Below, in pieces: positions 1 to 64,000 of a stretch of 64,000 nt of DNA (positions within the stretch are counted from its first letter, which is position 1; each line of letters opens with the position of its first letter). Below the pieces are notes generated by a model, which did not search any database, had not been told where the DNA came from, and saw only the letters and a list, made by a program, of their open reading frames with translations. Position numbers and translations under genes: made by a program. The DNA comes from Natronohydrobacter sp. (GTDB taxonomy: Bacteria; Pseudomonadota; Alphaproteobacteria; Rhodobacterales; Rhodobacteraceae): assembly GCA_030603695.1 (NCBI GenBank), contig JAUVXF010000003.1, positions 124,001 to 188,000 of the forward strand. The letters are read 5' to 3'.

Positions 1-1242
1 AATGGTGGCCCCGCGCCCGAACCGGTGACAAAGGCGATTTACCGCGCCACGCAAAGCCTGACATCTTATCAGATCTGGCAAAGCGGCGATCTTGATATCT
101 CTGTGCCGGGGCGGCAGCATCTTGGCCCTATGGCAGTTGATGTGATTGATCCTGTTGCCGATTATGCCGCATTGATGGAGCAGATTTTCGATTTTGCAGC
201 CATTCGGGCGCTTTTTGCCTCTGGGTTTCAGATCAGCTTTGATGCGATGCACGCCATTACCGGCCCCTATGCGCGCGAAATTCTGGTGCACCGCTTGGGT
301 GCGCCGGAAAGCACCTTGCGCAATGCCATCCCCCTGCCCGATTTCGGCGGCGGCCACCCAGACCCAAATCCCGTATGGGCGCGCGATCTAGTGGATAGCC
401 TGATGGGGCCAGATGCGCCCGATTTCGGCGCGGCCTCGGACGGGGATGGTGATCGCAACATGATCCTTGGGCGCGGGGTCTATGTCACACCCTCTGACAG
501 TCTGGCGGTTATTGCCGCCAATGCCCATCTTGTGCCGGGATATGCGCAAGGGCTGGCGGGTGTGGCGCGTTCCATGCCCAGTTCTGCGGCGCTGGATGCT
601 GTTGCACAGGTGCGGGGCCTGCCTTGCTATGCTACACCTACTGGCTGGAAGTTTTTTGGCAATTTGCTGGATGCCGGGCGCGCCACGTTATGCGGCGAGG
701 AATCGGCTGGCACTGGATCTGACCATATCCGCGAAAAAGACGGGCTTTGGGCTGTCTTGATGTGGCTGAACATTCTGGCCAGGCGTGGCCAATCCGTCGC
801 ACAGATCATGGCCACGCATTGGCAGGAATTCGGGCGCCATTACTATTCGCGCCACGATTACGAAGAGGTAGAGGCCCAAGCCGCAGAATCCCTGCTGGCC
901 GATCTGCGCGCGCGGCTGGAAGGGCTGCCGGGCCAGCGATTTGGCGCGCTGACTGTGCAATTGGCCGAAGATTTCGCCTATGCTGATCCGGTTGATGGCA
1001 GTGTAACTGCTGGCCAGGGCTTGCAAATCAGCTTTGCCGAAGGCGCGCGGCTGGTGCTGCGCCTGTCTGGCACCGGCACTGCCGGGGCCACGCTACGGGT
1101 GTATCTGGAACGCTACGCCCCCGGCCCCGATGGTTTGCACCATGATCCGCAAGCGGCACTTGGCCCTGTCATTGCGGCCTGTGAAAAAATGACGGGCCTT
1201 TCTGCGCGGCTGGGGCGTGCAAAACCCGATATTGTCACCTGA
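1..1242 (+). CDS. pgm: Alpha-D-glucose phosphomutase, 3' part (5' end outside window)
   Basis: Interconverts glucose 1-phosphate and glucose 6-phosphate in the cytoplasm, feeding glycogen and surface-polysaccharide synthesis. The reading frame is open from base 1 and reads NGGPAPEPVT, so the GTG at base 25 is an internal codon and not a start; the N-terminal part with the phosphoserine loop is outside the window. Visible are the metal-binding loop SDGDGDRN, the sugar-binding GEESAGTGSDH segment and the C-terminal phosphate-binding RLSGTGTAGATLR. The family is about 540 residues, and about 413 are present here. The stop abuts the stop of the convergent scaffold gene with no spacer. The family call is secure from the three loops. 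Confidence 0.93.
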   Translation, partial: NGGPAPEPVTKAIYRATQSLTSYQIWQSGDLDISVPGRQHLGPMAVDVIDPVADYAALMEQIFDFAAIRALFASGFQISFDAMHAITGPYAREILVHRLGAPESTLRNAIPLPDFGGGHPDPNPVWARDLVDSLMGPDAPDFGAASDGDGDRNMILGRGVYVTPSDSLAVIAANAHLVPGYAQGLAGVARSMPSSAALDAVAQVRGLPCYATPTGWKFFGNLLDAGRATLCGEESAGTGSDHIREKDGLWAVLMWLNILARRGQSVAQIMATHWQEFGRHYYSRHDYEEVEAQAAESLLADLRARLEGLPGQRFGALTVQLAEDFAYADPVDGSVTAGQGLQISFAEGARLVLRLSGTGTAGATLRVYLERYAPGPDGLHHDPQAALGPVIAACEKMTGLSARLGRAKPDIVT

Positions 1243-1698
1243 TTAGCGCGCTTGCGCCGCACCAATGGCTTCGGCGCTGGCCTCTGCGGCGGCATCAAGC
1301 GCCAAGAGGATCGAGGCGTGGCGATTGCGATACTCGCGCGCGGGTATCAAAACCTCATAGCCCTCAAATGGTGCTGCCGGAATGGGGCCATCGCTGGTGA
1401 GCATTGCGCGCAACTCATCGCGCGCGCGCGCCAGTTCGGCGGCGCTGCGCCCGATCACGGCATGGCCCAGAATGGCCGCCGCAGCCTGCCCCAAGGCGCA
1501 GGCTTTCACATCCTGCCCGAAACGGATCACGCGGCCATCCTGCATCTCCAGATCAACCGTCACAGTAGAACCGCAAAGCGGCGAGCGGCGTTTGACACTG
1601 ACTTGCGGGGCATCCAGCCGCGCGTGATGCGGGATATCGGCGGCCAGCGCGAGGATCCGCGCGGAATAGAGTTTGATCAGATCGGCATTCTCGGCCAT
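1243..1698 (-). CDS. NifU/IscU-like iron-sulfur scaffold family protein
   Basis: A 151-residue member of the NifU N-terminal/IscU-like family, expected to hold or transfer nascent Fe-S clusters in the cytosol. I place the start at ATG 1698 (MAENADLIKLY), because the open frame upstream of it runs into the divergent hisI region and lacks family features. Conserved cysteines are seen in SPLCGS and VKACALGQA. The third cluster-ligand cysteine expected near the C-terminus is absent; the tail reads AREYRNRHAS, as in many Rhodobacteraceae copies. It sits alone between pgm (convergent) and hisI (divergent), not in a suf operon, so the exact role is uncertain. Scaffold function is inferred from the family. 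Confidence 0.75.
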   Translation of the reverse strand: MAENADLIKLYSARILALAADIPHHARLDAPQVSVKRRSPLCGSTVTVDLEMQDGRVIRFGQDVKACALGQAAAAILGHAVIGRSAAELARARDELRAMLTSDGPIPAAPFEGYEVLIPAREYRNRHASILLALDAAAEASAEAIGAAQAR

Positions 1699-1759
1699 GG
1701 CGGGTTTTCCTTGCGCGCGTGCCGCGTTAGAAGCGGGCGTGTTACACAGGACATAGCGC

Positions 1760-2128
1760 ATGACATTCAATCCGCAAACCCTACGATATGATGAAAATGG
1801 GCTTATCCCGGCCATCGCGCAAGACCATGCCAGCGGGCAAGTGCTGATGATGGCATGGATGAACGCAGATGCCGTGGCGCGCACATTGGAAAGCGGGCGT
1901 GTCACCTATTGGTCACGCTCGCGGCAAGCATTCTGGGTAAAGGGCGAAACATCGGGCCATGTGCAAAAGCTGGTCGATTTCCGGCTGGATTGTGACCGCG
2001 ATTGCCTGCTGGTGCTGGTGGAACAATCAGGCCCCGCCTGCCACACGCTGCGCCAAAGCTGCTTCTATACAGCGGTGCGCGATGGGACAGAGGTGGAATT
2101 GATGGCCCCGCTTACAGACCAAGCATAA
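1760..2128 (+). CDS. hisI: Phosphoribosyl-AMP cyclohydrolase
   Basis: Third step of histidine synthesis: opens the adenine ring of phosphoribosyl-AMP in the cytoplasm. The 122-residue protein is a stand-alone HisI without a HisE domain, as usual in alphaproteobacteria. Signature segments are [10 protein letters not shown] near the start, the [17 protein letters not shown] core, the metal-binding DCDRDC pair and a final conserved cysteine in [13 protein letters not shown]. The 3' end overlaps the convergent gluQ by 17 bases. It is transcribed divergently from the scaffold gene, with 61 bases between their start codons. Confidence 0.95.
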
Positions 2129-2957
2129 GCCGGATATCTTGCGGGCTGGCCCCTTCCGCGCGGTAGCGCGCCAGCGCACGCGCATCATCGCGCTTGGCAA
2201 GGCGTTTGCCTGCATCATCCCGGATAAGCTTGTGGTGATAGTAAGTTGGGGTTGGAAGCTCTAGCAATATCTGAAGCAGGACATGCAGTTTTGTGGCTGC
2301 AAACAGATCCGCGCCGCGCGTGACTTCGGTTATGCCCTGCGCGGCATCATCCACCACGACCGACAGATGATAGCTTGTTCCCATATCGCGCCGCGCCAGC
2401 ACCACATCACCAACCCCGTCAATCATCTCTGCGGTGGTGCTTTCATGAGTGCCGTTATGCTCTGGCCCCAAATCCACAAAGCGCACGGCCCCCACACGCG
2501 CCATCGCCTCGGCCATATCAAGGCGCAGCGCATCTTCTGGCCCGGCCGCTGCCATTGCACGGCCCCGGCACAGGCCCGGATAAATCGGCCCATCCGGCCC
2601 CTCTGGAAGAGCGCCTTCTTGCGGGGCAGACAGGGCCGCGCGAATATCGGCGCGGCGGCAGCGGCAGGGATAGATCAGCCCCATATCTGCCAGCCGCGAC
2701 AGCGCCGCACGGTAAGCCCCAAGCCGCGTGGATTGGCGCATCACCGGTTCGGGCCAGTTCAGGCCCAGCCAGCGCAAATCCGCATAGATCTGCGCCTCAT
2801 ATTCGGCGCGGCAGCGGCTTTGGTCGATATCCTCTATCCGCAGCAGAAACCGCCCTGCCCCGCGCTGCGCCGCCACAAGGGCCGCATAGGCATGCCCCAG
2901 ATGAAGCGGCCCTGTGGGCGATGGGGCAAAGCGGGTGACTGGCCCCTCAGGCCGCAT
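2112..2957 (-). CDS. gluQ: Glutamyl-Q tRNA(Asp) synthetase
   Basis: Paralogue of the GluRS catalytic core that attaches glutamate to queuosine in the anticodon of tRNA(Asp). The 281-residue protein shows the HIGH-type motif [18 protein letters not shown] near its start and a KMSKS-equivalent KRLAKRD near the C-terminus. It also has a four-cysteine zinc site made by YPCRC and YPGLCRG. No anticodon-binding domain follows, which separates it from a full GluRS. The start is set at ATG 2957; the upstream extension lies inside trmFO. It overlaps the trmFO stop by 11 bases, so the two tRNA-modifying enzymes are probably translationally coupled. Confidence 0.93.
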
Positions 2958-4299
2958 CGCGCCCGGCATGGCCCAGCCATGCGTTGAAGGCATCCTTGGC
3001 GCGGTCTGTATAGGCTTTGTAGCGATCCCGCCGCCCGCGCCGCCCGCCTTTGGCATCTATGGGCGGAAACAGCCCGAAATTGACATTCATGGGCTGGAAT
3101 GTCTTTGCCTCTGCCCCGCCGGTAATGTGATGCACAAGTGCGCCCATTGCGGTTTCGCGCGGCGGCGCATCCAGCCGCGCGCCCAGCAATTCCGCAGCCG
3201 CCATGCGCCCCGCCAAAAGGCCCATTGCGGCTGATTCCACATAGCCCTCCACCCCGGTTATCTGGCCTGCAAACCGGATATGAGGCTTGGAGCGCAGGCG
3301 CAACTGATCATCCAGCAGCGTAGGCGAATTGAGGAATGTATTGCGATGAATGCCGCCAAGCCGCGCAAAAGAGGCATCTTCTAACCCCGGAATGATTTTG
3401 AAAACAGCAGTTTGCGCACCGTATTTCATCTTTGTCTGAAAGCCCACGATGTTGTATAACGTGCCCAGGGCATTATCGCGCCGCAACTGCACAACAGCAT
3501 AGGGTTTCACATCTGGCGCATGGGGGTTTGTCAGCCCCACGGGTTTCATCGGGCCATGGCGCAGGGTTTCGCGCCCGCGTTCTGCCATCACCTCTATGGG
3601 CAGGCATCCATCGAAATAGCCCGCCGTTTCCCCCTCATGAAACTCTGTTTTATCAGCGGCCAGCAGGGCATCTATGAAGGCTTCATACTCTGCGCGTGTC
3701 ATGGGGCAATTCAGATAGGCTTTGCGCTCTTCTTCCGTTTCGCCCTTGTCATAGCGCGATTGAAACCACGCTTTGCGCATGTCGATGGATTCGAAATACA
3801 CAATTGGCGCAATGGCATCAAAAAACGCCAGCGCCTCTGCCCCTGTTTCTTGCGCAATCGCCTGCCCCAGCGCGTCAGATGTCAGGGGGCCAGTGGCAAT
3901 GATCCATGTGCCCTCTTCTGGCAGCGAACGGATTTCATCGCGGGCAAGCTGGATATTCGGGTGGGCCAGCAGGCGCTCTGTCACCGCTTGCGCGAAGGCG
4001 TCGCGATCCACGGCCAGCGCCCCCCCGGCCGGAAGCGCGTTTTGATCGGCCATATGCATGATCAATCCACCCGCCGCGCGCATTTCCCAATGCAGCAAGC
4101 CCACGGCATTTTGTTCATCATCATCCGAGCGGAAGGAATTGGAACAGACCATTTCTGCCAGATACTCTGTCTGATGCGCGAATGTTCCAATCTTGGGGCG
4201 CATTTCATGCAGCACCACCTGCACCCCCATATTTGCCGCCTGCCATGCGGCTTCTGATCCGGCCATGCCGCCGCCAATGATATGGAGTGTCTGTGTCAT
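2947..4299 (-). CDS. trmFO: Methylenetetrahydrofolate-tRNA-(uracil-54-C5)-methyltransferase
   Basis: Folate- and FAD-dependent enzyme that makes ribothymidine at position 54 of tRNA. The 450-residue protein begins [18 protein letters not shown], a dinucleotide-binding fold with GGGMAGSE, and carries the family block CSNSFRSD around residue 50. The start at ATG 4299 gives the normal family length; the open frame continues upstream only through a terminator. It is cotranscribed with gluQ, which overlaps its stop. A strong rho-independent terminator at 4363-4398 separates it from the upstream small gene, so it must have its own promoter within about 60 bases of the start. Confidence 0.95.
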
Positions 4300-4362
4300 G
4301 CTGCACCTATTGATTTGCGCCTCAGATAGCCCCTGCCAGCGGCTTTGGCAAATGGCGTGGAT

Positions 4363-4398
4363 AAAAAAACGCCGCACATGCGGGCGGGCATGGCGGCG
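4363..4398 (-). terminator. Rho-independent terminator of the 32-residue SOS-type gene
   Basis: On the minus strand CGCCGC-CATGC forms a nested stem with GCATG-T-GCGGCG, followed by seven T. The stem is 11 base pairs with one bulge. It lies 50 bases after the stop of the small gene at 4448-4546 and before trmFO, which makes that small gene a separate short transcription unit. Confidence 0.85.
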
Positions 4399-4447
4399 AA
4401 AGTCAGGCAGGGCAGATGGTAAAAGCCGCAAACTGCGGCCCGCAGGT

Positions 4448-4546
4448 TCAGGCAAAAAGTGGCAAATGCAGTGTGGCAACCACCAGAACAGCCAAAGCGG
4501 CAGCGCCGGCAAGATCTTTCCAGAACAAAGCTTTTTCGGGGGTCAT
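4448..4546 (-). CDS. 32-residue single-pass membrane peptide behind a LexA-type box
   Basis: A short gene that falls below usual length cut-offs. It starts ATG at 4546 with a textbook GGAGG five bases upstream and encodes [16 protein letters not shown] followed by [15 protein letters not shown]. That gives a short charged N-terminus and one hydrophobic span of about 20 residues reaching the C-terminus. It has its own terminator and, 60 bases upstream, a GTTC-N7-GTTC direct repeat abutting a TTGACT -35 element. Established knowledge: Caulobacter SidA is a 29-residue inner-membrane SOS protein that blocks division. I infer an analogous role from size, topology and regulation, not from sequence similarity. 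An alternative is a conserved membrane peptide of unrelated function. The coding call is supported by the ribosome site and terminator. Confidence 0.7.
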
Positions 4547-4599
4547 GGCATCCTCCATTGCGTATGTTGCCATAATGTTCTCGCACACTGAGCGGGTTC

Positions 4600-4620
4600 A
4601 GTCAAGAACATAAACAGAAC
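4600..4620 (-). promoter_or_regulatory. LexA-type SOS box with adjoining -35 element
   Basis: On the minus strand GTTC TGTTTAT GTTC is an exact match to the GTTC-N7-GTTC direct repeat bound by LexA in Rhodobacter and other alphaproteobacteria. TTGACT follows directly at 4605-4600 as a candidate -35. No good -10 appears at 17 bases (GAGAAC), so the promoter core is weaker than the operator. It begins one base after the recG stop codon and faces the 32-residue gene. Confidence 0.65.
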
Positions 4621-4621
4621 A

Positions 4622-6712
4622 TTAACCGACAGAGAGGTATCGGATCGCCTTGTCCTGTTCCATAAGCCATAGCAACACCCGCGCCGCCTGCCCACGCGGG
4701 CTGGCAAGTTCGGGGTCATCTTGCAGCAGCTTGCGCGCATCGCGCTGCGCAATGGCCATAAGGGCGCCTTGGCGTTCCAGATCGGCCACGCGAAAACGTG
4801 GCAGGCCCGATTGCGCAGTGCCAATCAGATCCCCCGCGCCGCGAATGGCCATATCTTCTTCGGCAATGCGAAACCCGTCTTCAGTATCGCGCAAGAGTTT
4901 CAGACGGCGCGCGGCGGTTTCGCCCAAGGGGGCTTCATACATCAACAGGCAGGTAGAGGCCGCGGCCCCGCGCCCCACACGCCCGCGCAGCTGGTGTAAT
5001 TGCGCCAGCCCGAAACTCTCTGCGCGCTCTATCACCATGATAGAGGCATTGGGCACATTCACCCCCACCTCAATCACCGTCGTGGCAACCAGAAGGCTAG
5101 TTTGCCCTGCCACAAACCGGGCCATGGCGGCGTCTTTCCCTGCCGGGGGCAATTGCCCGTGCACCAGCCCCACCGCCCCTTCGCCCAAAGCAGCGCGCAG
5201 ATGGGCAAAGCGGGCCTCTGCGGCTGTCAGATCGCTTAGCTCTGATTCCTCTACCAAGGGGCAAACCCAATAGGCTTGCCGCCCGTCAGCGATTGCGCGG
5301 CGCAGATGCTCGATCACCTCGTCCATGCGCCCGGTCGAGATGAGGGCCGTTTGCACTGGCTGCCGCCCCGGTGGCTTCTCATCCAGAACCGAGACATCCA
5401 TATCCCCATATTGCGCCAGCGCCAGAGAGCGCGGAATGGGTGTGGCCGTCATCACCAGCACATCCACCCCCAAGCCCTTTTCCGACAGCGCCGCCCGCTG
5501 CGCCACGCCAAAGCGGTGTTGCTCATCCACCACGGCAAGGCGCAGATCGCCAAATTCCACCGATTTCTGGAATACGGCATGCGTGCCCACAATGATCTGG
5601 CTGTGGCCCTGCGCCAGATCGGCCAGTTTGCGCGCGCGCTCTGCCCCTTTGTCTCGCCCTGTCAGAAGCACCAGTTCCACCCCTGCCGCTTGGGCCAAGG
5701 GCGCAAGGCTTTCATAATGCTGGCGGGCCAATATTTCGGTGGGGGCCATCATCACCCCTTGCCCGCCGGCTTCGACCGCGATTAGCAAGGCCATCAGCGC
5801 CACAAGTGTTTTTCCCGCGCCGACATCGCCCTGCAAGAGGCGGTTCATGCGGGTTGGCGCGGCCATATCTGCCGCAATTTCGGCGATGGCGCGATCCTGC
5901 GCCCCGGTTGGCGAATAGTCCAACGCTGCCAATACCTTTGCGCGCAAATGCCCATCACCCCGGCTTTCTCTGCCCGGCTTGCGCCGCGCCCGCGCGCGCG
6001 CCAGCGCAAGGGTAAGTTGATGGGCCAGCAATTCATCATAGGCCAGCCGCGCCCGTGCCGGGCTGTCTGCGCCCAAATCCGAAACTGTGGCAGGGTTATG
6101 CACGGCCAATATCGCTGTTTGCCAATCTGGCCAGCCCATCTGCGCTTTCAACGGCCCATCAATCCATTCTGCCAGCACGGGCGCGCGGCCTAGCGCTGCG
6201 GTTACGGCCTTTACCACCTGCTTGGCATTTATCCCCGCACATAGCGCATAGACAGGCTCTGTCTGCGGTAACTCCTGCGCGTCCTCTAGTCGCAAAATGT
6301 GATCAGGGTGCACCATTTGCGCGATGCCATCAAACAGTTCTACCTTGCCGGAAACAAGGCGCTTTTGCCCTGTGGGCAGCAGCTTTTGCAGGTAGTCCCC
6401 GCGGGCATGGAAAAACACCAACTGCCATTCTTGCAGCATGTCTCGGACATGAACGCGGTATGGCTTGCCCCGGCTGCGCGGGGGCGCATGTGCACCGATC
6501 ACCACCTCCACCGTGGCGATGGCGGGAAATTCCAGCCCGCGCAGGCTGTCACGGCGCGTGCGGTCTATCAGATTATGGGGCAGATGAAAAATCAGGTCGC
6601 GCGGGGTTTGCACATGCAAAGCGCCAAGGTTTTTGGCCGCTTTGGGGCCAACCCCGTCCAGCGTTTCAAGACCGGCAAACAGCGGAAACAGAATTTCTGG
6701 CCGCGCGGCCAT
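4622..6712 (-). CDS. recG: ATP-dependent DNA helicase RecG
   Basis: Branched-DNA helicase that remodels stalled forks and Holliday junctions. The 696-residue protein has an N-terminal wedge/OB region with the HhH-like ETLDGVGPKAAKNL near the start. Then come the superfamily 2 motor motifs GDVGAGKT (Walker A), VVDEQHRFG (DEQH box), MTATPIPRSL, and the C-terminal QLRGRVGRG. Length is normal. It starts one base after the ligA stop (TAA-T-ATG), so ligA and recG form a repair operon. The LexA-type box directly behind its stop belongs to the next gene and not to recG. Confidence 0.97.
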   Translation of the reverse strand: MAARPEILFPLFAGLETLDGVGPKAAKNLGALHVQTPRDLIFHLPHNLIDRTRRDSLRGLEFPAIATVEVVIGAHAPPRSRGKPYRVHVRDMLQEWQLVFFHARGDYLQKLLPTGQKRLVSGKVELFDGIAQMVHPDHILRLEDAQELPQTEPVYALCAGINAKQVVKAVTAALGRAPVLAEWIDGPLKAQMGWPDWQTAILAVHNPATVSDLGADSPARARLAYDELLAHQLTLALARARARRKPGRESRGDGHLRAKVLAALDYSPTGAQDRAIAEIAADMAAPTRMNRLLQGDVGAGKTLVALMALLIAVEAGGQGVMMAPTEILARQHYESLAPLAQAAGVELVLLTGRDKGAERARKLADLAQGHSQIIVGTHAVFQKSVEFGDLRLAVVDEQHRFGVAQRAALSEKGLGVDVLVMTATPIPRSLALAQYGDMDVSVLDEKPPGRQPVQTALISTGRMDEVIEHLRRAIADGRQAYWVCPLVEESELSDLTAAEARFAHLRAALGEGAVGLVHGQLPPAGKDAAMARFVAGQTSLLVATTVIEVGVNVPNASIMVIERAESFGLAQLHQLRGRVGRGAAASTCLLMYEAPLGETAARRLKLLRDTEDGFRIAEEDMAIRGAGDLIGTAQSGLPRFRVADLERQGALMAIAQRDARKLLQDDPELASPRGQAARVLLWLMEQDKAIRYLSVG

Positions 6713-6713
6713 A

Positions 6714-8912
<2,199 letters not shown>

Positions 8913-8943
8913 TCAGGTCTAGCCCCTGGTGCCGCAAATCCGC

Positions 8944-9660
8944 TTAGGCCGAAATGGCATCACGCACCAGCTTTCCCGATTCAATGACAGGATCGCGCAA
9001 GACATAGCCCCGCCCCCATACAGTATCTATATAGCTGTCACCACCAGTTGCCTCTGCCAATTTCTTGCGTAGCTTGCAAATAAAGACGTCGATGATCTTC
9101 AATTCTGGCTCGTCCATCCCGCCATATAGATGGTTAAGGAACATTTCCTTTGTCAGTGTGGTGCCCTTGCGCAAGCTTAGAAGTTCCAGCATCTGATACT
9201 CTTTGCCAGTCAGATGCACCGTGTTGCCCTCAACCTCTACGGTTTTTGCATCCAGATTGACGGCAATCTTGCCCGTGCGGATTACCGATTGCGCATGGCC
9301 TTTGCTGCGCCGGATGATCGCATGAATGCGCGCGACAAGTTCTTCACGATGAAATGGTTTTGTCAGGTAATCATCCGCGCCACCGCCAAAGCCGCGCAGC
9401 TTGGTATCCGTATCCGAATCACCTGTCAGAATGAGAATGGGGGTATCCACCCGCGCCAGCCTGACCTGTCGCAACACTTCCAACCCCGCCATGTCCGGCA
9501 AGTTCAAATCCAGAAGGATAAGATCGTAATCATAGAGTTTGCTCAATTCGATCGCGTCTTCACCGAGATCGGTGCAATAAACATTGAAATTCGAATGCGT
9601 GAGCATCAGTTCGATGCTGCGCGAAGTCGTCGGATCATCTTCAACAAGCAAAACCCGCAT
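8944..9660 (-). CDS. ctrA: Cell-cycle response regulator CtrA
   Basis: OmpR-type response regulator that in alphaproteobacteria controls cell cycle, motility and, in Rhodobacteraceae, gene transfer agent genes. The 238-residue protein has a receiver domain with phospho-acceptor D51 in [10 protein letters not shown], the conserved lysine in LTKPFHREE, and a winged-helix domain with [11 protein letters not shown] and [15 protein letters not shown]. That stretch is nearly diagnostic for CtrA. Start is ATG 9660 behind GAGGAGAA; a TTG one codon upstream is less likely. It follows sciP on the same strand. A TTAA-N7-TTAC element lies 46 bases upstream of the start, which suggests autoregulation. Confidence 0.97.
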
Positions 9661-9705
9661 CAATCTTCTCCTCTATCTCGGTTAACCCATGATTTCGCAA
9701 AAAAG

Positions 9706-9720
9706 TTAATTCTCGGTTAC
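9706..9720. promoter_or_regulatory. CtrA-like binding site upstream of ctrA
   Basis: TTAA-TTCTCGG-TTAC matches the CtrA consensus TTAA-N7-TTAA at seven of eight positions. It sits in the ctrA leader region, where autoregulation is known in Caulobacter. A further isolated TTAA is at 9682. No GANTC methylation site is seen in the interval. Confidence 0.45.
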
Positions 9721-9747
9721 CGAGTGAGATTAAGATAAATTTTCTCT

Positions 9748-10026
9748 CTATAGTTGTCTATATTTTTGCAATGCCGTCACCTTCAGCGCGTTCATGCCGT
9801 GGCGGCTGACGGCCTTCTGCCACAGGTCAAACTCTTCATCTGAAAGATCATATCGCGCCAAAGCGGCCTCGCGCGTCAGCAAACCGGCATCTACCGCGCG
9901 GATGACAATGGCTTTGCGGCTTGCAACCCAGCGCCGGGTATCTTTTGGCGGCAGATCGGCAAGTGTCAAAATCGTTCCATCCTGCAACGTTACCGCGCGC
10001 GGCCCTTCGATGCGTTTGATATACAT
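9748..10026 (-). CDS. sciP: SciP-type DUF1153 protein (CtrA inhibitor family)
   Basis: A 92-residue DUF1153 protein. The Caulobacter member SciP binds CtrA and blocks its activation of transcription. Visible family blocks are LADLPPKDTRRWVASRKAIV and LSDEEFDLWQKAVSRHG, a small helix-turn-helix fold. I use ATG 10026 (MYIKRIEGP) because AAGGA lies seven bases upstream; a GTG six codons earlier would add MKKDDA. It is encoded just upstream of ctrA on the same strand, with 87 bases between. That adjacency of antagonist and target supports the functional name. The name is inferred from family membership and linkage. Confidence 0.85.
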   Translation of the reverse strand: MYIKRIEGPRAVTLQDGTILTLADLPPKDTRRWVASRKAIVIRAVDAGLLTREAALARYDLSDEEFDLWQKAVSRHGMNALKVTALQKYRQL

Positions 10027-10083
10027 GGCGTCGTCCTTCTTCACCCAGTCCCCAAGACTGCGTGACAGGGTGGCGTGCTGTGA

Positions 10084-10098
10084 TTAATGCAGCGTTTA
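10084..10098. promoter_or_regulatory. CtrA-like site upstream of sciP
   Basis: TTAA-TGCAGCG-TTTA matches TTAA-N7-TTAA at seven of eight positions and lies 58 bases upstream of the sciP start. In Caulobacter sciP itself is a CtrA target. The site is between divergent sciP and mnmA. Confidence 0.4.
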
Positions 10099-10116
10099 CA
10101 TCGCGCCGTATGGGGG

Positions 10117-10144
10117 TTGAGAATAGATAGGATTTTCTTATATT
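10117..10144 (+). promoter_or_regulatory. Candidate mnmA promoter
   Basis: TTGAGA, a 16-base spacer and TATATT form a good vegetative-type promoter. The expected start is near 10151, 17 bases before the mnmA ATG. A GGAGA Shine-Dalgarno site follows. Confidence 0.55.
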
Positions 10145-10167
10145 TTGCACGATCACCGGAGAACCCC

Positions 10168-11310
10168 ATGCCCTATGACCCGCCCCTGAATTCGCTTGGC
10201 ATTGCCAAGCCCCCTGCCGAAACGCGCGTGGTTGTCGCCATGTCGGGCGGCGTTGACAGCTCTGTCGTTGCCGCCGAACTGGCGTCCGAGGGCTATGATG
10301 TGGTTGGCGTCACGCTGCAACTGTATGATCACGGCGCAGCCCTTGCAAAAAAAGGGGCCTGCTGCGCTGGACGTGACATTCACGATGCGCGCCGCGTGGC
10401 CGAAGATATGGGTTTTCCGCATTATGTGCTGGATTACGAATCTCATTTCCGCGAATCTGTGATTGATGAATTTGCCGATGCCTATCTGGCCGGGGCTACG
10501 CCCGTGCCCTGCATCCGCTGCAACGAGCGCGTGAAATTCCGGGATCTTTTGGAAACCGCGCGCGATCTGGGCGCCGATTGCATGGCAACGGGCCATTACA
10601 TTCAGCGCAAGATGGGGCTGGCTGGCCCAGAGTTGCACCGCGCCGCCGATCCGGTTCGTGACCAAAGCTATTTCCTGTTTTCCACCACGCGAGAACAGTT
10701 GGAATTCTTGCGCTTTCCGCTGGGTCATCTGGAAACCAAGGCCGAAACCCGCGCGCTGGCCGCAACCCATGGGCTAAGCGTGGCAGACAAGCCAGACAGT
10801 CAGGATATCTGTTTCGTGCCCGATGGCAATTATGCCGCTGTCATCCAGAAACTGCGCCCCGGCGCGGCTGATCCCGGTGAAATTGTCGCGCTGGACGGCA
10901 CTGTTCTGGGCCAGCATCAGGGGGTCATTCATTACACGATTGGCCAGCGCAAGGGGCTTGGCATTGGTGGGCTAAGTGATCCGCTCTATGTGGTGCGGCT
11001 TGATCCAGATACACGGCGCGTGGTGGTGGGGCCAAAGGCCGCGCTGGCCACGCGCACGGTGCCAGTGCGCGAAATCAACTGGCTGGGCGAGACCCCCTTC
11101 ACTGCAAAGCCAGAATGGGAGTTGGAGGTCAAACTTCGCTCTACCCGCCCGCCTGCGCCTGCAATTATCCGGCCATTGTCAGAGACAATGGCGGAAGTGG
11201 AATTGCTGACCCCTGAAGAAGGCGTAAGCCCCGGTCAGGCATGTGTATTCTATGATCCCGATGGCAGCCGTGTTTTTGGGGGCGGCTGGATATGGAAGGG
11301 CGGCAGCTAG
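10168..11310 (+). CDS. mnmA: tRNA-specific 2-thiouridylase
   Basis: Adds sulfur to the wobble uridine (s2U34) of Glu, Lys and Gln tRNAs. The 380-residue protein starts at ATG 10168 after GGAGA. Signatures are the PP-loop [15 protein letters not shown], the catalytic cysteine in [10 protein letters not shown] and the second one in [10 protein letters not shown]. The C-terminal beta-barrel contains [10 protein letters not shown]. The open frame extends upstream through the promoter and is not coding there. pdxA follows in the same direction after 84 bases. Confidence 0.96.
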
Positions 11311-11394
11311 GAAAAGCGCGGCTGCACCCGTCTTTGCCTTGCGGGCCGGTGGGTGCTCGGGGTAACTGGGCTGAAACGGGGCCTTGGGGGTGCC

Positions 11395-12360
11395 ATGCAA
11401 CCACTTGTCATGAGCTGTGGCGATCCTGCCGGGATTGGGCCGGAAACAGCGATCGGCGCACGCTTGGCGCTTGGCCATGTCTTGCCCTTTGTCTGGATTG
11501 GTGATCCCGCCCATCTGCCGCAGGGCGCGCGCTGGCAGGCGGTGGGCGCAGTGGCAGAGGCTGCCGCAATGGCGCCGGATGTCTTGCCTGTTTTGCCCCA
11601 TCCCTTCCCTGCCCCGGCACATCCGGGCAGGCCCAACCCGGCCAATGCCCCCGCAGTGATAGAGGTGATCGCGCGCGGCGTGGGACTGGTGCAATCGGGG
11701 GCGGCTGCGGGCCTTGTCACCTGCCCCATCAACAAGGCGGCGCTCAAGCAGGGTGCAGGATTCGTGTTTCCCGGCCATACGGAATATCTGGCATCGCTTG
11801 CGGGGGATGTGCCTGTGGTGATGATGCTGGCCTGTCCCGATTTGCGGGTTGTGCCTGTCACCATTCATATCCCGCTATCTGAGGTGCCCAAGGCCCTTAC
11901 CACCGCACTACTGGAACAAACCCTGCGCCTGACAGAGGCCGCGCTGAAACGTGACTTCGCGATTGCCCAGCCCCGGCTGGCGGTTGCGGGGTTAAACCCG
12001 CATGCGGGGGAAAGTGGCGCGATGGGGCAGGAGGACGCACAGCTTATCGCCCCTGTGCTGGAACGGTTGCGGGCGCAAGGTATGGCGATTGCAGGCCCCT
12101 TGCCCGCAGATACCATGTTTCACGCGACAGCGCGCGCGCGCTATGATGTGGCAATCTGCATGTATCATGATCAGGCGCTGATCCCCATCAAAACTATTGA
12201 TTTCGCAGGCGGGGTGAATGTGACGCTGGGTTTGCCCTTCATCCGCACATCGCCTGATCATGGCACGGCTTATGATATCGCGGGCAAGGGCATGGCCGAT
12301 CCCTCTTCCCTGATTGCAGCGCTGCGCATGGCGGCACAGATGGCACAGGCGCGCGCATGA
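11395..12360 (+). CDS. pdxA: 4-hydroxythreonine-4-phosphate dehydrogenase
   Basis: NAD-dependent oxidation in pyridoxal 5'-phosphate synthesis; the product goes to PdxJ. The 321-residue protein shows the substrate-loop [11 protein letters not shown] at the N-terminus and the metal/substrate block [15 protein letters not shown], then [14 protein letters not shown] near the C-terminus. ATG 11395 is chosen because [13 protein letters not shown] is the family N-terminus. Its stop overlaps the rsmA start as ATGA. The pdxA-rsmA pairing is classic, but the surA and lptD genes that often precede it are missing here and mnmA stands in their place. Confidence 0.95.
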
Positions 12361-13199
12361 TAGACAACCTGCCCCCCCTGCGCGATGTGATCCGCACCCA
12401 TGATCTGCGCGCAAAGAAAAGCTTTGGCCAGAATTTCTTGCTGGATCTGAACCTGACTGCGCGCATTGCCCGCGCGGCCGGGGATTTGCGTGGCGCTGAT
12501 GTGCTGGAAGTTGGCCCCGGCCCCGGCGGGCTGACGCGCGGGCTTTTGGCCGAAGGGGCGCGCAAGGTTCTGGCCATCGAAAAAGACACGCGCTGCCTGC
12601 CGGCATTGGCCGAGATTGAAGCAGCCTATCCGGGCCGCTTGCAGGTGATTGCGGGTGATGCGCTGACGGTTGATCCGCTGGCGCATCTGCAAGCGCCGGT
12701 AAAAGTGGTGGCCAATCTGCCCTATAATGTGGGCACAGAGCTTTTGATCCGCTGGATGACACCCGACCATTGGCCTCCTTTCTGGGAGAGCCTGACCCTG
12801 ATGTTCCAGCGTGAAGTGGCAGAGAGGATCGTGGCGCAACCCGGCTCCAAGGCCTATGGGCGGCTGGCGCTGATGGTGCAATGGCGTGCAGATCCGCGCA
12901 TTGTGTTGCATCTGCCGCCAGAGGCTTTTACCCCGCCCCCCAAGGTCAGTTCTGCCGTGGTTCATATCACGCGGCGCGACGTGCCGCGCTATCCTGCGGA
13001 TGCGGCGGTGTTGGAAAGGGTTGTGGCGGCTGGCTTCAACCAACGCCGAAAGATGCTGCGCGCCGCGCTGAAAGGGTTGCATCCGCGCATTGAAGATATT
13101 CTGCGTGATGCGGGGATCGCCCCCACGGCACGGGCCGAAGAGATCGGGCTTGAAGGCTGGTGCAGGCTGTCAGAGGCCCTGCGCAGCGCACCCCGCTAA
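12357..13199 (+). CDS. rsmA: 16S rRNA dimethyladenosine transferase
   Basis: Dimethylates A1518 and A1519 in the 3' hairpin of 16S rRNA, a late quality step in 30S assembly (KsgA). The 280-residue protein has [11 protein letters not shown], the SAM-binding [16 protein letters not shown] and the catalytic [11 protein letters not shown]. It is translationally coupled to pdxA through ATGA. Its stop lies four bases from the stop of the convergent exported-protein gene, with no terminator visible between them. Confidence 0.96.
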
Positions 13200-13203
13200 A
13201 GCG

Positions 13204-14205
13204 CTAATTCTTTATCACAGGCATGAGCGGCCTTGGCGTGTAGCGGGCGAATTCATCTGCCAGCCATGTGGCGGCGCAGCTATCAATTTTGGCAATCCTG
13301 ATTTGCATGGCCTCGCGTGTGCGCGCGGTGTGGTTCAGCATGATCCGCCGGGCCAGCGCTTCGGCACTGCGGCGCGAATGTGCAAATTCTTCTTCCGGCA
13401 CAAGGCTGGCCAAGGGGGTGCCAAGCTTCAACAGCGCGTGGTAGCTATCCAGTGCGTGATACAAGGCCTGTGTGCACGATGTAACATCCCCCGGACACTG
13501 GCGCGCACAGGCCCCGCGCAAAGGCAGCGCCAAAGGCGTTTGTTCCAGCCAATCCGCAAGTGCCTCGTCTGTCACGGGCTGGCCCAGCATGCCACGCACC
13601 GGGTGGCCGGGATGCAGGCGATTGGCGCTAAGGTTGTCGGGCAGATGTGGCCCGGCAAGATGCAACAGGCTTGCCGGATACCAGTCTTGCGCGCGAAACG
13701 CCTCTGAGAAACCCTTTTCCTGCCGCGCGGCAACGACCAGCAATGTGACGCGCGCGGCGCGGTCTTCGCCCGCCATCGCAAATTCCTGCGCAAGGGTCTT
13801 GTCGCCTGCAACTGTCCACAAGGCGTTCAGGCTTTGGGCAAGATGTGATCCTTCTGCCGCCGCATGTATCCAGCTGCGGCCCGAAATCCCGCCATCTGCG
13901 CGCAATAGCGCAATGCGCTCTGTTCGCGGCAGGCTGTATACATAGGGGCCTTGCAAGTGGCCGGATTTATCGATGATGGCAAGCATTGTCTGGGCAGAAA
14001 GATTTTGCACATGCGCCAGATCACGAAATGCGGCAAGAGCCGCCTCTTCCTCTCCCTCTAGCCATTGGGCGAGTGCGGCGCGAAAATCGGGCAAGGCTGC
14101 GCCGCTGAGGTCTTGTGCCGCAAGCGGGTGCAGGATTGGTGCAACCGTCAGCAAAATTGCCGAGGCCACGATGTATCGCCAGATGCGCCTTAGATATGCC
14201 CGCAT
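13204..14205 (-). CDS. Exported protein of unknown function
   Basis: A 333-residue protein I do not recognise. From ATG 14205 it has a clear signal peptide: RRIWRY positive region, the hydrophobic IVASAILLTVAPIL and a likely cut after LAA before QDLSG. The mature part is mostly helical, alanine- and leucine-rich, with a short block WLEGEEEAALAAFRDLA that resembles a TPR/Sel1-type helix pair. Three cysteines are near CARQCPGDVTSC. It is probably periplasmic. It is a single gene convergent with rsmA; a small-RNA terminator lies 85 bases upstream, so it has its own promoter. GGGGGG before the ATG is a weak ribosome site. Confidence 0.6.
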   Translation of the reverse strand: MRAYLRRIWRYIVASAILLTVAPILHPLAAQDLSGAALPDFRAALAQWLEGEEEAALAAFRDLAHVQNLSAQTMLAIIDKSGHLQGPYVYSLPRTERIALLRADGGISGRSWIHAAAEGSHLAQSLNALWTVAGDKTLAQEFAMAGEDRAARVTLLVVAARQEKGFSEAFRAQDWYPASLLHLAGPHLPDNLSANRLHPGHPVRGMLGQPVTDEALADWLEQTPLALPLRGACARQCPGDVTSCTQALYHALDSYHALLKLGTPLASLVPEEEFAHSRRSAEALARRIMLNHTARTREAMQIRIAKIDSCAATWLADEFARYTPRPLMPVIKN

Positions 14206-14289
14206 TCGCCCCCCCCGCTCTGCCGTGGCGCCACTATGCCCGCGCCAGTTCCAGACAGCAAGCCATGCCGGCCACATATGCAAATACAT

Positions 14290-14387
14290 AAAAAACCGCC
14301 CCGGTGGCCCGAGGCGGCGAAGTTTCCCGCGTATCGGCGGGACAGGGAGGAAATGTTTTCAAACAACTAGGTGATATTTGAAAACAT
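14290..14387 (-). ncRNA. Candidate FnrL-controlled small RNA, about 98 nt
   Basis: On the minus strand three hairpins lie in series. Hairpin 1 (14387-14353) is ATGTTTTCAAA / TTTGAAAACAT, 11 perfect pairs with a 13-base loop. A single-stranded linker TTTCCTCCCTG follows. Hairpin 2 is TCCCGC / GCGGGA (14342-14325). Hairpin 3 is CCGCCTCGG-GCCA-CCGGGGCGG with six T (14317-14290), a rho-independent terminator. No open reading frame fits. An FNR-type box is centred about 40 bases upstream of the first hairpin base and CATATT at 14400-14395 could be the -10. The CCTCCC linker resembles anti-Shine-Dalgarno seed regions of known alphaproteobacterial small RNAs. Existence of the RNA is inferred. Confidence 0.6.
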
Positions 14388-14420
14388 GACTCTGAATATG
14401 ATCTTTGGGGCTTCAAAGCT

Positions 14421-14434
14421 TTGATCCAAATCAA
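14421..14434. promoter_or_regulatory. FNR/FnrL-type binding site
   Basis: TTGAT-CCAA-ATCAA is a perfect match to the TTGAT-N4-ATCAA consensus of FNR and FnrL. It is centred at 14427.5, which places it near -40 for a minus-strand start at 14387 (class II activator geometry). It is about 170 bases from pyrC, so the small RNA is the more likely target. Confidence 0.65.
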
Positions 14435-14540
14435 ACGCGCTGAATATCTGTCAATGAAACATGACGATTTTCTCAAGTGTTGCACGGGCGCTGGCATACT
14501 GCGCCACCTGTCGGATATGGGATAGGTGCCATGTCAAGAA

Positions 14541-14574
14541 CCGGTTTGACGCCGGTTTGATCTGGCAGTAGGTC
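14541..14574 (+). promoter_or_regulatory. Candidate pyrC promoter with tandem repeat
   Basis: CCGGTTTGA occurs twice, at 14541 and 14552, exactly one helical turn apart. TTGACG at 14546, a 17-base spacer and TAGGTC at 14569 could be -35 and -10, the latter poor. The repeat may be an operator; the cognate regulator is not known. Confidence 0.35.
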
Positions 14575-14598
14575 ACATCTATCCAGATAGGACAGGCC

Positions 14599-15633
14599 AT
14601 GACCCAAAGCATCACGCTGCCCCGCCCCGATGACTGGCATTTGCATCTGCGCGATGGCGCGATGCTGGCTGGGATTGCCCCAGAAAGCGCACGCCATTTT
14701 GCCCGCGCCATCATCATGCCCAATCTTGTGCCGCCCGTTGTGCGCGGCGCCGATGCGGATAGCTACCGCGCGCGCATTCTGGGTGTAACGGGGCCGGGCT
14801 TCATCCCGCTGATGACGCTGTATCTGACAGAAGAGACTGACCCGGCAGATGTTGTGGCCGCCCACAAGGCCGGGATTATTACAGCGGTAAAAATGTATCC
14901 GGCGGGTGCAACAACCAATTCAGCCTCTGGCGTGCGCGATTTCGACCGCGTGCGCCCGGTGCTGGAGGCGATGGCAGAGGCGGGTATTCCGCTTCTGTGC
15001 CACGGCGAAGTGACCGATCACAGCGTGGATATCTTTGACCGCGAAGCCGTGTTCATTGACCGCGTGCTTGATCCGATCCGCCGCGCAACGCCTGCGCTGC
15101 GTGTGGTTATGGAACATATCACCACATCGGATGCCGTGGCCTATGTGCGCAGCCAACCCCAAAACCTGGGCGCGACAATCACAACCCATCATCTGGTGAT
15201 CAACCGCAACCATATTCTGGTGGGCGGCATCAAGCCACATTACTACTGCCTGCCTGTGGCCAAGCGCGAAACGCACCGCGTGGCGCTGGTGGATGCGGCC
15301 ACCTCCGGCGATGCGCGGTTTTTTCTGGGCACGGATAGCGCCCCGCATACGGATGATGCCAAAGAAAATGCCTGTGGTTGCGCGGGCTGCTTTACGGCCA
15401 CCAACACGCTCTCCATTTTGGCGCATGTGTTTGAAGAGGCTGGCGCGCTGGACAAGCTGGAGGGATTCACCTCTCGCAATGGCCCGGAATTCTATCGCCT
15501 GCCCGTCAATAACGGCACAGTAACACTGGAGAAATCCACCACCCCCATCTCCTACCCCGCCAAGATAGAAACAGGCGCTGGCCCGGTCACAGTATTTGAC
15601 CCAGGTTTCCCACTCTATTGGCGCGTTTTGTAA
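14599..15633 (+). CDS. pyrC: Dihydroorotase (class II)
   Basis: Third step of pyrimidine synthesis: cyclises carbamoyl aspartate to dihydroorotate. The 344-residue protein begins [20 protein letters not shown], with the metal-binding HLH at H14/H16. The carboxylated lysine is in [10 protein letters not shown] (K98), and later zinc ligands are in HGEVTDH and MEHITT. The LGTDSAPHT loop is also present. Length and motifs match E. coli-type PyrC and not the PyrC/PyrX type linked to aspartate transcarbamoylase. pyrE follows after 16 bases, giving a two-gene pyrimidine operon. Confidence 0.96.
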
Positions 15634-15649
15634 GCAAAGGCCCTGCCCC

Positions 15650-16312
15650 ATGATCCCAAGCTCTTTTCCTGATCGCGCCACAGTTGCCCGCCTGACCGCG
15701 CGTATGCTGTTGGATATCAAGGCCGTGCACTTCAATGCGCAAGAGCCGTTCACCTTCGCCAGCGGGCTGAAAGCGCCCACTTATATTGATTGCCGCAAGC
15801 TTATCAGCTTTCCGCGCATCCGCTCCAGCCTGATGGATTTCCTGACATGCCGGGTTATGGAAGATGCGGGGTTTGAGGCCTTTGACAATATCGCGGGCGG
15901 GGAAACCGCAGGCATTCCCTTTGCCGCACTTGTGGCAGAGCGCATGGCGCTGCCCATGTCCTATGTGCGCAAAAAGCCCAAGGGTTATGGGCGCAATGCC
16001 CGCATTGAAGGTACTATGACCGAGGGGCAGCGCGTGCTGTTGGTGGAAGACCTGACAACAGATGGCGGATCAAAGCTAAGCTTTGTCGATGCGATCCGCG
16101 AGACAGGTGCAGAATGCGGCCATACGGCGGTTATTTTCTACTACGGCATTTTCCCCGAAACCGAACCGCGCCTTGCCGAACATGGGGTAAAATTGCACTA
16201 TCTGTGCACATGGTGGGATGTTCTGGCAGAAGCCCGGCGCGGCGGGGATTTCGATGCCGAAACGCTGGATTCGGTCGAATCCTTCCTGCGTGCCCCGCGC
16301 GACTGGGCGTGA
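15650..16312 (+). CDS. pyrE: Orotate phosphoribosyltransferase
   Basis: Joins orotate and PRPP to make orotidine 5'-phosphate. The 220-residue protein shows the PRPP-binding loop [14 protein letters not shown] and the upstream [10 protein letters not shown] segment, and starts at ATG 15650 ([11 protein letters not shown]). The frame is open into the end of pyrC, but that part encodes nothing family-like. It is second in the pyrC-pyrE operon and is followed by a bidirectional terminator. Confidence 0.95.
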
Positions 16313-16334
16313 TTGCATAAAGCAGATCAAAAAA

Positions 16335-16362
16335 CGCGCCGGAGGCTTTCCGGCGCGTTTTT
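16335..16362. terminator. Bidirectional terminator between pyrE and trpB
   Basis: CGCGCCGGA-GGCTT-TCCGGCGCG is a nine-pair perfect stem with a five-base loop. Five T follow on the plus strand and six A precede it, giving a T tract for both converging genes. Confidence 0.9.
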
Positions 16363-16384
16363 CATTTATACGGCCAATGCTGGC

Positions 16385-17611
16385 TTATGCGCTCATCTCA
16401 AAGCCCAGATGCTTTGCCACAGTGAAGATATCCTTATCCCCTCGCCCGCACATATTCATGATCAGCAAGTGATCTTTGGGCAGGCTTGGCGCGATCTTCA
16501 GCACATGGGCCAGCGCATGGCTGGGTTCCAGCGCAGGGATGATCCCTTCAAGCGCGCAGCATCTCTGGAATGCGGCCAAAGCCTCATCATCCGTGATAGA
16601 AACATATTGCGCACGCCCCACATCTTTCAGCCAGGCATGTTCAGGGCCAATACCGGGATAATCAAGGCCCGCAGAAATGGAATGGCCTTCCAATATCTGG
16701 CCATCCTCATCTTGCAGCAAATAGGTCCGGTTGCCATGCAACACGCCGGGGCGCCCGCCTGTCAGGCTGGCGCAATGCTCCATCCGTGCATCAACGCCGC
16801 GCCCCCCGGCCTCTACCCCGATGATATTGACATCCTTGTCATCCAGAAACGGGAAAAACAGCCCCATTGCATTTGATCCGCCGCCAATTGCGGCAATGAT
16901 GGTATCTGGCAAGCGGCCTTCGCGTTCCAGAATTTGTGCGCGGGCTTCCTTGCCGATGATGGATTGGAAATCGCGCACCATGGCGGGGTAAGGGTGCGGG
17001 CCTGCAACTGTGCCGATGCAATAGAACGTGTCGCGCACATTTGTTACCCAATCGCGCAAGGCGTCATTCATCGCGTCTTTCAGCGTGCCCCGGCCAGAGC
17101 GCACAGGCACCACCTCTGCCCCCAACAGCTTCATGCGGAACACATTTGGCGCTTGGCGTTCCACATCATGCGCGCCCATATAAACCACGCATTTCAACCC
17201 GAAGCGCGCGCAGACTGTCGCTGTGGCCACGCCGTGCTGGCCAGCCCCGGTTTCTGCGATAATCCGGGTTTTACCCATGCGCATGGCCAGCAATATCTGG
17301 CCCAACACATTATTGATCTTATGCGCGCCGGTATGGTTCAGCTCGTCACGCTTGAGGTAAATCTTGGCCCCGCCGCAATGCTCTGTCAGACGTTCGGCAA
17401 AATACATGGGCGAGGGGCGGCCCACATAATGTGTCCACAGATCATCCATCTGCGCCCAGAAACTGGCATCGGTTTTGGCATGTTCATATTCCGCTTCCAG
17501 CGCCAAAATCAGCGGCATCAGCGTTTCCGAAACAAACCGGCCGCCGTAAATGCCAAAGCGGCCTTGCTCGTCAGGGCCTGTCATGAAGGAATTGATCAGA
17601 TCATCTGGCAT
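16385..17611 (-). CDS. trpB: Tryptophan synthase beta chain
   Basis: PLP enzyme that condenses indole with serine in the last step of tryptophan synthesis, as an alpha2beta2 complex with TrpA. The 408-residue protein has [15 protein letters not shown] near the start, the PLP lysine in NHTGAHKIN (K98), the glycine-rich phosphate loop GGGSNAMG and the [10 protein letters not shown] segment. trpF and trpA are not adjacent, so it is split from its usual partners or they lie elsewhere. A promoter candidate lies 43 bases upstream and AAAGGA serves as ribosome site. Confidence 0.97.
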
Positions 17612-17653
17612 TTCCGCTGTCCTTTATGTGTCCGTCTGTCTGGCTTTGGCCAT

Positions 17654-17682
17654 GTCCTAGCGTTCTGATAGCGTCCAGACAA
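17654..17682 (-). promoter_or_regulatory. Candidate trpB promoter
   Basis: On the minus strand TTGTCT, a 17-base spacer and TAGGAC precede trpB by 43 bases. No leader peptide or attenuator rich in tryptophan codons is seen. Confidence 0.35.
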
Positions 17683-17738
17683 GGGAATTGCGCGTGGTAT
17701 GACAGGCAACAGGCCACAGCACCAATCGGGGCCATGCC

Positions 17739-18323
17739 CTAGCGTTCCAGAATCAACCTGTCGCCTTCAATCGCGATCCGCGCATAGCGGCGCAGATAGC
17801 CCATCCCCAGAAGAGAGACATCCAACTCTCCTTCATTGACAAAAGCAGGCACATTCGCATCGCGGATTTCAAGGCCCGCATGCGCCAGAACAACCTCATC
17901 CAACGTGACGCGGGCCAAGCCCACTTCGCCATTGGCCGTGCGTGCCCGGCCCAGATAAGGCAGGCTTTGCGGATCAAACCCCACCCGCGCGGCATCTGCC
18001 TGTGAAAGCACCAGATCGGATGCGCCAGTATCAAGAATGAAGCTCACCGGCGTTCCATTCACCTGCAAATCCAGATTGAAATGTCCGTTGCGCCCTGCCC
18101 GCAGCACGATCGCGCCCGTGCCAGAGACTGTGATCCTGTCATCGCGGGTGATATCTTGCCACAGGCCATAGCCCGCGGCGACCCCCACAAAAATTAAGCC
18201 CCACAGCACCAGATGGCGCAAGCTTTGGCCTATGCCCTGAGTGCGCGCGACCAGAAAATAGCTGATCAACACTGTGCCCCAGACACCCAGATAGACCAGC
18301 CGCATTATCTGATCGGAATCCAT
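17739..18323 (-). CDS. Membrane-anchored retropepsin-like aspartic protease family protein
   Basis: A 194-residue clan AA aspartic protease of the bacterial type with one active-site motif per chain, FILDTGASDLVLS (D98-G100), which implies a homodimer. Two hydrophobic segments (about residues 9-27 and 38-55) precede the domain and put it on the periplasmic face. A second conserved block is LLGMGYLRRYARI. The start is ATG 18323; the TTG one codon earlier is less likely. It stands between trpB and the monooxygenase gene, all on the minus strand. Proteolytic activity is inferred from the motif; substrates are unknown. Confidence 0.82.
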   Translation of the reverse strand: MDSDQIMRLVYLGVWGTVLISYFLVARTQGIGQSLRHLVLWGLIFVGVAAGYGLWQDITRDDRITVSGTGAIVLRAGRNGHFNLDLQVNGTPVSFILDTGASDLVLSQADAARVGFDPQSLPYLGRARTANGEVGLARVTLDEVVLAHAGLEIRDANVPAFVNEGELDVSLLGMGYLRRYARIAIEGDRLILER

Positions 18324-18384
18324 CAATTGCCCCGTTCCTGCCTGCCCCTTATGTGGTGCAACACTTGGTGAATGTCATCTGCAC

Positions 18385-19551
18385 TCACGTTTCCGTGACG
18401 TCATGGTCATATATCCAGCCGAATTGGCGCAACGGCGCATTGGGGGCAAGCCTGCCCGATAGCCGCAGGGCCAGATGCGCGATTTGGGCCAATGGTGCGC
18501 GCAGATGATAATTGCGCGCATTCTTTGTGGCCGCAGCAACCACGCGGGCAACGCGGGCTTGGCGGGCCATTTGATAGCGTGCCAAGCCCTCTGGAATATT
18601 GGCCGCCTGTTCCAGATTGCGCATCAGTGCAAACGCGTCTTCCAGCGCCATATTTGCGCCTTGCGCCATGAACGGAAGCGTAGGATGCGCGGCATCCCCC
18701 AGTATCGCCGCATGCCCCGCCTGCCAGCATGGTGCAACAGGATGACGGAACAACCCCCACAGCCAAACCTTGTCAACCTGCGCCAACCAGCCCGGCACAG
18801 GCCCTCCAAATTCCGCAAATGCGCGGCGCACATGCGCCGGATTGTCTGGGTGGTTCCAGCCTTCTTGCGCCCATGCGCGGCGCTCTTCCACCGCCACGAT
18901 ATTGCGCAGCCTGCCACCGCGCAGCGGATAGCTGACCAAATGCCGCCCCGGCCCCATGAAAACCTCTGCTTCGTGCGGGGCATCGGGGGCGCAAGGAATA
19001 AGCGCGCGCCAGGCAACCTGGCCTGTAAAAAAGGGGGCATCGGGGGCGGTTGGGTTCAGGGTTTTGCGCAAGACCGAATGCAACCCATCCGCGCCCAGCA
19101 CCAGATCGGCGTCAATACGCTCCCCGCCCGCCAAGGTAACACAGGGGCGCGGCCCCTCTGGCGCGATCCGGGTGACTTGCGCCACAAAGCGCGTCTTTAC
19201 ACCCACCGCCGCGCGTTCCAGAAGCGTGATAAGATCGGCGCGGTGGATCAGATGAAACCCCGGCCCATCGTCTGGAAGTGACAGGCGCAATACGTCGCGC
19301 GCGCTCTTTCCATCGCGCAGCACAACGGCGCGGCTGCGCAGCGCAGTTTGCGCAAGCCCCTCACCCTGCCCCAAAGCTGCAAGAACACGCGCGCCATTTG
19401 GGCTGATCTGAAGGCCTGCGCCAACTTCCAGAAATCCGCCTGCCTGCTCCAGCAAGGTAACACTGGCCCCGCGCTGCACCAGCGCAGCGGCTGCGCCCAG
19501 CCCGGCAACGCCGCCGCCCACCACCACAACATCCAGCCCAGACAGCAGCAT
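18385..19551 (-). CDS. FAD-dependent monooxygenase (salicylate hydroxylase-like)
   Basis: A 388-residue group A flavoprotein monooxygenase, expected to hydroxylate an aromatic substrate with NAD(P)H. Signatures are the Rossmann motif VVVVGGGVAGLGAAAAL at the N-terminus, the DLVLGADGLHSVLR (DG) motif near the middle, and GDAAHPTLPFMAQGANMA in the C-terminal half. The start at ATG 19551 puts the Rossmann strand at residue 7. It is a single gene without aromatic-degradation neighbours, so the substrate cannot be named. COQ6-type ubiquinone hydroxylases share this fold, but the C-terminal sequence is more like salicylate hydroxylases. Confidence 0.85.
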   Translation of the reverse strand: MLLSGLDVVVVGGGVAGLGAAAALVQRGASVTLLEQAGGFLEVGAGLQISPNGARVLAALGQGEGLAQTALRSRAVVLRDGKSARDVLRLSLPDDGPGFHLIHRADLITLLERAAVGVKTRFVAQVTRIAPEGPRPCVTLAGGERIDADLVLGADGLHSVLRKTLNPTAPDAPFFTGQVAWRALIPCAPDAPHEAEVFMGPGRHLVSYPLRGGRLRNIVAVEERRAWAQEGWNHPDNPAHVRRAFAEFGGPVPGWLAQVDKVWLWGLFRHPVAPCWQAGHAAILGDAAHPTLPFMAQGANMALEDAFALMRNLEQAANIPEGLARYQMARQARVARVVAAATKNARNYHLRAPLAQIAHLALRLSGRLAPNAPLRQFGWIYDHDVTET

Positions 19552-19567
19552 TTGCACCCCTATATGC

Positions 19568-19599
19568 AAAAACACCGGGTCGCAGAAAGCGCCCGGTGT
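19568..19599 (-). terminator. Terminator of dksA
   Basis: On the minus strand ACACCGGG and CCCGGTGT form an eight-pair stem around a 12-base loop, followed by five T. It lies 31 bases after the dksA stop. Confidence 0.85.
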
Positions 19600-19629
19600 C
19601 CCAATCACACTTCCGTTCGCGCCGCTCTG

Positions 19630-20100
19630 TCAGTCGTCGCGATGCACACGCTCATTGCGTTCATGCGCTTCTTGTGCCTGCAAGGTCATCGTGGCAATCG
19701 GGCGCGCATCCAACCGCTTGAGCGAGATACGTTCGCCCGTCGCCTCGCAATAGCCAAATTCTCCGTTCTCGATGCGGCGCAAGGCGGCATCAATTTTGGA
19801 AATCAGCTTGCGCTGGCGGTCGCGGGTGCGCAGTTCCAACGCGCGATCTGTTTCTTCCGAAGCACGATCTGCAACATCTGGAATATTGCGGCTGGAATTT
19901 GCCAATTCAGCCAAAGTTTCCTGACTGCCCTTTAGAATATCTTCTTTCCAGACAATCAGCTTGCGCCGGAAATATTCCAGCTGGCGATCATTCATGAAGG
20001 GTTCATCTTCGGCCGGCCGATAATCTTCCGGAAGAAATACTTCTGGTTTCATTCCCCGCTCCTGTCTTCCCGCCGGATCATAAGTGTTGAGGTTGCTCAT
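19630..20100 (-). CDS. dksA: RNA polymerase-binding regulator DksA (reduced-cysteine form)
   Basis: Binds the RNA polymerase secondary channel and works with ppGpp on stable RNA and amino acid promoters. The 156-residue protein has the long coiled coil with the acidic-tip motif PDVADRASEETD and the globular C-terminal block GYCEATGERISLKRLDARP. Only one of the four zinc-binding cysteines of E. coli DksA remains; the second pair position reads ATMTLQAQEAHE. Rhodobacter sphaeroides DksA is known to be a functional one-cysteine form, so this is expected in the family. It is a single gene with its own terminator, divergent from the moxR operon. Confidence 0.93.
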   Translation of the reverse strand: MSNLNTYDPAGRQERGMKPEVFLPEDYRPAEDEPFMNDRQLEYFRRKLIVWKEDILKGSQETLAELANSSRNIPDVADRASEETDRALELRTRDRQRKLISKIDAALRRIENGEFGYCEATGERISLKRLDARPIATMTLQAQEAHERNERVHRDD

Positions 20101-20296
20101 CGCGATTCACCTATATCCCGCACTGTTGGGGGCGAGATAGCGGATGCTCCTGGAATTGTCACGCCTTTTCACACAGCGTTTTTTGCACAATCGCATTCGC
20201 AGAGGCGCACTCGCCTTGTCGCGCGGCAAAGGGCAAGCTAGGTTGCACCAGACAGGGGCCTTCGGCTGGCCCATCCCATCCAGAACAGGGCCAAAA

Positions 20297-21139
20297 ATGC
20301 GGTTCACCTCGACAGCCCGGTATATTGCCAGCGATGATCTTCAAGTCGCGGTAAACGCGGCTGTAACCCTACAACGCCCGTTGCTTGTGAAGGGCGAACC
20401 GGGCACCGGAAAAACCGAGCTTGCGATACAGATTGCGCAGTCTCTGGGCCTGCCGATGATCGAATGGTCGATCAAATCCACCACCCGCGCGCAGCAAGGG
20501 CTATACGAATATGACGCCGTGTCGCGCCTGCGCGACAGCCAGTTGGGCGATGCGCGGGTGGAAGAGGTGCGCAATTACATCCGCAAAGGCAAGCTTTGGC
20601 AGGCATTTGAAGCTACAGAGCGGGTTGTCTTGCTGATAGACGAAATTGACAAGGCGGATATAGAATTCCCCAACGACCTGTTGCAAGAACTCGATAAAAT
20701 GGAGTTTTTCGTCTATGAAACAGGCGAGACAATCCGGGCGAAGCACAGACCAATCGTGATTATCACATCCAATAACGAAAAAGATTTGCCCGATGCGTTT
20801 TTGCGGCGTTGTTTCTTCCATTATATCCGCTTTCCCGATCCTGAAACGCTGAAGGCGATTGTGGAAGTTCATTTTCCGGGGATCAAGCCCGCTCTTCTGA
20901 CAGCAGCGCTTACCCAGTTTTACGAATTGCGCGAAACACCGGGGTTGAAGAAAAAGCCATCGACCTCGGAAGTATTGGATTGGTTGAAACTGCTTCTGGC
21001 CGAGGATCTCTCGCCCGAAGATTTGCGGCGCGGGGGGGCTGATGCCCTGCCCAAACTGCATGGGGCGCTGTTGAAAAATGAGCAAGATGTTCATCTGTTC
21101 GAGAGGCTGGCCTTCATGGCACGGCGTCAAGGGCGCTGA
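20297..21139 (+). CDS. MoxR-family AAA+ ATPase
   Basis: A 280-residue AAA+ ATPase of the MoxR group, chaperones that usually act with a VWA-domain partner to mature or insert metals into target proteins. It has Walker A GEPGTGKT (residues 33-40), Walker B VVLLIDEIDKAD, sensor 1 IITSNNEKDLPDAFLRRC and a C-terminal helical lid. The start is ATG 20297 (MRFTSTARYIAS); the open frame upstream is not conserved in type. It is first of a five-gene operon ending with the VWA protein at 23133-24317, which fits the MoxR/CoxE pairing. It runs divergently from dksA. Confidence 0.9.
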   Translation: MRFTSTARYIASDDLQVAVNAAVTLQRPLLVKGEPGTGKTELAIQIAQSLGLPMIEWSIKSTTRAQQGLYEYDAVSRLRDSQLGDARVEEVRNYIRKGKLWQAFEATERVVLLIDEIDKADIEFPNDLLQELDKMEFFVYETGETIRAKHRPIVIITSNNEKDLPDAFLRRCFFHYIRFPDPETLKAIVEVHFPGIKPALLTAALTQFYELRETPGLKKKPSTSEVLDWLKLLLAEDLSPEDLRRGGADALPKLHGALLKNEQDVHLFERLAFMARRQGR

Positions 21140-21151
21140 GGAGGGGAAAAC

Positions 21152-21598
21152 ATGGCCATTGAAATTCGTCCCGTCGCCCGCGCTGACAAAGCCCGCTGGG
21201 CAGAGCTTTGGCAAGACTATCTGGCCTATTATGAAACCACCCTGCCACCCGACGTCTATGACGCAACTTTTGAAGCGTTTTTCGTGGGAAATCCCCAAAA
21301 CCCGCGCTGTCTTTTGGCAGAAAGTGACGGGCGGGCATTGGGTTTGGTGCATTATTTTTTCCATGCCCATTGCTGGCATCCCGAAGGCATATGCTATCTG
21401 CAAGACCTGTTTACAGACAGCACAGCGCGGGGAAAGGGTGTTGGCCGCGCGCTGATACAGGCAGTTTACCATGCGGCCGATAAACAAGGCATTCCCAATG
21501 TCTATTGGACAACGCAAAACTTTAATCACACGGCCCGCGCGCTGTATGACAAGATCGGGCAGCTAACGCCCTTCATAAAATATGTGCGCCCCGTATGA
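21152..21598 (+). CDS. GNAT-family N-acetyltransferase
   Basis: A 148-residue acetyl-CoA-dependent N-acetyltransferase. The acetyl-CoA loop reads DSTARGKGVGRALIQ (Q/RxxGxG/A form) after the strand ICYLQDLFTD, and the C-terminal part NFNHTARALYDKIG is typical. A strong GAGGAGGGG ribosome site precedes the ATG. It is second in the MoxR operon and overlaps the next gene as ATGA, so cotranslation is likely. Substrate unknown; it may modify a small amine or a protein of the system, which is only inference. Confidence 0.85.
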   Translation: MAIEIRPVARADKARWAELWQDYLAYYETTLPPDVYDATFEAFFVGNPQNPRCLLAESDGRALGLVHYFFHAHCWHPEGICYLQDLFTDSTARGKGVGRALIQAVYHAADKQGIPNVYWTTQNFNHTARALYDKIGQLTPFIKYVRPV

Positions 21599-22944
21599 GA
21601 ATCGCGTTTGCCTTCGCAGCCCTTTTGGCTCTTGCAGCTTGCGCCGCCCCTGCCCCGCGCGGAACGCCCGCGGTGCTGGATGCACAGACGCGCGCCATCA
21701 GTTCCGCCGCGCTATTCGGCCCGCCCCGGCCCTTTGCGCCAGAGCGCAGCAATGACCAAATTGCCCAAGATATCCTTGAACTGGGGTTCCGCTTGGAATC
21801 TGGGCGCATGTTGCCCTTCTTCTCGCGCTTTGAAGGGCCTGTGGCTGTCCGGCTTGCTGGGCAGATTCCGCCTTTGGCCGGGCAAGAGACAGATCGCCTT
21901 TTGGCGCGGCTGCGCAATGAGGCGGGCCTTGATATCCGCCGCGTGGCCGAGGGGCCGGCCCAGATTGTGGTGGAATTTGTTCCGCGCGCCACAATGCGGC
22001 GCCTGGTTCCAGAAGCTGCGTGTTTCGTTTTGCCAAATGTTCCAAGCTGGGATGCCTTTCGCGCTGCGCCGCGCGCGGCCAGTCTGGATTGGGCTGCGAT
22101 CGTGCGCCGCGAGCGCGCACTTGTGATCGCGCCTGCTGATACAACCGTGCAAGAGATGCGCGATTGCCTGCATGAAGAACTGGCACAGGCGCTGGGGCCG
22201 CTGAACGATCTTTACCGCATTGGCGAGACGGTCTGGAATGACGACAACTTTCAGACAGCGCTGACTGGCTATGACATGCTGGTGCTGCGCGTCTGGAACC
22301 ACCCGGAACTTCGCCCCGGCATGAGCCGCGGCGAGGTTGCCGCGCGCCTGCCAGCTATTCTTGCACAGCTTAATCCGCGCGGGGCGCGTGCGACTGTGCC
22401 CCTGGATCCGATCCCGACACCCCGGATATGGACAGATTCAATTGAAGGCGCGCTGGGTGCCGCCAACCGGCGGCAAAGTTTCGATTTGGCCCAAAGGGCT
22501 GTGCGGATTGCGATACAGGAACGGTGGCAAGATGAACGCCTGGCCTTCAGCCTGTTTCTGGCAGCGCGCTACGCCCCCTCTTCGGCAGGAGAGCAGGCTT
22601 TGGATGCGCTTTTGACTGCGGGCGCAATCTATGCCGCGCGCCCTGGTGGCGCTGTTCCGCGGGCACATATTGACTTGCATCTTGCTGCGCAGGCATTGGC
22701 TTCGGGACAGGTGGATATTGTGCTGCGCCTGACAGAAGCCGCAATGCCTGCGGCGCGCCGCTCGGAGAACGGGGCATTGCTATCTTCGCTGATGCTGATG
22801 CGCGCCGAAGCTTTGGCCGCCCAAGGCCAGATGGCGCAGGCCGAAGCCTTGCGCCGCGAGGCGCAGCCCTATGCGATTTTCGGTTTCGGCTCTTTGCGGG
22901 CCGCAGAGGACAGGCGCGCGGAGATTGCCGCGCTGGCCCAATAA
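21595..22944 (+). CDS. DUF2927-type lipoprotein
   Basis: A 449-residue protein with a lipoprotein signal: MRIAFAFAALLALAAC, with the lipid-bearing cysteine near residue 16. It should be anchored in the inner or outer membrane facing the periplasm. The central block RDCLHEELAQALGPLNDLYRIG, followed by TVWNDDNFQ, fits the DUF2927 family. The C-terminal half is an alpha-helical, alanine-rich region with TPR-like periodicity (about residues 285-445). Third in the operon, overlapping the GNAT gene by four bases. No enzymatic motif is seen. The domain call is from memory of the family pattern. Confidence 0.7.
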   Translation: MRIAFAFAALLALAACAAPAPRGTPAVLDAQTRAISSAALFGPPRPFAPERSNDQIAQDILELGFRLESGRMLPFFSRFEGPVAVRLAGQIPPLAGQETDRLLARLRNEAGLDIRRVAEGPAQIVVEFVPRATMRRLVPEAACFVLPNVPSWDAFRAAPRAASLDWAAIVRRERALVIAPADTTVQEMRDCLHEELAQALGPLNDLYRIGETVWNDDNFQTALTGYDMLVLRVWNHPELRPGMSRGEVAARLPAILAQLNPRGARATVPLDPIPTPRIWTDSIEGALGAANRRQSFDLAQRAVRIAIQERWQDERLAFSLFLAARYAPSSAGEQALDALLTAGAIYAARPGGAVPRAHIDLHLAAQALASGQVDIVLRLTEAAMPAARRSENGALLSSLMLMRAEALAAQGQMAQAEALRREAQPYAIFGFGSLRAAEDRRAEIAALAQ

Positions 22945-22964
22945 AAACAGGAGAGTTTGGTAAG

Positions 22965-23129
22965 ATGATTGTTATTTTTGGGCTTGTGGCTGGCGCAGTC
23001 TGGGCGGCGCAATCTGCCCGCAAGCGCGGTGGCAACCGCAAGGATATTGCCCAATATGCGGCTGTGGGTGCCATTTTGGGGGGGCTTGTGGGCCTGTTTG
23101 TCACGATCGGCGTGGAAAAGCTGCTCTAG
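22965..23129 (+). CDS. 54-residue membrane protein
   Basis: A small gene below usual length cut-offs. It starts ATG 22965 after AGGAGAG (11 bases away) and ends TAG 23129, three bases before the VWA gene. It has two hydrophobic segments, MIVIFGLVAGAVWAAQSA and YAAVGAILGGLVGLFVTIGV, separated by the basic RKRGGNRKD, so it is a hairpin in the inner membrane with the loop in the cytoplasm. It fills the gap between lipoprotein and VWA genes exactly, which supports it as the fourth member of the operon. Function unknown. Confidence 0.75.
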   Translation: MIVIFGLVAGAVWAAQSARKRGGNRKDIAQYAAVGAILGGLVGLFVTIGVEKLL

Positions 23130-23132
23130 CCC

Positions 23133-24317
23133 ATGTTCCTGCCCTTTTTCCAAAACCTGAAAGACCACGGTGTGCCGGTTACGCTGCGCGAATTTCTGGG
23201 GTTTCTGGAGGCCGTGCATGTTGGGCTGGTCACTTATGATCTGGATGGCTTTTATTACCTCGCCCGCGCGGCGATGGTAAACGATGAACGCCATCTGGAT
23301 CGGTTTGACCGCGCCTTTGCCGCCAGTTTCCAAGGGTTGGAAGAAATCAGCGCCGCGCAGGTGCTGGACGCGATAGAGCTGCCCCGCGACTGGCTGGAGA
23401 AAATGGCCGAAAAGCATTTGAGCGCCGAAGAGCGCGCCGAAGTTGCGGCGCTTGGCGGGTTTGACAAGTTGATGGCGGCCTTGCGCCAGCGGCTGCAAGA
23501 GCAGAAGGGCCGCCATCAGGGCGGCAACACATGGATTGGCACAGCCGGAACATCGGCTTTCGGGGCCTATGGGTATAATCCCGAAGGGGTGCGGATCGGG
23601 CAAGACGGCTCTCGCCATCGGCGCGCGGTTAAAGTCTGGGACAAGCGCGAATTCCGCAATCTGGATGATACAGTGGAACTGGGCACGCGCACGATCAAAG
23701 TCGCGCTGAAACGGCTACGCAAATGGGCGCGTGACGGGGCCATGCAAGAACTGGATCTGGACGGAACGATCCGCGCCACCGCAGAGCATGGCTATCTGGA
23801 TATCCAGACACGGCCAGAGCGCAGAAACGCTGTTAAGGTTCTGCTTTTGCTGGATATCGGCGGCTCTATGGATGACCATGTGCGCGCCGTGGAAGAGCTG
23901 TTCAGCGCCGCCAAAGCTGAATTCAAGCATCTGGAACATTATTATTTCCACAATTGCCTGTATGAATTTGTCTGGCGCGACAATGCGCGCCGCTGGAATG
24001 AACGCCTGCCAACCTGGGATATGCTGCGCAGCTATGGCAGTGATTGGAAATGTATCTTTGTGGGGGACGCCGCAATGTCACCCTATGAAATCATGTCGCC
24101 CGGCGGCGCCAATGAGCATTGGAACGCGGAGGCAGGTGAAATCTGGCTGCAACGCGCGCGGGCACAATGGCCAGACCATCTCTGGATCAATCCGACACCT
24201 GCGCAGAATTGGCCGCATATTCAGTCGGTTGGTATGATCTCAGAGATTTTTGAAGGGCGCATGGTGCCAATGACCCTTGCAGGCATTTCGCAGGGGATAA
24301 AACTTCTGTCACGCTAA
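23133..24317 (+). CDS. VWA-domain protein, CoxE-like
   Basis: A 394-residue cytoplasmic protein with a C-terminal von Willebrand A domain. The MIDAS motif reads LLLLDIGGSMDDH (D241), within the CoxE-like family. The N-terminal 200 residues contain helical blocks and a glycine-rich joint TWIGTAGTSAFGAYGYNPEG. It closes the operon that opens with the MoxR ATPase. MoxR and VWA partners usually assemble to load metals or remodel complexes; here the target may be the lipoprotein and small membrane protein encoded between them, as inference from context. Confidence 0.88.
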   Translation: MFLPFFQNLKDHGVPVTLREFLGFLEAVHVGLVTYDLDGFYYLARAAMVNDERHLDRFDRAFAASFQGLEEISAAQVLDAIELPRDWLEKMAEKHLSAEERAEVAALGGFDKLMAALRQRLQEQKGRHQGGNTWIGTAGTSAFGAYGYNPEGVRIGQDGSRHRRAVKVWDKREFRNLDDTVELGTRTIKVALKRLRKWARDGAMQELDLDGTIRATAEHGYLDIQTRPERRNAVKVLLLLDIGGSMDDHVRAVEELFSAAKAEFKHLEHYYFHNCLYEFVWRDNARRWNERLPTWDMLRSYGSDWKCIFVGDAAMSPYEIMSPGGANEHWNAEAGEIWLQRARAQWPDHLWINPTPAQNWPHIQSVGMISEIFEGRMVPMTLAGISQGIKLLSR

Positions 24318-24367
24318 CTTCGCTGCATAACCTATAGCGCTATAAGCGAAATAATGCCTGCCAATTT

Positions 24368-24424
24368 GCAATCCCATGCGCGGCCCCATAGGTCTGCCTC
24401 AGGCATGGGCGCAATCCCATGCGC
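24368..24424 (+). repeat. Repeated leader with two alternative hairpins before the DUF4168 gene
   Basis: GCAATCCCATGCGC occurs twice, at 24368-24381 and 24411-24424. A GCATGGG at 24403-24409 between them can pair with either copy of CCCATGC (24373-24379 or 24416-24422), giving mutually exclusive stems in the RNA. A perfect palindrome TATAGCGCTATA lies just upstream near 24335. The coding start is at 24443. Confidence 0.4.
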
Positions 24425-24442
24425 TTGATACAGGAGAGACTT

Positions 24443-24826
24443 ATGAAACTGAACCGCCTTCTGAGCACGACACTGCTTGCTGCAACACTGGCAACCGCGC
24501 CGCTGCTGGCCCCCCAAGCCATGGCACAAGACGCCGAGATGGGCGCAGAGATTGCCGCGCAAGATGGCAAGATCGATGCTTTTATCGAAGCCGCGCTTGC
24601 AGTGTCTGAAACACGGGCACGCTATATCGCGCAGCTGGAGACTGTGACAGACGAGGCCGCGCAAATGGAAATCATTCAGGAAGCGGATGCAGCAATTCTG
24701 GATGTGGTGGATGCAACGCCGGATATCAGCATTGATGAATACATCGCCATTGGTGAAGCGGCTGCCGCCGATCCCGATCTGGCCGCGCGCATTGATGCAC
24801 GCTTTGCCGAAGCTTTTGCAGAATAA
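24443..24826 (+). CDS. Exported DUF4168-type protein
   Basis: A 127-residue secreted protein. ATG 24443 follows AGGAGA. The signal peptide runs from MKLNRLLSTTL to a cut after PQAMA before QDAEM. The mature part is acidic, alanine-rich and helical, with AALAVSETRARYIAQLE and the tail block ISIDEYIAIGEAAAADPDLAARID, which fits DUF4168. No catalytic motif is seen; it is probably a small periplasmic helical protein. It is monocistronic, with its own terminator and a leader containing repeats. Confidence 0.7.
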   Translation: MKLNRLLSTTLLAATLATAPLLAPQAMAQDAEMGAEIAAQDGKIDAFIEAALAVSETRARYIAQLETVTDEAAQMEIIQEADAAILDVVDATPDISIDEYIAIGEAAAADPDLAARIDARFAEAFAE

Positions 24827-24837
24827 CTGCCGGCGCG

Positions 24838-24870
24838 CACCGGGGCCAAGATGGCCCCGGTGTGTCTTTT
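24838..24870 (+). terminator. Terminator of the DUF4168 gene
   Basis: CACCGGGGCC-AAGAT-GGCCCCGGTG is a ten-pair stem followed by TGTCTTTT. The T tract touches the stop codon of the convergent cyclophilin gene. It may also serve that gene weakly. Confidence 0.8.
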
Positions 24871-25483
24871 AACGCTCGATTGTGACGCGTTCCATGCGGT
24901 CGGGTGTGCCAATAACCGCCCCATTGCCGCCAGTGCCCCGCTTGATGGCATCCAGCACATCGTAACCCTCAATCATCTGCCCCACGACAGTATATTGCCC
25001 ATTCAGATGGGCCGCGGGGGCAAACATGATGAAAAACTGGCTGTTGGCGCTGTTCGGGTTTTGTGATCGCGCCATGCCCACCACCCCACGTTCGAAGGGC
25101 TGTGCGGTAAATTCGGCAGGCAGATCGGGCAGATCCGATCCGCCTGTGCCCCAGCGGCGCGGATCACCTGATTGCGTGCCATTTGCGACATCTCCGGTCT
25201 GGGCCATGAAGCCATCAATCACGCGGTGAAATACCACCCCGTCATAATCGCCACGCTCTGCCAAGGTGACAATCCGCTCCACATGCTGCGGGGCCAGATC
25301 ATCGCGCAGCGCAATCCGAATCGCGCCATTTGCCTCGCCTGCAACCTCTATCACCATCACAGGGCCAGAATGGCCCTCTGGCACGGCGGTATCGGCATTG
25401 ACGCTCATCAGGTTAAGCCAGCTTGCCCCCAGAATACCCAGACCAAGCGCAAACAATCCCCCGAATATCAGCTTGTCACGCAT
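24869..25483 (-). CDS. Membrane-anchored cyclophilin-type peptidylprolyl isomerase
   Basis: A 204-residue prolyl isomerase. Residues 5-27 are a hydrophobic signal anchor (LIFGGLFALGLGILGASWL), which puts the cyclophilin domain in the periplasm. Active-site blocks are VVFHRVIDGFMAQTGDV and ARSQNPNSANSQFFIMF. The stop overlaps the DUF4168 terminator, and the start overlaps the cytoplasmic cyclophilin gene by eight bases. The two paralogues form an operon. The signal may be cleaved; I see no clear cut site. Confidence 0.93.
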   Translation of the reverse strand: MRDKLIFGGLFALGLGILGASWLNLMSVNADTAVPEGHSGPVMVIEVAGEANGAIRIALRDDLAPQHVERIVTLAERGDYDGVVFHRVIDGFMAQTGDVANGTQSGDPRRWGTGGSDLPDLPAEFTAQPFERGVVGMARSQNPNSANSQFFIMFAPAAHLNGQYTVVGQMIEGYDVLDAIKRGTGGNGAVIGTPDRMERVTIER

Positions 25484-25982
25484 CTGCGGCCACCTTGACG
25501 CTTAGCATCTTGTCGGGGTTTGCAGGCGGCTCGCCACGGGTGATGGCATCCACATGTTCCATCCCTGCGATCACACGGCCATAGACGGTGTATTGGCGGT
25601 TCAGGAAATGATTGTCGCTGAAATTGATGAAAAACTGGCTGTTGGCGCTGTCAGGATTGGCAGAACGCGCCGCACCCAGCGTGCCGCGATCATGCGGGAC
25701 ACCCGAAAATTCGGCTTTCAGATTGGGCAGGTCAGATCCGCCAGTGCCCGCGCGGCCAGGGTTGTAGTTGTTTTCGGTGTTGCCATTGGCCACATCGCCT
25801 GTCTGGGCCATGAAACCATCAATCACGCGGTGAAACACAACATTGTCATAGGCCCCGGCGCGGGCCAGTTCCTTCATGCGCGCGCAATGGCCCGGTGCGA
25901 TATCGGGCAGCAGTTCAATTATCACTGTGCCGCCTTTCAGTTCCATCAGGATCGTATTTTCCGGGTCTTTGATCTCGGCCAT
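25476..25982 (-). CDS. ppiB: Cytoplasmic cyclophilin-type peptidylprolyl isomerase
   Basis: A 168-residue prolyl isomerase without a signal sequence. Motifs are NVVFHRVIDGFMAQTGDV and ARSANPDSANSQFFINF. It is the upstream partner of the membrane-anchored paralogue and overlaps it by eight bases, so the pair looks like a tandem duplication with a changed location. It is divergent from pgk. Confidence 0.93.
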   Translation of the reverse strand: MAEIKDPENTILMELKGGTVIIELLPDIAPGHCARMKELARAGAYDNVVFHRVIDGFMAQTGDVANGNTENNYNPGRAGTGGSDLPNLKAEFSGVPHDRGTLGAARSANPDSANSQFFINFSDNHFLNRQYTVYGRVIAGMEHVDAITRGEPPANPDKMLSVKVAADA

Positions 25983-26064
25983 CTATGGCACTCCTTTATT
26001 TGGTCTGGGCGCACCCTACTGCGCCAATCCTGTCAGGAAAACCCCCCTCACACGGTTGCAACCA

Positions 26065-26094
26065 TTGACCATACCCCCCCTTTCACGCCAGATA
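26065..26094 (+). promoter_or_regulatory. Candidate pgk promoter
   Basis: TTGACC at 26065, an 18-base spacer and CAGATA at 26089. The spacer is C-rich and the -10 imperfect. GGGAG lies nine bases before the pgk ATG. Confidence 0.3.
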
Positions 26095-26124
26095 GCGCCA
26101 ATGTGAGAATGGGAGTTTCGTGTC

Positions 26125-27318
26125 ATGGCCTTCAAAACCCTTGATGATATCGATTTCGCGGGCAAAACTGCGCTGGTGCGGGTTGATATCAATGTGCCAA
26201 TCGAAAATGGCGTGGTGAGCGATACAACCCGAATCGGGCGCATTGTGCCAACCATTCGCCATATTGCGGATGCCGGGGGCAAAGTGGTGCTTTTGGCGCA
26301 TTTTGGCCGCCCGAAGGGCAAGCCGAATGCGGATATGTCGCTGGCTCTGGTGCGCCCGGCGCTGGAAGAGGCGCTTGGCCAGCCTGTCGCCTTTGCCGAA
26401 TCCTGCATCGGCGGGCCTGCAAAGCGCGTGGTTGCCGACATGCAGGCTGGGGATGTGGCGCTGTTGGAGAATACCCGCTTTCACGAGGGCGAGGAAAAGA
26501 ATGACAAGCTGCTTGCCGCCTCTATGGCTGCTTTGGGCGATATCTATGTAAATGATGCCTTCTCGGCCGCCCATCGCGCTCATGCGTCGACCGAAGGTTT
26601 GGCGCATTTGCTGCCTGCTTGTGCCGGGCGCCTGATGGCGGCAGAGTTGCAGGCGCTGGAGGCAGCACTTGGCAACCCTGCGCGCCCTGTGGCCGCGGTT
26701 GTGGGGGGGGCGAAGGTTTCCACCAAGCTGGATCTGTTGTCCAACCTGATCACAAAGGTGGATCACCTGATCATCGGCGGGGGCATGGCAAATACATTTC
26801 TGGCGGCCCAGGGAATAGAGATTGGCACATCCCTGGCAGAGCGCGAGATGACAGACACCGCGCGCGATATCATGGCGCGCGCCTCAGATGCAGGCTGCAC
26901 CCTGCATCTGCCCAGCGATATCGTTGTGGCGCGCGAATTTGCCGCCCATGCCGCGCATGAAATCCTGCCTGCAAGCGCTTGCCCGTCAGATGCCATGATC
27001 CTTGATGCCGGGCCAGAAACTGTGGCCGCGATTGCGCAGGTCTTTGGTGCGTGTAAAACACTGGTCTGGAATGGCCCGCTGGGCGCGTTTGAACTTACCC
27101 CTTTTGACACCGCCACCAATGCCGCTGCGCAAGACGCCGCGCGCCTGACGAAAGAGGGGCATCTTATTTCTGTTGCTGGCGGGGGCGATACGGTTTCCGC
27201 CCTGAACCGTGCTGGCGTGGGCGAAGATTTTACCTATATTTCCACAGCCGGGGGCGCCTTTCTGGAATGGATGGAAGGCAAAACCCTGCCCGGCGTTGCC
27301 GCGCTAGAGAAAGAGTAA
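26125..27318 (+). CDS. pgk: Phosphoglycerate kinase
   Basis: ATP-forming step of glycolysis (and of the reverse Calvin/gluconeogenic route). The 397-residue protein shows the N-terminal substrate motif [14 protein letters not shown], the HFGRPKG block around residue 55-60, and [10 protein letters not shown]. The C-terminal nucleotide-binding [11 protein letters not shown] is also present. Length is standard. gap and fba are not adjacent. The small membrane-protein gene follows after only five bases and is probably cotranscribed. Confidence 0.97.
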
Positions 27319-27323
27319 GACCG

Positions 27324-27539
27324 ATGGATATGCTGATCTGGATCGGGGCCGCGATTTCGCTGGCAGGTGTTTTGGGTTTGGGCTGGTGCATTCTGTATGT
27401 GTTGAAACTGCGCCGCCTGACTTTGGATGACACAGAGATGCGTGCGCGCATGCAGCGCGCGGTAATGATCAATTTTGCCGCACTTGCTGTTTCAACCCTT
27501 GGGTTGATGATGGTGGTTGTCGGGATTTTTCTGAAATAA
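27324..27539 (+). CDS. 71-residue two-span membrane protein
   Basis: Starts ATG 27324, five bases after the pgk stop. Two hydrophobic segments are seen: MLIWIGAAISLAGVLGLGW and AVMINFAALAVSTLGLMMVV. Between them is the charged LRRLTLDDTEMRARMQR, so it is an inner-membrane hairpin. The frame is also open into the end of pgk, but that extension overlaps coding sequence of another frame. I do not recognise the family; function unknown. Its position suggests cotranscription with pgk. Confidence 0.75.
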   Translation: MDMLIWIGAAISLAGVLGLGWCILYVLKLRRLTLDDTEMRARMQRAVMINFAALAVSTLGLMMVVVGIFLK

Positions 27540-27632
27540 TGCCCTAAACTTCTGCTTTCACAAGCACGGGCAAATGTGCCATACTGCAACAAATCGCGCC
27601 CTCAGAATGGCGCATAACGGCAGGCAAGGCAG

Positions 27633-27929
27633 ATGAAGCGCAGTTCTCCGGCGATTGGGCCACTTTTTTACTTTGGAACCGCGGTTGTTTTGGGGCTGTA
27701 TTTTACCTTTGCTGCTGTGCAAGGCGCGTTTGGCCTGTTCAACCGGGTGCAGGTGGAAGCCGAAAGTGATCTGCTGCGCGCGCAGCGTGATAGCCTGCAA
27801 TTAGAGCTTGCAGAGGTCACAAACCGCACACGCCGCCTTTCGGATGATTTTCTGGATCTGGATTTGCTGGATGAGCGCGCGCGTGATGTGCTGGGGCTTG
27901 CCCGCCCGGATGATATCATCATTCGCTGA
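27633..27929 (+). CDS. ftsB: FtsB/DivIC-type septum formation initiator
   Basis: A 98-residue divisome protein that joins FtsL and FtsQ. It has a short cytoplasmic N-terminus, one membrane span (about residues 9-30, GPLFYFGTAVVLGLYFTF) and a periplasmic coiled coil (VEAESDLLRAQRDSLQLELAEV). The LDLLDERARDVLGLARPDDIII tail is typical of alphaproteobacterial members. In Rhodobacteraceae this gene often precedes pdhA, but here a DUF1330 gene on the other strand follows. Confidence 0.88.
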   Translation: MKRSSPAIGPLFYFGTAVVLGLYFTFAAVQGAFGLFNRVQVEAESDLLRAQRDSLQLELAEVTNRTRRLSDDFLDLDLLDERARDVLGLARPDDIIIR

Positions 27930-27949
27930 AACGGCCATGCGCCGGATGA

Positions 27950-28243
27950 TCAGACGTCATAGCCTTCCACAATAACAAGATCGGCAAAGGAAAAAGGCTC
28001 TCGCAACGCTTTGGCCGCTTGATATTCGGCACTGTCATAGCAGGCGCGGGCCGTGGCCAGATCGGGAAATTCAATCACCACAGTGCGGGCGCGGCTTTTG
28101 CCTTCCAATTGCTCTTGCGCGCCCCCGCGAACGATGAATTTTGCACCAAATTTGTCAAAAGCAGCTTTGTTGGCGCTAATATAGGCTGCATAACCGCCAA
28201 CATCTTTGACATCGACATGAGCCACCCAGTAAGCTTTGGACAT
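27950..28243 (-). CDS. DUF1330-domain protein
   Basis: A 97-residue dimeric alpha/beta-barrel (ferredoxin-like) protein of the DUF1330 family. It shows SKAYWVAHVDVKD at the start, GKSRARTVVIEFPDLATA in the middle and YQAAKALREPFS near the end. Function in the family is not established. It is a single gene, convergent with ftsB and divergent from the small gene at 28411. Confidence 0.85.
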   Translation of the reverse strand: MSKAYWVAHVDVKDVGGYAAYISANKAAFDKFGAKFIVRGGAQEQLEGKSRARTVVIEFPDLATARACYDSAEYQAAKALREPFSFADLVIVEGYDV

Positions 28244-28410
28244 GATCTTCGCCTTTTGGTTGTGTCATATGACAGCGCAATCTATCGCTTGGCGCTAACA
28301 CTGTGTCAATTACCTGTTACCGGGCATGCAGTATGATTGACCAATTGGCAAAGACCTCGCACGAGTAAAACTTATGGTGCCGAACGATAATCACACTGGG
28401 AGGAGAGACA

Positions 28411-28650
28411 ATGTTTGACCCGATTTCGCTATGGATGCAAGGGACTGTGCTCTGGATGAAGATGTTCAAGCAACAGCAGGAAGCATATATCCGTATGCTG
28501 GGCGCATTCGCCGAAAAACTGCCGCAGGAAAACGCTGCCGGCTTGGCACGCGAAGCCGAAGCGGTAAAAGCCACATTGAAAGCGGCCAACAAACCTGCAA
28601 AACCCGCCGTCGTGAAAGCAAAAACCGCAGCTGCTGTCGTTACGGCATAA
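28411..28650 (+). CDS. Small protein with lysine/alanine-rich tail, unknown function
   Basis: A 79-residue protein behind a strong GGGAGGAGAG ribosome site. The first 35 residues are aromatic and methionine-rich (ISLWMQGTVLWMKMFKQQ), followed by a helix. A basic alanine-lysine tail (KAANKPAKPAVVKAKTAAA) ends the chain. The make-up recalls phasin-like or PHB-granule-associated small proteins, but I see no firm family signature. Convergent with cueR, with seven bases between the stops. Confidence 0.6.
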   Translation: MFDPISLWMQGTVLWMKMFKQQQEAYIRMLGAFAEKLPQENAAGLAREAEAVKATLKAANKPAKPAVVKAKTAAAVVTA

Positions 28651-28657
28651 GGTTTGG

Positions 28658-29041
28658 TCAGCGCGCCAGATCGCGCAGAATGGGGCAATCGGGCCGGTTA
28701 TCGCCCATGCAAGCATTTATCAGCTCTGCCAAAGTTGTGCGCATTTGGTGCAATTCTTCCAATTGCGCGTCAATCCGGGCCAGATGCTCGCGCGCCAAAG
28801 ATTTCACATCTGCGCTGGCGCGCGATTCATCTTCGTAGAGGTGCAGCAACTGGCGACATTCCTGCACCGTAAAGCCAAGGGCACGGGCGCGGCGTAAAAA
28901 TGCCAGCCTGTGCAGATCGTTTTCAGAGAAAACGCGGTAGCCATTCGCCTCGCGCTTTGGGGTGATCAACCCGATCTCCTCGTAAAAGCGGATGGTTTTG
29001 GGCGGCAGCCCTGCCCGTTTGCCGACTTCGGAAATATTCAT
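28658..29041 (-). CDS. cueR: Copper-responsive MerR-family regulator CueR
   Basis: A 127-residue MerR-type activator that senses Cu(I) and induces copper export. It has the helix-turn-helix ISEVGKRAGLPPKTIRFYEE, a long dimerisation helix, and the metal loop CMGDNRPDCPIL. The two cysteines are spaced as in CueR-type Cu(I)/Ag(I) sensors and no third cysteine for mercury is present. It overlaps the copA stop as ATGA and is therefore transcribed from the copA promoter, which it should control. Confidence 0.93.
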   Translation of the reverse strand: MNISEVGKRAGLPPKTIRFYEEIGLITPKREANGYRVFSENDLHRLAFLRRARALGFTVQECRQLLHLYEDESRASADVKSLAREHLARIDAQLEELHQMRTTLAELINACMGDNRPDCPILRDLAR

Positions 29042-31545
29042 GCCGCATTCCCCTTCAGCTTGTCCGGCGCGATGTAACGCAGCCGCAGCGCGTTTGACAG
29101 CACACAGACCGAACTGAGTGCCATTGCCCCGGCCGCAAGCATGGGCGACAGCAACAGCCCGAAGGCCGGATATAGCAGCCCCGCCGCAACCGGAATAAGC
29201 GCCGTGTTATAGGCAAAGGCCCAGAACAGATTTTGCCGGATATTGCCCATTGTCCGGCTGGACACTGAAAGCGCGGTCAGCACCGCGTCTGGCGCGCCAG
29301 ACATCAGCACCACATCGGCGGTTTCCATGGCGATATCGGTGCCCGTGCCAAGGGCGATGCCCACATCGGCCTCGGCCAGCGCGGGCGCATCATTGATCCC
29401 GTCACCCACAAAGGCCAGAACCTGTGCGCCAGTCTCGCACAGCTTTGCCAGCGCCTCTACCTTGCCTTTGGGCATGACCTCGGCCACGATCTCGTCAATG
29501 CCCAGATCGCGACCAACGGCATGGGCGGCGGCGCGCGCATCGCCCGAAATCATCACCACGCGCAAGCCGCGCGCTTTCAGCGCAGAAATCAGCGCCTTTG
29601 CGCCGGGTTTGGGCTGATCAGCCACCGCGATCAGCGCCACCAAGGCGCCATCCACGGCCAGATACAAAGGGCTGCGCCCTTGCTCTGCCAGCGCCTCTGC
29701 CTGCGCGGCCAGGGGTGCTGTATCAACCCCTTCCTGCGCCATCAGACGCGCCGCACCCAAGATTACGCGCGCGCCCTCCACATCGCCGCGCACACCCAAA
29801 CCCGTCAGGGATTTGAAACCGCTTACCTGCGGCAGTGCCAAGCCACGCGTTTCAGCCTCGGCCAATATCGCGCGCCCAATGGGATGCTCGCTCTCTTGCT
29901 CCAGCGCGGCGGCCAGCGGCAGGGCGGCATCTGTCTGCCAGCCGGGCACAGTTTGCAGATCCGTCAGCACAGGGCGGCCCTCTGTCAGGGTGCCTGTCTT
30001 GTCAAAGGCGACAGTATCTACCTTGTCCAGCAGTTGCAGGGCTGTTCCTTTGCGAAACAACACCCCCAGTTCTGCCCCGCGCCCTGTGCCCACCATGACA
30101 GAGGTGGGCGTGGCCAGCCCCATGGCACAGGGGCAGGCAATAATCAGAACCGAGACCCCCGCAATCAGTGCGAAACTCAGATCAGGGCCAAAGGCCAGCC
30201 AGATCAGCACCGTCAGCACCGCCACCCCGATCACAACAGGAACAAACACGGCTGTTACTCGATCCACCAGCGCCTGAACCGGCAGCTTTGCCCCCTGTGC
30301 GCTTTCCACCATGCGGATAATCTGCGACAAAACAGTTTCCGCCCCGGTGCGCGTGACCTCCATCTGCAACGCCCCTGCCCCGTTTACAGTGCCGCCGATC
30401 AGCATGTCGCCGGGCTGTTTGGTGGCGGGGATCGGCTCTCCCGTGATCATGCTTTCATCCAGAATCGCACTGCCAGAGATCAGCACGCCATCGGCGGGCA
30501 CACGTTCGCCGGGGCGCATATGCACGATATCGCCCCCCTTCAGATCGCTGATGGCGATTTCCACCACCTCGCCCGCGCGCATCACCCGCGCTGTGCGCGG
30601 CTGCAACCCCACTAGCCGCGCAATGGCAGCACCCGTGCGCCCTTTGGCCCGCGCCTCCAGCCAGCGGCCCAGAAGGATGAGCGTGACAATCACCGCCGCA
30701 GCCTCGAAATAGACCGCGCGCGCAGTGTCGGGCAGCAGCGATGGCGCGAAAGTGGCCAGCGTGGAATAGGCCCATGCCGCCAATGTGCCAATAGCAACAA
30801 GGCTGTTCATATCAGGTGCGCCACGTATCAGCGCGGGCAGCCCGACCGTATAAAAACGCCGCCCCGGCCCGATCAGCACAAGGGTGGTTAGCAAAAACTG
30901 CGCCAGCCAAAGCGTTTGCATGCCAACCAAGTCATGCAACCAGTGATGAAAGGCAGGCACCGCATGCCCGCCCATTTCCAGAATGAAGACAGGCAATGTC
31001 AGGGCGGCTGCGGCAATCAGATTGCCGCGTATTGCCCGCGCCTCGGCATCATGGCGGCTTTGGGGGTCTTCTGGCGGGCTGTCTGCGCCCAACACCTGCG
31101 CCGGATAGCCAAGCCGGGTTGCCGCCGCAATCAGCGCGGCTGCATCGCCCTGCCCGGCCAGATGCTCCACCTGCGCGCGCCCGGTGGCAAGGTTTACATC
31201 CGCCCGCAAAACGCCCGGAACAGCATGAAGCGCCGTTTCAACCCGGCTGACGCAAGAGGCGCAGGTCATGCGCTCCAAGGCCAGCTCTATCTGGGCCACG
31301 CGCAAGGGATAGCCTGCGCGCTGCATGCTTTGCCGTAATGCGGCCATATCCAGATCGGGGCTTGCCTGCAAAACCGCCTCGCTGGTGGCAAGGTTTACCG
31401 CAGGCTCTGTCACACCCGGAACAGTGGCCAAAGCAGCCTCGGCCCGGCGCACACAGCCCGCACAGCTAAGATTGCCGATTGGCAAGCGCAATTCCGTGGC
31501 GGGTTTGGGTGCAGTGGTTTTGATAGGCGGCGTCATGGTATTCAC
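29038..31545 (-). CDS. copA: Cu(I)-exporting P1B-type ATPase
   Basis: Exports Cu(I) across the inner membrane at the cost of ATP. The 835-residue protein has two N-terminal heavy-metal domains (GNLSCAGC and MTCASC) and eight membrane spans. The TGE actuator loop (MITGEPIP), the transmembrane metal motif CPCAMG, the phosphorylation site DKTGTLT and the hinge GDGINDAP are all present. It is the promoter-proximal gene of copA-cueR. A MerR-type operator lies 34 bases upstream of the ATG. Confidence 0.97.
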   Translation of the reverse strand: MNTMTPPIKTTAPKPATELRLPIGNLSCAGCVRRAEAALATVPGVTEPAVNLATSEAVLQASPDLDMAALRQSMQRAGYPLRVAQIELALERMTCASCVSRVETALHAVPGVLRADVNLATGRAQVEHLAGQGDAAALIAAATRLGYPAQVLGADSPPEDPQSRHDAEARAIRGNLIAAAALTLPVFILEMGGHAVPAFHHWLHDLVGMQTLWLAQFLLTTLVLIGPGRRFYTVGLPALIRGAPDMNSLVAIGTLAAWAYSTLATFAPSLLPDTARAVYFEAAAVIVTLILLGRWLEARAKGRTGAAIARLVGLQPRTARVMRAGEVVEIAISDLKGGDIVHMRPGERVPADGVLISGSAILDESMITGEPIPATKQPGDMLIGGTVNGAGALQMEVTRTGAETVLSQIIRMVESAQGAKLPVQALVDRVTAVFVPVVIGVAVLTVLIWLAFGPDLSFALIAGVSVLIIACPCAMGLATPTSVMVGTGRGAELGVLFRKGTALQLLDKVDTVAFDKTGTLTEGRPVLTDLQTVPGWQTDAALPLAAALEQESEHPIGRAILAEAETRGLALPQVSGFKSLTGLGVRGDVEGARVILGAARLMAQEGVDTAPLAAQAEALAEQGRSPLYLAVDGALVALIAVADQPKPGAKALISALKARGLRVVMISGDARAAAHAVGRDLGIDEIVAEVMPKGKVEALAKLCETGAQVLAFVGDGINDAPALAEADVGIALGTGTDIAMETADVVLMSGAPDAVLTALSVSSRTMGNIRQNLFWAFAYNTALIPVAAGLLYPAFGLLLSPMLAAGAMALSSVCVLSNALRLRYIAPDKLKGNAA

Positions 31546-31578
31546 GCGGTGTTATCCCTTTATGGACGGATTACACCC

Positions 31579-31609
31579 TAGATGGAGGTTCCATCTTGTG
31601 GAAGGTCAA
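31579..31609 (-). promoter_or_regulatory. CueR-type operator and promoter of copA-cueR
   Basis: On the minus strand TTGACC (-35) and CATCTA (-10) are separated by 19 bases, the long spacer typical of MerR-family promoters. An imperfect dyad ACCTTCCA / TGGAACCT fills it, six of eight pairs. CTTGACCTTCCA is very close to known CueR sites. Confidence 0.75.
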
Positions 31610-31695
31610 GGGATTATTTTGGCACTGTCCCAGTTCATGACCAAAAGAGGTTTTGCGCAAGCCGACAAATCCTGTGATGCGGCAGATAACCCAGC

Positions 31696-33240
31696 CTATA
31701 AATCCAGCTTCAGCTGATCGGGATGGGCCTGCTTGCGCTTTGCCACACGCATAGCCCCGGCAGAGGCGCGATCTGTGTTTGATGCGCGTGACCCATGCTT
31801 GAACGCCACCGCCCGCGCCACATCCCGAAACCCTGAAGATTTGCGCAAACCCCAGATGGCATCGCGCGCCGCCGCCCCGGCTTGGGCCAGATCAACAATC
31901 GGGGCGGGATAGCGGGCTTGCAACGCCTTCGCCCCCGCGCCCCATGCCCAAGGCGTGTGCAGATAAGGGCCGGGCACATGCGCCAATTCCGGCAGCCATT
32001 TGCGGATAAACTGGCCATCCGGGTCTTGGTCATATCCCTGTTTTACCGGGTTATACATGCGGATCGTGTTGATCCCAGTTGTGCCCGATTGCATTTGCAC
32101 CTGTGACCAGTGAATTCCCGGCTCGTAATCCGTGAGCAGCCGCGCAAGGATTGGGCCAGTGGCGCGCCAATCCAGCCACAGGTGATAGCTTGCAAAAGAC
32201 ATCAGCATTGCGCGCATGCGGAAATTCAGCCAGCCAGTCGCGCGCAGATAGCGCATGCAGGCATCGACAAAGGGCACCCCTGTTTCCCCCATTTCCCAAG
32301 CGCGCAAACGGGCGCTGTCACTTTCGCGCGGGCGCAGGGTTTCATGGGCAGGGTGCAGGCAGCGCCATTCCAGCGCGGGTTCATCTTCCAGCTTTTGGAT
32401 GAAATGATCGCGCCATGCCAGACGCTTGGCGAAACTGTTCAGCGCGGCCCCCCATTCTGGCGCGCCGGGATGGGCGGCGCGTGCGGCCGCGCGGGCCTGT
32501 TCCACTTGCCGAACAGATACAACCCCAAGCGCCAGATATGGAGAGAGGCGCGAGCAGGCCCGTTCTGCCGTAAGTGGCGAAGACATGGCAACACGGTAGC
32601 GCGCGCCCCGCGTTGCTAGAAAACTGTCCAACGCATGAAGGGCCGCGCGCCTATGCCCTGTCTGGCGATGCGGGCAAGGATCAAGGGCCATGCGAAAGGC
32701 GCGGGCATCGGGCAGATGTTCCAGCCCGGAAATTTCGCTTGCGAGTGGCGCAAGCACCTCTGGCGCAGGGACAAGGGGCTGGCGCATGAAGCGGTTGCGC
32801 TGGCCCTGCCAGCCGTCACGGCTTTCCAGCCGCCGCACCACCCCCGATTGCGGCAGTTCCTGCCAGTCAATCCCATTTGCCCGCGCCCAAGCGCCCACGC
32901 GTTTATCGCGCGCATATGTCCAGGCATTGCCTGTTTCTTCATGGCTGATCATGCGGGTGATGTGATGCGCCTTGCACAGGCGCGCAAGCTCCTCCACAGC
33001 CTCGCCCTTGCGCAGGATAAGCGGCTGGCCAAGGGCCGCCAGATCGGCGCGCAGGCTGTCCAACGCCTCTGCCGTAAAGGCCCATTGGCGCGCGGATGTA
33101 TCTGGAAGCGCCCAGTAATCGGGTTCGATGATATATAGCGGCAGAATATGAGGCCCCGCCAAGGCCAAGGCCGGATGATCCGTAATCCGCAGATCACGCT
33201 TGAACCAGACAAGAACAGGGGGCGTTGTATGGGCTGTCAT
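31696..33240 (-). CDS. DNA photolyase / cryptochrome family protein
   Basis: A 514-residue flavoprotein with an N-terminal photolyase domain (LVWFKRDLRITDHPALALA) and a C-terminal FAD-binding domain (SRLSPYLALGVVSVRQV, LNFRMRAMLMSF, MYNPVKQGYDQDPDGQFIRKW). Expected to repair UV-induced pyrimidine dimers with blue light, or to act as a photoreceptor. The region WSQVQMQSGTTGINTIR replaces the usual WQWxAG...QPYFRI of class I CPD enzymes, so this is a divergent subclass. It lacks the four-cysteine cluster of the FeS type. ATG 33240 is used; ATG 33252 is possible. A LexA-type box lies 43 bases upstream. Confidence 0.85.
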   Translation of the reverse strand: MTAHTTPPVLVWFKRDLRITDHPALALAGPHILPLYIIEPDYWALPDTSARQWAFTAEALDSLRADLAALGQPLILRKGEAVEELARLCKAHHITRMISHEETGNAWTYARDKRVGAWARANGIDWQELPQSGVVRRLESRDGWQGQRNRFMRQPLVPAPEVLAPLASEISGLEHLPDARAFRMALDPCPHRQTGHRRAALHALDSFLATRGARYRVAMSSPLTAERACSRLSPYLALGVVSVRQVEQARAAARAAHPGAPEWGAALNSFAKRLAWRDHFIQKLEDEPALEWRCLHPAHETLRPRESDSARLRAWEMGETGVPFVDACMRYLRATGWLNFRMRAMLMSFASYHLWLDWRATGPILARLLTDYEPGIHWSQVQMQSGTTGINTIRMYNPVKQGYDQDPDGQFIRKWLPELAHVPGPYLHTPWAWGAGAKALQARYPAPIVDLAQAGAAARDAIWGLRKSSGFRDVARAVAFKHGSRASNTDRASAGAMRVAKRKQAHPDQLKLDL

Positions 33241-33282
33241 GGCGCAAGACATATCGTCTCGCACGCAGGCGTCAAGCCAAAT

Positions 33283-33297
33283 GTTCCCCTCTTGTTC
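33283..33297. promoter_or_regulatory. LexA-type SOS box upstream of the photolyase gene
   Basis: GTTC-CCCTCTT-GTTC is an exact GTTC-N7-GTTC repeat in the 72-base gap between RNase R and the photolyase gene. On the minus strand TTGACG follows eight bases later. No RpoE-type TGATC element is present, unlike what is described for R. sphaeroides photolyase. Confidence 0.5.
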
Positions 33298-33312
33298 ACA
33301 TCCGTTTCAGGC

Positions 33313-35553
33313 TTAGCCCCGCTGGCGCTTCAGCTTTTTCTTGGCCTTCGCCACACCTGCCCGTGCCTTGCCTGCGGCACGCCCACGCGGCCCGCCGCGC
33401 CCGCGCCGCCCAGAACTGCGCGTGGGGGCTTCGCCTTCCACCTCCAGCAATTCCAGCGCAATACCACCTGTTACAGGTTCTGCCTCTGCCAGTTTCACCT
33501 TCACGCGCTGGCCAAGCACTATGCGAAAGCCTGTGCGCTCTCCCTCCAGCATTTGCGCCTCTGGGTCATGGCGGAAATATTCATCCCCGATGGCCCGGAT
33601 CGGAACCAACCCATCCGCGCCGGTTTCATCCAGCTTCACAAACACCCCAAACCGGGCCACTCCAGAAACGCGGCCAGTAAATTCCGCACCCACCCTGTCG
33701 GCCAGATAGGCGGCAAGATAGCGATCTGCTGTATCACGTTCAGCGGCCATGGAACGGCGTTCCGCCTCGGATATCGCTTTGGCAGTTTCGTCCAGATGTT
33801 CGATATCCCAAGGGCTAAGCCCATCTGCGCCCCAGCCATGCGCCGAAATTAGGCCGCGATGCACAATCAGATCGGCATAGCGCCGGATGGGAGAGGTGAA
33901 ATGCGCATATTCGCGCAAGGCCAACCCAAAATGCCCAAAATTCTGCGGTGCATAATACGCCTGCGTCATGGAACGCAACGTGGCCATATTGATCAATTCA
34001 TCAAATTCCGTGCCTTCGGCCTGCTTGAGAAGCTGGTTGAAATGGCGCGTCATCAATACTTGGCCCTTGGCCAGCGCAAAGCCCGATTCCCGCGCCAATT
34101 CGCGCAAGGAGTCCATCTTTTCTACGCTGGGTTCTTCATGCACGCGGTATAGAAGCGCACTGCCCTTTTCGCGCAATGTTTCGGCTGCGGCCACATTGGC
34201 CAGCACCATGAATTCCTCGACCAGCCGATGCGCATCAAACCGCTCTTTGAAGGCAACCGAGGTCACGCGCCCTTCATCCGACAGGATGATCTGACGTTCT
34301 GGCAAATCCAGATCCAGCGGCTGGCGGCGCGTGCGCGCAGTGTGAAGCGCGCGGTAGGCGGCGAAAAGATCGGCCAGGGCCTGTGCAAGCGGGGCCGTGG
34401 CCTCGTCCAGCGTGCCACCATCTGCCGCCTGTGCCTGTTCATAGGTGAGAGAGGCTTTGGAGCACATCATCGCGCGGTGGAATTCATGCGCGCGCTTGTT
34501 GCCAGCGGCATCTATGACCATGCGCAGCGCGATACAGGGGCGATCTACCCCTTCATGCAACGAACACAAATCGCCCGACAGGATATCGGGCAGCATGGGC
34601 ACAACACGATCCGGGAAATAGGTGGAATTGCCGCGCCTGCGCGCTTCTCTGTCCAGTTCGGAATTGGGGCGCACATAGGCCGCCACATCGGCAATCGCCA
34701 CCCAAAGGATAAATCCGCCGGGGTTTTCGGGGTCTGGGTCTGCCTCGGCATAAATTGCATCATCATGGTCGCGGGCATCCCATGGGTCGATCGTCATCAA
34801 AGGAAGCGCGCGCAAGTCGCGCCGCCCCTTGGCAGAGATTGGGCCTGCGCCATCGGCCTCGGCAATCACGGCATCTGGGAACGCATCGCGAATGCCATGC
34901 TGATGGATGGCAATCAAAGACACGGCTTTGGGCGCGGTCGGATCGCCCAGCCGTTCGATGATCTTGGCACGCATGGGGCCAAAGCGGGATTTCCCCGCAG
35001 GTTCGGCATGCACCAATTCGCCATCAATCGCGCCGCCAGTATCGGTCACTGTCCAGAACTTGTCTGCGCCCTTGTCAATCGGCACAATACGCCCGCCTTG
35101 GGTTTCCTTGCGGAAAATACCCAGAATACGGCTGGGATTTGCGCCAATCTTGCGGATCACGCGGGCCTGATAATCATAATCGGGGCCGCGGATTTCAGAT
35201 AGTTTTGCCAGCACCCTGTCGCCCTGCCCCAAAGCCGGATCACCGGGTTGCGTTATCATCAGGATGACAGGGGCCGCACCATCGCCGCGCCATTCGACAG
35301 GGCGCGCGAATAGATCGCCTTCGGCATCCGGGGCTAACACTTCCAGCACTGTGACAGGCGGCAAGCCCCCGCTTGCCCGCGCAGAGCGGCGGGGGGCAAG
35401 GGTGCCGTCTGCTTCCAGATCGCGCAAGAGGGCCTTGAGATCAATCTTGGCACTGCCCTTGACTCCGAAAGCTTTGGCAATGTCGCGCCGGTTTGAACCG
35501 GGGTTTTCCGCCAGCCATTGGCGCAGATCATCCAGCGAGGGAAGCTGTTTCAT
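33313..35553 (-). CDS. rnr: Ribonuclease R
   Basis: Processive 3'-5' exoribonuclease of the RNB family that degrades structured RNA. The 746-residue protein has an N-terminal winged helix (SNRRDIAKAFGVKGSAKIDL), cold-shock domains, and the catalytic RNB domain with DPWDARDHDDAIYAE (metal aspartates). A C-terminal S1 domain (GRVSGVARFGVFVKLDETGADGLVP) and a basic tail rich in GRRGRGGPRGR complete it. The start MKQLPSLDDLRQW at 35553 has GGGGCAGGGC upstream; the open frame before it is not conserved. Confidence 0.95.
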   Translation of the reverse strand: MKQLPSLDDLRQWLAENPGSNRRDIAKAFGVKGSAKIDLKALLRDLEADGTLAPRRSARASGGLPPVTVLEVLAPDAEGDLFARPVEWRGDGAAPVILMITQPGDPALGQGDRVLAKLSEIRGPDYDYQARVIRKIGANPSRILGIFRKETQGGRIVPIDKGADKFWTVTDTGGAIDGELVHAEPAGKSRFGPMRAKIIERLGDPTAPKAVSLIAIHQHGIRDAFPDAVIAEADGAGPISAKGRRDLRALPLMTIDPWDARDHDDAIYAEADPDPENPGGFILWVAIADVAAYVRPNSELDREARRRGNSTYFPDRVVPMLPDILSGDLCSLHEGVDRPCIALRMVIDAAGNKRAHEFHRAMMCSKASLTYEQAQAADGGTLDEATAPLAQALADLFAAYRALHTARTRRQPLDLDLPERQIILSDEGRVTSVAFKERFDAHRLVEEFMVLANVAAAETLREKGSALLYRVHEEPSVEKMDSLRELARESGFALAKGQVLMTRHFNQLLKQAEGTEFDELINMATLRSMTQAYYAPQNFGHFGLALREYAHFTSPIRRYADLIVHRGLISAHGWGADGLSPWDIEHLDETAKAISEAERRSMAAERDTADRYLAAYLADRVGAEFTGRVSGVARFGVFVKLDETGADGLVPIRAIGDEYFRHDPEAQMLEGERTGFRIVLGQRVKVKLAEAEPVTGGIALELLEVEGEAPTRSSGRRGRGGPRGRAAGKARAGVAKAKKKLKRQRG

Positions 35554-35664
35554 GCCCTGCCCCCTAAGGCCAAAGCCGCACAAAGCGCGCATGGGAAGCG
35601 CAAGAAAGCGAGGGAATAAACGGTGCGTGTCATTCCCTGCCCCTAGCATGGGTGGCAGCCAGCG

Positions 35665-36099
35665 TCACGGCCAATTCGTGAAACTCAGCACCATGTCGCG
35701 ATGCGCGATCCCGGCATCCAGATACTCTGGCCCCACCGGGGTGAACCCCAGCTTCTCGTAAAACCCGATGGCATGGGTTTGTGATCCAAGTTTCGCGCGC
35801 AGCACGCCCGGTTGTGCGCGCAATACCTCTAGCGCGCTCTGGATCAGGGCCACGCCAATCCCCTGCCCGCGATAGTCTTGCAGCACGCAAACGCGCCCGA
35901 TCTTGCCAGTATCGCCCATCACCAACAAGCGCGCACAGCCTACAGGCAGCCCATCCAGCCGCGCCAGCAGATGCAGCGCGCCCGCGTCGCGCCCATCCAC
36001 CTCTTCGGCCTCTGGCACGCTTTGTTCTTCTATGAACACAATCCGGCGCAACGCATGGCATAGCGCCAGATCATCTGTCAGTTTGACTTGCAAGCTCAT
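35665..36099 (-). CDS. GNAT-family N-acetyltransferase
   Basis: A 144-residue acetyltransferase with the acetyl-CoA loop [15 protein letters not shown] and the preceding strand GKIGRVCV. The end block [28 protein letters not shown] resembles YjdJ/ElaA-like members. The start overlaps the dapE stop as ATGA, so it is cotranslated with dapE. Substrate unknown. Confidence 0.87.
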
Positions 36100-37244
36100 G
36101 CGAAATACTGCCTTAGAATGTGTGTATAAACGGCCTTCAATCTGTGAATATCGGCAATCTCCGCATATTCATCCACCTGATGCATGGATTTTCCCACAAG
36201 GCCAAATTCCACCACCGGGCAATGATCCTTCACAAATCGCGCATCAGATGTGCCGCCAGAGGTGGACAGAACAGGCGCAATCCCGCATTCCGCCTCTACA
36301 GCTTGCGCGACAAGATCCACCAAGGGGCCGGGCGGTGTCAGGAAACTCTCGCCAGAGATGCTGATTTCTAGATCAAGGCGCACGCCGCTGCCCGCGCTGT
36401 GCTGCGCGGCGTGATCGCGCAGCCAATCTGACAGGCTGGCCCCGCTGTGCAAATCATTGAAGCGGATATTCAATGTGGCTTTGGCACGCGCCGGAATGAC
36501 ATTGGACGCCGGGTTGCCCACATCAATCGTTGTCAGGGCCAATGTGGAGGGGTCAAAATGCGCGCTGCCCTGATCTAGGCTATGACGCGCCAGCGCATCC
36601 AGATAGGCCACCAGCACGGGCAGCGGGTTTTTCGCGCGGTGCGGATAGGCGGCATGGCCCTGAACGCCTATTGCCGTAACATGCGCGGTGAGTGACCCGC
36701 GCCGCCCGATCTTGATCATCTCGCCCATGCGCGCCGGGCAGGTTGGCTCTCCCACCAGACAGGCGGCCATGGTCTCTCCTTGTGTGGCCATCCACTCAAG
36801 AATGGCAATTGTGCCGTCATGGCCCGGCCCTTCTTCATCGCCTGTGATGGCAAGGATCACAGCCCCATCTGGCGGGGTAGCACGCACGAAATCCACCGCC
36901 GCCGCCGCAAAGGCTGCAACCCCCGATTTCATGTCACACGCCCCGCGTCCCCAGATGCGGCCCTCTGCCAGTTCGCCCCCGAAAGGCGCGCGCGTCCAAT
37001 CGGCGGGATTGCCCAAAGGCACGACATCTGTATGCCCGTTAAAGCCAAAGCTGCGCGGATGCCCCTTTGCGCCCCAACGCGCAAAGAGATTTGGCGTGCC
37101 ATTGCGATCCACGCGCACACAGTCAAACCCCGCGCCGCCAAGCAGGTTTTCCAACAGCACCAATGCGCCGCCTTCTTGCGGTGTGACAGTGGGGCAGCGG
37201 ATCAGATCGCGCGTCAGGGCAACGGGGCAGACAGGTTCAGTCAT
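36096..37244 (-). CDS. dapE: Succinyl-diaminopimelate desuccinylase
   Basis: Zinc metallohydrolase that releases succinate to give LL-diaminopimelate for lysine and peptidoglycan. The 382-residue M20 protein has the first metal motif [13 protein letters not shown], the catalytic [13 protein letters not shown] and the dimerisation domain. The metal-binding end [11 protein letters not shown] is also seen. ATG 37244 overlaps the preceding gene's stop by eight bases. Middle gene of a three-gene string (unknown protein, dapE, GNAT). Confidence 0.95.
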
Positions 37245-37596
37245 CCTCTGCCTCGTCGGTGAACCATGTCTTTTGGGCAACGATCACCGCATTCTCTGCC
37301 AAAGCGCGCGCCATAAGATCGCGTTCTTCCTGCGGGATTGTATCGCCAGCCTCAATCCGCTCTTCCAATGTGCCATAGCTGGTGACATTCAGCGGCGCGA
37401 CATCTGCGGTTTTCAGCACGGCCACGGTTTCGCGCACGGCCTCTGCCTCGTCCACGCCCGTGGCATAGACCAGAAGTGCGGCCCCTGTGGCCCCTTTGGG
37501 CAGATCATCATCCGCCGAGCGCCCCAGTTCCACCAGCAATGTATATACCTGTTGCGGGCGTTTGGGGCGGTCGGGTTTTGCGGGTTTATCGGGCAT
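37237..37596 (-). CDS. Conserved protein of unknown function
   Basis: A 119-residue cytoplasmic protein starting [20 protein letters not shown] at ATG 37596. The N-terminus is proline- and lysine-rich; the core ([20 protein letters not shown] to [18 protein letters not shown]) looks alpha/beta. The C-terminus is acidic (FTDEAEDD). I recognise no named family. It is the first gene before dapE and overlaps it by eight bases, so a role near lysine or cell-wall synthesis is possible but not shown. Confidence 0.7.
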
Positions 37597-37724
37597 CGGT
37601 CTGTTCCTTGTCTTTGCAAATCTCCTGTCAGGAAAGCCCACGCAATTCAAGCCCCACTGCCGGGGCTGGCCCCCGCCGCGTCCTTTCGCTATGACAAGGG
37701 CCAAGACGCAACAGGGATCGCACC

Positions 37725-38828
37725 ATGCCCCATACGATTGCCGAAATTGCCCGCGCCCTTGGCCTGCAAGCCGAAGGTGCGCTGGATCTGACCATCACCC
37801 ATGCCGCAGAGCCTGCGCATGCAGGCCCTGACGCGCTGGCCATGGCCACCACGCCAAAATATGCGGCAGGGCTGGCCAAAGGCCAGGCCCGCGCCGCGAT
37901 GCTATGGGCGGGCGCGGATTGGCGCGCGCTTGGGTTGCAGGCTGCGATATTCGCACCCCGCCCGCGCTGGGCCATGGCCGGGGTCTGTGAATTGCTTGAT
38001 CCGGGCTATGATTTTGGCGAGGGCATCCACGCCCAAGCCTATATCCACCCCAGCGCCAAAATTGGTGCAGGCGCGAAAATCGGCCCGTTTACCAGCATTG
38101 GCGCGCGGGCGCGCATTGGCGCAGGCGCGCGGATTGCGCCCAATGTCACTGTGGCCGAAGATGTGGTGATTGGCACGGATGTGATTTTGCATGCGGGTGC
38201 GCGGATCGGGGCGCGCTGCGTGATCGGGGATCGCTATATCGGGCAGCCCAATTCGGTGGTGGGGGGGTGCGGGTTCAGCTTTGTCACGCCAGAGCCATCG
38301 GGCGCCGAAGATGTGCGCGCCACGCTATCGGGAGAGCGGCAGTTGCGCGCGCAGCGCTGGCACCGCATCCAATCGCTTGGGGCGGTGCGGATTGGCGATG
38401 ATGTGGAACTGGGCGCGAACAGTTCGATAGACAGGGGCACAATCCGCGACACTGTGATCGGATCGGGAACAAAGATCGATTCCGTGTGCCAGATCGGGCA
38501 TAATGTGCAGATGGGCGAAGATTGCATGATGTGCGGCATGGCCGGGGTTGCTGGTTCTGCCCAAATTGGCAACCGGGTGCTGTTGGCAGGCAAGGTTGCC
38601 GTGAATGACAATATCTTCATCGGGGATGATGTGATCGTGGGCGGGGCCAGCCGGGTATATACCAATGTGCCCGCCGGGCGCACCATCTTGGGCGATCCGG
38701 CCACCAAACTGGAAACACAGCTGGAAATTCGCAAAGTCATGCGCCGCCTGCCCCGACTGGCCGCGCATGTGGCCAGCTTGCAAGAGGCGGTTTTTGGCAA
38801 ACCCGCTGCGCAAAAGGACGATGATTGA
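37725..38828 (+). CDS. lpxD: UDP-3-O-(3-hydroxyacyl)glucosamine N-acyltransferase
   Basis: Third step of lipid A synthesis. The 367-residue protein has an N-terminal uridine-binding domain followed by a long left-handed beta-helix of hexapeptide repeats (IGAGAKIGPFTSIGARARIG). The catalytic histidine is in SVCQIGHNVQMGEDC. The N-terminal part is rich in alanine. It is detached from the usual bamA-lpxD-fabZ-lpxA cluster, so a second copy elsewhere in the genome is possible. It is divergent from the unknown-dapE-GNAT string. Confidence 0.9.
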   Translation: MPHTIAEIARALGLQAEGALDLTITHAAEPAHAGPDALAMATTPKYAAGLAKGQARAAMLWAGADWRALGLQAAIFAPRPRWAMAGVCELLDPGYDFGEGIHAQAYIHPSAKIGAGAKIGPFTSIGARARIGAGARIAPNVTVAEDVVIGTDVILHAGARIGARCVIGDRYIGQPNSVVGGCGFSFVTPEPSGAEDVRATLSGERQLRAQRWHRIQSLGAVRIGDDVELGANSSIDRGTIRDTVIGSGTKIDSVCQIGHNVQMGEDCMMCGMAGVAGSAQIGNRVLLAGKVAVNDNIFIGDDVIVGGASRVYTNVPAGRTILGDPATKLETQLEIRKVMRRLPRLAAHVASLQEAVFGKPAAQKDDD

Positions 38829-38892
38829 TCTTGCCGCATGGCATGCGTGATTTACTTCTCGCGCAGCAAACAGAGCGGCAAAGGGGCGACAT

Positions 38893-39405
38893 ATGGACGG
38901 TGCGATCATGAGCGAGCAGAGCTTTACCCCCGATGCCGCCCATCAGCGCGCCTTCCGCGATGCCTTGGGGCGGTTTGCAACGGGTGTGACAGTGGTTACA
39001 ACGCGCACCGCCGAAGGGGCTGTGGCCATCACTGCCAACAGTTTTGCCGCCCTCTCGTTGGAACCTCCTTTGGTCATGTGGGCGCCGGGGCGGTTTTCGC
39101 GCCGCTTTGCGGCTTTTGCAGAGGCCGAACATTTCGCCATTCACATTCTGGCCGCAGATCAATTGCCGCTGGCGCAGCATTTCGCGGCCAATGGCTATGA
39201 TTTCACAGGCCCCGATATCACAGAGGGATTGGGCAATGTGCCGCTTCTCTCTGGCTGTCTGGCGCGGTTTGAATGCGCGCGCCATGCGGTTTATCCGGGC
39301 GGCGATCATGCGATTGTGGTGGGCGAAGTGTTGCGCGTCTGCACAGCGCCCGGCGCTGGGTTGAGCTTCTTTTCAGGGGGCTACGGGCGGATCGAGGCAC
39401 CCTGA
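38893..39405 (+). CDS. Flavin reductase-like FMN-binding protein
   Basis: A 170-residue protein of the HpaC-like flavin reductase family. It has the N-terminal block FRDALGRFATGVTVVTTRTAEG, the ITANSFAALSLEPPLVMWAPGR segment and the end GGDHAIVVGEVLRV. It probably reduces FMN or FAD with NAD(P)H for a partner oxygenase. AAGGGG precedes ATG 38893. No partner oxygenase is adjacent; bciA follows after 81 bases with its own PpsR-type site. Confidence 0.85.
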   Translation: MDGAIMSEQSFTPDAAHQRAFRDALGRFATGVTVVTTRTAEGAVAITANSFAALSLEPPLVMWAPGRFSRRFAAFAEAEHFAIHILAADQLPLAQHFAANGYDFTGPDITEGLGNVPLLSGCLARFECARHAVYPGGDHAIVVGEVLRVCTAPGAGLSFFSGGYGRIEAP

Positions 39406-39460
39406 CCGGGGCTGAATCGGGCAGGCTGCCCCTTGCACCTTTTCCCAAAAGCCGCAACAC

Positions 39461-39478
39461 TGTCAGGAATACATGACA
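39461..39478. promoter_or_regulatory. PpsR/CrtJ-type site at bciA
   Basis: TGT-CAGGAATACATG-ACA is an exact TGT-N12-ACA match, with further symmetry (TGTCA / TGACA). It ends eight bases before the bciA start. PpsR/CrtJ represses bacteriochlorophyll genes through such sites under oxygen. A second full copy, often present, is not seen. Confidence 0.65.
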
Positions 39479-39486
39479 GGTGTTAT

Positions 39487-40446
39487 ATGCGCGCTTCCCC
39501 CAATTCGGTGCTTCTGCTGGGTGCAACCGGCACAATCGGGCGCGCGGTCTTGCGCGAATTGCGCGCGCAGGGCCAGTCTGTGACATGCCTTTTGCGCACA
39601 GGCAGCACGCCGCCCGATGGCGCAACTTGTCTGACTGTTGATTTCGCCAATCCTGCCGATGTGGCGCAGGCGCTGCGCGCCTCTGGCGCGGGGGCGGTGG
39701 TGTCTTGCATGGCCTCGCGCAATGGCCGCCCACAAGATGCATGGGCGGTAGATTATGCCGCGCATATGGCAGTATTGAAGGCCGCTCTGGCTGCGGGCGT
39801 GGGCCAGTTTATCCTTCTCTCTGCCATCTGCGTGCAAAAGCCCGAACTGGAATTTCAGCGCGCCAAACTGGCCTTTGAGGCCGAATTGCAGGCCGCGCCC
39901 CTTGCGTGGTCAATCATCCGCCCGACCGCGTTTTTCAAATCCCTCTCCGGGCAGGTGGCGCGGGTGCAGGCGGGCAAGCCGTTTTTGCTGTTCGGTGATG
40001 GCACGCTAACGGCCTGCACCCCCATCAGCGATAGGGATTTGGCCCGCTACATTGTTGGCTGTCTGGATATGCCCGAACGGCAGGGCCGCATTCTGCCCAT
40101 CGGCGGCCCCGGCCCTGCCCTGACACCGCGCGCGCAAGGCGAGATGTTGTTTGACCTCTTGGGCAAACCAGCCCGCTTTCGCAAAGTGCCTGTGGCGCTG
40201 ATGGATGGCATAATCGCCACGCTGGGGGCCTTGGGCCGATTTAGCCCTGCAATGGCGGAAAAGGCCCAATTTGCGCGGATCGGGCGGTATTATGCGACCG
40301 AATCCATGCTGGTCTGGGACGCGCAGGCGCAGCGCTATGATGAAAGCGCAACCCCTGCCTTTGGCGCAGATACCCTGCGCGACCATTACGCAGCCCTTAT
40401 CCGGGGCGAGGGCCGGGCCGATCTGGGCGAACATGCGATATTCTAG
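39487..40446 (+). CDS. bciA: Divinyl (proto)chlorophyllide 8-vinyl-reductase
   Basis: Reduces the C8 vinyl group of the (bacterio)chlorophyll intermediate with NADPH. The 319-residue NmrA-like short-chain dehydrogenase has VLLLGATGTIGRAVLREL at the N-terminus. The BciA-type features QFILLSAICVQKPELEFQRAK, IIRPTAFFKSLSGQ and FLLFGDGTLTACTPISDRDLA are all present. ATG 39487 is chosen over a TTG at 39433, because the PpsR-type site lies between them. It is isolated from a photosynthesis gene cluster within the window. Its presence marks a bacteriochlorophyll-making lineage. Confidence 0.93.
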   Translation: MRASPNSVLLLGATGTIGRAVLRELRAQGQSVTCLLRTGSTPPDGATCLTVDFANPADVAQALRASGAGAVVSCMASRNGRPQDAWAVDYAAHMAVLKAALAAGVGQFILLSAICVQKPELEFQRAKLAFEAELQAAPLAWSIIRPTAFFKSLSGQVARVQAGKPFLLFGDGTLTACTPISDRDLARYIVGCLDMPERQGRILPIGGPGPALTPRAQGEMLFDLLGKPARFRKVPVALMDGIIATLGALGRFSPAMAEKAQFARIGRYYATESMLVWDAQAQRYDESATPAFGADTLRDHYAALIRGEGRADLGEHAIF

Positions 40447-40507
40447 GCGCGGTTGTGCTTGGCGCATGTCACGCAAAACTGGGAACCTGTTTTGCGCTAA
40501 AAGACAT

Positions 40508-40534
40508 GCGACCACTTAATTTAGAGTGGGTCGC
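40508..40534 (-). terminator. Possible terminator of the TAXI-TRAP operon
   Basis: GCGACC-ACT and AGT-G-GGTCGC form a nine-pair stem with one bulge, followed on the minus strand by ATGTCTTTT. The T tract is imperfect, so the call is tentative. Confidence 0.35.
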
Positions 40535-40560
40535 GTGACTGTGAATACACGCGGCACGCT

Positions 40561-43203
40561 CTAGAAGGCTGGCTGTGTCTGGCGGCGGCGTTGCAGCAAG
40601 ATAACCCCCAGCAACAGCAGCAGCGCAGGCAGGTAGAAAATCTGCTCTGGCAGCCTGTCTGCGGGGCGCAGCACAGAAACAAGCTCTACCTGCTCGCGGC
40701 CATAGAAATCAAAATTCCCAAGCTCACGCTGTAAAGGTGACCCAAAAGCCGGTTCATCCAGCACCATCCGATCTGCCTCTGGCATCAGGAACAGCCCTGT
40801 TTGCGCCATGCGCGCATCAGGTGCGATATCTTCCACAGACAGAACCAGTGTCAGGCTGCGTGTCTGGCCCGTGTTGAAATCCGGCCCGATGATTTCCAGC
40901 CGCAATTGATCGCCTGCATCCGCCGTTTGCAGGATGTCTTCAAATTGAAGGCCCGGCAAAGATTCAAATTCTGGCTGAATCCGATCCAGCCAGAAATTTG
41001 GCACAAACAGCGTGAACGCCACCAGCAACAAAGCCACCGATTCATGCAGTTTTGAACGCGCCAGAAAATAGCCCTGTGTGGCGGCGGCAAAAAGCAGCAT
41101 GGCAAAGGTTGCAATAACGAAAATAAAGGCAGCCTGCGCCAGCCCGGCAGATGTGCCCAGATCAACCCCGTATAAGATAAGCGTGGGGTTATAGATAAAC
41201 AAAAACGGCAGCGCCAAAGTGCGCAGGCTGTAGAAAAACGCCTGAAACCCTGTCTTGATGGGATCACCGCCCGAAACGGCAGAGGCCGCGAAACTGGCCA
41301 GACCCACGGGCGGTGTGACATCCGCCATCAACCCGAAATAGAACACGAACAGATGTGCCGCAATCAGCGGAATGATAAGCCCCTCTTGCGCGCCCAGACT
41401 GACAACAACTGTCGCCATCAAAGAGGACACGACGATGTAATTCGCCGTAGTTGGCAGCCCCAGACCCAGAACAAGCGAGAAAAGACCCACCAGCAGCAGC
41501 ATCAAGAACAGGTTGCCCAAAGACAGCATTTCCACCAGCCCCGCCAGTTCTGTGCCAATGGGGGTGCGGGTAACAGTGGCCACAATCACCCCTGCCGCGC
41601 CGGTTGCAACCGCGATCCCGATCATGTTGCGCGCGCCCGCGATCATCCCATCTACCAGATCAAGCACGCCCGCGCGCACTTCGCCCAACAGCCCCCCTTG
41701 CCCGCGCAAAAGCGCCTTTATAGGGCGTTGGGTAAGGATGATGAACAGCATCATCAGCACAGCGAAATAAGCAGATTTCGCAGGCGATTGGCGCTCTACC
41801 ATCAAAAACCAGACAAGTACGACAATCGGCAGCAAATAATGCAGGCCAGTCGGGAATACTTCGCGCATCACAGGCAGAATGATCTTCTTTTCATTGGGAT
41901 CATCCATGGCCAGATCAGGCCGGCGCGCCGCCACCCACAAGCAGCCAAGATAAATCGCCAGAACTGACAGCAAAATAATCGCCCCGGAGAGTGCAGGCGC
42001 GACCTCTCTCAACATGCCCACACCGGCGATCACCCCGTAAAACGCCGCCCCGGAAACCACAAATCCAAGCGCCGTTTTCCACAGCATCGTCAGCAGGCTT
42101 GCCCCGGTGCCCAAAGCGGGGATGCCGTTTTTCAGCGCTTCCAGATGCACGATATAAACCAGTGCAATGTAAGAAATCACTGCCGGAATGAAGGCATGTT
42201 TTATCACTTCGATGTAGGAAATCCCTACAAATTCTACCATCAAAAAGGCCGCAGCCCCCATCACTGGCGGCATGATCTGCCCGTTGACAGAGCTGGACAC
42301 CTCTACCGCACCAGCCTTTTCGGCACTAAAGCCCACGCGCTTCATCAGCGGGATGGTGAACGTGCCGGTTGTCACCACATTGGCGATGGAAGAGCCAGAA
42401 ATCAGCCCGGTAGCGCCAGAGCCAACGACAGCCGCTTTCGCAGGCCCGCCGCGCAAATGCCCAAGGCCCGCAAAGGCCAGTTTGATGAAATAATTGCCCG
42501 CGCCTGCCTTGTCCAACAGCGCGCCAAACAGAACGAACAGAAACACAAAGGCCGTGGATACCCCCAGCGGAATGCCAAACACCCCTTCGGTGGACAGCCA
42601 TTGCGTGTTCAATATTGCGGTCAGGCTGCGCCCTTCATGCGCGATCAGATCGGGGATAAGCCACCCTTGCCCGAAATAACTATAGGCCAGAAACACACTG
42701 CCCACGATTGTCAGCGCAGGCCCAAGCGCGCGGCGAGAGGCCTCTAGCAACAAAACAAGGCCGATTGCGGCCACGATTATCTGCTCTTGCGTGGGCAAAC
42801 CGGAACGCGCGGTGGAAGATATCTCTCTTGAAAACCAGAAAACATAAAAAGCACAACCTGCCGCAAGGAAGGCAAGCGCCCAGTCATACCACGGGATATA
42901 GCGGCGCGGCGCGGATTTATAAGCGGGATAGGCAAGAAACGCCAAAAACAGTGCGAATGTCAGATGCATGGGCCGGGTCATGTCCGATCCGATAACCCGC
43001 ACATAAGGGATGTGTTGTGCCCACTGAAATTGCAAATCCGCAATCCAGATTTGAAAGCCAGACCATAAAAAGGCTATCGTTGCGATAAGCAGCGCGACGG
43101 AACGATTGTCAGGGTTGCGCCCACCGGAATCCGTGCTGGCGACCAGTTCTTCCAGCTCTTGTTCTGAGAGCTTGCGCCCTTTGGATTTCAGCACAGTCGA
43201 CAT
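40561..43203 (-). CDS. TAXI-TRAP transporter fused membrane subunit
   Basis: An 880-residue inner-membrane protein that joins the small and large TRAP permease parts in one chain; it uses an ion gradient to import a substrate delivered by the TAXI binding protein. About 16-18 membrane spans are seen, with the conserved GSGATGLISGSSIANVVTTGTFTIPLM and VNGQIMPPVMGAAAFLM blocks. After the permease comes a DUF3394-type C-terminal domain (about residues 700-855) that ends with a last span before QRRRQ. ATG 43203 has AGGGA upstream; ATG 43227 is possible. It is downstream of the binding-protein gene. Confidence 0.92.
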   Translation of the reverse strand: MSTVLKSKGRKLSEQELEELVASTDSGGRNPDNRSVALLIATIAFLWSGFQIWIADLQFQWAQHIPYVRVIGSDMTRPMHLTFALFLAFLAYPAYKSAPRRYIPWYDWALAFLAAGCAFYVFWFSREISSTARSGLPTQEQIIVAAIGLVLLLEASRRALGPALTIVGSVFLAYSYFGQGWLIPDLIAHEGRSLTAILNTQWLSTEGVFGIPLGVSTAFVFLFVLFGALLDKAGAGNYFIKLAFAGLGHLRGGPAKAAVVGSGATGLISGSSIANVVTTGTFTIPLMKRVGFSAEKAGAVEVSSSVNGQIMPPVMGAAAFLMVEFVGISYIEVIKHAFIPAVISYIALVYIVHLEALKNGIPALGTGASLLTMLWKTALGFVVSGAAFYGVIAGVGMLREVAPALSGAIILLSVLAIYLGCLWVAARRPDLAMDDPNEKKIILPVMREVFPTGLHYLLPIVVLVWFLMVERQSPAKSAYFAVLMMLFIILTQRPIKALLRGQGGLLGEVRAGVLDLVDGMIAGARNMIGIAVATGAAGVIVATVTRTPIGTELAGLVEMLSLGNLFLMLLLVGLFSLVLGLGLPTTANYIVVSSLMATVVVSLGAQEGLIIPLIAAHLFVFYFGLMADVTPPVGLASFAASAVSGGDPIKTGFQAFFYSLRTLALPFLFIYNPTLILYGVDLGTSAGLAQAAFIFVIATFAMLLFAAATQGYFLARSKLHESVALLLVAFTLFVPNFWLDRIQPEFESLPGLQFEDILQTADAGDQLRLEIIGPDFNTGQTRSLTLVLSVEDIAPDARMAQTGLFLMPEADRMVLDEPAFGSPLQRELGNFDFYGREQVELVSVLRPADRLPEQIFYLPALLLLLGVILLQRRRQTQPAF

Positions 43204-43249
43204 GCGCGTGTTCCCTGTCTCGTTCATTCATACTTTTACGGCGCATCAG

Positions 43250-43278
43250 GTGCGGCACAGCCAAAGGCTGCGCCGCAC
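43250..43278 (-). other. Intercistronic stem-loop in the TRAP operon
   Basis: GTGCGGC-(AC)-AGCC-AAA-GGCT-(GC)-GCCGCAC makes an 11-pair stem with an internal bulge between the binding-protein stop and the permease start. No T tract follows on the minus strand, so it probably protects the upstream message and lets the binding protein be made in excess. Confidence 0.6.
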
Positions 43279-43290
43279 CAATGCTATCGC

Positions 43291-44256
43291 TTAGTCAATC
43301 AGGCCAGCTTCGCTGAAATAGCGCGCAGCGCCATCATGCAGCGGGGCAGACAGGCCATCGCTTGCCATTTCCGCAGGATCAAGATTTGCCAGCGCCGGGT
43401 GCAGCGAGGTGAATTGATCCAGATTTTCAAAAATGGCGCGCGTGACCTGATACACCACTTCTTCCGGCACATCCGCCGAAGAAACAAAGGTCGCACCTAC
43501 GCCGAATGTGGTCACATCCTCTGCCGAACCGCGATACATGCCACCGGGAATAGTGGCCATACGGTAATAGGGGCGATCTGCTACCAAAGCGCGGATTGCG
43601 TCATTATCCACATTCACCAGCACTGTATCGCAAGCGGTTGTCGCTTCCTGAATGGCACCAGATGGGTGGCCCACAGTGTAGATGATGGCATCTACGTTAT
43701 TGTCACACAGCGCCAGGGATTGCTCTGCCGGGGGCAGTTCGGTTGCTTGGGCGAATGTGTCCAATGTCCAGCCCATCGCTTCCATGACCACATCCATCGT
43801 GCCGCGCTGGCCCGAACCGGGATTGCCGATATTGACCCGCTTTCCGGCAAGATCATCGAAATTTGTGATCCCGGCATCCGCACGTGCAACCACTGTAAAG
43901 GGTTCCGGGTGCAACGAGAAGACAGCGCGCAGCCCTTCAAATGCGCCGGTTTCTTCAAATTGCGAGGTGCCGTTAAACGCATGGAACTGCCAGTCAGATT
44001 GCGCCACCCCGAATTCCAACTCGCCAGAGCGGATGGCATTGATGTTGAAGATTGACCCGCCCGTGGATTCCACACCGCACCGAATGCCGTGCTCTGCCCG
44101 GTCACGATTGACAAGGCGACAGATCGCACCACCAGCCGGATAATAGACGCCCGTCACCGCGCCGGTGCCTATGGAGATGAAGGTTTCCTGCGCCAATGCC
44201 GATGTGCCCATCAGCATGCCTACAGCAACGAAGCCTGCGGTAAAACGATTGTTCAT
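43291..44256 (-). CDS. TAXI-family TRAP transporter solute-binding protein
   Basis: A 321-residue periplasmic binding protein. ATG 44256 follows GGAGG; the signal peptide is NNRFTAGFVAVGMLMGTSALA with a cut before QETFI. Family blocks are SIGTGAVTGVYYPAGGAICRLVN, the VESTGGSIFNINAIRSGELEFG segment and KRVNIGNPGSGQRGT. In TAXI systems the ligand is often glutamate or another organic acid, but it cannot be read from sequence. It is first in the operon with the fused permease. Confidence 0.93.
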   Translation of the reverse strand: MNNRFTAGFVAVGMLMGTSALAQETFISIGTGAVTGVYYPAGGAICRLVNRDRAEHGIRCGVESTGGSIFNINAIRSGELEFGVAQSDWQFHAFNGTSQFEETGAFEGLRAVFSLHPEPFTVVARADAGITNFDDLAGKRVNIGNPGSGQRGTMDVVMEAMGWTLDTFAQATELPPAEQSLALCDNNVDAIIYTVGHPSGAIQEATTACDTVLVNVDNDAIRALVADRPYYRMATIPGGMYRGSAEDVTTFGVGATFVSSADVPEEVVYQVTRAIFENLDQFTSLHPALANLDPAEMASDGLSAPLHDGAARYFSEAGLID

Positions 44257-44607
44257 GATGTCCTCCAAGATGTGAATGCCAGTCTTGCAGATTGGCTTGA
44301 GGGTGTGGGCGCACGCTGTCGCGCGCAAGTCCACGCCCCATAACCTAAATGGACTAGGACATAAGCCCGGAGTCAAGCCTGATTGGCTTTTGCCTTAATA
44401 AGCGACCGCAAGATCATGTTTTGATTATTTATATCAAGATAAATACTCTTGAATTCGGCGCCAAATCTGAAGTATTGGCACAGACGCAAAGCGCTTTGAT
44501 TACTTTCGGTCCCCCAGAGGGCTATTTTCACCTCTGTCAATTTGGCAGTATTTATATGGCCACTTGGGTTTGCAATGGTATAAAAACCCAGTTGAAAAGC
44601 GACTGGT
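44257..44607. other. Intergenic region before the TAXI-TRAP operon
   Basis: A 351-base stretch without a gene and clearly richer in A+T than its surroundings between 44390 and 44600. It holds the inverted repeat TATTTAT-ATCAAG-ATAAATA at 44426-44445, overlapped by TTGAT-N7-ATCAA. A TTGACA on the minus strand near 44540 lacks a good -10. Short open frames here run into scpB on the opposite or a shifted frame and look non-coding. Confidence 0.5.
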
Positions 44608-45276
44608 TCAATCCTCGAATAATTCAGATTGGCCCAGCGGATCGTCGTCATCATCCTCATCCGATGGAAAGCTTGCCTGCCCCGGAGGTGGGCGGTTGTC
44701 CAGCAGCCCGGCCTCGCGCAATTCCTTCAGCCCCGGCAGGTCGCGGGCGCTTTCCAATCCGAAATGATCCAGAAATCCATCAGTCACAACAAATGTCACA
44801 GGGCGGCCCGGGGTCATGCGTCTGCGCCCCAGCCTGATCCATTCCAGTTCCAGCAATTGATCTATCGTGCCGCGCGAAACGGCCACGCCCCGGATTTCTT
44901 CAATTTCGGCGCGGGTGACGGGCTGGTGATAGGCGATGATTGCCAATGTCTCTATCGCCGCGCGCGACAGCTTGCGCGTTTCCACCCGTTCAGCCTGCAT
45001 CAGCCACCCCAGATCAGGGGCGGTGCGCAGGGCGTAATTATCGCCAACGCGCAGTAGGTTTACCCCGCGCCCGGCATAGCGCGAGCGCAGATGCGCCAGT
45101 GCCTCGGCGGCGTCGCAGCCCTGCGGCAAACGCGCGCCGATCTGGGCCAGGCTTAGGGGCTCGGCGCAGGCAAAAAGGATTGCTTCCACCATACGTTCCT
45201 GTTCCGCAATCGGAGGGGCGGCAAACAGGCTGGGGCTATCAGGATTGCGCAGGGGGGCTTGGCTGTGTTCGGTCAT
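44608..45276 (-). CDS. scpB: Segregation and condensation protein B
   Basis: Winged-helix (kite) subunit of the SMC-ScpAB condensin. The 222-residue protein shows RMVEAILFACAEPLSLAQIG, the LSRAAIETLAIIAYHQPVTRAEIEEIRG block and GRPVTFVVTDGFLDHFGL. Its tail is proline-rich then acidic (PPPGQASFPSDEDDDDDPL), longer than in E. coli-type relatives. It is downstream of scpA by seven bases. Confidence 0.95.
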   Translation of the reverse strand: MTEHSQAPLRNPDSPSLFAAPPIAEQERMVEAILFACAEPLSLAQIGARLPQGCDAAEALAHLRSRYAGRGVNLLRVGDNYALRTAPDLGWLMQAERVETRKLSRAAIETLAIIAYHQPVTRAEIEEIRGVAVSRGTIDQLLELEWIRLGRRRMTPGRPVTFVVTDGFLDHFGLESARDLPGLKELREAGLLDNRPPPGQASFPSDEDDDDDPLGQSELFED

Positions 45277-45283
45277 GGATAGG

Positions 45284-46066
45284 TTATAGCCCTGATCTGC
45301 GGCGCAATTGCAAGGGCGCGAAAGTATCTGATTGGCGCAATTCTATCTGGCCTTGCTTGGCCAATTCCAGCGTGGCCGCGAAGGTAGAGGCAATGGCAGA
45401 GCGTTTTCGTGCCGGCGCCCCGCGCCAACCTTCGGGCAGATAGGCTTGCAGGCTTGTCCAATCCAGCGCACCGGGAACCATGGCCATCAATCGCTCCAAC
45501 GCCACCTCATAGGGGTAAATATCTGTCCTATCAAACGCATAGGGCCGGAATTCATCGCGGGTGCGCAGCCGGGCATAGGCGCGCATCAGGTCAATCAAAC
45601 TGGCCTCGAACACTGTTTTGCGTGCAACGGCCAGCGCCTGCGGCGCACCGCGGGCGAAGAAATCGCGCCCTTTCTGGTCGCGCCCCATCAACCGCGCGGC
45701 CGCCTCGCGCATGGCTTGCAGGCGTTCCAGCTGAAATGCCAGATGCGCTGCCAGTTCTGCGCCTGTTGGCCCTTCCTCGGTTGGGTCTGGCGGCAGCAGC
45801 AGGCGAGATTTCAGATAGGCCAGCCATGCCGCCATCACCAGATAATCTGCGGCCAGTTCAATGCGCAGCGCCCGCGCCTTTTCCACAAATACCAGATATT
45901 GCTCGGCCAGTTCCAACACCGAAATACGCCGCAAATCTACCTTTTGCGTGCGCGACAGGGTGAGCAACAGATCCAGCGGGCCTTCAAAACCCTCTACATC
46001 CACGATCAGCGCTTCGGCTGCCAGCCTTGCGCCAAGTGTCTCATCTGTTTCAAATGTGTCGGACAT
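45284..46066 (-). CDS. scpA: Segregation and condensation protein A
   Basis: Kleisin subunit that bridges the SMC heads. The 260-residue protein has the N-terminal IVDVEGFEGPLDLLLTLSRTQKVDL, the middle ELAADYLVMAAWLAYLKSRLLLP and a C-terminal winged helix. It is cotranscribed with scpB. The nagZ gene, often upstream in relatives, is replaced by ribE after 51 bases. Confidence 0.95.
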   Translation of the reverse strand: MSDTFETDETLGARLAAEALIVDVEGFEGPLDLLLTLSRTQKVDLRRISVLELAEQYLVFVEKARALRIELAADYLVMAAWLAYLKSRLLLPPDPTEEGPTGAELAAHLAFQLERLQAMREAAARLMGRDQKGRDFFARGAPQALAVARKTVFEASLIDLMRAYARLRTRDEFRPYAFDRTDIYPYEVALERLMAMVPGALDWTSLQAYLPEGWRGAPARKRSAIASTFAATLELAKQGQIELRQSDTFAPLQLRRRSGL

Positions 46067-46117
46067 GCGCGGCCCCTGTTTCGCACCAACCTAGCGCGGC
46101 GCAGGGGGCTTTGTCCA

Positions 46118-46723
46118 TCATCCAGCGGAAAGGTGGCGCTCCCAGTCGCGCAGCCGCGCGACATAGCGCGCCAATGTGTCAATCTCCAGATTGATCCTGT
46201 CGCCAAGCGCAGTTTCACCCCAGTTTGTCACCTGTTTGGTGTGGGGGATAAGGTTTACGCCAAATTCTGCGCCCTCCACCTCGTTCACTGTCAAGGATGT
46301 TCCATTCAGCGCAACAGAGCCTTTGGGCGCGATGAAGCCCGCCAAAGCCGCAGGCGCGCGAAAGCGCAGGCGCGTGCTGTCGCCCTCTTGCGCCAGCCCC
46401 ACCACTTCCGCCACGCCATCCACATGGCCAGACACAATATGGCCGCCCAGTTCATCCCCCAGCTTCAAAGCGCGTTCCAGATTGACGCGCTTGCCCACCT
46501 GCCAATCACCGAGATTGGTTTTTGAAACCGTCTCGGCAGAAACCTGCACCTCGTACCAATCCGGCCCCTTGGCCACGACTGTCAGACACACCCCGTCAGA
46601 GGCAATGGACGCGCCCATGTCTACAGATGTCATATCGTAGCCTGTGCCAATACGCGCGCGCAAATCGCCCTCTTGCGTCAGGCTGCGCACCACCCCGATA
46701 TCCGTGACAATCCCCGTGAACAT
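46118..46723 (-). CDS. ribE: Riboflavin synthase alpha chain
   Basis: Dismutates two 6,7-dimethyl-8-ribityllumazine to riboflavin. The 201-residue protein starts MFTGIVTDIG and consists of two tandem lumazine-binding barrels: SIASDGVCLTVV in the first and the corresponding GSVALNGTSLTVNEV in the second. HIVSGHVDGVAEV is also present. The usual ribD-ribE-ribBA-ribH cluster is not seen around it. No FMN riboswitch fits in the 119 bases upstream. Confidence 0.95.
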   Translation of the reverse strand: MFTGIVTDIGVVRSLTQEGDLRARIGTGYDMTSVDMGASIASDGVCLTVVAKGPDWYEVQVSAETVSKTNLGDWQVGKRVNLERALKLGDELGGHIVSGHVDGVAEVVGLAQEGDSTRLRFRAPAALAGFIAPKGSVALNGTSLTVNEVEGAEFGVNLIPHTKQVTNWGETALGDRINLEIDTLARYVARLRDWERHLSAG

Positions 46724-46905
46724 CTTAAGACCCCTTTCGCCCAAGGCTTTCGCGACAGAGCTAGCCTGCATGGCAGCCCTTGGCAAGCGCGCCACAAAAC
46801 CACCGCAATTCTTAATCATTATGATGACATGACAGGCAGGGTGTGTTTACCACATCTGAATTTAAAAAATGCATATCAAAAGCAGAATCGTTTAGGGCAT
46901 TGGCA

Positions 46906-48195
46906 ATGCAGAATACAGGCGCGAATAGGAACATCTTGTTCCTGCAAGGGCCGCATGGCTGGTTTTTCAACCAGCTTGGGCGCGGTTTGCACGCCGCGGG
47001 CGCGCAGGTGTGGCGTGTGGGGTTCAATCAGGGCGATGCGATGTTCTGGCAGGACAAATCGCGCTACATCCCCTTTACAGATACGCCAGACGCCTGGCCC
47101 GCGCGGTTTCGCGCCATTGTTGCCCAATATGGTATTACAGATATCGCATTATATGGCGATATCCGGCCTATTCATGCACAGGCCATTTCTATCGCGCGCG
47201 CGTTGGGGCTGGTGATCCATGTTTTTGAAGAAGGCTATCTGCGCCCCTATTGGGTGACGTATGAGCGCGAGGGATCGAACGGCAATTCCAAGCTTATGCA
47301 GATAGAATTGCCGGAAATGCGCGCCGCATTGGCGAAATATGATCTGGAATTGCCCGATCCTCCCGCACATTGGGGCGATATGCGCCAGCACATATTCTAT
47401 GGGGCGCTCTATCATTTCTTTGTCATGGCCTTTAATCAGCGCTACCGCAATTTTCGCCCGCATCGGGATTTGTCAGTGGGGCAGGAATTTCACCTCTATC
47501 TCAAACGGCTGGGCCTGATGCCCTGGCATTCGCTGGAACGCCGAATTGCAAGCTGGCGGGTGCGCAATGGCGGCTTTCCCTATCATCTTGTGTTGTTGCA
47601 GCTGGAGCATGACAGCAGTTTTCGCGCCCATAGCCCTTTCACATCGCAGGTGCAATTTTTGGAAAAGGTGTTTTCCGGCTTTGCCGAAGGCGCGCCGCAG
47701 CATCATCACCTGGTAATAAAAGCGCATCCGCTGGAAGATGGGCGCGCGCCCCTTCGGCAAACAATCCGCGCGCTGACAGAGAAACACGCGCTGCATGGCC
47801 GCGTGCATTATTTGCGCGGGGGCAAATTGGCGCAGCTTCTCAATCATGCGCGCTCGGCTGTGACAGTCAACTCCACCGCCGCGCAACAGGTGCTTTGGCG
47901 TGGAATGCCCCTGCGTATTTTTGGCAAAGCGGTTTATGACAAGCCGGAATTTGTTTCCAAACAACCCTTGAGGCGGTTTTTTGCGCGTCCAAATCGGCCA
48001 GATGCACGGGCCTATCGGGATTACCGCCATTTTCTGCTGGAAACCTCTCAAGTGCCGGGGGGCTACTATTCTTTGGGGGGGCGGCGCCAATTAATGCGAC
48101 ATCTGGTAGATATGATGCTTGCAGAGCAAGATCCCTATACCGCCCTCATCCAAGGAGACGCGACCCCAAGGCAACAGTTGCGCATGGTGCGGTAA
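46906..48195 (+). CDS. kpsS: Capsule polysaccharide protein KpsS-like (beta-Kdo transferase)
   Basis: A 429-residue protein of the capsule synthesis family; KpsS adds the first Kdo to lysophosphatidylglycerol at the inner membrane. It starts MQNTGANRNILFLQGPHGWFF; a GTG 21 codons upstream is less likely. Family features are ALYGDIRPIHAQAI, VFEEGYLRPYW and the C-terminal SAVTVNSTAAQQVLWRGMPL. First of three capsule genes. The Kdo-transferase function is known for E. coli KpsS and inferred here. Confidence 0.87.
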   Translation: MQNTGANRNILFLQGPHGWFFNQLGRGLHAAGAQVWRVGFNQGDAMFWQDKSRYIPFTDTPDAWPARFRAIVAQYGITDIALYGDIRPIHAQAISIARALGLVIHVFEEGYLRPYWVTYEREGSNGNSKLMQIELPEMRAALAKYDLELPDPPAHWGDMRQHIFYGALYHFFVMAFNQRYRNFRPHRDLSVGQEFHLYLKRLGLMPWHSLERRIASWRVRNGGFPYHLVLLQLEHDSSFRAHSPFTSQVQFLEKVFSGFAEGAPQHHHLVIKAHPLEDGRAPLRQTIRALTEKHALHGRVHYLRGGKLAQLLNHARSAVTVNSTAAQQVLWRGMPLRIFGKAVYDKPEFVSKQPLRRFFARPNRPDARAYRDYRHFLLETSQVPGGYYSLGGRRQLMRHLVDMMLAEQDPYTALIQGDATPRQQLRMVR

Positions 48196-48254
48196 GACTG
48201 GCCGCATTCCTTGCTTGGCGTGAAGGCGCAAAAGATGTAGGTTTCCCCCTAAGA

Positions 48255-48276
48255 GAGGTTTAACCTCCAAAAGGAG
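48255..48276 (+). promoter_or_regulatory. Possible alternative hairpins covering the kpsD ribosome site
   Basis: GAGGTTTAACCTC (48255-48267) is a perfect palindrome. Its CCTC half can also pair, as CTCC-AAAA-GGAG (48265-48276), with the Shine-Dalgarno AAGGAG of the next gene. The two pairings exclude each other, which would allow translational control. Confidence 0.35.
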
Positions 48277-48284
48277 CGTGAGCA

Positions 48285-49421
48285 GTGACCGCATCATCTT
48301 TTGTCATGGGCCGGATTCTGGCCATTCTGAGTGTTGGGCTTATTGTTGCCGCATGTGGGGTGCCGCGCGATGGCCCGACAAAGCGCGAGATTTTCGAAGG
48401 CTCTGTTCTCAGGTCGGGTGATGCGCATATCATCATGGTAAACAGGCGTGTGTCCCAAGCTGCCGCGCGGCCTGATGCCTTGGGCTTTAGCCACGCGTTG
48501 CGCTCTGGTGCACTGATGGGCGGCGACACCATCCGCCCCGGTGATCTGGTTGCAATCAATGTCTTTGAAAATGTGCCCGAAGGATTGCTGTCTGGCGCAG
48601 GCACCAATAACGCGGTTCTGACCGATTTGCAGGTGGATGATGCCGGCTTTATCTTTGTGCCCTATGCCGGGCGCGTGCGCGCCGCTGGCCAAAGCCCGGA
48701 TGCCTTGCGCCGTCTTTTGACCCAATCCCTGGATGAACAAACCCCTGATCCGCAAGTTGTAGTTATCCGCCAGCAAGGGGACGGGGCCACGGTTTCCATT
48801 GCAGGCGGGGTGAATGCGCAAGGCGTCTATCCGATCACGCGCGCGAATAATCGGTTGAGCACGCTTATTGCCTCTGCTGGGGGGGTGGGCATTCCTTTGG
48901 AAACAGCACAAGTGCTGGTTACGCGCGGCAATCGGCAAGATACGGCATGGTTGCAAGATATCTATAGCGACCCGTCGTTGGATATCGCACTGCGCCCCGG
49001 TGACAGGGTGCTTGTGCGCGCCGACCAGCGGGCTTTTTCGGTGCTGGGGGCGACAGGGGCCGCCAATCGCATGACATTTGATACAAGGCAGATTTCCGCC
49101 ATTGATGCGCTGGCAATGGTGGGCGGTCTGAACCCGCTGCGCGCTGATCCCACAGGTGTATTCATCTTCCGCGATGAAAAGCCCGAAATTGCGGCCGAGA
49201 TTTTGGGGTTTGGTCAATTCTTGACGGATACGCGCTTTGTCTATGTGCTGGATTTGACAGCGCCTACCGGCATGTTCGAGGCCCGCGATTTCAAGATCCG
49301 CGATGGGGATACAATATTTGTCACCGAAGCATCATCTGTGCTTTGGGCGCGGCAAATCGCGGCGCTGACAGGCAATCTGGCGGCGGCCAATTCCGTCCGC
49401 CGCTCTGCCACAAGCAACTAA
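48285..49421 (+). CDS. Polysaccharide export lipoprotein, Wza/KpsD-like
   Basis: A 378-residue outer-membrane polysaccharide export protein. The lipoprotein signal ends in GLIVAACGVPRDG. The poly-export domain has GDTIRPGDLVAINVFENV and SLDEQTPDPQVVVI. SLBB domains follow, with SIAGGVNAQGVYPITRANNRL and LRPGDRVLVRADQRAFSVLG. GTG 48285 is used because AAGGAG lies eight bases before it; an ATG at 48306 is possible. Second gene of the capsule set. Confidence 0.9.
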   Translation: MTASSFVMGRILAILSVGLIVAACGVPRDGPTKREIFEGSVLRSGDAHIIMVNRRVSQAAARPDALGFSHALRSGALMGGDTIRPGDLVAINVFENVPEGLLSGAGTNNAVLTDLQVDDAGFIFVPYAGRVRAAGQSPDALRRLLTQSLDEQTPDPQVVVIRQQGDGATVSIAGGVNAQGVYPITRANNRLSTLIASAGGVGIPLETAQVLVTRGNRQDTAWLQDIYSDPSLDIALRPGDRVLVRADQRAFSVLGATGAANRMTFDTRQISAIDALAMVGGLNPLRADPTGVFIFRDEKPEIAAEILGFGQFLTDTRFVYVLDLTAPTGMFEARDFKIRDGDTIFVTEASSVLWARQIAALTGNLAAANSVRRSATSN

Positions 49422-49427
49422 GGCTGA

Positions 49428-51425
49428 ATGCAAACCCTGCCGCATGAACGCTTATATGCCTTCTCTGGCGGGCTGCTTGGGCCATCTGCCCAAGCCCGCC
49501 GCATTCGCCGCATTCTGGCGCTATCTGGCCATCACCTGCGTTTTGGCTGGCCGGAAACAGGCGAATGCGTGGCAGTCTGGGGCCATGCCAAGCGCGCGGC
49601 ACGGGGGGAATGGGTCAGCGCGCGCAGCGGTGCGGGGTTAATCCGGCTGGAAGATGCGTTTTTGCGCTCGCTCTTTCCCGGACGGGGCGGAGAGCCGACA
49701 ATCGGCCTTCTGCTGGATCGCGGCGGCATTCATTACGACCCAAGCCAACCCTCTGATCTGGAAATCCTTCTTGCTACCGATCCGCTGGATGACCCGGCCC
49801 TTCTGGCGCGCGCACAATTGGGAATTGCGCGGATGCGGGCCTTGCGGCTGACAAAATACGCGGCGTTTGCCCCTGATATCTTGCCGCCCGCCCCCGGCTA
49901 TGTGCTGGTCATAGATCAAACGCGCGGCGATGCATCTTTGCGCCATGGCGGGCTGGCGGGGCCGTTGCCCGCAGATATCTTTCAAACCATGCTTGCGGCT
50001 GCCTGTGCAGAATTCCCCGATAGCCAGATCATAATCCGCACCCACCCGGAAACCAATGCGGGCCACCGTGCTGGGCATTACAGCGCGGCAGATGCCAAGG
50101 CCGGGCGGATTGCCTTGCTCCGCGATCCGGTATCCAGCTGGGATTTGCTGACGGGGGCGGTGGCGGTTTATACTGTCTGCTCTCAGCTAGGGTTCGAGGC
50201 GATCTTGGCAGGCCATCGCCCGCGCGTCTTTGGGCTGCCCTTTTATGCGGGCTGGGGCCTGAGTGTGGATGAAACGCCCCATCCCCGCCGGGGCCGTTCC
50301 TTAAGCACGCAGCAGCTTTTTGCCGCCGCGATGCTGCGCTATCCGCTGTGGTATGATCCCTGCCGAGACCAGTTGTGCAGCTTTGAACAGGCGCTGGATT
50401 ATCTGGAGGCACACAGCCGCGCATGGCGCGAAGATCGCAAGGGCTATGTCGCGCTGAATATGCGGCTGTGGAAACGCGCGCATTTGCAAGGCTTTTTCGG
50501 GCGCTGGCAAAAGCTGCGCTTTCGCCGCCAGCCCAGCCCAGACAGGCCCAATCTGGTTTGGGGGGCAGCACCCGCGCCCCAAGGGGCAATCCGGGTGGAA
50601 GATGGCTTTCTACGCTCGCACGGCCTTGGCGCGCAGCTCACCCCGCCCATATCCCTGATCCGCGATGATCTGGGGATATATTTTGATCCAGGCACCCCCT
50701 CGCGGCTGGAAGCGCTGATTGCAGCGCCCCTGCCACCGGGTGGAGAGGCGCGCGCAGATGCCCTGATTGCGACCATTCGCGCGCAGGGCTTGAGCAAATA
50801 CAATCTGCCCGGCGCATTGCCGGTTCTGCCCGATGGCCACCGCATTCTGGTTCCCGGTCAGGTGGAAGATGATGCCTCTATCCGGCTGGGGGCGGGGGTG
50901 ATTGCCACCAATCTGGCGCTTCTGGCGGAAACACGCGCCCAAAACCCTGATGCCATTATCCTTTACAAACCGCATCCCGATGTGGAAGCGGGGTTGCGCC
51001 CCGGCGCAATCGCGCCCGATCTGGCGTTGCGCTATGCAAACCAGATTATCCACCGCACTGATGCGGCCGCGCTGCTGGAGGTGGTGCAAGAGGTTTGGAC
51101 AATCACCTCTACCATTGGGTTCGAGGCCCTGTTGCGCGGCGTGCCCGTCACCACCTTTGGTGCGCCCTTCTATGCCGGATGGGGGCTGACACGCGATCTG
51201 GGGCAAATCCCGGCGCGGCGCAGCGCGCGCCCCAGTCTGGGCGCGCTTGCCCATGCTGTATTGATCGCCTATCCGCGTTATCTTGATCCCATCACTGGCC
51301 TGCCCTGCCCGCCCGAAGTTGCGCTGGAACGGCTGGCCCAAGGCGCAACGCCCCACAAGCCAAGCCTACGCGCGCTCGCAAAGCTGCAAGGGCTGTTTGC
51401 AAGCTATGCGTATCTGTGGCGGTAA
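49428..51425 (+). CDS. kpsC: Capsule polysaccharide protein KpsC-like (beta-Kdo transferase)
   Basis: A 665-residue protein with two similar halves, as in KpsC, which extends the poly-Kdo linker of ABC-exported capsules. The repeated blocks are VWGHAKRA / LVWGAAPAP, DRGGIHYDPSQPSDLE / DLGIYFDPGTPSRLE, IIIRTHPETNAG / IILYKPHPDVEAG and LGFEAILAGHRPRVFGLPFYAGWG / IGFEALLRGVPVTTFGAPFYAGWG. It follows the export lipoprotein by six bases. Kdo synthesis genes (kpsF, kpsU) and ABC exporter genes (kpsM, kpsT, kpsE) are not in the window. Confidence 0.92.
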   Translation: MQTLPHERLYAFSGGLLGPSAQARRIRRILALSGHHLRFGWPETGECVAVWGHAKRAARGEWVSARSGAGLIRLEDAFLRSLFPGRGGEPTIGLLLDRGGIHYDPSQPSDLEILLATDPLDDPALLARAQLGIARMRALRLTKYAAFAPDILPPAPGYVLVIDQTRGDASLRHGGLAGPLPADIFQTMLAAACAEFPDSQIIIRTHPETNAGHRAGHYSAADAKAGRIALLRDPVSSWDLLTGAVAVYTVCSQLGFEAILAGHRPRVFGLPFYAGWGLSVDETPHPRRGRSLSTQQLFAAAMLRYPLWYDPCRDQLCSFEQALDYLEAHSRAWREDRKGYVALNMRLWKRAHLQGFFGRWQKLRFRRQPSPDRPNLVWGAAPAPQGAIRVEDGFLRSHGLGAQLTPPISLIRDDLGIYFDPGTPSRLEALIAAPLPPGGEARADALIATIRAQGLSKYNLPGALPVLPDGHRILVPGQVEDDASIRLGAGVIATNLALLAETRAQNPDAIILYKPHPDVEAGLRPGAIAPDLALRYANQIIHRTDAAALLEVVQEVWTITSTIGFEALLRGVPVTTFGAPFYAGWGLTRDLGQIPARRSARPSLGALAHAVLIAYPRYLDPITGLPCPPEVALERLAQGATPHKPSLRALAKLQGLFASYAYLWR

Positions 51426-51428
51426 AAG

Positions 51429-51466
51429 AAGCGGCCTTGCCGGGCTGGTTCCGGGCAAGGCCGCTT
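51429..51466. terminator. Hairpin between kpsC and rnj
   Basis: AAGCGGCCTTGCC and GGCAAGGCCGCTT form a 13-pair perfect stem with a 12-base loop between the converging stops. On the minus strand CTTTT follows, on the plus strand no T tract, so it fits better as the RNase J terminator. Confidence 0.65.
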
Positions 51467-51494
51467 GGGAGCTTCATAGCATGGGGGCCGCGCG

Positions 51495-53168
51495 TTATTC
51501 GTTCAGCAGGCGGCTGACAACAACTGTCACTTCGGGCTTTTTGCCAATCTCTTCCATCACAACCTGACGCACCACGCGGCGCAGCCCGTCATTCAGCTTG
51601 TCATCATCGGCCAGCACCTTATGGCCCGCACGCCCGATGAAATCATCCAACTCATCCTCGATAACCTCGTTCAGCATGCGCCCTGAACGCCCCTGTATGG
51701 GCAGGCCCGCAACTTCGGCCCAAGGTGCGCCAAGTGCCTCATTCTCGTCATCAAGGATCAGCGTGACAAAGACATGCCCGCCCATCGCCATGCGCAGGCG
51801 GTCACGGATCACACCGTCCATGGCACCAATCAGGCGGCTGCCATCCAGATAGATGCGGCCAGTTTGCACCTCATCCACCAGCACTGGCGTATCGCCCGTC
51901 AGATCACAGACAGAGCCATTGGGCACAACCGTTGCGCGCATGCCACCTGCAAGGCCAAGTTTGGCATGTTCGCGCATCATGCGGTGTTCGCCGTGGATCG
52001 GGATCAGCATTTGCGGTTTCATCAGATCATGCATTTGCATCAGATCGGGCCGGTTGGCATGGCCAGAGACATGATAGCGCCGCTGCGCATTGTCCAGCAC
52101 ATCCACCCCCATCGCCGACAGCGAATTCACAATGCGTCCCACCTCGCGCTCATTGCCGGGGATTGTCATGGATGAAAAGAGGAATGTATCGCCCTCTTTC
52201 ATGCTCAGGCCCATATAATTGCCCCGCGCCAGTTGGGCAGAGGCCGCGCGCCGCTCTCCCTGCGATCCGGTGACGATCAAGAGCAGGTTTTCGCGCGGCA
52301 CATCCTTTGCGGCCTCCGGGCTGATTGTGGCGGGCATGTCTTTCAGAATGCCCGCCTCTGTCGCCACTTGGGTCATGCGCAGCATGGCACGGCCCATCAG
52401 GCAGACCGAACGGCCCGAATCTTGCGCCGCCAGTGCCAGTGTCTTTAGCCGCGCCACGTTAGAGGCAAATGTCGTGGCCACAACCATGCCCTTGGCATCG
52501 CGCATCAACTGCGTGATGGGTTCGATCAACGTGGCCTCGGAACGCCCGGCATCGGGGTTCATTACATTTGTGCTGTCGCAGAGCAGCACCTTCACCCCTG
52601 CCCGCCCAATCTCGGACAGCATGACGGGATCATGCGCTTCACCCACGCAGGGGCTTTGGTCGGCCTTGAAATCTCCTGAATGGACCACGCGCCCGGCAGG
52701 CGTGTCAATAATCAGGCCAGATGCTTCGGGCAACGAATGCGCGACCGGAAAGAATTGCACCCGGAATGGCCCCAGCTCCAGCGCCTCTGGTGCTTTGCCA
52801 ACAACGCGCACTTGCGCGGGGTCTTGGCCCGCATCCTGCATTTTCAGCCGCGCAATCCGCGCCGTGAAATCGCGGGCATAAACTGGCGCTTGCAGCTTGC
52901 TCCACATATGGCCCAATGCGCCGACATGATCTTCATGCGCATGGGTGATCAATATTGCTTCCAAACGGTCACGGCGCTCTTCCAGCCAACGCAAGTCGGG
53001 CATGATCAGATCAACGCCGGGGCTGGACTCCATATCCGAAAAGGTGACGCCCAAATCCACAAGGATCAGTCGCTCGCGCCCTTTGGGGCCATAGCCGAAG
53101 ACATAGGCATTCATCCCCACTTCGCCCGCCCCGCCAAGGGGTAGATAGATCAGCCTGTCCTTGCTCAT
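51495..53168 (-). CDS. rnj: Ribonuclease J
   Basis: Metallo-beta-lactamase/beta-CASP nuclease with 5'-3' exo- and endonuclease activity in RNA turnover and rRNA maturation. The 557-residue protein has the N-terminal PLGGAGEVGMNAYVFGYG, the zinc motif THAHEDHVG (H76-H81) and VHSGDFKADQSP. ESTEATL-type CASP parts and IPIHGEHRMMREHAKL are also visible. It overlaps the coaX stop as ATGA and ends the nuo-birA-coaX-rnj transcription unit. Confidence 0.95.
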   Translation of the reverse strand: MSKDRLIYLPLGGAGEVGMNAYVFGYGPKGRERLILVDLGVTFSDMESSPGVDLIMPDLRWLEERRDRLEAILITHAHEDHVGALGHMWSKLQAPVYARDFTARIARLKMQDAGQDPAQVRVVGKAPEALELGPFRVQFFPVAHSLPEASGLIIDTPAGRVVHSGDFKADQSPCVGEAHDPVMLSEIGRAGVKVLLCDSTNVMNPDAGRSEATLIEPITQLMRDAKGMVVATTFASNVARLKTLALAAQDSGRSVCLMGRAMLRMTQVATEAGILKDMPATISPEAAKDVPRENLLLIVTGSQGERRAASAQLARGNYMGLSMKEGDTFLFSSMTIPGNEREVGRIVNSLSAMGVDVLDNAQRRYHVSGHANRPDLMQMHDLMKPQMLIPIHGEHRMMREHAKLGLAGGMRATVVPNGSVCDLTGDTPVLVDEVQTGRIYLDGSRLIGAMDGVIRDRLRMAMGGHVFVTLILDDENEALGAPWAEVAGLPIQGRSGRMLNEVIEDELDDFIGRAGHKVLADDDKLNDGLRRVVRQVVMEEIGKKPEVTVVVSRLLNE

Positions 53169-53953
53169 GCCCGCTCCTGCTTATTCTCTGTCTTGTTATA
53201 GTCGTATATCACGCGAAGGCCATGCAATGTCAGATCATCTTCGACCTTGTCAAACAGGTTCTCGGCCTGTGCGAATAGCGGTGCCAGCCCGCCCGTGCCG
53301 ATCACCTTCATCGGGCGGCCGTATTCGCGCTTAATCCGCGCGGTCAGCCCCTCGATCAGGCCGATATATCCCCAGAATACACCCGACTGGATACAGGCGA
53401 TCGTATTCGTGCCAATCACCTTGTCTGGCCGCGAAATATCCACATGCGGCAGCGCCGCAGCGCCCTGATGCAGGGCCTCCAGCGACAGATTGACCCCCGG
53501 CGCGATAATCCCGCCCACATAGGCCCCATCATGCGCCACAACATCAAAATTTGTGGCCGTGCCGAAATCCACCACTACCACATCGCCGCCATGGCGATCA
53601 AATGCGCCTGCGGCATTGGCCAGCCTGTCCGGGCCGGGGCGCACCCCTTCTTCCACGCGGGGCGGCACGGGCAGCAGGCATTCAGGCTTGCCCACCACCA
53701 GCGGGCGACAGTTGAAATAGCGATCACACAGCACGCGCAGATTAAATACCACCCTTGGCACTGTGGAAGAGATGATAACATCATCAATATCGGCATAAAT
53801 GCCGGTCAGGCTCATAAGGCTGTTCAACCAGACGAAATATTGATCAGCTGTGCGCTTTACATCGGTAGATGTGCGCCAGGTGGCTGCAAACTGGCTGCCA
53901 TCCCAAACCGAAAAGACCGTATTCGTATTGCCGCAATCTATGGTCAGAAGCAT
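53165..53953 (-). CDS. coaX: Type III pantothenate kinase
   Basis: First committed step of coenzyme A synthesis; this type is not feedback-inhibited by CoA. The 262-residue ASKHA-fold protein has the phosphate-1 motif LTIDCGNTNTVFSVWDG, PGPDRLANA, VVDFGTATNFDVV and a conserved GGIIAPGV. It lies between birA (18 bases upstream) and rnj (ATGA overlap). Confidence 0.95.
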   Translation of the reverse strand: MLLTIDCGNTNTVFSVWDGSQFAATWRTSTDVKRTADQYFVWLNSLMSLTGIYADIDDVIISSTVPRVVFNLRVLCDRYFNCRPLVVGKPECLLPVPPRVEEGVRPGPDRLANAAGAFDRHGGDVVVVDFGTATNFDVVAHDGAYVGGIIAPGVNLSLEALHQGAAALPHVDISRPDKVIGTNTIACIQSGVFWGYIGLIEGLTARIKREYGRPMKVIGTGGLAPLFAQAENLFDKVEDDLTLHGLRVIYDYNKTENKQERA

Positions 53954-53971
53954 GGCCCCTACCCCTGTTTT

Positions 53972-54724
53972 CTATGAGAAGAACACATCTGCCGCGGCAA
54001 TGATGCGCCGCCCTTGCGGGCCGCGCAAGATCAGCGCGCCGCTTTCGTCTATGCCCTCGAACACGCCTTCATGGCTTTCATTGACCAGGCGGGCGATGAT
54101 CGTCTCGCCCAAACGCGCCGCGCGTTCCAACCAGGCGCGCCGAATGGGCGCAAAGCCATAGGTGACAAGCTGGGCGTCCCAACGTGCGAAGGCGGGCGCA
54201 AGGATATCCAGAAATTCCTCTGGCGCGATGGCCAGCCCGGTTTCGCCCATCAGGCTGACAGGGGCCAGCGCGCCCGCTTCGGCCTGTGGGGCGGCGCGCA
54301 GATTAACGCCTATGCCAATCGCCAGATGGCCAAGATTTGTGCCCTGACCAATGCTTTCCAGCAAGATTCCCGCCAGTTTGCCACCATTCAGCAGCACATC
54401 ATTGGGCCATTTCAGCGCAAATGCCTCTGGCCGCCCGGTGACAGTGACAAGCGCTTCGTGCAGGGCAAGTGCCGCGATGAAAGACCGCTGCGCCACAAGG
54501 CCAGGCGGGCCGCCGGGTTTGCTGACATAAGTGGCGGCAAAATTGCCTTCCGGGTCGTGCCAGTCGCGCCCGCGCCGCCCCCGGCCTTGGGTTTGGCGCA
54601 AGGCCAATATCCAATGCGGCGCCGCAAGCGTGGGCGCAAGGCGCGCGGCCTCGGCATTGGTGCTGTCAATCTGGGGCAGCACCAGCCGCCCCACACCTTC
54701 GGGCCAGTTATTTGACAAGAGCAT
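53972..54724 (-). CDS. birA: Biotin-[acetyl-CoA-carboxylase] ligase
   Basis: Attaches biotin to the AccB carrier protein. The 250-residue protein has the ATP/biotin loop [31 protein letters not shown] and GIGVNLR, with a C-terminal SH3-like cap. No N-terminal helix-turn-helix is present, so it does not act as the bio repressor. ATG 54724 overlaps the end of nuoN by 17 bases, coupling it to the complex I operon. Confidence 0.94.
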
Positions 54725-56147
54725 TCGCCGCCAGTGCCGCCGCCCCTTCAACCCCAAAGAGGTTGATCACGCCCAGCACCATAATCGCGGCAGAGGCCAC
54801 AAGCAAAGTTGCCTGCACAGGCGCGCGCACTGTATCCAGCGGCTCTGCTTCCGCACCGAAATACATGTAATAGACGATGCGCAGGTAATAGAACGCCCCG
54901 ATCACAGAAGCCACGACACCGCCAACGGCCAGCCATGTCAGACCAGCTTCGACAGCGGCCCAGAGCACATAGAACTTGCCAAAGAACCCAACCAAAGGCG
55001 GCACGCCCGCAAGGCTGAACATCAAGACCAGCAAGGCCAGCGCGCGCAGGGGTTCGGCTTTGGAATATTGGCGCAGGCTGTCAATATCTGTTACCGGCTT
55101 GCCATCGCGCGACATGGTGAGGATGAAGGCAAAGACACCGATATTCATGGTGACATAAATCGCCATATACACCAGCATCCCTTGCACGCCTTGCGCCGTG
55201 CCCGCAGCCAGACCCACCAGCGCAAAGCCCATATGCGAGATCGAGGAATAGGCCATCAGACGTTTGATATTGCGCTGACCGATTGCCGCAACTGCGCCCA
55301 CAAACATGGACGCGAGCGCAAGAAATGCGATGATCTGCGACCAATCGCCCGGCACTGTGCCAAAAGCTTCATGCACCACACGCGCGATCAGCGCCATGGC
55401 AGCGACTTTGGGTGCTGTGGCGAAAAAGGCGGTTACAGGTGTGGGCGCTCCTTCATAGACATCTGGTGTCCACATATGAAAGGGCACCGCAGACACTTTG
55501 AACGCCAGCCCCGCCAGCATGAAGGCCAAGCCCATCAGCAGCCCAACTGACATCCCCTCTTGCGAAATCGTGGTGATAATGCCCGCGAAAAGCGTTGTGC
55601 CGGAATAGCCATATGTCAGCGATGCGCCATACAGCAACAGGCCCGATGCCAGTGCACCAAGGATGAAATATTTCAATCCTGCTTCGGTCGAACGTGCGGA
55701 ATCGCGGTTCATGGTGGCAACAACGTAAAGCGCCAGCGATTGCAATTCCAACCCCATATACAGCGCAATAAGATCACCGCTGGACACCATCAGCATCATA
55801 CCAACAACCGATAGTGCGATCAAAATGGGATATTCAAACCGCAACAACCCCCGCGCGACCATGTAGCTTTGGCCCATGACCAGAACCACCGCAGCCGAAA
55901 ACAGGATGATCATCTTCGAGAAATGCGCGAAAGTATCGGCAATATACATCCCGTTGAACGCGGTCTGCGCGTCCAGCCCTTTGGAACCGGCATAAAGCCC
56001 CAACAGCACCATGATAGCCGCCGTCGCCCATAGGATCGGCTCGGCCAGCTTGTCCTTGCCGCCATAGACACCCACCATCAAAGCCGCCATCGCAAACAAG
56101 GCGAGGGTGATTTCGGGCAGCGCCGTGTACAGATCAGCTCCGATCAT
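54708..56147 (-). CDS. nuoN: NADH-quinone oxidoreductase subunit N
   Basis: Antiporter-like proton-pumping subunit of complex I. The 479-residue protein has about 14 membrane helices with the pump lysine and glutamate environment [20 protein letters not shown] and [27 protein letters not shown]. It follows nuoM by 13 bases and overlaps birA. Confidence 0.96.
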
Positions 56148-56160
56148 ATCGCAAGCCCTT

Positions 56161-57702
56161 TCAGTTCTGTGCCAGTTGGGATGCGGCCTCTTGGGCCTGC
56201 AATGCCAGATTATGTCCCTCCACCATCGCCGTGACAGAGGGGCCTATGATATCGGTGACAAGCGCGGGATAAACGCCAAGGATCAGCGTCATTGCCGCCA
56301 GTGGCGCGATCAGCAGCTTTTCGCGCCGATCCATATCCTTGATGCCTTTGAGCGCTTCCTTGATCAATTCGCCCATGACCACCCGGCGGAACAGCCACAG
56401 CGCATAGCCCGCAGACAAGATCACACCTGTGGCCGCAAAGAACGCCACCCAGGTATTCACCTGAAACACCGCCATGAAGGTCAGGAATTCGCCCACAAAG
56501 CCCGATGTGCCCGGCAGGCCCACATTGGCCATCGTGAACAGCAAGAACACAGCCGCATATACCGGCATGCGGTTGATCAAGCCGCCATAGGCCGCAATCT
56601 CGCGCGTGTGCATGCGGTCATAGATCACACCCACCGCCAGAAACAACGCGCCAGAGATAAAGCCATGGCTGATCATCTGAAAAATCGCGCCATCAATCCC
56701 TTGCTGGTTGGCCGCAAAAATCCCCATTGTCACAAAACCCATATGCGCGACAGAGGAATAGGCGATCAGCTTTTTCATGTCTTCCTGCATCAGCGCCACC
56801 AGCGAGGTATAGACAATCGCAATCGCAGACAGCCACAGCACCAAGGGCGCAAAGATATCAGACGCTATCGGGAACATGGGCAGGGAAAACCGCAAGAACC
56901 CATAGCCCCCCATCTTCAGCAGCACCGCCGCCAGAATGACAGACCCGGCGGTAGGCGCCTGCACATGCGCATCGGGCAACCATGTATGCACAGGCCACAT
57001 TGGCATTTTCACCGCGAAAGAGGCGAAGAAAGCAAGCCAAAGCAGCGTTTGCATACCCCCGATAATCTGCCATCCTGCAAGGCTGACAGTTTCAGTGCTG
57101 AACTGGTGCTGCAACAATGTCGGTATATCGGTTGTGCCCGCATCCACATACATCGCGATCATGGCCACCAGCATCAGCACAGAGCCAAGGAAGGTGTAAA
57201 GGAAGAACTTGAACGCCGCATAAATGCGATCCTTGCCGCCCCAGATGCCAATAATCAGGAACATCGGGATCAGCCCTGCTTCAAAGAACAGGTAGAACAG
57301 CACCAGATCCAGCGCCGTGAAAACACCGATCATCAGTGTTTCCAGCAGCAGGAAGGCAATCATGTAATCCTTCACCCGGTGCGTCACATTCCAGCATGCG
57401 CCAATGGTGATGGGCATAAGGAAGGTTGTGAGCATCACAAACAGGATCGAGATGCCATCCACCCCCATCTTGTAGGTGAAGCCCATGATCCAGTCGTGTT
57501 CTTCCACGAACTGAAACCCGGTATCTTGCGGATCAAACCCCACCAGCAGGATCAGAGAGGCCGCGAATGTGGCCAGCGTGGCCACCAGTGCCACCCATTT
57601 GGCATTATTCTGCGCCGCTTCATCATCCCCGCGCAGGAAGATAGCCAAAATTGCCGCCGCAATGGCCGGAGTGAACGTGATGATGGACAGAAGGTTCAGC
57701 AT
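56161..57702 (-). CDS. nuoM: NADH-quinone oxidoreductase subunit M
   Basis: Antiporter-like proton-pumping subunit of complex I, 513 residues and about 14 membrane helices. Conserved blocks are [20 protein letters not shown] (pump glutamate), [20 protein letters not shown] and [14 protein letters not shown]. The start codon shares a base with the nuoL stop (TAATG). Confidence 0.97.
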
Positions 57703-59666
57703 TATTTTGCCCCCCCGGCCAGCGTGACAAAGGTAACAATCACGACAATCCCCAGAACCATTGCAAACGCATAGTGAAAGACAAAGCCCGATTGCGCGCG
57801 GCCCGCCAATTTTGTGATGAAGGGAATGATCCCCATGGCCAGCCCGTTTATGCCGCCATCAATCACCGCCCCATCGCCCTTTTTCCACAAGAAGCGGCCC
57901 ATGAATTTGGACGAGCGTACAAAAAGCACCTCATAAATCTCGTCAAAATACCATTTGTTCAGCAGGAACTGATAGGCGCCGGGGAAAGTATCTGCCAAGC
58001 GCTTGGGCAGCGAGGTATTGCGGATATAGAACAGCCACGCCAGCCCAAGCCCCAGCAGCATGGCAATAAAGGGCGACACCTTGACCCATTTCGGCACATA
58101 ATGCGCCTCTGAAACAAGGTTGTTATCCTCGGCAATGAAGATCGCCGCGCCAAAGTAATCGCGCACCTGCCCTGTAGAGCCGAAGAAAGGCCCGTAAAAC
58201 ACCATCCCCGCCAGAACCGAACCCACGGCCAGCACCACCAGCGGCACAAGCATTACCATCGGGCTTTCATGCGCGTGATCATGCGTATGATGATCCCCGC
58301 GCGGGCTGCCCCAGAATGTCAGGAACATCAGCCGCCAGCTGTAGAAACTGGTCATGAAGGCCGCGATCACCAAAATCCAGAACGCATAGCCCGTGCCAGA
58401 GGCAAAGACCGATTCAATGATCGCATCTTTGGAAACAAAGCCCGCAAAGCCAAACATCGTCAGCGGAATACCCACGCCTGTAATCGCCAGAGTGCCGATC
58501 AGCATGGCCCAGAACGTGTAAGGCAGTTTATCTTTCAAACCACCATAATTCCGCATGTCCTGTTCATGATGCATGCCATGAATGACAGACCCCGCGCCCA
58601 AAAACAGCATGGCCTTGAAAAACGCATGTGTCAGCAAGTGGAACATGGCGACCGAATAAACCCCCACACCAATCGCCACGAACATGAAGCCCAGCTGCGA
58701 ACAGGTGGAATACGCAATCACGCGCTTGATATCGTTTTGCACCAGACCAACAGTTGCGGCGAAAAACGCGGTCAGCGCCCCGATAAGCACCACGAACGCC
58801 AGCACATCGGGCGTGTATTCCATCAGCGGCGACATGCGCGCCAGCAGAAATACACCTGCCGTGACCATGGTGGCGGCGTGAATAAGGGCCGAAACAGGGG
58901 TCGGGCCTTCCATCGCATCCGGCAACCATGTGTGCAGCAACAGTTGCGCCGATTTCCCCATTGCGCCCACAAACAGCAAAAAGGCTATCAGATTGGCGGC
59001 GTTCCACTCTGTCCACAAAAAGCTGACAGTGGTTTCGGCCAGCAGCGGTGCGGCCGCAAAGATATCATCATACTGGACGGAATCGACCAGAAAGAACAGC
59101 GCCATCAAGGCCAGGATAAGCCCCATATCGCCCACACGGTTGACGATGAACGCTTTCATCGCGGCAGCGCCCGCGCTTTGCTTGCGGAAATAAAACCCGA
59201 TCAGCAGGTAAGAGGCCAGACCAACGCCTTCCCAGCCGAAGAACAGCTGCACCATGTTATCAGCCGTCACCAGCATCAGCATGGCGAAAGTAAAGAGCGA
59301 CAGATACGCAAAAAACCGTGGCCGATAGCTTTCATTTTCGGCGAAATTGTCATCATGCGCCATATAGCCAAAGCTATACAGATGCACGAGCGCCGAAACC
59401 GTGGTGATCACGATCAGCATCACTGCTGTCAGCCTGTCCAGCCGGATTGCCCAATCCGCCACAAGCGAGCCGCTATCGATCCAGCGCATCAGCGTGATTT
59501 GCTGCACAGAGCCGTCATGAGTCAGGAATATCACCCAAGACAGAAAGGCCGACAGGAACAGCAGGCCCGTTGCAACAATCTGCGCCGGACGCTCGCCAAT
59601 CACGCGCCAGAACAACCCTGCGATGATCGCGCCCAGCAAGGGCGCCAGAAGAACTGTAACCGCCAT
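57702..59666 (-). CDS. nuoL: NADH-quinone oxidoreductase subunit L
   Basis: Distal proton-pumping subunit of complex I with the long lateral helix. The 654-residue protein shows [48 protein letters not shown] and a C-terminal amphipathic region before the last spans. Length is somewhat below the 700 residues of some relatives. Between nuoK (four bases) and nuoM (one-base overlap). Confidence 0.97.
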
Positions 59667-59670
59667 CTGA

Positions 59671-59976
59671 TCAGCCTTTCATCACATTGACGTCTTCAAC
59701 GTCGATCGTGCCCCGGTTGCGGAAGAAACAGACCAGAATGGCCAGACCAATCGCCGCCTCTGCCGCCGCAACTGTCAGCACAAACATGGTAAATACCTGC
59801 CCGACCAGATCGTTCAGGAAGGAAGAAAAGGCCACCAGATTGATATTCACCGCCAAAAGCATCAGCTCGATCGACATCAGGATGACGATGATATTCTTTC
59901 GGTTCAGGAATATCCCGAATATGCCGATCACAAACAGCGCCGCTGCCACTGTCAGGTAATGTTCAAGTCCAACCAT
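59671..59976 (-). CDS. nuoK: NADH-quinone oxidoreductase subunit K
   Basis: A 101-residue three-helix membrane subunit in the proton path of complex I. The conserved glutamates are in [21 protein letters not shown] and [20 protein letters not shown]. Starts at ATG 59976. There is a 71-base gap to nuoJ that holds no obvious signal. Confidence 0.96.
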
Positions 59977-60047
59977 CCGGTTCCCTCGTTCCGTTTGTAT
60001 CGGGGCGCATTTCGGCCCGCGTTATTCTGGCGTGCAACAACAGGGCC

Positions 60048-60665
60048 TTAGCCCAGCCCCTGCCCCGGCTTTATATCTTTCAGTTCCATCGCCTTTGCAG
60101 GGTCACGGTGCATCTGTGCCACGACATTCTGGCGCTTGATATCCTTGCGGTGACGCAGTGTCAGAACAATCGCGCCAATCATTGCCACCAGCAAAATCAG
60201 CCCGGCTGTCTGGAACAGCAGGAAATACTGGTCATAAATGATCATCCCCAAGGCCTTGGTATTATGCATCTCTGCCAGATCCGGCGTGGGGGCCTGACGC
60301 AAGGACAAGGCACCCTCCGCCTCTTGCCAAGAGCCGAAGAGAAGCGCCATCTGCATCAGAAGGACAATGCCCACAAGGCTGGCAATCGGGAAATGGCGGG
60401 CCATTTCCCCTTTCAGTGCGGCGAAATCCACATCCAGCATCATCACCACGAACAGGAACAGCACCGCCACTGCGCCCACATAGACGATGATCAGCAGCAT
60501 GGCCAGGAATTCCGCCCCCAGCAGCACGAACAGCCCCGCCGCAGAGAGGAATGTCAGGATCAGCCACAGAACCGAGTGCACCGGGTTGCGCGCAATGGTC
60601 ACAAGAAACCCTGCGCCCAATAGCGTCACCGCGAATGCGTAGAATGTTATATCGGCAATACCCAT
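60048..60665 (-). CDS. nuoJ: NADH-quinone oxidoreductase subunit J
   Basis: A 205-residue membrane subunit of complex I with five helices. The pi-bulge helix region [23 protein letters not shown] is diagnostic. The C-terminal tail is polar ([18 protein letters not shown]). Between nuoI (79 bases upstream) and nuoK. Confidence 0.96.
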
Positions 60666-60744
60666 GTCCCTCGGGTTCCTTTATAATCTTTGGGCGGCTT
60701 TCGGGCCGCAATATCGTGTCCGCACGGCCCCCGTGCGACACGCC

Positions 60745-61239
<495 letters not shown>

Positions 61240-62277
61240 TCACCCTCCAATCGCCCAGCGTGCCCAAAAGCCGCCCATCACTTCAAACTTTGCAAGGAAT
61301 GCAATCAACACCACCCAAGCCAGCGAAAACGGCAAGAATACTTTCCAGCCAATACGCATCAGCTGGTCATAGCGGTAGCGCGGCACAATCGCTTTCACCA
61401 TGGCGAAGAGGAAGAAGAAGAACGCCATTTTCAGGAACATCCAGTGAAAGCCGTCAGGCAGCCCCGGAATGGGCGAGAGCCAGCCGCCGAAGAACAAAAG
61501 CGACATCAACGCGCACATCAGGAAAATGGCGATATATTCCCCCGCCATAAACAGCAGATAGGGCGTAGAGCCATATTCCACCATAAAGCCCGCCACCAAT
61601 TCGGATTCCGCTTCGGGCAAATCAAACGGCGGGCGGTTTGTCTCAGCCAGTGCCGAGACAAAGAATAGCACCACCATGGGCAAGTGTGGCAACCAATACC
61701 ACCCCAGCGCGCCCCAGCCCGTATCCTGCGCCGCAACAATCGCGCCAAAATTCATGCTGCCGGTAGAGATGATCACACCAATGATGATCAGGCCCAAAGA
61801 CACTTCGTAAGAAATCATTTGCGCGGCAGAGCGCAGCGAGCCAAGGAACGCATATTTCGAGTTCGAGGCCCAGCCCCCCATGATAACGCCGTAAACCTCG
61901 AGAGAGGCAATCGCCATCACAAACAGGATCGCGACATTGATATCGGCCAGCACCCAGCCATCATTGAACGGGATCACCGCCCAGGCCAGCATGGCCAGAA
62001 CGAAGCTCAACAGCGGTGCAAGGAAATAGACAGGCCTGTCTACACCCGCCGGGATAACCACCTCTTTGACCACAAATTTGATCGCATCAGCGAAGGTTTG
62101 CAGCAAGCCCCAAGGGCCTACCACATTCGGCCCGCGCCGCATCTGGACAGCTGCCCAAACCTTCCGGTCGGCATAGACCAGAAAAATCAGGCTGATCATC
62201 ACGAAGCCCACCACCAAAAGCGATTGCGCCGCAATCAGCACGGTGATCCCCAATCCGGTTTGCAGAAACTCTGTCAT
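61240..62277 (-). CDS. nuoH: NADH-quinone oxidoreductase subunit H
   Basis: Membrane subunit that forms the quinone chamber with NuoB/D. The 345-residue protein has eight helices, the conserved cytoplasmic loop [21 protein letters not shown] and [19 protein letters not shown]. It follows the lipoprotein gene by 15 bases. Confidence 0.97.
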
Positions 62278-62292
62278 TCGTCCCTCAATTCC

Positions 62293-62706
62293 TCATACCG
62301 TGGGGATGCCTTGTTCCCGACAATCATCCACGATCACTTCGGCGTCCATGTTGCGCAGTCCCAAGGGCAAATCTGCCGAGATGACGAAACCGCCATCCGC
62401 TTCCAAAACAGTGCCCCGGCGCGTGACATTTGTGCGCACATGCTGCGCGAAACTGTAGCCGCGGATTAGCGCATATTGCGCCGCCGCACAACGCGCATAG
62501 GCCACCACATCTGCCCGGCTGCGCGCCCCGTCCATCCGCACCAGAAAGCTGACAGTGTTTGCATCCAGAAGCCGCGTTTCAACCCCCAGATACTGTGCCC
62601 CGCTTGGTGGTGTGACTGGCGCGCGCGCGGCCTGCCCTTCGCCACAGGCCATCAGGCCGCCACAGGCGACCCCGACCAGTACTAGGCTGGACACAGTGCG
62701 CGCCAT
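62293..62706 (-). CDS. Lipoprotein encoded inside the nuo operon
   Basis: A 137-residue predicted lipoprotein, VLVGVACGGLMACGEGQ with the modified cysteine near residue 21. The mature part has alternating polar and beta-like segments (LLDANTVSFLVRMDGARSRAD) and two further cysteines (ARCAAAQ, VDDCREQG) that could form a disulfide. No match to a complex I subunit. It lies six bases after nuoG and 15 before nuoH. Extra small genes in nuo operons are known in Rhodobacter, but I cannot identify this one. Location would be periplasmic, the opposite side from the NADH arm. Confidence 0.75.
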   Translation of the reverse strand: MARTVSSLVLVGVACGGLMACGEGQAARAPVTPPSGAQYLGVETRLLDANTVSFLVRMDGARSRADVVAYARCAAAQYALIRGYSFAQHVRTNVTRRGTVLEADGGFVISADLPLGLRNMDAEVIVDDCREQGIPTV

Positions 62707-62712
62707 ACCCGT

Positions 62713-64000
62713 TTACTCCGCCGCCAGCGGCGCGGCGTTGCGCGCCTTCGCCATTCTGGAAAGTTCGGCCATCAGGCTTGATGCCCGCGCGATGGGATTG
62801 GTCAGGTAGAAATCTGCAATCGCATTGCGGAAATCGGCCTTGCCAAGCGGGGCTTGCTCCAGCGGTTGCCAAGCGTTTTCCGCCACAACATCAATCTCGC
62901 CTAAATGCGGCACGGCCACCATAAGATGCGTGCGCAGCGCGGTGATTGTATCGAAAGGCAGGGTTGCGCCCAATTCGGCAGACAGGGCGCGCAGGATGGC
63001 CCAGTTTTCCTTGGCCTCTCCGGGGGCAAAGCCTGCGCGCAGGGCAAGCTGCGGGCGGCCTTCGGTATTCACAAAAAGCCCCGGCTCCTCGGTATAGGCG
63101 CTGCCCGGCAAGATGATATCCGCCCGGTGTGCGCCCCTGTCGCCATGGCTGCCTTGATAGATCACAACAGCGCCCGGCGCGATGTCTATCTCATCTGCGC
63201 CAAGGTTATAGATCACCTCGGCCCCTTCAACCGCAGCCTTGATCCCGCCCTCTGTGGTGCAGCCGATATCCATGGCCCCAACGCGAGCGGCGGCTGTGTG
63301 CAGCACCAAAAGCCGCGCGCCGGTTGCATCGCATAGCGCCATTGCCGCAGCCAGAACCGCCGCGCCATCTGCCTCGCGCAATGCGCCTTGGCCAATGATG
63401 ACAACGCCCTCTGCATCGCTGGCCTTGGCCGAAGTCACCAGCGCCGCAAGCGCTGCCCGATCTGTGCCCAGATGAGTGTAATCATATGTCAGATCAACGG
63501 CTTCACCCACCAGCGCCACATCTGCGCCCTGCATCCACGCCTTGCGGATGCGTGCATTCAGAACAGGCGCTTCGTGGCGCGGATTTGTGCCAATCAGCCA
63601 GATGCGCTTGGCATGGTCGATATCTTCAATCGCCGCCGTGCCCACATAGCCAGAGCGGTTCCCCGCAGGCAGATGCGCGCCATCAAGGCGGCATTCAACT
63701 TGCCCGCCCTGCCCCTCTATCAGCAATTTCAGCGCATAAGCCGCCTCGGCAGAGGCAAGATCGCCCACCAGCCCGGCCAGCCTTTTGCCCTTCATCGCGG
63801 CCGCTGCGGCAGATAGCGCCTCTGGCCATGTGGCAGGGCGCAGCTTGCCATTTTCGCGGATATAGGGGCGGTCAAGGCGCTGGCGCTTCAGCCCGTCCCA
63901 GATATAGCGGGATTTATCTGAAAGCCATTCTTCATTCACCCCGTCATGGTTGCGCGGCAAAATCCGCATCACTTCGCGGCCTTTGGTATCTACCCGAATG
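62713..64000 (-). CDS. nuoG: NADH-quinone oxidoreductase subunit G, C-terminal part
   Basis: The frame is open from the window edge and reads [16 protein letters not shown], so the N-terminal part with the [2Fe-2S] and [4Fe-4S] ligands lies outside. About 428 residues remain of a protein of about 670-690. Visible are the molybdopterin-oxidoreductase-like domain ([37 protein letters not shown]) and the [21 protein letters not shown] segment. It stands before the lipoprotein and nuoH in the operon. Confidence 0.95.

Follow-up and report, generated by a model that had tools for sequence, protein, structure and literature searches.

A conserved micropeptide gene beside recG in the Rhodobacteraceae under a predicted LexA-type double operator: a candidate SOS division inhibitor

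The minus strand of the analysed stretch of Natronohydrobacter sp. DNA (64,000 nucleotides, here called the window) carries a compact unit immediately behind recG (residing at 4622–6712; NF008164, 1099 bits). The recG stop codon, TAA (4624–4622), is followed by a single T and then by LexA-type box 1, GTTCTGTTTATGTTC (4606–4620), an exact GTTC-N7-GTTC repeat abutted by the −35-like hexamer TTGACT (4600–4605), which is TTTACA in most relatives. Further downstream are a GGAGG ribosome-binding site (4552–4556), a 32-codon ORF encoding a single hydrophobic helix (4448–4546 with its stop; start ATG 4546–4544, stop TGA 4450–4448) and an intrinsic terminator, CGCCGCCATGC..GCATGTGCGGCG with a T-run (4363–4398). 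All of these elements lie where a preceding sequence-only reading had located them, except that the terminator falls outside the interval 4448–4620 that it had assigned to the unit. That reading overlooked two components: a degenerate LexA-type box 2, GAACATTATGGCAAC (GAAC-N7-CAAC; 4566–4580), whose first half coincides in part with the probable −10 region GAGAACA, and the structured RNA at the 3′ end. The latter occupies the 3′ untranslated region (4363–4447), which in the window consists of a short hairpin, the C-rich motif TGCCCTGCCTGAC and the terminator, and is reduced relative to the longer structured RNA of most relatives.

The unit had been described as occupying the gap between recG and trmFO, and only the recG half of this setting holds beyond the genus. 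recG is a conserved upstream neighbour, lying directly upstream on the same strand in 29 of 30 fetched peptide loci; at L002, near a contig start, it was not found in the locus, and the best recG match of that genome is on another contig. trmFO was rejected as a conserved partner: in loci spanning about 1,500 bases on each side, it is adjacent in only 2 of 30 (L001 and L005), those of the window and of the single other genome of its genus. It is to recG that the unit is tied, rather than to a gap between recG and trmFO. On the far side of recG, an ORF (6714–8885) and, upstream of it, a response regulator gene (8944–9663; PF00072 and PF00486), the product of which resembles CtrA, lie on the same strand.

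The distribution of the peptide gene was followed in the window's own family, taken from named records to be Rhodobacteraceae in the broad sense and represented by 295 genomes, almost one per genus. A homologue search with the 32 residues, as proposed in the sequence-only reading, found relatives in 78 of the 295 (E ≤ 0.1). For sampling independent of the peptide, a search with the RecG C terminus was positive in 286 of the 295 genomes, and 60 recG ends were taken from the best ~150 of the 286 rows, those with a RecG closest to that of the window (twenty of the first 24 rows, omitting G000, G179, G021 and G091, then every second and then every third row). A profile built from the first 30 peptides found a member in 58 of these 60 unselected recG ends, all at E ≤ 1.5e-7, and in 54 of 56 when the four genomes that were also seed donors are excluded. 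A frame broken while its flanks were kept had been named as the outcome that would count against the gene; instead, a related frame of about 40 codons is intact in these 58 ends. One of the two misses, L054 (genome G205), shows the promoter of the unit where the fetched stretch ends, ~540 bases past recG, with the peptide just beyond that stretch, so that the unit survives behind ~540 extra bases. The other, L070 (G175), lacks both box and peptide within its fetched 600 bases, and the genome-wide profile match there has an E value of 7e-9.

A profile of 87 sequences matches 256 of the 295 family genomes at E ≤ 0.001 and leaves 39 without a match; 252 of the matching genomes have one match and 4 have two, a few of the matches being weak (E near 3e-4). 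Among 385 alphaproteobacterial genomes, a peptide profile gives matches in ten, of which five belong to the family and five lie outside it, and none of the non-matching genomes listed is a family member. The five matches outside the family (E 8e-4 to 0.01) all lie within open frames of 234–401 residues and were rejected as chance, leaving no credible relative outside the family in a profile search of ~380 alphaproteobacterial genomes. In a class-wide check, for which recG was sought in 67 genomes and 30 loci were inspected over 400 bases (one over 261), no box follows recG in 28 of 28 ends from other alphaproteobacterial families, whereas both family members have it. In a large protein collection, a 17-member profile retrieves 840 proteins; among the 120 listed, none has a Pfam domain, all readable names are hypothetical or uncharacterized, and the genera include Ruegeria, Phaeobacter, Sulfitobacter and Rhodovulum. 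No Pfam or NCBIfam model was found for the peptide among the 87 members at a threshold of E ≤ 1, at which the best values, 0.0095 for Pfam and 0.066 for NCBIfam, each come from one member of the 87. Because the comparison across unselected recG ends shows both the frame and the box to be conserved, the peptide ORF is, on comparative grounds, a real and conserved gene. The proposal of a self-contained unit, with a LexA-type operator and a single-span membrane peptide ORF, is supported by the conservation of the frame in relatives.

The peptide is usually about 40 residues long (exactly 40 in 66 of 84), and the 32-residue window copy is an unusually short form, the shortest of all. The consensus is MxxxIKxxxxRSxxTLxxDAxGAxALxVxLxxGLHLPxxx, in which Asp11 and Gly14 (window numbering) never vary across the 87 aligned sequences, at least 90% of which also keep Leu18, Leu26 and Pro29. 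All 84 distinct peptides contain a 17-residue stretch with a mean hydropathy of at least 1.9. AlphaFold models show one continuous helix both for the 40-residue relative L075 (residues 2–39, mean pLDDT 84.8) and for the window copy (residues 3–31, mean pLDDT 86.7), and a single passage through the membrane is predicted for the peptide. When 40-codon genes are compared, the nine most similar pairs differ 103, 57 and 147 times at codon positions 1, 2 and 3, and pN is lower than pS in nine of nine (pN/pS 0.48); within the limits of a small sample whose pairs share members, these substitution patterns show a coding signature in the frame.

Box 1 by itself is weak evidence. GTTC-N7-GTTC occurs at 60 sites in the 2.95-Mb genome, fewer than the 147 of a reversed-pattern control, and the motif count was accordingly rejected as evidence. 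The combination with an abutting TTKAC is not chance: allowing at most one mismatch, it has a single genome-wide match, at the recG-side unit, compared with five for the reversed control. The organism very probably uses the GTTC-N7-GTTC box, because its own lexA and recA each carry one exact copy upstream (GAACATTGATAGAAC at lexA and GAACATTTATCGAAC at recA). The same box type sits on the promoter of the unit, and the predicted LexA control of the unit is well supported, at the level of sequence, by the match between its predicted operator and these LexA boxes. Exact repeats occur at two other places in the window, 33202–33216 (minus strand) and 33283–33297 (plus strand), as possible SOS sites or chance sites; a DNA photolyase gene (31696–33264, minus strand; PF03441 and PF00875) has one of them inside its 5′ end and the other just upstream, and a gene for an RNB/S1-domain ribonuclease (33313–35649) is its neighbour.

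Across the family, box 1 is exact in 86 of 88 peptide rows (which include four genomes twice), with variants in the other two, L031 and L057, and an exact repeat lies within 350 bases of the recG stop in 56 of the 60 recG ends unselected by peptide. The promoter consensus of relatives consists of GTTCTYAAAAAGTTC with TTTACA abutting, followed by TGAGAACAAA. GAGAAC stands at a fixed offset after the box in 69 of 86 rows, and the window shows GAGAACAT, shifted two bases downstream, where most relatives have TGAGAACAAA; the GAGAACA region is the probable −10 element. The GAAC within GAGAAC opens a second, oppositely written box, GAAC-N7-NAAC (mostly CAAC), which precedes the start codon at 82 of 84 distinct loci as against ~1.3% of mononucleotide shuffles, and the window's GAACATTATGGCAAC resembles the lexA and recA boxes of the same genome. 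Judged by this conservation, the unit carries a LexA-type double operator.

The promoter was also sought by its own sequence, without the peptide. GTTC-N7-GTTCTTTACA occurs in 40 of 80 family genomes, once in each (reversed control, 1 match); the window's genome, with its TTGACT, is not one of the 40. By eye, 37 of the 40 places adjoin recG or peptide coordinates, and the other three (G028, G056 and G062) had no recG or peptide coordinate to compare; in G056, box and TTTACA are present and a peptide profile match is absent. An exact 45-base promoter pattern, which was designed from Rhodobacter-family loci and therefore says nothing on absence elsewhere, matches at least 118 stretches in public genomes. 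recG lies upstream in 116 of the 118, at a distance of 16–545 nt (median 31), and the peptide is encoded downstream in 116 of the 118; the exceptions are L169, which begins 139 bases before the promoter, L144, which stops 32 bases after it, L188 and L218. Among the 80 titles listed, the names are those of Rhodobacter-group genera or unspecific (Rhodobacterales, Rhodobacteraceae or Alphaproteobacteria bacterium).

The interval from the stop codon to the end of the terminator measures 141–212 nt in 72 of 84 loci and is reduced to 87 nt in the window and 77 nt in its sister genome, both of which keep the peptide. A multi-hairpin RNA with CTGCCTGCG, CCTGTCCC and TGCCTC before the terminator is seen in most of the loci L003–L090 (for example, L075:261–437 and L007:1594–1757), and the CTGCCTGCG and CCTGTCCC blocks are invariant when eight closer 3′ regions are aligned. 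TGCCT and TGTCC recur, with 3.3 copies per 3′ region compared with 0.63 in mononucleotide shuffles. Without the terminator, the folding energy of the 80 regions that are long enough has a mean z of −2.3 relative to dinucleotide shuffles, 61% of them lying below −2 and 94% below 0. A basal stem forms between the sequence that follows the first TGCC and the sequence that precedes the terminator, and its arms prefer their own partners: the native mean is −20.8 kcal/mol, compared with −14.7 for swapped and −13.1 for shuffled arms, and 0 of 2,000 permutations are as good (76 of 84 regions, after dropping L001, L002, L005, L031, L040, L080 and L083 as shorter than 120 nt and L055 as lacking an anchor). 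Per region the signal is moderate, the own partner ranking in the top 5% for 39% and at a median of 7 among 76. Each of stem positions 4–10 shows two to four Watson–Crick types in the 45 regions whose arm begins with GCG, although these pairs derive from the fitted duplex and are biased towards pairing. The TGTCC hairpin passes the same arm-swap test (−12.1 versus −9.5, 0 of 2,000, 70 regions), and folding predicts a largely unpaired state for the C-rich motifs (probability 0.76 versus 0.43 overall; 271 motifs).

RNAalifold on a sequence-only alignment of 72 3′ regions, which are too divergent for this approach, recovered just the terminator and one three-pair hairpin. Rfam 15 gave five matches across 10 loci at E ≤ 1, none of which reaches the curated score or lies in a 3′ region, and no match in the window at the gathering score. 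The idea that the 3′ region closes off the ribosome-binding site of the same transcript found no support, the predicted partner of that site being mainly the ORF (0.55) and to a small extent the 3′ region (0.10; 82 loci). Taken across loci, these comparisons show the 3′ region of most relatives as a covarying, co-evolving RNA structure that is reduced in the window's lineage, and the conservation of this RNA domain is a hint that the unit may do more than encode the peptide.

Several described systems resemble parts of the unit. SidA of Caulobacter is a 29-residue, LexA-controlled inner-membrane peptide that acts on FtsW (as described in PMC4211646). Compared by description rather than by sequence, it shares with the new unit a tiny single-span membrane peptide, a GTTC-N7-GTTC regulon and an alphaproteobacterial host; sequence, hydropathy and the helix model alike present the window copy as a very short single-span peptide under a LexA-type box. 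It differs in that ~97% of Caulobacter SOS promoters are reported as single-box (PMC12700426), whereas the Rhodobacteraceae unit has two boxes, and in that no credible relative of its peptide was found beyond its own family. E. coli DinQ, a 27-residue LexA-controlled single-span peptide, has a promoter overlapped by two LexA operators, and overexpressing it depolarises the membrane (according to PMC3567139). LexA-type control and a single hydrophobic helix, and for DinQ the paired operators, are common to DinQ and TisB, membrane toxins of type I systems, and the new peptide; the new unit differs in being family-conserved beside recG, with conserved polar residues and a structured 3′ domain. 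DidA, YneA, SosA and ChiZ are likewise described (PMC13396833) as small membrane proteins, made upon DNA damage, that block division at a late stage, but YneA and ChiZ both carry a LysM domain (same source) and DidA is induced independently of SOS (PMC4211646). On the RNA side, UdsC and other 3′-UTR sRNAs of Rhodobacter sphaeroides are comparable as RNA elements that a hypothetical-protein mRNA carries in its 3′ region. UdsC, of 67 nt, was rejected as the same element because its promoter is RpoHII-dependent and the words LexA and recG are absent from the main text of both papers (PMC9779115, PMC8625941).

In the open-licence literature, surveyed by titles and the starts of abstracts, nothing was recognised as the recG-side peptide gene, and no identified SOS division inhibitor was found for Rhodobacteraceae. 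recG is absent from the main text of the Dinoroseobacter LexA paper (PMC6473078), the supplement of which, with its predicted LexA sites, may include the gene.

These features suggest how the unit would operate. In the unstressed cell, LexA would occupy the two boxes bracketing the promoter and keep expression tightly off; a double operator is to be expected where leaky expression of the product would harm growth. Upon DNA damage, RecA filaments would trigger LexA self-cleavage and the unit would be transcribed into an RNA of ~210 nt in the window and ~320 nt in relatives (from an assumed start site), ending at the terminator. The peptide would be inserted into the inner membrane, the conserved Asp-x-x-Gly opening the hydrophobic stretch and Leu-His-Leu-Pro closing it, and would likely act on the late divisome (FtsW, FtsI or FtsN), delaying division while DNA is repaired. 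In most relatives, the 3′ untranslated region would form a separate multi-hairpin domain exposing C-rich loops and may be an RNA regulator; because this RNA is reduced in the window's lineage, the peptide is taken as the main product there. LexA binding, damage induction, membrane insertion and division arrest are all inferred steps in this scheme.

By analogy, a SidA-like delay or arrest of division by an SOS membrane peptide is the function we favour, at a probability of about one half. It is favoured because SidA, DidA, YneA and SosA are small damage-induced membrane proteins reported to act on late division, because loss of LexA in Caulobacter leads to filaments through sidA (PMC12700426), and because the invariant polar residues suggest a specific partner. 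The sequence nevertheless fits a divisome inhibitor and other membrane-active SOS peptides such as TisB and DinQ alike. A LexA-controlled toxin of the latter kind would lower the membrane potential and slow metabolism under heavy damage, leaving the divisome unbound, and the peptide's size, its single helix and its tight operator all agree with this; the alternative stays alive because DinQ, too, has a double operator (PMC3567139). It is made unlikely by the invariant Asp and Gly in 87 sequences and the mostly conserved Leu-His-Leu-Pro end, both suggestive of a specific partner, and by the single match in each of 252 of the 256 genomes, which differs from the patchy, multi-copy spread of type I toxins.

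The constant place of the peptide after recG could instead reflect a role in some other membrane-linked damage process, for example recombination, nucleoid compaction, release of gene transfer agents, or modulation of a transporter or sensor kinase. LexA is described as wired into the CtrA and gene-transfer-agent network in the Rhodobacter group (PMC6473078), and DinQ as altering recombination and nucleoid shape (PMC3567139), but the recG adjacency may reflect merely a convenient intergenic site, and we hold such a role to be rather doubtful. That the unit serves mainly as a regulatory RNA, its structured 3′ region and C-rich loops doing the work and the peptide being secondary, is improbable: the arm preference of the basal stem, the Watson–Crick variety at its seven positions, the predicted exposure of the C-rich motifs and the known 3′-UTR-derived sRNAs of Rhodobacter (PMC9779115, PMC8625941) speak for it, whereas the coding signature of the frame and the retention of the peptide beside shortened 3′ regions, in the window and its sister genome, speak against it. 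Four-base half-sites are common, as the 60 matches in the organism's own genome illustrate, but a chance ORF next to a chance box is refuted by the cross-genus conservation of box, promoter spacing, frame and residues, and may be set aside as extremely improbable.

Division delay by the peptide, the preferred reading, could be joined with the RNA in a single family-wide scheme, which we put forward tentatively as a possibility: one LexA-controlled, dual-function transcript whose frame would yield a micropeptide that blocks the divisome and whose 3′ end would supply a C-rich regulatory RNA of several hairpins. The unit is a concrete, widespread and genetically simple candidate for an SOS division inhibitor at a fixed address in Rhodobacteraceae, and it adds, under one conserved promoter, both a family of micropeptides that Pfam and NCBIfam lack and a structured RNA for which Rfam gave no match. 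If the dual-function scheme is true, one gene would let DNA damage both halt division and re-set target mRNAs.
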